Source of the DNA: Geminicoccaceae bacterium
GTDB taxonomy: Bacteria > Pseudomonadota > Alphaproteobacteria > Geminicoccales > Geminicoccaceae
NCBI GenBank assembly: GCA_020446285.1
Contig: JAGREZ010000558.1
Span: 1 to 5,274, forward strand
Length of the DNA: 5,274 nt
Reading direction: 5' to 3'
In this document: positions 1 to 5,274 of the stretch, in pieces
Position numbering within the stretch: the stretch's first letter is position 1
Layout: each line of letters opens with the position of its first letter
The notes under the pieces: generated by a model
Told to the model about the DNA's origin: nothing
What the model saw: only the letters and a program-made list of their open reading frames with translations
Databases searched by the model: none
Translations under genes and position numbers: made by a program

Positions 1-186
1 CTGCAGGCGCTGCTCGGCCTCGATACGCCGCGCTACTATCACCACAATCTGGTCGCCGACAGCGGCGGAACGCGCCTCGCGAAACGCAACCGGGCGATCA
101 CCCTGCGTCACTTGCGGGATACCGGCAAGACGCCGGCGGACATCTGGCGTCTGCTCGGACTGGGCGGCCCCAGATCGTCAGGCTGA
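1..186 (+). CDS. gluQ: Glutamyl-Q tRNA(Asp) synthetase, C-terminal part (5' end outside window)
   Basis: Frame 1 is open from the window edge to a TGA at 184-186, giving the last 61 residues. The visible part contains TPRYYHHNLV followed by GTRLAKRN. This is the C-terminal layout of GluQ-RS, where a HHxLV segment precedes a degenerate KMSKS-type loop (here LAKRN). The end has the family's short helical tail (TPADIWRLLGL). GluQ-RS is a truncated paralogue of glutamyl-tRNA synthetase without the anticodon-binding domain. It activates glutamate and attaches it to the queuosine base of tRNA(Asp) in the cytoplasm. The short tail after the KMSKS-like loop argues against a full-length GluRS. The nucleotide-binding HIGH motif and the zinc site would lie upstream of the window. 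The next gene begins 9 bp after the stop on the same strand, so co-transcription is plausible. Confidence 0.85.
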   Translation: MQALLGLDTPRYYHHNLVADSGGTRLAKRNRAITLRHLRDTGKTPADIWRLLGLGGPRSSG

Positions 187-195
187 CGAGCGCAC

Positions 196-1131
196 ATGAA
201 GGGCCTGCCCCTTCCCGCGCTGGCGGCGATCGCGATCCTGCTGGCGGGCTGCGCCACCGCACAGGCCCCGCCTTCACCGCCACGGGCTTCGCTCATCGCC
301 GAACCGCATGATGCGCCGGTGGCACAGATCCTCGCCGTTCACGGCTTCAACGATCACAGGACCGCATTCAGCGGCCTTGCGGCCCATGCCGCGGATCACG
401 GCATCCGCTTCGAGGCCTACGACCAGCAGGGTTTCGGCGCCAACGACAATCGCGGCCTGTGGCCGGGGCTCGACCTGCTCACCCGTGATCTGGCGCGCAG
501 GCTGAAGGAAGCCCGCGCCGCAAGGCCCGACATCCCGCTCTATCTTCTCGGCGAAAGCATGGGCGGTGCGGTCAGTGTCGTCACCCTCGCCGGAGATCCC
601 GACCTGCCCGTCGACGGGCTGATCCTCTCGGCACCGGCGGTCTGGGGCGGCGACGCGATGAACCCGTTCTACCGCCTCGCACTCTGGACCGTGGCGCGCA
701 TCGCGCCGGGCATGAAACTGACCGGCGAGGGGCTGGGCAAGCAGGCATCGGACAATATCGCCATGCTGCGGGCACTCGGCGCCGATCCCCTGTTCATCCG
801 CGAGACCCGCGTGGATGCGATCGAGGGGCTTGTCGGGCTCATGCGGCAGGCCCGCGAGGACGGCCCCCGACTGCACCTTCCCCGCCTCGTGCTGGCCGGC
901 GCGCGCGACGAGATCGTGCCGCCCGAGGCGCTCGCCTCCTTCATCGCCACGCTGGACCCCGCCGACTGCACCGCGGTAACCTACGGGGATGGCTGGCACA
1001 TGCTGTTGCGCGACCTCCAGCGCCGGAGCGTGTGGAAGGACATCACCGACTGGATCGGCCAGAAGCGTCATCTCGATCCACGCCCGGACGTTCACGCCTG
1101 CGGCGATGCCGAACCGGTCGCCGGTTCCTGA
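196..1131 (+). CDS. Alpha/beta-hydrolase lipoprotein (monoacylglycerol-lipase-like serine hydrolase)
   Basis: This 311-residue protein opens with a lipoprotein signal peptide: K2, a hydrophobic stretch at 4-17 and the lipobox LAGC with Cys19 as the lipidated residue. A Pro/Ala-rich linker (about 20-35) leads into an alpha/beta-hydrolase fold of the Hydrolase_4 (lysophospholipase/monoacylglycerol lipase) type. The oxyanion-loop HGF follows strand 3 (49-51), the nucleophile elbow is GESMGG with Ser121, the likely acid is Asp238 in LAGARDEIVP, and the likely base is His268 in GDGWHM. The triad is therefore complete and correctly ordered. The expected location is the periplasmic side of the inner or outer membrane; Ala follows the Cys, not Asp. 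The likely reaction is hydrolysis of an acylglycerol or lysophospholipid ester, but the substrate is inferred from the family only. The ATG at 196 is chosen because it supplies the signal peptide directly. Its ribosome binding site (GACGAG) is weak, which fits read-through from gluQ. A C-terminal tail of about 20 residues extends past the domain. Confidence 0.88.
   Translation: MKGLPLPALAAIAILLAGCATAQAPPSPPRASLIAEPHDAPVAQILAVHGFNDHRTAFSGLAAHAADHGIRFEAYDQQGFGANDNRGLWPGLDLLTRDLARRLKEARAARPDIPLYLLGESMGGAVSVVTLAGDPDLPVDGLILSAPAVWGGDAMNPFYRLALWTVARIAPGMKLTGEGLGKQASDNIAMLRALGADPLFIRETRVDAIEGLVGLMRQAREDGPRLHLPRLVLAGARDEIVPPEALASFIATLDPADCTAVTYGDGWHMLLRDLQRRSVWKDITDWIGQKRHLDPRPDVHACGDAEPVAGS
1111..1127. 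other. Perfect inverted repeat at the convergent gene junction
   Basis: GAACCGG (1111-1117) and CCGGTTC (1121-1127) form a 7-bp GC-rich stem with a 3-nt loop. It lies in the last codons of the hydrolase gene and just beyond the stop of the opposing acyl-CoA dehydrogenase gene. Only 6 bp separate the two stop codons. The position suits a shared transcription barrier or RNA end for both convergent units. No T-run follows on either strand, so it is not a canonical intrinsic terminator. Confidence 0.35.
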
Positions 1132-1137
1132 ACGCGC

Positions 1138-2343
1138 TCACGGCCAGGAAAAGAAGCCCCGATCCCCGTCGCGCAGCAATGCACCCGCAACCACCATCCT
1201 GTGAACTTCCGAAGCGCCATCCACCAGCCGCGCCTGCCGCGCATAGCGATACATCCACTCCAGCGGCGTATCCCGCGAATAGCCCATGGCCCCCATGAGC
1301 TGAATGGCGGTGTCCACGGCCTTGTGCAGCGCATCCGCCACCTGAATCTTGGCCATCGACACCTCCTTGCGCGCACGGTCGCCGGCATCCAGCTTCAACG
1401 CCGCGCGCATCGTCAGGAGCCGCCCCACCTCGATCTGCATCGCCGTGTCACCAAGCAATTGCTGCACGGATTCCTTGTCCGCCAGCCGCAGGCCGAAAGC
1501 CTCCCGCTCGCGCACATACGGCATGCAGATCTCGAGCGCCCGCCGCGCCATGCCGAGCCAGCGCATGCAATGGGTGAGACGGGCGACGGCAAGCCGGATC
1601 TGCGTCACCCGCATCCCCAGCCCCTCGCCCATGAGGACATTCTCCACCGGGATTTCCAGCCCGTCGAAGCGAAGCTCGCAATGGCCGCCATGCTCCTCGG
1701 GGCCCATGATCGGTATCCGCCGCAGGATCTCCCAGCCCGGCTGGTCGCGATGGAACAGCATCGCCGTCAGCCCGCGCCTGCGGTCATCGGAGGTTCGCGC
1801 GAGCAGGATGAAATGCTCCGCCCCCTCGGCACCGGTGATGAACCATTTGTGACCATGGACGACGTAGCGATCGCCCCGCCGTTCCGCCGTCGTCCGCATC
1901 ATGCCGGCCGGATCGGAACCGGAGCCCGGCGCCGGCTCGGTCATGACGATCGCCGAACGCACCCGGCCATCGATGATCGGCTGCAGCCAGCGATCCTTCT
2001 GCTCCTCGCTCGCACAGCGTTCGAGGCAGATCATGTTGCCATCGTCGGGAGCCGCACAGTTGAAGGCGACGGGCCCGAAACGCGAGCGTGCCATCTCCTC
2101 GTACAAGACCGCCATGCCGGCGACCGACTGGCCGAGCCCGCCACGCGCGACGGGCATCTGCGGACACCAGAGACCGGCCTCCTTCGCCCGTGCGCGCAGA
2201 TGCGAAAGGGGGCGTTCGGCGATGTTCTCGCCCCGGTCGAAATTCGCCGGATCATCCTCGAGCGGCAGGATCTCCTGCTCGACGAATGTCGCGACACGCT
2301 GCCTCAGCTCCTCGAGCGGAGCTGGCAGATCGAGCGAGATCAC
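1138..2343 (-). CDS. Acyl-CoA dehydrogenase (ACAD10/11-like subgroup)
   Basis: This FAD enzyme of 401 residues introduces the alpha,beta double bond into acyl-CoA thioesters and would pass electrons to electron-transfer flavoprotein in the cytoplasm. The domain order is standard: N-terminal helices (about 1-130), a middle beta domain with MTEPAPGSGSDP (134-145) and GHKWFITGA (164-172), and C-terminal helices (about 245-401). RLTHCMRWLG (255-264), REAFG (280-284) and LMGAMGYSRDTPLEWMYRYAR (349-369 region) are ACAD signatures. In the segment equivalent to the medium-chain enzyme's catalytic-Glu loop, this protein reads LVDGASEVHR, placing Asp375 where Glu is usual. Asp there is, as I recall, normal for the ACAD10/11 branch. 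The frame is open far upstream, but the GTG at 2343-2341 is chosen because homology begins there and it overlaps the previous gene's TGA (GTGA). This indicates translational coupling. Substrate chain length cannot be read from sequence. Confidence 0.88.
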   Translation of the reverse strand: MISLDLPAPLEELRQRVATFVEQEILPLEDDPANFDRGENIAERPLSHLRARAKEAGLWCPQMPVARGGLGQSVAGMAVLYEEMARSRFGPVAFNCAAPDDGNMICLERCASEEQKDRWLQPIIDGRVRSAIVMTEPAPGSGSDPAGMMRTTAERRGDRYVVHGHKWFITGAEGAEHFILLARTSDDRRRGLTAMLFHRDQPGWEILRRIPIMGPEEHGGHCELRFDGLEIPVENVLMGEGLGMRVTQIRLAVARLTHCMRWLGMARRALEICMPYVREREAFGLRLADKESVQQLLGDTAMQIEVGRLLTMRAALKLDAGDRARKEVSMAKIQVADALHKAVDTAIQLMGAMGYSRDTPLEWMYRYARQARLVDGASEVHRMVVAGALLRDGDRGFFSWP

Positions 2344-2777
2344 TGACGTTTCCAGACCATCTCGAACGGCTCGGGCATTCCCTCCTCCTGCATGGAGAAG
2401 ATCATCCGGTCGCCCTCCACCCGCGCCTCGGTCGATTCGCCCGACTCGTTGGAGAGAAGCACCGTGTCGCCGCGATCCTCCCAGGTGCCGGATTCGACCG
2501 CGCCCTCCTTGTCGACGAACATCACCGTGCCATCCTCGTTGAAGGAGGCGGTGCCGGACATTTCCTCGACCATCGAATCCAGCATGCCCTCCATCATCTG
2601 CTTCATCTGCTCCCTGACATCGTCGGGCGATTCCGCGAGCTGGGCCTCCATCATCGACCGGGCACTGGCGCGAAACGCCTCCTTGTCGAGCGACCATTCC
2701 CCGACCATGTCGGCGGCGAACGCCGGCAGGGCGACAAGCATGCAGGCGAGTGCCAGCACTGAACCACGAACACGCAT
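2340..2777 (-). CDS. Small exported methionine-rich acidic protein, possibly lipocalin-like
   Basis: The product has 145 residues and I do not recognise a named family. A Sec signal peptide is clear: R2 and R4, a hydrophobic core (about 6-18) and a cleavage site after AFA (19-21). The mature N-terminus (DMVGEWSLD) resembles the opening strand of small lipocalin-like domains. Residues about 33-73 are predicted to be an amphipathic helix crowded with methionine (42, 43, 58, 61, 62, 65, 69, 73). Residues 75-145 look all-beta with repeated hairpins: GTASFNEDGTVMF, ESGTWEDRGDTVLL, ARVEGDRMIFSM. The mature chain has about 30 acidic against 11 basic residues and contains no cysteine. The ATG at 2777-2775 is preceded by GGAG 6 nt upstream, and upstream in-frame starts lie inside lpd. 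It sits 16 bp after lpd and overlaps the next gene by 4 bp, so it is an integral member of the operon. The periplasmic location is inferred from the signal peptide. Confidence 0.8.
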   Translation of the reverse strand: MRVRGSVLALACMLVALPAFAADMVGEWSLDKEAFRASARSMMEAQLAESPDDVREQMKQMMEGMLDSMVEEMSGTASFNEDGTVMFVDKEGAVESGTWEDRGDTVLLSNESGESTEARVEGDRMIFSMQEEGMPEPFEMVWKRQ

Positions 2778-2781
2778 CTCG

Positions 2782-2790
2782 ATCTCCGCT
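2782..2790 (-). promoter_or_regulatory. Ribosome binding site of the exported-protein gene
   Basis: Reading the minus strand, GCGGAG is followed by ATCGAG and then the ATG at 2777. GGAG at 6-nt spacing is a good Shine-Dalgarno element. It lies in the 16-bp gap after the lpd stop, and this decides the start codon in favour of the one that gives a signal peptide. Confidence 0.6.
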
Positions 2791-2793
2791 GGA

Positions 2794-4188
2794 TCACATG
2801 TGGATGGGTTTTGCGAAAGCCGCGAGCGCCGCTTCCTTGACGGACTCCTCGAGGGTCGGATGCGCATGGCAGGTACGCGCGATATCCTCCGACGAGGCAC
2901 CATATTCCATCGCCAGAACCACCTCGCCGATCACCGTGCCGGCATCCGCGCCGATGATGTGGCAGCCGAGCACCCGGTCGGTCGAGGCATCGACGAGCAG
3001 CTTGACGAAACCGTCGGTCTGACCCGTGGCGCGGGCGCGGCTGTTGGCGAGGAAGGGAAACTTGCCGACCCTGTATTCGATGCCGGCCTCCTTGAGCTGT
3101 TCTTCCGTCCTGCCCACCGACGCCACTTCCGGTGCGGTGTAGATGACACCGGGAATGGCATCGTAATTGACATGCGGCTTCTGTCCGGCGAGCAGCTCGG
3201 CGACGGCCACGCCCTCCTCTTCGGCCTTGTGCGCCAGCATCGGACCGCGAACGACATCGCCGATGGCATGGATGCCCTCGACCGATGTCTCGAAATGGTC
3301 GCCCACCTCGATCATGCCGCGCCGGTCCGTGGCGATCCCGACATTGTCCAGACCGAGCCCCTCGGTGTAGGGGCGCCGGCCGATGGCCACCAGCACGGTG
3401 TCGCATTCGAGCGTCTCGGCATCGCCGCCGGCCGCAGGTTCGAGGCTGACCTTCAGCCGCTCGCCGGAATTGTCGATGGCCGCGACCTTCGTCGAGAGCC
3501 TGAACGTCATGCCCTGCTTGGTGAGGATGCGCTGAAGGTTCTTTGCAACCTCGGCATCCATGCCCGGTGTGATGTGGTCGAGAAATTCCACCACGGTCAC
3601 CTCGGAGCCGAGCCGTCCCCAGACCGAGCCGAGTTCGAGCCCGATCACCCCGGCGCCGACGACGACGAGATGACCCGGCACCGCATCGAGGTCGAGGGCC
3701 CCGGTCGACGACACCACGCGCTTCTCGTCGATCTCGACGCCCGGCAGCGGCGTACTCTCGGAACCGGTGGCGATCACGATCGAGCGGGCGGTAAGCTCCC
3801 TGTCGCCAGCCTTGACCTTGCCGGGGGCGATAATCGTGCCGGTCTCCCTGACATAGTCCACCTTGTTCTTCTTGAAGAGCCCCTCGATGCCCTTGGTCAG
3901 CCCTTCGACGACCTTGTCCTTGTTGTCCATCATCGCATCGAGATCGAGCGTCACCTCGCCGACGGAAATGCCGTGCGCGGCCATTTCGTGGCGGGCCTCG
4001 TGATAGAGATGCGAGGAATGCAGGAGCGCCTTGGACGGCATGCAGCCGACATTGAGGCAGGTTCCGCCGAGCGCGCCGCGCTTTTCGATGCAGGCTGTCT
4101 TCAGCCCCAGTTGTGCCGCCTTGATGGCGCAGACATAGCCTCCCGGCCCGCCGCCGATCACCACCAGATCGTATGTCCCCTCACTCAT
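2794..4188 (-). CDS. lpdA: Dihydrolipoyl dehydrogenase (E3 of 2-oxoacid dehydrogenase / glycine cleavage complexes)
   Basis: This FAD and NAD enzyme reoxidises the dihydrolipoyl groups of pyruvate, 2-oxoglutarate and branched-chain oxoacid dehydrogenases or of the glycine cleavage system. At 464 residues it is full length. The FAD-binding GGGPGG is at 12-17, and the redox-active disulfide is Cys44/Cys49 in GGTCLNVGC. The NAD-binding GAGVIG is at 178-183, and the second FAD motif is GIHAIGDV (305-312). The dimerisation domain ends with HAHPTLEE, where His443 and Glu448 form the catalytic dyad. These features separate it from glutathione reductase and mercuric reductase. The ATG at 4188 is chosen because [14 protein letters not shown] matches the family's usual start. 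An in-frame ATG at 4206 would add six residues, and the frame stays open further without homology. No oxoacid dehydrogenase genes lie upstream. Instead this gene leads an operon with an exported protein and an acyl-CoA dehydrogenase. Confidence 0.96.
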
Positions 4189-4292
4189 CACCCTGACCCC
4201 CGACATTTCCGTTCCGCTACTGCGAGCGAACCTAGCAGCGTGTTGATGAAATGCCGATAGCCGCGATGCGAGGCAAAGAGGCACGGGATTTC
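4189..4292. other. Intergenic leader region upstream of lpdA
   Basis: No gene is supported in this stretch, which separates lpdA (minus strand) from the small plus-strand unit. It should hold the lpdA promoter and leader, but no minus-strand pair of -35/-10 boxes stands out. The lpdA ribosome binding site is modest (AGGGTG directly before ATG, with a G-run just upstream). Confidence 0.4.
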
Positions 4293-4322
4293 TTGACATG
4301 GCGCGCCATGCGCGTGCACGAT
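4293..4322 (+). promoter_or_regulatory. Candidate sigma-70-type promoter of the 25-codon ORF
   Basis: TTGACA (4293-4298) is an exact -35 consensus. With an 18-bp spacer the -10 would be CACGAT (4317-4322), which matches TATAAT at only three positions (A2, A5, T6). Transcription would then begin near 4329, leaving a leader of about 30 nt before the ATG at 4361. The spacer is almost filled by a 14-bp palindrome (4297-4310), which suggests repressor control. The exact -35, the ribosome binding site and a terminator in line make a self-contained unit likely, but the weak -10 keeps confidence moderate. Confidence 0.45.
4297..4310. promoter_or_regulatory. 14-bp perfect palindrome, candidate operator
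   Basis: CATGGCGCGCCATG is its own reverse complement and overlaps the last bases of the TTGACA box and the promoter spacer. A second, 8-bp palindrome (CGTGCACG, 4313-4320) follows and reaches the candidate -10 box. A dimeric regulator bound here would block the plus-strand promoter. It could also affect lpdA, which diverges 109 bp away. Confidence 0.4.
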
Positions 4323-4343
4323 CAGGATGTGAGTGAAACCAGC

Positions 4344-4360
4344 AGAAAGGAGGTGATCCA
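4344..4360 (+). promoter_or_regulatory. Extreme Shine-Dalgarno element complementary to the 16S rRNA 3' end
   Basis: AGAAAGGAGGTGATCCA is the exact reverse complement of the usual 16S rRNA tail TGGATCACCTCCTTTCT. The complementarity is 17 nt, where ordinary genes pair over 4-7 nt. The GGAGG core ends 8 bases before the ATG at 4361, which is good initiation spacing. This fixes the start of the 25-codon ORF and implies either very strong initiation or a role as a binding site for the anti-Shine-Dalgarno sequence. Confidence 0.75.
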
Positions 4361-4438
4361 ATGTCGAGTGGTAAGGCTGTGCGTGTACGGCCCGAAGGTC
4401 AGGCGTCGGCAATGGAGCATCCTTCGTCGTCGATGTGA
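4361..4438 (+). CDS. Unrecognised 25-residue peptide gene with an exceptional ribosome binding site
   Basis: ATG at 4361 to TGA at 4436-4438 encodes 25 residues, beginning [13 protein letters not shown] and ending MEHPSSSM. I do not recognise it. The N-terminal half is basic (K5, R8, R10) and the C-terminal half is rich in Ser and Met. It has no Cys, Tyr, Trp or Phe, no hydrophobic segment, and no PqqA-like Glu/Tyr pair. Third positions are about 60% G/C, clearly lower than in the neighbouring enzymes. Support comes mainly from context: an exact TTGACA box, the 17-nt Shine-Dalgarno element directly before the ATG, and an intrinsic terminator 56 bp after the stop. It is the only plus-strand gene between two minus-strand blocks. 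It may be a leader or regulatory peptide, a precursor peptide, or a dual-function small RNA. A frame from GTG at 4329 also crosses this region but has no well-spaced ribosome binding site. Confidence 0.55.
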
Positions 4439-4447
4439 GACCTCGTT

Positions 4448-4484
4448 TCGATCGACAGGCTCGATCGACGGCTGAACACCAGCC
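4448..4484 (+). other. Two tandem hairpins after the 25-codon ORF
   Basis: TCGATCGA (4448-4455) and TCGATCGA (4461-4468) pair as an 8-bp stem around the loop CAGGC. They also form a 9-bp direct repeat TCGATCGAC with a period of 13. One base later GGCTG (4470-4474) pairs with CAGCC (4480-4484) around AACAC. With the terminator at 4494 this makes three consecutive stem-loops in the 3' region of the short transcript. That is unusual for a simple 3' untranslated region and fits a structured small RNA or a protein-binding site. Confidence 0.45.
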
Positions 4485-4493
4485 AGTTCCACG

Positions 4494-4526
4494 GAAGGGC
4501 CGCCCTGGTGCGGCCCTTCTTGTTTG
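4494..4526 (+). terminator. Intrinsic (Rho-independent) terminator of the small plus-strand unit
   Basis: GAAGGGCCGC (4494-4503) pairs perfectly with GCGGCCCTTC (4510-4519) around a 6-nt loop, and TTGTTTG follows at 4520-4526. This is a strong stem with a T-rich tail on the plus strand. On the minus strand no T-run follows, so any termination of the opposing gene, whose stop is 14 bp away, would rely on the stem alone. Confidence 0.85.
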
Positions 4527-4539
4527 TGCCCGCCCCGGT

Positions 4540-4914
4540 TCAGGCAGTCCCGTCCGACCTTGCCGCGAGCGCCGCCACATGCCTGAACACATCCTCCTGC
4601 CGCCGGGCGATTTCGGCTTCCGCCTGCGGCCCGGAGGATGGCCCGTCATAGCTTCCCTCCTCTCGCAGCGAGCGGAAATAGCCCTCGCCCGGCAATCCGT
4701 CGCTCTTGCGCACCACCAGACAGGCGATGTCCTCCGGCCCGCCACCGCCGGCCTCGATCCGCCGGCAGACCTCACCGATATCCCGGCAGATGGCCATCAC
4801 CGTGATGCGCGTCACCCGCCGCTCGAAGAAGGCGAGCAATTCGCCATAGGTCACACTCCGCCGCTCGAGCGCCCGCCGCAGCAGCACCTTTTCCAGCTGC
4901 TCGATATCGACCAC
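4540..4914 (-). CDS. Uncharacterised 124-residue protein (YGEL / GLPGEGYF motif family)
   Basis: I know no experimentally assigned function. The N-terminal half looks helical, with VTYGELL (21-27) and RVTRITVMAICRDIGEVCRRIEAGG (33-57 region). It is followed by a strand and loop, DIACLVVRKSDGLPGEGYF (62-80), then GSYDGP (87-92) and a C-terminal helix. Small alphaproteobacterial proteins with the pattern YGEL, then LVV..DGLPG.GFF, then YDGP exist and are, as I recall, sometimes labelled ribose-phosphate pyrophosphokinase. No phosphoribosyl-pyrophosphate-binding motif is visible here, so that label should not be used. The YGEL start recalls the winged-helix part of alkyltransferase-like proteins, but the PCHR active-site motif is absent, so this remains speculation. 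The start is GTG at 4914-4912, one base after the TGA of the upstream ORF, with GGGGCTGAG before it. Translation is probably coupled to that ORF. Confidence 0.8.
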   Translation of the reverse strand: MVDIEQLEKVLLRRALERRSVTYGELLAFFERRVTRITVMAICRDIGEVCRRIEAGGGGPEDIACLVVRKSDGLPGEGYFRSLREEGSYDGPSSGPQAEAEIARRQEDVFRHVAALAARSDGTA

Positions 4915-4915
4915 C

Positions 4916-5080
4916 TCAGCCCCTGCGCGCGGCGAAGATGAAGCCGAGGAAATTCATCAGGACCTGCGCCGCGAGAATGCTGGTAACGCCGCCCGGATCG
5001 TAGGCGGGCGGCCGTTTGCCGAAGGTGCAATGACCGACGAACGGCAGGTCCAGCCGTCCCCTCTCGTATCCGTGCGACAT
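4916..5080 (-). pseudogene. Agmatinase-family remnant: N- and C-terminal ends joined in frame, core missing
   Basis: This is a 54-residue ORF. Residues 1-24 (MSHGYERGRLDLPFVGHCTF then GKRP) resemble the start of alphaproteobacterial agmatinases (LPFVG..TFGK). Residues 25-54 (PAYDPGGVTSILAAQVLMN then FLGFIF) resemble the end of the same family, where a DP.G.TA.LAAQ helix follows the last strand. Ureohydrolases are typically about 300-350 residues. The Mn-binding motifs (GGDHS, DAHxD, DxD) are all absent, so it cannot be an active agmatinase. The junction lies near 5003-5014, in a GC-rich stretch coding KRPPA. Start choice: ATG at 5080 has GGAGG 5 nt upstream, while the ATG at 5098 has no such site. 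The intact frame, ribosome binding site and 1-nt spacing to the next gene suggest it is still translated and may serve to deliver ribosomes downstream. A novel small protein or an assembly deletion are alternatives. Confidence 0.6.
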
Positions 5081-5084
5081 CCGC

Positions 5085-5092
5085 CCCTCCGC
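5085..5092 (-). promoter_or_regulatory. Strong ribosome binding site of the agmatinase remnant
   Basis: On the minus strand GCGGAGGGGCGG directly precedes the ATG at 5080-5078, placing GGAGG about 5 nt upstream. It selects this ATG over the in-frame ATG at 5098 and shows that translation signals have not decayed. Confidence 0.6.
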
Positions 5093-5107
5093 TTCCATCC
5101 CGACCGA

Positions 5108-5141
5108 CCGGCATCATGCCGGCACGGGTGGCGCCGGGCAA
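5108..5141 (-). promoter_or_regulatory. Candidate promoter with an inverted-repeat operator over its -10 box
   Basis: Reading the minus strand, TTGCCC (5141-5136) and CATGAT (5118-5113) are separated by exactly 17 bp, and each matches the sigma-70 consensus at four of six positions. The -10 box lies inside CCGGCATCATGCCGG (5108-5122), a perfect 7-bp inverted repeat with one central base. Transcription would start near 5106, about 25 nt before the ATG at 5080. The layout fits a dimeric repressor occluding the -10 box of the remnant/124-residue operon. Confidence 0.4.
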
Positions 5142-5183
5142 TGGGAACGCCGCCGGCACCCGCCGGAGACACGCCCGCACGAT

Positions 5184-5202
5184 GAGCGATTTTTTTTCGC
5201 TC
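5184..5202. repeat. Short hairpin with an all-T/all-A loop
   Basis: GAGCGA (5184-5189) and TCGCTC (5197-5202) form a 6-bp inverted repeat whose loop is a run of seven T (A on the minus strand). It lies in the divergent intergenic region 5081-5244. The homopolymer is the most AT-rich point there and may be a bent or easily melted promoter element. It could also be fortuitous. Confidence 0.3.
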
Positions 5203-5244
5203 CGCTTCCCGCGCTTCACGAATTCTTAATGAATGGGGGCTATT

Positions 5245-5274
5245 TTGAGCGAGCACTGGAAGAACCGGTGCCGG
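5245..5274 (+). CDS. Possible start of a divergent gene running off the window
   Basis: TTG at 5245-5247 is preceded by GGGGG (5235-5239) at 5-nt spacing and opens a frame reading LSEHWKNRCR to the window edge. All nine codons after the TTG end in G or C, as in the well-supported genes here. The competing frame from ATG at 5229 has mixed third positions and no ribosome binding site. An in-frame ATG at 5233 would remove the G-run as a ribosome binding site. Too little is visible to suggest a product. If real, the gene is divergent from the agmatinase-remnant operon, with about 160 bp between them. Confidence 0.3.
   Translation, partial: MSEHWKNRCR

What the first reader, a model, noticed from the sequence alone, without database searches (positions are those of the whole stretch)
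4344..4438. 25-codon ORF driven by a 17-nt complement of the 16S rRNA 3' end
The sequence directly before the ATG at 4361 (AGAAAGGAGGTGATCCA) is the exact reverse complement of the canonical 16S rRNA tail. A match this long by chance in 5 kb is very unlikely. It serves an unknown 25-residue peptide in its own transcription unit. Possible roles are an extremely well initiated regulatory or precursor peptide, an RNA that titrates the anti-Shine-Dalgarno sequence of 30S subunits, or a sensor of free ribosomes in which over-tight pairing slows initiation.
Basis: partly seen in the sequence, partly recalled or inferred. Interest (0 to 1): 0.72.

Follow-up and report, generated by a model that had tools for sequence, protein, structure and literature searches.

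The report
Ribosome-docking mini-gene RNA in alphaproteobacteria
Between two bacterial genes lies a predicted short RNA that carries a perfect docking sequence for the tail of the ribosome's RNA and a 25-codon reading frame whose start and stop, but not its protein sequence, are conserved across related bacteria, so being translated is likely its purpose rather than making a peptide.

Summary
AGAAAGGAGGTGATCCA (4344-4360) is an exact complement of the 16S tail of a family relative (the window's genome has no assembled 16S) and precedes a 25-codon ORF. It is not an orphan: 4337-4517 matches the Caulobacter sRNA family CC2171 (RF01867) end to end, E 1.1e-7, but at 42 bits, below Rfam's cut-off of 75, so it is a divergent relative. 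The element recurs across Alphaproteobacteria (pattern: 49 of 86 genomes of the class, own genome included, against 4 of 213 others). With the start base left free it is A, G or T in 79 of 79 hits. The frame stops 14-36 codons later in 175 of 180 copies (other frames 63 and 69; shuffles mean 61). In two well-sampled groups the stop position is nearly fixed while TAA, TAG and TGA interchange. Yet the peptide is unconstrained (pN/pS 0.86-1.5; lpdA 0.31-0.40). Codons 3-7 form a covarying helix with the segment just before the terminator. Best reading: a translated RNA whose act of translation, not its peptide, is selected; ribosome passage would open its fold. Ribosome sensor, 30S decoy and sponge remain untested. 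A Caulobacter ribosome-profiling study reported ncRNA regions as untranslated, which counts against this.

The parts
4293..4298 (+). candidate -35 hexamer TTGACA
   Evidence: Sequence. TTGAC occurs 20-80 nt upstream in 44 of 179 copies against about 8 in shuffles; 38 of the 48 occurrences lie 48-53 nt upstream of AAAGG; here it is at -53. The strict sigma-70 scan found no full promoter.
4317..4322 (+). weak candidate -10 (CACGAT); would put the RNA start near 4329-4332
   Evidence: Inference from spacing only; not reported.
4337..4517 (+). RNA related to Rfam RF01867 (CC2171 sRNA), model positions 1-159/159
   Evidence: 42 bits, E 1.1e-7, cut-off 75 not reached
4344..4360 (+). extended Shine-Dalgarno complementary to the 16S tail; conserved core 4346-4359, mostly also G4345
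   Evidence: predicted duplex -30.1 kcal/mol against -10.1 for a 7-nt SD
4361..4438 (+). 25-codon ORF, ATG...TGA
   Evidence: start and stop conserved across copies, peptide not
4368..4379 (+). 5' arm of long-range helix H1 (GTGG 4368-4371; GGCTG 4375-4379), codons 3-7
4414..4423 (+). GGAGCATCCT, local form of the clade motif GGAGCAGCCT; predicted apical hairpin
   Evidence: kept as nucleotides even in another frame (L016, and as GGAGCAACCT in L020); hairpin
4480..4492 (+). 3' arm of H1 (CAGCC 4480-4484; CCAC 4489-4492), directly before the terminator
4493..4520 (+). intrinsic terminator, 11-bp stem then T-rich tail
   Evidence: 1 found; shuffles mean 0.2

Best explanation
The feature is a predicted stand-alone RNA of about 190 nt, a divergent relative of the CC2171 small RNA, whose Shine-Dalgarno sequence is the complete complement of a relative's 16S rRNA tail and whose 25-codon frame is likely translated, the act of translation rather than the peptide likely being what is selected. 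Shown by sequence comparison: the 14-15-nt core, the start codon, the stop position, the helix joining codons 3-7 to the segment before the terminator, and the terminator recur across the class; the amino-acid sequence does not. Inferred: 30S subunits with an accessible tail dock on the 5' end, initiate, and the elongating ribosome melts the long-range helix, so that occupancy by ribosomes sets the fold, lifetime or pairing activity of the RNA. What reads that state (mRNA targets, a nuclease, or the ribosome pool itself) is unknown and untested.
For: Rfam match end to end; 19 other loci, chosen because they hold the SD, match RF01867 at 27-54 bits, E 2e-8 to 0.07. CM search of 289 class genomes: 61 hit, 9 over the cut-off, own genome counted; own family: 19 of 31 at E<=0.05, 2 over the cut-off. 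A plain DNA search with 4290-4530 hit 15 of 96 genomes, own included; of the 14 others 13 hold the SD with its start codon and 1 (L019) does not. Pattern in 79 of 385 class genomes, reversed control 0; 49 of 86 in the class against 4 of 213 outside. Start-codon first base A 45, G 27, T 7, C 0 of 79, whereas the base before it is C in 6; of 22 changes in the 14-mer 16 keep G-U pairing with 16S, 1 is a breaking transition, 5 are breaking transversions. Stop at 14-36 codons in 175 of 180 against 63 and 69 in the other frames, shuffles mean 61, max 75; three stop codons at one position in the MSHGS group (29 of 31: TAA 15, TGA 13, TAG 1) and the VSR/VSG group (20 of 20: TAG 10, TGA 6, TAA 4). pN/pS 0.86-1.51 in six groups against 0.31-0.40 for lpdA; G+C by codon position flat in this ORF (0.58/0.62/0.58) against 0.67/0.44/0.83 in lpdA. 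Helix H1: -9.67 kcal/mol for true partners, -6.33 for swapped; 6 or more contiguous pairs in 73 of 143 against mean 20, max 33 in 200 permutations. In Azospirillum the same 5' module drives a 57-59-aa frame; pN/pS 0.57; it is annotated as a CDS in A. thermophilum.
Against: No transcript or ribosome footprint was available for this genome. [quoted passage not shown] its 133 ncRNAs include 27 found earlier by tiling array (passages); I did not see CC2171 named there. The SD is not predicted to be more open than with a shuffled downstream part (0.45 against 0.43 unpaired), and the six-sequence consensus fold even pairs part of the SD locally, so no exposure switch is shown. The covariation term of that six-sequence fold is slightly unfavourable overall (+0.81). 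The copies were gathered partly with SD patterns, so SD conservation is partly built in; 113 of the 180 came from a pattern that allowed only ATG or GTG. No strict sigma-70 promoter. In E. coli a 6-nt SD is more efficient than longer ones (abstract).
Confidence: 0.55

Rival explanations
1. It encodes a functional small peptide (regulatory or precursor).
For: Start, stop and length are conserved; in Azospirillum a longer frame from the same module shows purifying selection, pN/pS 0.57, and two family genomes carry a 57-aa frame that looks like a signal peptide by eye (L221, L223).
Against: pN/pS about 1 in the short-form groups and no third-position excess; beyond Met-Ser the peptides differ between the groups; flat codon-position G+C.
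Confidence: 0.13
2. A 30S decoy: the RNA titrates free anti-Shine-Dalgarno tails and lowers initiation on other mRNAs.
For: Complementarity to the tail, -30.1 kcal/mol; 16 of 22 changes keep pairing.
Against: A pure decoy needs no start codon, fixed stop or covarying helix; RNA abundance is unknown.
Confidence: 0.13
3. A base-pairing sRNA or sponge: the SD-like stretch pairs with CCUCC-bearing sRNAs (as CrfA does with SisA-D), the ORF being incidental.
For: CrfA, with a G/A-rich stem loop, sponges the alphaR8 sRNAs carrying UUUCCUCCCU in Caulobacter (section 7 read); most of the 14 Rhodobacterales-type copies aligned carry a CCACCUCCU-like stretch before the terminator (by eye).
Against: Conservation extends to GAUCC beyond the CCUCC match and ends at a start codon that takes A, G, T but not C; nearly fixed stop positions.
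Confidence: 0.12
4. A transcription attenuator with leader peptide for a downstream gene.
For: Short ORF followed by a terminator; a mechanical plus-strand ORF 4435-4941 exists.
Against: Codon-position G+C (0.71/0.50/0.82, as in lpdA) says that the minus-strand ORF 4540-4914 is the coding one; neighbours differ by eye in 16 loci.
Confidence: 0.03
5. Chance match in non-functional DNA.
For: None beyond the short length.
Against: 0.01 matches expected; class-wide recurrence.
Confidence: 0.01

Closest known systems
Rfam RF01867, Caulobacter sRNA CC2171
   Same: Same 5' block (CAACAAUCGAAAGGAGGUGAUCCAGUGUC), outer closing helix and terminator; full-length alignment.
   Different: Window copy scores 42 bits, cut-off 75. 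Rfam types it 'Gene; sRNA'; here start and stop conservation argues for translation.
Extended SD of rpsU in Flavobacterium (bS21 autoregulation)
   Same: One gene with an exceptionally strong pairing to the 16S tail, read by a ribosome subpopulation with a freed tail (passages with abstract).
   Different: There the product bS21 closes the loop; here no conserved product, another phylum, and no evidence of tail occlusion.
Extended SD sites of Staphylococcus aureus
   Same: Pairing continues from the canonical SD toward the start codon (passages).
   Different: There it serves ordinary genes and start selection; here it covers the whole tail in a tiny RNA.
CrfA sponge RNA of Caulobacter
   Same: G/A-rich, SD-like sequence in an alphaproteobacterial sRNA (section 7).
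   Different: CrfA's motif lies in a stem loop and pairs with sRNAs; here a conserved start codon follows.
rnTrpL/trpL dual-function attenuator RNA of Sinorhizobium
   Same: Short translated ORF on a small RNA (passages).
   Different: There the peptide is described as functional and the RNA is leaderless; here the peptide is not conserved and no operon follows.

Membership tests
RF01867 (CC2171) | Score at or above Rfam's gathering cut-off (75 bits) | tested here: not met
   42 bits; two other genomes of the same family reach 75.3 and 77.4
RF01867 (CC2171) | Full-length alignment to the model | tested here: met
   1-159/159, E 1.1e-7
RF01867 (CC2171) | 5' block with GAAAGGAGGUGAUCC + NUGUC | tested here: met
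RF01867 (CC2171) | Helix between the region after the start codon and the segment before the terminator, then terminator | tested here: met
RF01867 (CC2171) | Expressed as a small RNA | not testable with these tools
   No RNA data for this genome; a Mesorhizobium huakuii RF01867 match (MH_s33) is in that paper's sRNA table (passage)
Leader-peptide attenuator | Co-oriented regulated gene downstream of the terminator | tested here: not met
   Downstream coding strand is minus by codon-position G+C; diverse neighbours by eye
Conserved small protein | Purifying selection on amino acids (pN/pS well below 1) | tested here: not met
   0.86-1.51 in six short-form groups; met only in the long form of Azospirillum, 0.57
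rpsU-type ribosome-state sensor | Preferential initiation by ribosomes with a freed 16S tail | not testable with these tools
   Needs biochemistry

The most novel reading that the evidence does not exclude
A class-wide alphaproteobacterial RNA that reads out the state of the ribosome itself: only 30S subunits with a free, fully mature 3' tail dock on its full-tail complement, and passage through a sequence-neutral mini-ORF switches a closed RNA domain, so that translation without a product is the signal.
Probability: 0.25. Interest if true: 0.87.

Novelty: new variant of a known kind. Interest (0 to 1): 0.62.

Why it matters
If right, an RNA family filed as an sRNA is a translated RNA in much of Alphaproteobacteria, with a Shine-Dalgarno sequence that matches the whole 16S tail, in a class whose model Caulobacter starts 75.4% of its genes without one (passages). 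It gives a clean test case for translation as a regulatory act, for how ribosomes handle full-tail pairing, and for whether bacteria monitor the state of the 16S tail. It also shows how short ORFs with drifting peptides can escape conservation-based annotation.

Tried and rejected
Peptide conservation as the explanation: rejected by codon-position counts and pN/pS, with lpdA as positive control. Attenuator for a neighbour: rejected. SD sequestration or special exposure in the predicted fold: not shown. Rfam at default cut-off found nothing in the window or in 20 loci, L010 (the window's own) among them; only the E-value mode revealed CC2171. A natural covariation test, genomes with a GGATTACC tail (G128, G140, G180), is uninformative because the pattern found no copy in those genomes. 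Phage carriage: 6 viral contigs hold the pattern; by their ORFs five look like the bacterial short forms and one opens a 71-aa frame; not pursued. Literature: 'CC2171' with 'small RNA' and 'RF01867' each gave 2 papers, 'GGAGGUGAUCC' 1 (listing and start of abstract only); I saw no description of this element in the listings. The original CC2171 paper is not held, so what it says about the SD or an ORF is unknown to me; subscription journals are mostly not searched.

Full report
What is there. On the minus strand lies lpdA (dihydrolipoamide-dehydrogenase type; Pfam Pyr_redox_2 and dimerisation domain). Beyond the finding lies a minus-strand ORF at 4540-4914 without a Pfam match; its codon-position G+C (0.71/0.50/0.82) resembles lpdA (0.67/0.44/0.83), so the overlapping plus-strand ORF 4435-4941 is probably mechanical. 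Between them, on the plus strand, lie TTGACA (4293-4298), the 17-mer (4344-4360), a 25-codon ORF (4361-4438) and a terminator (4493-4520). The chance expectation for the 17-mer with up to three mismatches is 0.01 per window.

Identity. With default cut-offs Rfam is silent. In E-value mode 4337-4517 aligns to RF01867, the Caulobacter sRNA CC2171, from first to last model position with 42 bits and E 1.1e-7; the curated cut-off is 75. In one search the window's own locus and 19 others match the same model at 27-54 bits with E from 2.4e-8 to 0.07; the weakest of these are not significant alone. In a sample of 289 class genomes, own included, 61 match at E<=0.001, 9 over the cut-off; of 14 named control genomes only Caulobacter vibrioides does. 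In the window's own family 19 of 31 genomes, own included, match at E<=0.05, two over the cut-off; at that loose limit a Deinobacterium control also rings, so the weakest rows are unsafe. Of the 19 loci L206-L224 fetched there, 16 hold the exact 14-mer AAAGGAGGTGATCC and 3 do not. I therefore call the window's copy a divergent relative, not a member by Rfam's own rule.

Spread. A plain DNA search with 4290-4530 hits 15 of 96 genomes, own included; of the 14 others 13 hold the SD and start codon, 1 does not. A 22-letter pattern with up to one mismatch is found in 79 of 385 class genomes, the reversed control in none. In a phylum sample a 21-letter pattern is found in 49 of 86 genomes of the class, own included, and in 4 of 213 outside it (rows counted by hand).

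Pairing with 16S. No 16S was found in the window's genome; of 14 genomes of the family searched, 2 gave one. The relative G006 ends in GGATCACCTCCTTTCT followed by AACGG; where the mature end lies is recalled, not tested. The 17-mer is exactly complementary to it, predicted duplex -30.1 kcal/mol against -10.1 for AAGGAGG. Among the 79 pattern hits 57 have the exact 14-mer; of 22 changes 16 keep a G-U pair with 16S, 1 is a breaking transition and 5 are breaking transversions; counted once per family 12, 1 and 5. Seven of the 14 positions could wobble by a transition.

Is it translated? From the loci fetched I collected 180 distinct copies (14-mer with at most one mismatch, then NTG, about 200 nt of sequence behind it; identical copies dropped); 113 come from the scan whose pattern allowed only ATG or GTG, so the tally ATG 92, GTG 86, TTG 2 is biased. 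In the pattern, where that base was free, it is A 45, G 27, T 7, C 0, while the base just before it is C in 6 of 79. The frame closes after 14-36 codons in 175 of 180 copies, against 63 and 69 in the two other frames and a shuffle mean of 61, max 75 in 200 runs. I chose the range 14-36 after seeing the lengths. The five exceptions are four long forms that look like signal peptides by eye (L034, L135, L221, L223) and L148, probably a chance hit. Of 31 copies with the prefix MSHGS (mostly named Sphingomonadales) 29 stop after codon 18, with TAA 15, TGA 13, TAG 1; of 20 with VSR or VSG (mostly Rhodobacterales) all 20 do, with TAG 10, TGA 6, TAA 4. Interchange of all three stops at one place is hard to explain without termination there.

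Is the peptide the point? Differences are spread over codon positions (MSHGS set 1852/2037/1411; VSR set 981/867/746; 25-codon VS set 1306/1394/1165). pN/pS over pairs at most 35% diverged, first two codons left out, is 1.29, 0.98, 1.17, 1.51, 0.94 and 0.86 in six groups; they rest on 173, 163, 15, 10, 32 and 3 pairs. The same method gives 0.31-0.40 for lpdA among the window and three relatives. The ORF has no codon-position signal in G+C (0.58/0.62/0.58). RNA structure inside the ORF can depress synonymous change and push the ratio up, so a weak peptide constraint is not excluded. In Azospirillum the same 5' module drives 57-59 codons starting MSHGA or MSYGA; with an unnamed-genome copy of 56 codons (L034) seven copies give pN/pS 0.57. 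One is annotated as a CDS of the same extent (A. thermophilum); in A. ramasamyi, A. sp. B510 and A. brasilense no gene is listed there, and in A. oryzae one on the other strand (the plasmid gene table is incomplete). So the initiation module serves a real-looking coding frame in one lineage.

RNA architecture. Codons 3-7 can pair with the segment just before the terminator: CAUUGUC/GACAAUG, CAUGGUU/GACCAUG, GUGAG/CUCAC, in this window GUGG/CCAC plus GGCUG/CAGCC. My own terminator finder, without a control, placed a terminator in 169 of 180 copies (the 5 long forms were not tried). Over 158 distinct pairs the mean duplex energy is -9.67 kcal/mol for true partners and -6.33 for swapped ones (20 swaps, -6.54 to -6.02). 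Six or more contiguous pairs occur in 73 of 143 against a permutation mean of 20 and maximum of 33. These permutations do not correct for shared ancestry. RNAalifold on six close sequences, two of them the same locus, finds the helix on its own, with an A-U to G-C change on both sides in two of them; its overall covariation term is slightly unfavourable (+0.81) and it pairs three bases of the SD locally. The window RNA folds 5.2 SD below shuffles, terminator included. The clade motif GGAGCAGCCT is an apical hairpin and stays when out of frame (L016, L020), so it is likely an RNA motif. TTGAC is found upstream in 44 of 179 copies (8 expected), 38 of 48 occurrences 48-53 nt before the core, which would start the RNA shortly before the docking site.

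Mechanism. Committed reading: 30S subunits dock by full-tail pairing, initiate, and the elongating ribosome opens the closing helix; translation sets the state of the RNA, and the peptide is a by-product. Steps shown: recurrence of docking site, start, stop and helix, and drift of the peptide. Steps inferred: transcription in this genome, translation, helix opening, and any downstream effect. Precedents seen here: rpsU of Flavobacterium, where an exceptionally strong SD responds to ribosomes lacking bS21 (passages); S. aureus, where pairing extends toward the start codon (passages); E. coli, where six nucleotides beat longer SDs (abstract). The main published counter-evidence is the Caulobacter statement that ncRNA regions are not translated (passages). 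In Sinorhizobium 33% of 54 non-annotated translated sORFs lay on annotated sRNAs (passages), but I could not link any to this family.

Verdict. It is less of an orphan than thought, and its peptide matters less than thought, while the ribosome-facing interpretation gains weight.

Noticed in passing
window 4221-4287: Dispersed repeat: the search of the own genome with 4200-4560 gave 44 rows, the window itself and 43 others, all within this stretch; several are inverted arms 115-280 nt apart (37-nt arms, 95% complementary, in L006), like ends of a MITE or insertion sequence. No inverted partner was found at 4180-4560; it lies between lpdA and the RNA's candidate promoter.
   Followed up: partly
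window 4297-4310: Perfect 14-bp palindrome CATGGCGCGCCATG inside the candidate promoter spacer; not in the 60 nt upstream shown for relatives L012 and L013. Possible operator.
   Followed up: no
   Followed up: partly
L221, L223: Two genomes of the window's family carry the extended SD before a 57-aa signal-peptide-like frame starting VRISAF; homology to the Azospirillum form was not tested.
   Followed up: no
Rhodobacterales-type copies, e.g. L059, L080, L082: A CCACCUCCU- or CCUCCU-like stretch, itself anti-Shine-Dalgarno-like, sits before the terminator and could pair with the RNA's own SD (by eye).
   Followed up: no
L239-L244: Six IMG/VR contigs carry the pattern; five have ORFs like the bacterial short forms, L243 opens a 71-aa frame. 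Prophage flanks or contamination not checked.
   Followed up: no
G423, G652, G489, G518: The four genomes outside the class that match the pattern (GATCATATGTCGA twice, GATCTGATGTCTA twice) were not inspected; chance, coding genes or true copies.
   Followed up: no
window 4540-4914: A 124-aa minus-strand ORF with coding-like codon-position G+C but no Pfam match, and no match in the 179 loci searched.
   Followed up: partly
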